Shown here one piece after another: positions 1-14,025 of a stretch of DNA of 14,025 nucleotides. The notes below the pieces were generated by a model. It was not told the origin of the DNA. It saw only the letters and a list, made by a program, of their open reading frames with translations, and made no database searches. Source of the stretch: an uncultured Actinomyces sp. (GTDB lineage Bacteria > Actinomycetota > Actinomycetes > Actinomycetales > Actinomycetaceae). Within the stretch, counting starts at the first letter, position 1. Every line of letters begins with the position of its first letter. The translations under genes and the position numbers were made by a program. The stretch spans positions 1 through 14,025 of the forward strand of contig CABKMZ010000044.1 of NCBI GenBank assembly GCA_902373545.1, in the 5' to 3' direction.

Positions 1-55
1 CTATGACGATGAGCGATAGCAAGCGTAGCGACGAGGCTAACGAAGGCCTCCTCTC
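1..55 (+). repeat. 55-bp direct repeat, copy 1 (start region of a lost gene)
   Basis: These bases are identical to 1120-1174; the match ends at base 56. The left boundary is unknown because the window starts inside the repeat. The repeat holds two in-frame ATG codons (3 and 9) followed by the codons for MSDSKRSDEANEGLLS. The first two bases are the end of a TAGACT box that is complete in copy 2. It therefore looks like a duplicated promoter-proximal end of a gene rather than a transposon end. Confidence 0.9.
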
Positions 56-263
56 TCTTCTCTCCCCCCGCTCTCCCCCAAAAGTCGCACGTAATTTGGG
101 TACCCTCACTTTTCTTAGGTATCGAGAAAACCGCAGAATTTCAACGATCCCATTTCAAAACTTGAAATACACGAAGGGGAATTACGTGCGACATTTCTGG
201 GAAACCACTCCAGCGAGGCGGCTGGCAGCACGACAACACCGGGCCAGATCTATCTCAGCCTGA
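9..263 (+). pseudogene. 5' gene fragment fused to the 109-bp repeat element
   Basis: An open frame of 84 codons begins MSDSKRSDEANEGLLS in the 55-bp repeat, runs through a polypyrimidine tract and then straight through the 109-bp inverted-repeat element to a stop at 263. Only about the first 16 residues are shared with the copy at 1128. The rest is a translation of the repeat element and its flank (KVARNLGTLTF and so on), which is also open in the same phase in the second element copy. I read this as a gene start whose body was replaced when the element arrived or the locus rearranged. A real small protein cannot be excluded, but no known domain is visible. The ATG at 9 is preferred because in copy 2 the matching ATG lies 6 nt after TAGACT. 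Confidence 0.35.
78..216. repeat. Dispersed palindromic element (MITE-like), copy 1; core 84-192
   Basis: This 139-bp block matches 1530-1668 with 7 mismatches by eye. Its 109-bp core begins GTCGCACGTAATT (84-96) and ends with the exact reverse complement AATTACGTGCGAC (180-192). The arms extend imperfectly to about 21 bp (18 of 21). Inside lie a GGGTACCC palindrome, a TTTTCT/AGAAAA inverted repeat and an ATTTCAA/TTGAAAT inverted repeat, so a transcript could fold into an outer stem with two or three inner hairpins. No transposase is present and no target-site duplication is evident. It could be a non-autonomous mobile element, a REP-type repeat, or a structured RNA or regulator site. Confidence 0.75.
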
Positions 264-408
264 CGACAGTAGCCCCGAGCCGCCCACACTCGCACACCTC
301 GCCTACAGTCGCTGCAGCCTCACGCACACTGGGCCGCCCACACTCGCGCCACCTTTGCCAACGCTTTCTGTGCCCTCACACATAACGCCGACCACCGCGG
401 GCCACACC
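217..408. other. Intergenic stretch without a gene
   Basis: Between the first repeat element and the DUF1697 stop I see no credible coding region. A 15-bp word GCCGCCCACACTCGC occurs twice (279-293 and 333-347) within C-rich, CACACT-rich sequence. No convincing terminator for the DUF1697 gene was found here. Confidence 0.5.
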
Positions 409-951
409 TCACCCCCGCGAGAGCATCGCCGCGATTTTTTCGACCGTCGAGCCACTGCGGATCGTCACCTCGCGATAGAAGTCCTCGCGCAGAAGGCGCT
501 TGTGGTAGGCGGTCTTGAGGAATTGTTTTTCGTCAAATTTGGCCCAAAATACGGCGTGCTCGCCGAAGTGGACGGCTTCGTCGCCCAGCTCCATTGCCTC
601 GATACGCTGGCGCACGTGATCTCGGTCCAGTCCACGCGTGTAGAACAGGGCGTCGCGGCGTGCCACATCGCCGTGCCACCAGTCGGGCAGCTCATCGAGC
701 TGAGCAAGGTAGTCCTGCGCCGTCAGGAGCGCCACTCGGATCGGGAAGTCGTAGCGGCATGCCAGGAGGTTCTCGACCCTCTGAGCAACATCCTCACACG
801 GGGCATCGGCCTCGAAGAGGAGGTTGCCGCTGTTGATGTAGGTGCGCACGTTCGCGTAGCCCACGCCGGCGACCTGCTCGCGCAGCTCGCTCATGACGAC
901 CTTGTTCTTGCCGCCAACGTTGATGCCGCGCAGCAGAGCCACGTACTCCAC
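409..951 (-). CDS. DUF1697 family protein
   Basis: A 180-residue protein of the DUF1697 family, whose biochemical function is not established. The family signature is clear near the N-terminus: YVALLRGINVGGKNKV (residues 3-18), then a TYINSGNLLFEA block, an FPIRVALLTAQDYLAQL segment and a GEHAVFWAKF stretch near the middle. The length fits the family (about 180 aa), so the gene appears intact. The frame is open further upstream to 1074, with an ATG at 966. I chose the GTG at 951 because GGGAGG lies 6 nt before it, and the protein then starts just before the conserved YVALLRGINVGG. It is one of few genes here with a plain Shine-Dalgarno start. It stands alone between repeats, with a possible promoter at 1011-1040. 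Confidence 0.88.
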   Translation of the reverse strand: MEYVALLRGINVGGKNKVVMSELREQVAGVGYANVRTYINSGNLLFEADAPCEDVAQRVENLLACRYDFPIRVALLTAQDYLAQLDELPDWWHGDVARRDALFYTRGLDRDHVRQRIEAMELGDEAVHFGEHAVFWAKFDEKQFLKTAYHKRLLREDFYREVTIRSGSTVEKIAAMLSRG

Positions 952-1010
952 GCTGATCCTCCCCATCTGTGGTGACACTTCGCCGTCGGACGCTCCAGGC
1001 CGCCCATCGA

Positions 1011-1040
1011 AAACTACGGAACGAGAATGCCTGGCTGTAA
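1011..1040 (-). promoter_or_regulatory. Possible promoter of the DUF1697 gene
   Basis: Read on the minus strand, TTACAG (1040-1035) is followed after 18 nt by TAGTTT (1016-1011), about 60 nt upstream of the GTG at 951. The boxes are loose matches to a housekeeping promoter and the spacing is acceptable. This is a sequence-only guess. Confidence 0.3.
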
Positions 1041-1112
1041 GACGCGAGCGGATACGACGCAGCCCCGGGAGCATGCATCAAGCAGAGGCCACCCCGGGGC
1101 ATCCACTGGCAA

Positions 1113-1121
1113 TGGTAGACT
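1113..1121 (+). promoter_or_regulatory. Extended -10 box TGGTAGACT of the relic gene
   Basis: TG-G-TAGACT is followed by 6 nt and then ATG at 1128. This is the spacing expected when transcription starts on the A of the start codon (leaderless mRNA). No Shine-Dalgarno is visible. The last bases of the box are inside the 55-bp duplicated repeat. Confidence 0.45.
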
Positions 1122-1174
1122 ATGACGATGAGCGATAGCAAGCGTAGCGACGAGGCTAACGAAGGCCTCCTCTC
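1120..1174 (+). repeat. 55-bp direct repeat, copy 2
   Basis: Identical to 1-55. It spans the end of the TAGACT box, two ATG codons (1122 and 1128) and 15 to 16 further codons. The distance between copies (1119) differs from that between the 109-bp elements (1452). The two repeat types were therefore not duplicated together as one block. Confidence 0.9.
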
Positions 1175-1214
1175 GTTCATTACCGAGCCCCGTCTTCAAG
1201 TGGACCTTGAGTGA
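1128..1214 (+). pseudogene. Short leaderless reading frame, probable truncated gene start
   Basis: From ATG 1128 a 28-codon frame reads MSDSKRSDEANEGLLS followed by FITEPRLQVDLE and a stop at 1212-1214. The -10 box TAGACT sits 6 nt before the ATG. The product is acidic and too short for a recognisable domain. Because the same first codons are duplicated at position 9 with a different continuation, it is most likely the remaining 5' end of a gene whose body decayed or was lost. A genuine micro-protein is the alternative. Confidence 0.35.
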
Positions 1215-1529
1215 AGAAGGTGAGCGCATAGTCGGCCCTCACTTCAAAGGCAGCCGACAGAAGAAGGTGGTCCTCCTAACTTCGTATCGAGATGAACAGA
1301 ATCCACAGCAGAAGGATGGGCACATCGTTCTTCCACACGAAATTCCCCACAAGGAGTCGGGCAGAGGGAGCGGCTTTGTTCGCCAACACAGGTATACATC
1401 CCTTCACCGGCTCCAGTCAGCAGCAACAACGGCAGACCTCTAGAGTCCCTGTGACGGCCCCACCTACAGATAATTTCTCACATCATCGATACTACCTTCG
1501 GAGTGCTCACAAATAGTGGCATGCCCACT
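1215..1529. other. Gene-poor stretch, possible decayed gene
   Basis: Visibly less GC-rich than the flanking genes. Several short open frames exist (one on plus from a TTG at 1207 to 1443, one on minus 1244-1429), but none shows a known motif, a good start signal or family-like composition. It may be the decayed body of the gene whose start remains at 1128, or imported DNA. I see no RNA gene here. Confidence 0.4.
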
Positions 1530-1668
1530 CCAAAAGTCGCACGTAATTTGGGTACCCTTACTTTTCATAGGTATCGAGAAAACCGCAGAATTTCAACGAT
1601 CCGATTTCAAACCTTGAAATACACGCGGGGGAATTACGTGCGACATTTCTGGGGAACCACTCCAGCGA
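1530..1668. repeat. Dispersed palindromic element (MITE-like), copy 2; core 1536-1644
   Basis: This is the second copy of the element at 78-216, in the same orientation and with the same 109-bp core length. Both 13-bp terminal arms are unchanged (GTCGCACGTAATT at 1536-1548, its reverse complement at 1632-1644). The ATTTCAA/TTGAAAT inner arms are also unchanged, and one of the differences falls in the 3-nt spacer between them. The ATTTCAA hairpin and the outer stem thus look better preserved than the rest. Confidence 0.75.
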
Positions 1669-1700
1669 CGCCAGCTGCACGCGACGGCCGACACAACAGC

Positions 1701-1892
1701 ACGAGGGGCGCCACACCCCTTACGAGGCGCCACACCCCTTACGAGGCAGTGCACCCCATACGAGGCACTACACCCCTTACGGGGCACTACACCCCTTACG
1801 GGACACCACACCCGTTTCGAGGCACTACACCCGTTACGAGGCACTGCACCCGATCAGAAGGGGTGTAATGCCTACGGATCGGGTGCAGCGCC
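1701..1892. repeat. 19-bp tandem repeat array with inverted terminal units
   Basis: Eight direct units run from 1701 to 1854. Seven are 19 bp and the first is 21 bp; a typical unit is ACGAGGCACTACACCCCTT. They are followed by two units in inverted orientation (1858-1873 and 1878-1892). Unit 8 (1840-1854) can pair with 1878-1892 in 14 of 15 positions, and unit 4 matches the reverse complement of 1858-1873 in 15 of 16. The array could fold into alternative long hairpins. It may be a minisatellite, an iterated protein-binding site or a structural element. There are no spacers, so it is not a CRISPR array. Confidence 0.85.
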
Positions 1893-2203
1893 CCCAATCA
1901 CAAGAACAAACGCGGAATCTGCGAGACGCGGGCCAGGCTGCGGTGCCCGTGGGCGGTGGCGGGGCCTGGCCGGGCAACGCACAAACAACGAGCCCGACCG
2001 ATTGGAGGCCGCCGCGGGGCCTGCGGGGCCTGGCCGGGCTTCGAGCCGACGCGCCGAGCGAAGCTCGCGGCGCGGACGGCGAGCGGGCGGGCAGGCCACG
2101 CGGCGGCCGGAGATCTGTCGAGGCAACGAGCAACACGCAGCCGCCCGGCTCCATCGGGACCGGGCGGCACACACGTCAGGCGACAGCTGTCAGAAACCGC
2201 AGC
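1893..2203. other. Very GC-rich stretch downstream of cysS, no gene seen
   Basis: No credible gene is visible. The word GGGGCCTGGCCGGGC occurs twice (1961-1975 and 2025-2039). A bulged inverted repeat with a GAGC-GAA-GCTC core lies at 2051-2073 and a stronger hairpin at 2140-2168. Open frames that cross this stretch on the plus strand are continuations of the antisense shadow of cysS and show no motif. Confidence 0.5.
2140..2168 (-). terminator. Possible cysS terminator hairpin
   Basis: GCCGCCCGG (2140-2148) and CCGGGCGGC (2160-2168) are exact inverted repeats with an 11-nt loop, about 35 nt past the cysS stop. There is no clear U-run on the minus strand, so it may be a GC-only terminator or an mRNA-end stabiliser. 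Confidence 0.4.
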
Positions 2204-3661
2204 TCAGCCGACGCTCCAGGTGGCGCCGTCGCGGCCGTCTGCGACGGTGACGCCGGCGGCGGCCAGGCGGTCGCGCAGCTCGTCGGCGCGCGCCCAGTCC
2301 TTGGCGGCGCGCGCAGCGGCCCGCTCGGACAGCACGGATCGAACCAGCGCGTCCAGCGCCGAATGCTCGGCGGCAGCCGCACCGGAGGCGCCCGCGCCGA
2401 TACCGGCCTGGCCGCGCCACTGCTCCGAAGCGGGGTCCAGGCCCAGCACGTCCAGCATGGAGCGAACCAGGACCTGCTCGCGGTACACACCGGAAACGTC
2501 ACCGGCAGCAAGCGCGGCGTTACCGGCCTTGAGGTGCTCGTGCAGGACGGCGAGCGCGCCGGCGACGTTGAGGTCGTCGTCCATGGCGGCGACGAAGGCC
2601 TCGGGCAGGTCGGCGGGGCTCAGGGTAATCTCGGAGACCGGAGCCTCCCCGGCGGCTTCGATCGCGCGGGCCACGAAGGTGGAGAACTTCTCCCAGGCGG
2701 CGTGCGCGGCGGGCAGCGTCTCGGCACCCCATTCGATGGCGGAGCGGTGGTGGACGGTCGACAGGGCCCAGCGCACGGCGACGGCCGGGTACTCCTCGGT
2801 GAGCGCGCCGATGGACAGGACGTTGCCCAGGGACTTGGACATCTTCTCGCCCTTGGTGGTCACCCACGCGTTGTGGACCCACAGGCGCGCGAAAGGCCAG
2901 CCGGCGCCGTGGGACTGGGCCTGCTCGTTCTCGTGGTGCGGGAAGCGCAGGTCGATGCCGCCGCCGTGGATGTCGAATTCGTCGCCGAGGTAGCGACGCG
3001 ACATGGCGGAGCACTCGAGGTGCCAGCCGGGTCGGCCGCGCCCCCAGGGGCTGTCCCACGAGGCCGTGGCTGGCTCGCCGGGCTTGGTGGCCTTCCACAG
3101 GGCGAAGTCGCGGGGGTCGCGCTTGCCGGCCTCAACGGCTTCGTCGATCTGGGCGTCGTCTTCGGTGGTACGCATGTCGGCCAGGCGCTGGCGGGTGAGC
3201 GAGCCGTAGTCGGCCTGGGAGTGGACGTCGAAGTAGACGTTGCCGCGCCCATCCGAGTAGGCGTGGCCGGCGTCGATGAGGCGCTGGACGAGGTCGAGCT
3301 GCTCGGGGATGTGGCCGGTGGCGCGCGGCTCGTAGGTGGGGGCCTCGACGCCGAGAGTCTCGTACGCCTGCGTGAACTCGCGCTCAAAGCGGTACGCCCA
3401 GGCCCACCACTCCCAGCCAGCCTCGGCCGATTTGTTCAGGATCTTGTCGTCGATGTCGGTGACGTTACGGACGTAGGTGACCTCGTACCCGCTGCGGCGC
3501 AGCCAGCGGATCAGGGTGTCGAAGGACACGGCGGCGCGCAGGTGGCCGACGTGCGGGGATCCCTGCACGGTGGCGCCACACAGGTAGATGCCGACCTTCC
3601 CGGGGGTGACCGGGGTGAGGGGCTGGACGCGGGCGCTCTTGGAGTCGTACAGGTGAAGCAT
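2204..3661 (-). CDS. cysS: Cysteinyl-tRNA synthetase
   Basis: A cytoplasmic class I aminoacyl-tRNA synthetase of 485 residues that charges tRNA-Cys with cysteine using ATP. Visible signatures are the HIGH-type motif HVGH at 37-40 and KMSKS at 273-277. The zinc ligands appear as C28, C217, H242 and E246; these keep the spacing of the E. coli ligands C28, C209, H234 and E238. The protein is full length and somewhat longer than the E. coli enzyme. I chose ATG 3661 ([12 protein letters not shown]) over an in-frame ATG 20 codons upstream because family members start here and TAGGAT lies 7 nt before it. The gene follows thrC on the same strand after 145 bp that contain a large hairpin, so it probably has its own promoter. 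In many actinobacteria cysS lies next to ispF and ispD; here ispF is nearby but on the opposite strand. Confidence 0.97.
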
Positions 3662-3668
3662 GGCATCA

Positions 3669-3674
3669 ATCCTA
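3669..3674 (-). promoter_or_regulatory. Candidate -10 box TAGGAT of cysS
   Basis: On the minus strand TAGGAT is followed by 7 nt and the ATG of cysS, the layout of a leaderless or near-leaderless transcript. The same bases could instead be read as a weak AGGA ribosome-binding site. No clear -35 box is seen. Confidence 0.4.
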
Positions 3675-3724
3675 CCTGGCGGGGCGAGGCAGGGAGGGAT
3701 GCGGGCACTGCCCGGAAACATGTA

Positions 3725-3785
3725 ACGAGGCCTGGGTCCCCTCCCCGAAAACCGCGCGGGTTCGCAGGTGGGGCCCAGGCCTCGT
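3725..3785 (-). terminator. Long hairpin between thrC and cysS
   Basis: ACGAGGCCTGGG (3725-3736) and its exact reverse complement (3774-3785) form a 12-bp stem. It can continue with four more G-C pairs past one bulged base, and it encloses about 30 nt that contain CCGCGCGG. It begins about 21 nt past the thrC stop and is followed on the minus strand by a modestly T-rich stretch. It is most likely the thrC terminator. I see no T-box or other riboswitch signature before cysS. Confidence 0.6.
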
Positions 3786-3806
3786 GACGAGTGAGCGGAA
3801 GCGAGC

Positions 3807-5264
3807 TCAGGCGCCGGGGCGCACGCGCTCGCGGATGAGGGCCTTGAGGTCCTCGGCGGAGTTGGCCAGCGCCGTGACGCGCTCTTCGCGTCCTTCGATG
3901 CCTTCGAAGCGCGCGGGGACGGGCGGCAGGTGGCCGGTAGCCTCGAGGATGGTGTCGGCGAACTTGACGGGCAGGGCGGTCTCCATGACGACGAGCGGCC
4001 CCTCGATCTGCGGGCGCACCGCGCGGGCGACGTGCACGCCGTCGGCCGTGTGCGGGTCGAGGAGGTAGCCGCTTTCCTTCTCCGTGCGCGCGATTTCCGC
4101 GAGACGGTCGGCGTGGGAGGAGGTGCCGGAGGTGAAGCCGTAGGTGTCGCGCAGGGAGGCGAACTCGGGCGTGCCGGACAGGTCGAAGTAGCCGTCGCGG
4201 GCCAGCGCGGTCTCGAAGAGCTCGCGGGTGGCGTCCCCGTCGCGGCCCAGCAGGTCGAAGATGAAGCGCTCGAAGTTCGAGGCCTTGGAGATGTCCATGG
4301 ACGGGCTGGAGGTGGCCAGCGTGTCCGCGGAGGAGCGGGGGCGGTAGACGCCGGTGCGGAAGAACTCGTCGAGGACGTCGTTCTCGTTGGTGGCGACGAC
4401 GAGGGTGCCCAGCGGCACGCCCATCTGGCGGGCGATGTGGGCGGCGCACACGTTGCCGAAGTTGCCCGACGGCACGACGACGCTGACCGTGGACGAGGCG
4501 TCGGCCCCCTCCTCGGTGACGCGCAGCCAGGTGGCCACGTAGTAGCAGACCTGGGCGAGCAGGCGCGCCCAGTTGATGGAGTTGACGGCGCCCACGTGCC
4601 AGGTGGCCTTGAAGTCGGCGTCCATGTTGATGGCCTTGACGAGGTCCTGGCAGTCGTCGAAGACGCCGTCGACGGCGACGTTGACGATGTTGTCGTCGAG
4701 GAGGGAGAACATCTGGGCGCGCTGGAAGGCGGTCATGCGTCCGGCGGGGGTGAGCATGACGACGGAAAGTCCGGGGCGGCCGCGCAGCGCGTATTCGGCG
4801 GAGGAGCCGGTGTCGCCGGAGGTGGCGCCCACGATGGTCAGCCAGTCGCCGCGGCGGGTCAGCTCGTATTCGAAGAGTTCACCGAGGAGCTGCATCGCCA
4901 TGTCTTTGAACGCGGCGGTGGGGCCGTTAGAGAGGTGGGCGATGTGCAGGTCGGTACCTTCGAGGGCGTCGACGGGCACGATCTGCGGGTCGGAGAAGGA
5001 GGGGGTGGAGTATGCCCGGGCCGTGATCGCGCACAGGTCGTCGGCGCTGATGTCGTCGACGAACAGCGAGAGGATGCCGGCGGCCATGGCCGCGTAGCCT
5101 TCCTCGCGCAGGACGATACGCAGCTCGTCCAGGTCGGCGGGCGACAGAGTCGGGTATTCCTCGGGCAGGTAGAGGCCGCCGTCGGGCGCCAGGCCCTCCA
5201 GCAGGATGTCGCTGAAGGAGCGGGTGGGCGCATCGGGGCCACGTCGAGTCGAAATATAACGCAC
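3807..5264 (-). CDS. thrC: Threonine synthase
   Basis: A pyridoxal-phosphate enzyme of 485 residues that converts O-phosphohomoserine to threonine and phosphate, the last step of threonine synthesis in the cytoplasm. The N-terminal block MRYISTRRG and [17 protein letters not shown] is typical of the long (corynebacterial/E. coli-like) ThrC class. The cofactor lysine is K120 in [14 protein letters not shown], and the phosphate-binding SGDTG loop is at 149-153. Length and ends look complete. The start is a GTG at 5264 with TAGGAT exactly 6 nt upstream and no clear Shine-Dalgarno, suggesting a leaderless mRNA. It is divergent from paralog 1 across a 124-bp spacer and upstream of cysS on the same strand. 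No homoserine dehydrogenase or kinase gene is in the window. Confidence 0.97.
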
Positions 5265-5270
5265 GGGCAG

Positions 5271-5276
5271 ATCCTA
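5271..5276 (-). promoter_or_regulatory. Candidate -10 box TAGGAT of thrC
   Basis: On the minus strand TAGGAT-CTGCCC-GTG places the box 6 nt before the start codon, as in leaderless actinobacterial genes. The same hexamer precedes cysS. No convincing -35 is visible. Confidence 0.45.
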
Positions 5277-5373
5277 TCGGAGAGACGGCCTGTGAAGCCA
5301 GATAGGTCGTATTTCGTCACGTTTCCACGAGGCCTGGGCGGGGTGGGTGGTGTACGCGCGGCCCGCGAGCGTG

Positions 5374-5382
5374 TGATAGAAA
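5374..5382 (+). promoter_or_regulatory. Extended -10 box of paralog 1 (leaderless)
   Basis: TGATAGAAA followed by CAACGG and the GTG start at 5389. The same block with the same 6-nt gap precedes all five paralogs. No -35 or ribosome-binding site is evident. Confidence 0.6.
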
Positions 5383-5388
5383 CAACGG

Positions 5389-6981
5389 GTGAGTATTGAC
5401 AAGGATCGTTGGGCACCGCCGATTGAGGGCGAGAAGTCAGGAAGGCCGTCGCCATCTCAGGCGACACGTCCGTCAAACACGCCGCCCCGTAACGCTGACA
5501 CATCGGTCAACCCCGATGTGATCGAGGATTCATACACGACAGCAATCACGGCGACGCTGCCTGACGAGAGTGTCGATTCGTCGAGGCGTCGGGCCTTTCG
5601 AGCGCGCGCTACGCGCGCCGGGTCGAGTGTGAGGAGCTCGTCCTCATTCACGACGGCATCCAAGGGGTGGGGGACTCTTGCCGTGGTTGTTTTCATCGCC
5701 GCTCTCTTCGGGGCGATCGCCTTGCGAACGTCGGCCGGTTCGTCGTCACTGGCGACGCCTCGTTCCCAGGGTTATACGGGCACGGCGACCAACACGGCGA
5801 CGCTGTCCTCCGCATGGGCCTCAGGGATCGAGGCGGCGTGGGTGCTCCCCGTCGACCCGGACAGAGCAACCAGCGAGCTACAGTCCGTCCTCGTCGAGGG
5901 CACGACCCTGTACGTGACGATCAAGACGCAGGACAAGGGCCTGAGGGTGAGCGCCTACGACATTGCTTCCGCCCAGCCCGTGCAGACATGGGTGACGGAT
6001 GGTCAGGACATTGAGGTGCGCGGCAGGTTTGGCGGGCCTCGGATGATCTCTGCGGGGGCTTGGTTAGCCGTTGAGAATGTCCTGGTGTCCAAGGAGACGG
6101 GCAGGCAGCAGGAGGCACCGTGGGGCGAGGACATCCCGGCTGCTTTCGTCGACGAGGTCTTGGTGACGTGCTCGGGTCTTGAGACGTGTTCCGGGTGGAC
6201 GAACCAGTCCGGTTCGTGGACGCGCCAGTGGCAGAGCATCACGGCGAGGCAGTCGTCGTCGAGTGACTTTTGGAAGGGCATCCATTCGCTCGTCGTCGGA
6301 AGCGGCGAGGAGTCTTCACTGCTCGTTCCCGTCGAGTCCTTCCGCCATAACCCTCAGCTGGTGAACGTCCACACGGGCGTGGTCGCCACCCTGGGCGCCG
6401 ACGGTCGCCTGGGGTCAGGCTCGCGGGTTGTGAAGCTCTACGACGCCTCTGACGGGGTCATCGTGGAGCGGGATCGGGGCGAGATGGAGGTCTACGACGT
6501 CTCGGGAAGGCTCGTTGATACCTTCGACCCGGTGAGGCACAACACGCAGCCGACGTTGGACGGTCGCGCGCCCACGGTGGCGGAGTTGAGAGGTTTCTTC
6601 ACGGAGGTGTCAGCCCCCTGGACGACGGGCAGGGTGACGATCGAGAAGGAGGATTGCTCTGTTGTCAGGCTGAATCCCACCGGTGATTTCCCCCCGCGTT
6701 CGGCGACGGGCGTGAAGGGGCTGACCACCTACTATTCCTACACCTCAAAGACCTGCTCCTTTGAGCCGCGCGAGCTTCGCGCCAGCACCGACGGGTCTGC
6801 GGCGTTCATCTGGGTCGCGACATGGAGCACATCCACCGCGTACATGATCGACATGAATGCCAATAAGACGCACACTTTCTCAGGCCTGACGCGCTCGACG
6901 AAAACCGTGTGGGCGTTCGACGACCTGCTCATCACGATCAGCGATGATGGCATCACGGCCTTCACACCGGCCTCGTCGTGA
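5389..6981 (+). CDS. Paralog 1: single-pass membrane protein with propeller-like exodomain
   Basis: A 530-residue protein with no named family I can assign. Residues 1-92 are polar, Ser/Pro-rich and end in a basic stretch (SRRRAFRARATR); residues about 94-112 form one hydrophobic helix. The rest should lie outside the cell, since the basic side stays in. The exodomain opens with GYTGTATNTATLSSAWASG and shows repeated strand-turn units such as VLVEGTTLYV, LRVSAYDIA and DGITAFTPASS, which resemble a PQQ-like beta-propeller. Four cysteines (261, 267, 423, 456) match those of the other paralogs and may form disulfides. It is the most divergent full copy: its N-terminus is short and lacks the LPDLAP hexads. 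The GTG start is set by the conserved promoter module. ispF follows after 15 nt. Confidence 0.8.
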   Translation: MSIDKDRWAPPIEGEKSGRPSPSQATRPSNTPPRNADTSVNPDVIEDSYTTAITATLPDESVDSSRRRAFRARATRAGSSVRSSSSFTTASKGWGTLAVVVFIAALFGAIALRTSAGSSSLATPRSQGYTGTATNTATLSSAWASGIEAAWVLPVDPDRATSELQSVLVEGTTLYVTIKTQDKGLRVSAYDIASAQPVQTWVTDGQDIEVRGRFGGPRMISAGAWLAVENVLVSKETGRQQEAPWGEDIPAAFVDEVLVTCSGLETCSGWTNQSGSWTRQWQSITARQSSSSDFWKGIHSLVVGSGEESSLLVPVESFRHNPQLVNVHTGVVATLGADGRLGSGSRVVKLYDASDGVIVERDRGEMEVYDVSGRLVDTFDPVRHNTQPTLDGRAPTVAELRGFFTEVSAPWTTGRVTIEKEDCSVVRLNPTGDFPPRSATGVKGLTTYYSYTSKTCSFEPRELRASTDGSAAFIWVATWSTSTAYMIDMNANKTHTFSGLTRSTKTVWAFDDLLITISDDGITAFTPASS

Positions 6982-6984
6982 GAC

Positions 6985-6990
6985 TACCCT
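6985..6990 (+). promoter_or_regulatory. Candidate -10 box TACCCT of ispF
   Basis: TACCCT-GGTGGC-ATG gives the 6-nt spacing of leaderless genes and lies entirely in the 15-nt gap after paralog 1. No strong Shine-Dalgarno is present. ispF may also be read through from paralog 1. Confidence 0.4.
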
Positions 6991-6996
6991 GGTGGC

Positions 6997-7500
6997 ATGA
7001 CTGATCTGCCTTTCCGCGTCGGCCAAGCGGTCGACGTCCACGCCTTCGCAGCCCCCGATTCGCAGCGCACCCTCATGCTCGCGTGCTTGGAGTGGCCGGG
7101 CGAGCGCGCGCTTGAGGGTCATTCGGACGCGGACGTCGCCGCGCACGCGTTGTGCGACGCGATGCTGCTGGCCACGGGCCTGGGTGAGCTCGGCACGGTG
7201 TTTGGCGTGGATCGCCCGGAGTGGGCGGGCGCGTCGGGCCGCGCGATGCTCCAGGAGGTGCGCCGCATGGCGACCGAGGCCGGCTGGGTGCTCGGCAACG
7301 CGACCGTGCAGGTCGTGGGCAACCGCCCGCGCATGGCCGCACGCCTGCCCGAGGCCGGTGCCGTCATGAGCGAGATCGCCGGCGGCACGGTGACGGTGTC
7401 GGCGACGACCTCGGATCGCCTGGGTTTCACGGGCCGAGGCGAGGGCGTGGCCGCGCTGGCGAGCGTCCTCATGGTCCGGGTCGCCCCCGCATCCAACTAG
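6997..7500 (+). CDS. ispF: 2-C-methyl-D-erythritol 2,4-cyclodiphosphate synthase
   Basis: A 167-residue enzyme of the MEP isoprenoid pathway that cyclises CDP-methylerythritol 2-phosphate to the cyclodiphosphate with release of CMP. It acts in the cytoplasm, normally as a trimer. Metal-site residues are visible as D13 and H15 (RVGQAVDVH) and H50 in [15 protein letters not shown]. The C-terminal [18 protein letters not shown] block is the family's nucleotide-binding and closing motif. The usual GDIG or GDLG reads GELG (63-66) here, a conservative change. Length is normal, so the gene looks functional. Its usual partner ispD is absent from the window, and ispF is enclosed by members of the membrane-protein array. 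This is unusual and suggests insertion of the array around a housekeeping gene. Confidence 0.95.
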
Positions 7501-7554
7501 ACGCGGATCCCCACGCCGGCCCGACGCGGGACAAGCACGCCGACGCTCCTCGCA

Positions 7555-7563
7555 TGATACAAA
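7555..7563 (+). promoter_or_regulatory. Extended -10 box of paralog 2 (leaderless)
   Basis: TGATACAAA followed by CGTCCC and ATG 7570. It differs from the other four boxes by one base (C for G). Confidence 0.55.
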
Positions 7564-7569
7564 CGTCCC

Positions 7570-9480
7570 ATGAGTAACGATGATTCTCGCGTGACGCCTC
7601 CCGGCAATGCGCAGCCGCGTTCGTCGCGCGCACGCGGCGAGGAGTCCCCGAGCGGGGCCGACGCCTTCGTCCTGCCCGAGTTCGATTCCCTGCCGGACTT
7701 GGCACCGCTGCCCGACCTTGACGAATTCTTGAAGGCCGACCCACTCGCAGGATTCGACGAGGCCGTGGCCGCGCAGGCGGACACCATCAGTTCGCGCGAC
7801 GATGACGCACTCCCAAGCGCCGCGCCCGCAGGCGACATCCCATCGCTGCCCACGAGTCCGTCGACGCCCGCGGTTCCATCGCTGCCCACGAGTCCGTCGA
7901 CGCCCGCGGTCCCATCGCTGCCCGCGGTCTCGACCACACCGACGCAGAACACAGCTCCGACGTTCACCGTCGCCCCCTCCCAGGCCGATGCCGCACCCAC
8001 TCACGCAGCCCCGGCCTCGTCACGAACCAGTCCTGCCCAAGAACCGAACGAACGCGTCGCTCACCCTACGGGTCGACTGTCCTGGGGCGAGCAGAGGACC
8101 ACGAGTTCCGCCATCCCCATCGGTCTGGCGATCTCCGGTGCCATCGTCGTACTCAGCGGCATTATTTCCTCGGTCTACGCGGGCGGCAGCAATCACAAGC
8201 ATCCCACGCTCCCTCCACCGGACCTCGACACGAAACAGCAGGTCCTCCACGTGCCCGGATACCGTGGGGCCGCGACGAACACGCATTCCCTGTCGCCCGA
8301 GTGGGCCTCGGGCGTCGCCACTGCGTGGACGATCCCCACCACGAACGGGCCGGCGGGGACACCGCCGCAGATATACGTCGACGGGTCGGTCCTCTACCTC
8401 GCCGCCGACGATCTGACGGAGGACCGGAAGGAATCGGCCGTCACGGTGTCAGCCTATGACCTGTCGGGAAACGAACCCACTCTCCTGTGGACAACAACGG
8501 GTCCGACGGAGAACTCGGCGATTATGTCCTCCCACACGCCCGCGTTCCTCTCGGATGACGACCAGGTCTTTTTCCACGACGTCGTCATCGACAAGGCCAC
8601 GGGCGCGCAAACCCAGGCTCCCTGGAAGAGGGATTATCCTCTCGCGGTGGCCGACGACATCGTGGTGACGTGCTCGGCCACAACATCATGCGCCGGATGG
8701 ACGCGCGAGGGTAGCGAGTGGACAAACCTGTGGACGACGACCACGGCGATACAGTCGGGATTCGGGTTGCATAACCATGATCTGGGCTACGCACCTGCGG
8801 GCACTGCGCTCGCCGGGAGCGGCGCACAGGCCGCCGTCCTGGTCCCCACCGCCATCAAGGAACTCCCGCAGGTCCTCAACGTCCATACCGGCGAGGTAAC
8901 GACCCTGAACAATCCCGACGGGAATGCCGACTATCGGAAGGTCGAGGTGGCCACCGACGGCTTCCTCGTCTACGAGCGCAGCGAACAGGTCGGGTTACTC
9001 TTCGAACCCAGCGGGACCCTCCAGTCCACGTTCACAGCAGAGCCGCACCTGCCGACAGTCAGCCACGACGGGAGGCAGCCAACGACGTCGGACATCCACA
9101 CCTTCATGACAAGCACGAAGGCACAGTGGGCGGCGGGCACGATTGCGCTGACAGGCACGGACCAATGCGCCATCGAGTACAAGCTGACCGCCGACAGCGC
9201 CACACACACGATCTCCATCCCCTCAGCGGCACGCCCGGATATGCAGCCGGGCTGCTACTTCGACCCGGCCGACGCGCGTGTCAGCGTCGACGGATCGGCT
9301 CTCTACATCGACACCTTCAACTTCCAGGACACGAGCAAATATTTCATCGACACCGCCAAGGGACTGTCCTTCACGTCGAATGAACTCAACGAGGCCACAC
9401 ACCTCACCTGGGTCTTCGACGACATGCTGATCGGCCAGACCGACGGCGGAATTCGAGCGTTCGTGCCTGCCTCCTCCTGA
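7570..9480 (+). CDS. Paralog 2: single-pass membrane protein with propeller-like exodomain
   Basis: A 636-residue protein of the same unnamed family. It begins MSNDD, has three six-residue hexads (LPEFDS, LPDLAP, LPDLDE; 35-52), then a long Pro/Thr/Ser/Ala-rich region that includes two and a half 12-residue repeats (PSLPTSPSTPAV, 91-120). One hydrophobic helix lies at about 181-203. The exodomain starts GYRGAATNTHSLSPEWASG (230-248) and contains the conserved FFHDVVIDKATG, GWTREGSEWTNLW and VLNVHTGEV blocks, ending FDDMLIGQTDGGIRAFVPASS. Cysteines at 368, 374, 533 and 562 are shared with the family. There is no signal peptide, lipobox or sortase motif. The role is unknown; a surface-exposed binding or sensing propeller is inference. 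The start follows the shared promoter module. Confidence 0.82.
   Translation: MSNDDSRVTPPGNAQPRSSRARGEESPSGADAFVLPEFDSLPDLAPLPDLDEFLKADPLAGFDEAVAAQADTISSRDDDALPSAAPAGDIPSLPTSPSTPAVPSLPTSPSTPAVPSLPAVSTTPTQNTAPTFTVAPSQADAAPTHAAPASSRTSPAQEPNERVAHPTGRLSWGEQRTTSSAIPIGLAISGAIVVLSGIISSVYAGGSNHKHPTLPPPDLDTKQQVLHVPGYRGAATNTHSLSPEWASGVATAWTIPTTNGPAGTPPQIYVDGSVLYLAADDLTEDRKESAVTVSAYDLSGNEPTLLWTTTGPTENSAIMSSHTPAFLSDDDQVFFHDVVIDKATGAQTQAPWKRDYPLAVADDIVVTCSATTSCAGWTREGSEWTNLWTTTTAIQSGFGLHNHDLGYAPAGTALAGSGAQAAVLVPTAIKELPQVLNVHTGEVTTLNNPDGNADYRKVEVATDGFLVYERSEQVGLLFEPSGTLQSTFTAEPHLPTVSHDGRQPTTSDIHTFMTSTKAQWAAGTIALTGTDQCAIEYKLTADSATHTISIPSAARPDMQPGCYFDPADARVSVDGSALYIDTFNFQDTSKYFIDTAKGLSFTSNELNEATHLTWVFDDMLIGQTDGGIRAFVPASS
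7840..7929 (+). repeat. 36-bp in-frame tandem repeat inside paralog 2
   Basis: Units at 7840-7875 and 7876-7911 are identical apart from the last base, followed by a shortened third unit (7912-7929). They encode PSLPTSPSTPAV repeats in the disordered region before the membrane helix. Such repeats often change copy number between strains without breaking the frame. Confidence 0.85.
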
Positions 9481-9554
9481 GAGCGCACTGCTCACAGGGG
9501 GCGAGGCCTCGGCTGACGAAAGCGGAGAACCCACGCCCGCGTTCCACACGGGTG

Positions 9555-9563
9555 TGATAGAAA
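9555..9563 (+). promoter_or_regulatory. Extended -10 box of paralog 3 (leaderless)
   Basis: TGATAGAAA followed by CGTCTC and ATG 9570, in the 89-bp gap after paralog 2. Confidence 0.6.
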
Positions 9564-9569
9564 CGTCTC

Positions 9570-9900
9570 ATGAGCAACGACGATGTCCTCGGAACCCCCG
9601 CCGACGGGACGCAGGCACCCTCCGCGCGCTCGCGGGAGGAGGAATCCCCGGACAGCGGCGGCGTCTTCGCGCTGCCGGAGTTCGGGACACTGCCGGGCTT
9701 CGCGCCGCTGCCCGAACTCGCCCCGCTGCCGGATCTGGCCCCGCTGCCCGATATCGGTGACGTCCTCTCCTCCCCCGCGTCGATGCCCGGGGACGAGGCC
9801 CGGGCCGGGCAGGCGGATACCGCGGGATCTCGGGATGACGACCTGTTCCCGGGCGCCTCTCCCCTGCCCGGGATCTCGCCGCTACCTGACATCGCCCAGC
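9570..9900 (+). repeat. 331-bp near-identical 5' block shared with paralog 4 (copy 1)
   Basis: Matches 11718-12048 with four base differences by eye, all in the first 105 bp. Similarity drops abruptly after the codons for SPLPDIAQ. Confidence 0.9.
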
Positions 9901-11600
9901 TACTCGCAGACGCTCCCACCTCGTCCACCGTCGACGACACTCAACCCGTTGCGCCAGAGTCCAGGCCTCTCTCAGATACCGCTCCGACGCCCACCTCCGC
10001 TCACCTGCCGGACGCGGCTTCCTCGGCCTCGGCGGCCGCCACCCAGATGGATACCGTCTCCGCGGTCGCGGCCACGGCCTCGTCGCTGGCTGGACACGTG
10101 AGCGGCCGATCGTCGAGCGGCCGCACTCCCTTCCGCCTCAAGCCCGAGGAGAGCATCGGCGAGGCTGCCTCCGCCCTCAAACGCCTGCCCCGCCCCCTGA
10201 TCGCGCTCGGATGCGTCGTTGTGCTCGGCGTCGTGCTCTCTTTCTGCAGCCAACAAAGCGTCGAACCGATGACCTCGTCGACTCCGTCGCCTACGGTCTC
10301 CTCGGCGCGGTCCTCGCAGACGCCGACCGTGCAGGTGCCCGCGCAGGCACCGAATCTGCCTACTCGCGCGCCCGGCTACCGTGGGACCGCGACGAACACG
10401 CACGCACTGTCGCCCGAGTGGGCCTCGGGGATCGCGACCGCGTGGACGATTCCCGTTGAGAACACCTCGTCCACGTTCCTGCCACACATTTACGTCGATG
10501 GCTCGACCCTCTACGTTGCGTCCAACGCCACCATCAAGGGCGAGCCAGGGTACGCCGTCACTATTGCTGCCTACGACATATCGGGGGAACAGCCCACTCA
10601 GCTGTGGTCCTCAACCGGGCACACGAAAAACAACGTGGCCTTGACGTACACGCCCACCTTCTTGTCAAGCGACGACCAGCTCTTCTTCCACGACGTCGTC
10701 ATCGACAAGAAGACCGGCGAGCAAACCCAGGCCCCCTGGGGCATAGCGTTTCCCCTCGTGATGGCCGACGGCATCCTCGTGACCTGCTCGTCAACAACGA
10801 CGTGCAGCGGATGGACGCAGGAGGGCGGCGAGTGGACGAACCTGTGGACCACGACGACGACGCAGCAAAATCCGTCGGGGTTCCGTCAGCTCGACCTCGG
10901 ATACTCGCCCTCACGTAACGCTATTTCCGGCAGCGGCGAGCACACCTCCGTCCTGGTTCCTCCCAAGAGCGACCAGATTCCACAGATCATCAATATCCAC
11001 ACGGGGACAATCGCGTCCCTGAGCAACCCCGACGGGGACGGCAAGTTCCGAACCGTCGAGGTCACGCCCGAAGGCTACGTCGTCTACGAGAATATCGAAT
11101 CCTACGGGATGCTCTTCGACAGCGACGGCACCCTCCAGTCCACGTTTAAGACCGCCCGCAACCTGCCCATCGTCAGTCACGATGAGACACCTCGCAGCGC
11201 GCCGGACGTCAAAGAGTTCCTGACACACCAGAACGCGCCGTGGGCCGTAGCTACCCTGCGCATGACTGGCAGTCACCAGGATGAGTGCATGTTCGAGGTC
11301 ACCTTCACCGCCGACGGTTCGACGCGTACGGCCCCCGTCCCCGATGCGCTGACGCCCAGCTTGCCGTCCACCTGCTTCTTCGACCCGAAGCAGGTGAGTA
11401 TCAGCGCCGACGGATCGGCTCTGTACATGGACGCCTTCGTCGGTGCCGACACGAACAAATACGTCATCGACACCGTCAACGGCGAGGCCTACACGTCTCC
11501 GGCGCTCAACGTCTCGGAACAGCTCACCTGGGTCTACGACGACATGCTGATCGGCGCCAGCAAGACGGGAGTCACGGCCTTCGTGCCGGCGTCCTCCTGA
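9570..11600 (+). CDS. Paralog 3: single-pass membrane protein with propeller-like exodomain
   Basis: A 676-residue family member. Residues 1-207 are acidic and proline-rich, with five LPDLAP-type hexads (35-64) and a second LPGISP/LPDIAQ patch near 98-110. The hydrophobic helix is at about 208-226 and carries two extra cysteines (215, 226). The exodomain begins GYRGTATNTHALSPEWASG (269-287) and has the family's FFHDVVIDKKTG, CSSTTTCSGW, INIHTG and FVPASS blocks, with cysteines at 406, 412, 573 and 602. Its first 331 bp and last 75 bp are almost or fully identical to paralog 4, while the middle is diverged. This suggests recombination. Function is not recognised; propeller folding is judged from repeated short beta-strand patterns only. 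Confidence 0.82.
   Translation: MSNDDVLGTPADGTQAPSARSREEESPDSGGVFALPEFGTLPGFAPLPELAPLPDLAPLPDIGDVLSSPASMPGDEARAGQADTAGSRDDDLFPGASPLPGISPLPDIAQLLADAPTSSTVDDTQPVAPESRPLSDTAPTPTSAHLPDAASSASAAATQMDTVSAVAATASSLAGHVSGRSSSGRTPFRLKPEESIGEAASALKRLPRPLIALGCVVVLGVVLSFCSQQSVEPMTSSTPSPTVSSARSSQTPTVQVPAQAPNLPTRAPGYRGTATNTHALSPEWASGIATAWTIPVENTSSTFLPHIYVDGSTLYVASNATIKGEPGYAVTIAAYDISGEQPTQLWSSTGHTKNNVALTYTPTFLSSDDQLFFHDVVIDKKTGEQTQAPWGIAFPLVMADGILVTCSSTTTCSGWTQEGGEWTNLWTTTTTQQNPSGFRQLDLGYSPSRNAISGSGEHTSVLVPPKSDQIPQIINIHTGTIASLSNPDGDGKFRTVEVTPEGYVVYENIESYGMLFDSDGTLQSTFKTARNLPIVSHDETPRSAPDVKEFLTHQNAPWAVATLRMTGSHQDECMFEVTFTADGSTRTAPVPDALTPSLPSTCFFDPKQVSISADGSALYMDAFVGADTNKYVIDTVNGEAYTSPALNVSEQLTWVYDDMLIGASKTGVTAFVPASS
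9672..9761 (+). repeat. 18-bp periodic repeat encoding LPDLAP hexads (paralog 3)
   Basis: Five consecutive 18-bp units each begin CTGCC and encode LPEFGT, LPGFAP, LPELAP, LPDLAP and LPDIGD. Paralog 4 has the same five (11820-11909). Paralog 2 has three (7672-7725) and paralog 1 has none. Confidence 0.85.
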
Positions 11601-11611
11601 CGAGGCCGTGG
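11537..11611 (+). repeat. 75-bp identical 3' block shared with paralog 4 (copy 1)
   Basis: Identical to 13721-13795. It covers the last 21 codons, the stop and 11 bp beyond it, so identity extends into non-coding sequence. Confidence 0.9.
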
Positions 11612-11702
11612 TTGCTCCCGCGGCGATCGCTCGGCCTGCATCAGTCCATTGCTTGTCCTCACAAGGCCCGGGTTGCTCCTCACGTTGGTTGGCGTGCGGG
11701 TG

Positions 11703-11711
11703 TGATAGAAA
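11703..11711 (+). promoter_or_regulatory. Extended -10 box of paralog 4 (leaderless)
   Basis: TGATAGAAA followed by CGTTTT and ATG 11718, in the 117-bp gap after paralog 3. Confidence 0.6.
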
Positions 11712-11717
11712 CGTTTT

Positions 11718-12048
11718 ATGAGCAACGACGATGTCCTCGGAACCTCCACCGACGGGACGCAGGGACCCTCCGCGCGCTCGCGGGAGGAGGAATCCCCGGA
11801 CAGCGGCGGCGTCTTCTCGCTGCCGGAGTTCGGGACACTGCCGGGCTTCGCGCCGCTGCCCGAACTCGCCCCGCTGCCGGATCTGGCCCCGCTGCCCGAT
11901 ATCGGTGACGTCCTCTCCTCCCCCGCGTCGATGCCCGGGGACGAGGCCCGGGCCGGGCAGGCGGATACCGCGGGATCTCGGGATGACGACCTGTTCCCGG
12001 GCGCCTCTCCCCTGCCCGGGATCTCGCCGCTACCTGACATCGCCCAGC
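11718..12048 (+). repeat. 331-bp near-identical 5' block shared with paralog 3 (copy 2)
   Basis: Counterpart of 9570-9900. The four differences change Pro to Ser, Ala to Thr, Ala to Gly and Ala to Ser (residues 10, 11, 16 and 34). Confidence 0.9.
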
Positions 12049-13784
12049 CCCTCGCGGAAGATCCGACAGGGCCTGACAATGAGAAAGAGCCAATGGAGAG
12101 CGGCGTCGCCTGGCCCCAGGCCGAGGAAGCCCCGGCGCGGGACGTTCGCAGTGCCGCTGTGCTGGTCAGCACTTCCGTAAACGCATTCGAGCTGCTGCCA
12201 GACGAGACCACCTCGGAGGAGCCACAACATGCCTCGCGTGACGTTGCGTCCATAGCGGCCGCCACGGCCTCGTCGCGGAGGACGTCCGAAGGCGACCGGA
12301 CGCCGACTGCACTGCGCGCCCCAGACCTCGAGCCCTCGCGGACGTGGGTGGACAAGACAGCCGTAAAGCGGAAGCCGTCTGTCGTCATGATCGTGCTCGG
12401 CTGTATCCTCGCGCTCAACGTCGCGGTTTCCCTCTTCTCCCCCAGTCAGAGCGGATCGTCGTCGACGCCTTCGTCCCATCAGACCTCGTCGCGTTCCGCC
12501 GCACAGGCGAACTCCGAGGTACGCGAACATGCGGCGAACCTGCCGACCCGCGCGCCCGGGTACCGCGGGAGTGCCACGAACACACATTCCATATCGCCGC
12601 AGTGGTCCTCGGGCGTCGCCACCGCGTGGACGCTCGAGCTGCCGCCAGAAATGACTCAGTTCGGACCGCAGATGTTCGCCGAGGGTCAGGTCCTCTACAT
12701 CGCCGGCAACGACACGATCGAGGGCCAGCGCGGTTCCGCCGTCAGAACTCAGGCCTACGACCTGTCCGGGGAGGAACCCACCCTCCTGTGGGACACGGTC
12801 GGCCCCACGGAAAACTCCGCGATCATGACGTACACACCCGCGTTCGTGTCGAGCGAGACCCAGCTCTTTTTCCACGACGTAGTCATCGACAAGGCAACCG
12901 GCGAGCAGACACAGGCCCCGTGGGGCGATGATTTTCCCCTCGCGCAGGCCGACGGCATCGTGGTGACCTGTTCGACGACATCCTCGTGCCGCGGGTGGAT
13001 GCAAACCTCCGGCGAGTGGACGAATCTGTGGACGACGACAACGAATCCACAGACGTCCTACGGGTTGAGTAACCAGGGTTTGGGCTATGCGCCCGCAGGC
13101 ACCACGCGCTCCGGCACGGGTGAACTCGCCTCCGTCCTGGTCCCCTTCAACTATCAGGAAACCCCGCAGATCATCAACATCCATACCGGAAAGACAACGT
13201 ACCTGCCCAGCCCCGACCAGTCAGGCTTGGGCCAATACGTCGAGGTGGCGACCGACGGCTTCGTCGTCATAGACGTCAGCAAGAAGCAGGGGTTCCTCAC
13301 CGACAGCTCGGGGGCCCGCCAATCCACGTTCTCAACCGATGAATATCTGCGTCTACCCGCAGTCAGCCGTGACGGTAGCAACCCGAGCACTGCGGATATC
13401 AAGACCTTCATGACGACGAAGACTGCGAATTGGGCGACGGGCACGGTAGGCCTCGTGGGTAAGGACGACTGTTCCATCCAGGTCACCCTCACCTCCGACG
13501 GGTCGTCGCGCACGACTCCGGTCCCCGGCGTGCTGAGCCAGCACATGACCAGTACGTGCCTCTTCAGCCCGAAGGAGGTTCGCGTGAGCGCGGATGGTTC
13601 GGTCCTCTATGCCGATACCTTCACCTACCAGGACCAGAGCCGGTACTTCATCGATACCGCCAACGGGCTCACCTACACATCAAACCTTCTCAACCTGCCG
13701 AAACAGACCATGTGGGTCTTCGACGACATGCTGATCGGCGCCAGCAAGACGGGAGTCACGGCCTTCGTGCCGGCGTCCTCCTGA
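11718..13784 (+). CDS. Paralog 4: single-pass membrane protein with propeller-like exodomain
   Basis: A 688-residue family member, the longest complete one. The first 110 residues nearly equal those of paralog 3, including the five LPDLAP-type hexads. Residues 111-215 are then unique and acidic. A short basic patch (VKRKP) precedes the helix at about 220-240. The exodomain starts GYRGSATNTHSISPQWSSG (281-299) and carries the conserved FFHDVVIDKATG, CSTTSSCRGW, INIHTG, VSADGSVLYAD and FVPASS blocks; cysteines are at 418, 424, 585 and 614. No catalytic motif, signal peptide or anchor motif was found. The strongest reading is a type II membrane protein with an external propeller-like domain. The partner and ligand are unknown. 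Confidence 0.82.
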   Translation: MSNDDVLGTSTDGTQGPSARSREEESPDSGGVFSLPEFGTLPGFAPLPELAPLPDLAPLPDIGDVLSSPASMPGDEARAGQADTAGSRDDDLFPGASPLPGISPLPDIAQPLAEDPTGPDNEKEPMESGVAWPQAEEAPARDVRSAAVLVSTSVNAFELLPDETTSEEPQHASRDVASIAAATASSRRTSEGDRTPTALRAPDLEPSRTWVDKTAVKRKPSVVMIVLGCILALNVAVSLFSPSQSGSSSTPSSHQTSSRSAAQANSEVREHAANLPTRAPGYRGSATNTHSISPQWSSGVATAWTLELPPEMTQFGPQMFAEGQVLYIAGNDTIEGQRGSAVRTQAYDLSGEEPTLLWDTVGPTENSAIMTYTPAFVSSETQLFFHDVVIDKATGEQTQAPWGDDFPLAQADGIVVTCSTTSSCRGWMQTSGEWTNLWTTTTNPQTSYGLSNQGLGYAPAGTTRSGTGELASVLVPFNYQETPQIINIHTGKTTYLPSPDQSGLGQYVEVATDGFVVIDVSKKQGFLTDSSGARQSTFSTDEYLRLPAVSRDGSNPSTADIKTFMTTKTANWATGTVGLVGKDDCSIQVTLTSDGSSRTTPVPGVLSQHMTSTCLFSPKEVRVSADGSVLYADTFTYQDQSRYFIDTANGLTYTSNLLNLPKQTMWVFDDMLIGASKTGVTAFVPASS

Positions 13785-13795
13785 CGAGGCCGTGG
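13721..13795 (+). repeat. 75-bp identical 3' block shared with paralog 3 (copy 2)
   Basis: Counterpart of 11537-11611, including the stop codon and 11 bp of downstream sequence. Confidence 0.9.
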
Positions 13796-13818
13796 CGGGC
13801 CAGGGGAGAACCGCGTGA

Positions 13819-13887
13819 GCCTTCGACGGCATGGGCATCGGAATGACCGAGAGCGGTATCGAGGCGTTCGTCGCGGTGTCTTCCTGT
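13819..13887 (+). pseudogene. Relic C-terminus of a lost paralog
   Basis: Between paralogs 4 and 5 the plus frame reads FDGMGIGMTESGIEAFV and then AVSS (13822-13884). This lines up with the family's C-terminal end, for example FDDMLIGQTDGGIRAFV then PASS of paralog 2, with 13 of 21 positions equal. A stop codon lies just upstream in frame (13816-13818), and the usual TGA after the final serines is now TGT. No start or membrane helix remains. This is the degraded tail of a former array member. Confidence 0.7.
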
Positions 13888-13921
13888 TGTTGGGACCGGT
13901 TACCACGCCGCCATTACCCTG

Positions 13922-13930
13922 TGATAGAAA
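13922..13930 (+). promoter_or_regulatory. Extended -10 box of paralog 5 (leaderless)
   Basis: TGATAGAAA followed by CTACTC and ATG 13937. Confidence 0.6.
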
Positions 13931-13936
13931 CTACTC

Positions 13937-14025
13937 ATGAGCAATGACGATCATCCGGGCATGAACACTCCCCCGCAGGCCGAGCAGTGGGTGCCGCCGA
14001 GCGGGACGCCCCCAATCCCCCAGCC
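13937..14025 (+). CDS. Paralog 5 (partial, runs off the window)
   Basis: The frame from ATG 13937 reads MSNDDHPGMNTPPQAEQ followed by WVPPSGTPPIPQ and continues past the right edge. It shares the MSNDD start with paralogs 2-4, the proline-rich opening and the same promoter-start module. I therefore expect a long disordered N-terminus, one membrane helix and the propeller-like exodomain, but only 29 residues are visible. There are no LPDLAP hexads yet at this point, and the sequence after MSNDD differs from paralogs 3 and 4. Confidence 0.7.
   Translation, partial: MSNDDHPGMNTPPQAEQWVPPSGTPPIPQ

Follow-up and report, generated by a model that had tools for sequence, protein, structure and literature searches.

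Among described envelope proteins, the mycobacterial MMAR_1667/Rv3035 is an eight-bladed propeller for which a complex with FecB and AftB has been predicted (PMC12802301). The way in which TM7x-like epibionts identify and bind their hosts is called largely unknown in a second paper (PMC12206443), and a third describes a TM7x host range that differs between strains, with sequence variants screened only in single-copy core gene clusters, a screen to which a multi-copy array would be invisible (PMC7784981). The window analysed in this work (the whole stretch of 14,025 nucleotides, from an uncultured Actinomyces sp.) carries a tandem array of predicted single-pass membrane propellers with mosaic copies, which may well be a diversifying surface-recognition locus. 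A literature search, weak on subscription papers, retrieved no prior description of this locus, and it is not named in the passages of the XH001 transcriptome and Tn-seq papers that matched a term search (PMC10768705, PMC12369343).

On the minus strand of the window lie cysS (2204-3721), thrC (3807-5264) and a putative DUF1697-like gene; an NCBIfam scan of its 180-aa piece gave no match. Between this gene and cysS, a 19-bp unit occurs in tandem in 7.3 copies (1713-1851), and the ORF translations at 3-263 and 1503-1868 have the stretch KVARNLGTLTF-RYRENRRIST... in common, which suggests a repeated intergenic element. On the plus strand, the four complete paralogs and the partial one reported by the first-pass annotation were all recovered. 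Copy 1 (5389-6981, 530 aa, exotype A), delimited by its reading frame, alignment, an AlphaFold2 model and the transmembrane segment, consists of a proline-containing N-terminal part, one transmembrane segment and a predicted propeller exodomain from 5770. Then come copy 2 (7570-9480, 636 aa, exotype B, exodomain from 8257), copy 3 (9570-11600, 676 aa, exotype C, exodomain from 10374) and the mosaic copy 4 (11718-13784, 688 aa, exotype D, exodomain from 12558); exodomain identity to copy 4 is 33% for copy 1, 57% for copy 2 and 55% for copy 3. The fifth copy begins at 13937 with a K-type N-terminus, and the window end at 14025 cuts its gene after the first 29 codons. Also on the plus strand, a 72-nt segment (13815-13886) bears out the proposed relic copy, being all that is left of a D-type copy at its 3' end: its alignment to the 3' ends of D-type copies in two relatives (L002 and L003) scores 46 vs 14 and 15 for the best of 1000 shuffles. 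The array had been called head to tail; the tandem arrangement stands, but a purely head-to-tail array of one family is ruled out by the plus-strand housekeeping gene ispF (6997-7500; TIGR00151, E 1e-37; PF02542), which was overlooked earlier and is enclosed between copies 1 and 2, 15 nt past copy 1. The spacers from thrC through the copy 5 start are, in order, 124, 15, 69, 89, 117 and 152 nt. Compared with Actinomyces sp. HPA0247 (L001), the CysS, ThrC and IspF proteins are 97, 95 and 93% identical, respectively, which suggests a source within the Schaalia/Pauljensenia group of actinomycetes.

The shared motifs were seen as described, GYxGxATNT being present and AFxPASS terminal in all four complete copies, and so was the Pro-rich N-terminus followed by one helix: each complete copy has a single hydrophobic segment, with 93-221 residues containing 10-16% proline before the best 19-residue window. 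Topology was examined in 40 of the 41 close-family copies from the window and ten relatives' loci, the remaining one being dropped because the motif was not found. Exactly one hydrophobic segment was present in 39 of the 40, the sole exception being a frameshifted copy of L002, and the charge balance gave N-in for 32 copies, N-out for four and a tie for four. The exodomain is predicted to be exposed at the cell surface. Structure prediction, the check proposed for the propeller-like label, spoke in its favour: the AlphaFold2 exodomain models of copy 1 (pLDDT 88.8) and copy 4 (pLDDT 88.5), a pair only 33% identical, have 31 strands each and were both read by hand as eight four-stranded blades with a 3+1 closure, so that the exodomain is predicted to be an eight-bladed BamB/WD40/PQQ-like β-propeller. 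Structural matches of the models include Rv3035 and BamB; that to Rv3035 is a match of fold, and this protein is not among the PDB-sequence profile matches listed. In the copy 4 model, the tether joins at the start of the blade 8 outer strand, on the same side as the A-B and C-D turns; judged from strand order, this would put the D-A and B-C loops on the membrane-distal side. A core of W, G and C residues is invariant across 29 relatives.

Neither of the two outcomes that the first-pass annotation had named as speaking against it was encountered, since the array is not a fixed set of copies and no characterised family matched it significantly by sequence. The four window copies gave no match in Pfam (up to E 1), NCBIfam, PADLOC and PHROGs, and profile searches against the PDB gave none that was significant (best E 0.78, and 0.013 to an NHL propeller), in agreement with an unrecognised family. 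Rfam gave no match, a sigma-70 scan returned 0 sites, and a terminator scan found 5 candidates vs 3.3 expected. In the family of the source organism, 46 of 213 genomes had a match at E <= 0.001, and a sample of its order had matches at E <= 1e-10 in 9 of 396 genomes, all nine of which were also among the family-search matches; both searches scored few candidates per genome, so that copy counts from them are floors. The weaker family-search matches are Actinomyces-type relatives, and four of the six such proteins scanned carry the LRV_2 domain. The ORFs listed around the distant relatives offered no usable clue.

Where the contig could be read, the relatives have the same order of minus-strand thrC, array copies, ispF, further copies and a minus-strand MFS gene, some of them without a copy after ispF. 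Within this fixed frame, the description of the array as tandem and diversifying is well supported: copy number runs from 1 (L037 and L046) to 8 (L034), and the 41 copies fall into 19 exotypes, defined as single-linkage clusters of exodomains at 60% identity. The order is A-ispF-B-C-D in the window, E-ispF-D-F-G-H in L001, I-J-ispF-D-K-L in L002, J-ispF-D-M-G-H in L003 and N-O-ispF-D-M-K-L-P-Q in L034. When the copies immediately upstream of ispF were compared across ten loci, identity was 33-43% in 32 of the 45 pairs and 61-97% in the other 13; for the nine loci set against L001, the values are 91-98% for ispF, 90-96% for thrC and 92-98% for cysS. The copy classes keep their order in part, with D types leading, G or K further along and H or L after them, and a copy precedes ispF in all 12 loci with a complete ispF, which together argue for some division of labour and against free diversification. 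Three records call for separate comment. In L002 (Schaalia sp. ORNL0103), the K-type copy at 9028-10493 is frameshifted, with start and transmembrane segment in one frame and exodomain in another; sequencing error, pseudogene and switching cannot be told apart here, and frameshift switching was dropped from consideration, as nothing beyond that single assembly pointed to it. In L040 (G146), the array at 5915-10884 is in fragments, with runs of N and a nearby ORF that looks transposase-like. L003 is record JVKM01000044.1, titled Xylanimonas cellulosilytica, a label that is probably wrong, given identities of 96-98% with L001 in cysS, thrC and ispF.

The mosaic ends noted earlier were also found when the DNA of the copies was compared. 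Copy 4 is nearly identical to copy 3 over about 11697-12053, unlike both copy 3 and L001 from 12054 to about 12480, and again like copy 3 at its 3' end (13722-13795). Its exodomain shares 95.0% DNA identity with that of L001 copy 2, whereas the N-terminal halves share 59.0%, and cysS plus thrC 93.1%. The database protein P0003 has an exodomain 99.5% the same as that of copy 4 and an identical TM-linker piece, with a different start. Among 128 proteins compared (the best 120 of 762 found, plus eight from the window and loci), 16, copy 4 included, have an exodomain that matches the one of copy 4 at 95.5% identity or more; by single linkage at 80%, their N-termini, some of which are short gene calls, form four clusters. 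Elsewhere, exotype C has the copy-3-type N-terminal part in four of the five proteins read, P0154 being too short and P0156 left out. Of these proteins, only P0151 and P0152 extend to the 5' end, and both are of copy-3 type, which suggests that the 5' end of copy 4 probably came from copy 3. As judged from these alignments, exodomains and N-terminal/TM halves recombine between copies. Strong concerted evolution of the 3' ends was rejected, as the similarity within genomes (67% in 8 pairs vs 59% in 36) was a difference reached by 240 of 5000 permutations.

The tempo of change is consistent with such exchange. Between the window and L001, dS is 0.12 for exodomain D vs 0.27 for cysS, 0.21 for thrC and 0.40 for ispF, whereas between L002 and L003, which are closest to each other among the five D-bearing loci analysed, the exodomain has a dS of 0.47 vs 0.10, 0.13 and 0.06, respectively (3.6-7.8 times the flanks). 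The exodomain is thus younger than the flanking genes in the first pair but much older than them in the second, as would fit alleles being exchanged out of a common pool; the same contrast led us to reject rapid point mutation as the only source of diversity. The exodomain dN/dS is elevated, at 0.25-0.52 in ten pairs vs 0.02-0.15 in three flanking genes, but below 1 overall; it exceeds 1 in three 50-codon windows from two pairs (a few windows gave no ratio), which falls short of proof of positive selection.

Variation is concentrated on one face of the predicted propeller. In columns with at most 10% gaps of the 41 sequences, the mean is 2.68 bits over the 16 top loops vs 1.47 bits over the 15 bottom loops, a difference reached by 0 of 20000 loop shuffles and 2 of 377 label rotations. 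Similarly, in five D orthologues the variable positions number 72 of 132 in top loops, 30 of 76 in bottom loops and 64 of 178 in strands (5 of 377 rotations), and in five J orthologues 72 of 125, 25 of 76 and 71 of 173 (6 of 377 rotations). The control, 24 LRV_2 proteins, has a weaker top bias (0.62 vs 0.45 bits; 99 of 20000 shuffles, 3 of 377 rotations); the bias is therefore not unique to the array, and part of it may be a common property of the family or of propellers.

A further feature is a box close to the start codon, TGATAGAAAC-N5-RTG, found on the plus strand exactly before copies 1 (5374-5391, ending in GTG), 3 (9555-9572), 4 (11703-11720) and 5 (13922-13939) and with one mismatch before copy 2 (7555-7572). 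The window contains five matches to TGATAGAAAC-N5-RTG vs 0.20 expected by shuffles, and six genomes searched contain six exact ones, spread over four of them. In nine whole genomes, TGRTAGAAAC-N5-RTG has 20 matches, all of them falling at array-gene start codons when placed by coordinates, and the reversed control has 0. By hand count, 29 of the 41 copies have the box with at most two mismatches, which suggests individual control of most copies; of the 12 without it, four (three J and one O) begin 3-10 nt past the stop of the preceding copy. The box resembles an extended -10 element, as in leaderless promoters. Another genome, more distant (L045, 5527-10536), has a different start-proximal box, TGACTGGATG-N5-ATG, common to its three copies, and each lineage may therefore own a private box.

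Taken as a surface-recognition locus, the array could work as follows. Each full gene of the window combines a private box close to the start, a variable and predicted cytosolic N-terminal part, one predicted membrane helix and an exodomain. Recombination in the common 5' end, in the linker before GYRG and in the 3' end would move an exodomain onto another N-terminal half, and the same process, of which the products are seen, would convert neighbouring copies and add or remove copies. Strand order in the model places the most variable loops across from the tether, so that they would point outward and contact ligands, and each strain would display its own set of propeller faces. The selecting agents would most plausibly be phages, Saccharibacteria epibionts or competitors. 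Several observations count against surface recognition: the dN/dS below 1 overall, the bias in the LRV_2 control, the partly conserved class order, the weak 3'-end homogenisation and 50,697 phage records in which no relative of the array proteins was found. In a bolder form, which we regard as rather unlikely, the array would be a self-contained strain-identity code, in which faces mixed with cytosolic halves behind a private promoter are read by phages or parasitic Saccharibacteria as host receptors; if true, this would account for differences in host range among strains of oral Schaalia.

Equally tentative is the proposal that the propellers are envelope-assembly scaffolds, holding envelope enzymes together as Rv3035 may do with FecB and AftB, and that the copies track variation of cell-wall glycans between strains. 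Rv3035 and BamB among the structural matches, the predicted Rv3035 complex cited above and the invariable copy before ispF, an isoprenoid gene, all speak for it. Immunity banks are typically collections of tandem paralogs with high turnover, as is this array, and its invariant residues give no hint of an enzyme; copies collected by recombination might thus act at the cell surface, each neutralising a toxin, bacteriocin or phage protein. This role seems unlikely, and against it stands the lack of a PADLOC match and of any recognised toxin among the identified neighbours thrC, cysS, ispF, MFS, ispD, carD and gpm (part of the ORFs scanned). Neutral birth and decay, with duplicates drifting under relaxed constraint and without a recognition role, would accommodate the dN/dS below 1 overall, the relic and the frameshifted L002 copy, but is quite improbable given the open frames of the four window copies and most relatives, the invariant W/G/C core, change concentrated on one face, an L002/L003 exodomain dS far above that of flanking genes and the retention of the private box.

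If the surface-recognition reading is true, the array represents a hypervariable, modular, receptor-like family in Schaalia, the genus hosting the model epibiont TM7x, and a short, deletable list of candidates for phage and epibiont host range. Its nearest relatives by profile, though distant, are the LRV_2 (PF25591) membrane propellers of Actinomyces, which share the exodomain core, including its invariant W and C residues, and are often in tandem. They differ from the window copies in their N-terminal LRV_2 domain (in 24 of 30 proteins among the protein-search matches listed, besides the four of six noted above), and those fetched are without ispF linkage and about 20% identical to the array proteins. 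The eight-bladed BamB, YxaL, Rv3035 and WD40 propellers are alike in predicted fold, with 8-18% identity and no significant sequence match, and to our knowledge are not shuffled arrays. With recombining bacterial surface-protein arrays, the window shares tandem paralogs that vary between close relatives, recombination between copies with mosaics as its products, cassette turnover and a relic; what sets it apart is the predicted N-in single-pass propeller, the swapping of N-terminal halves and the array-private start box.
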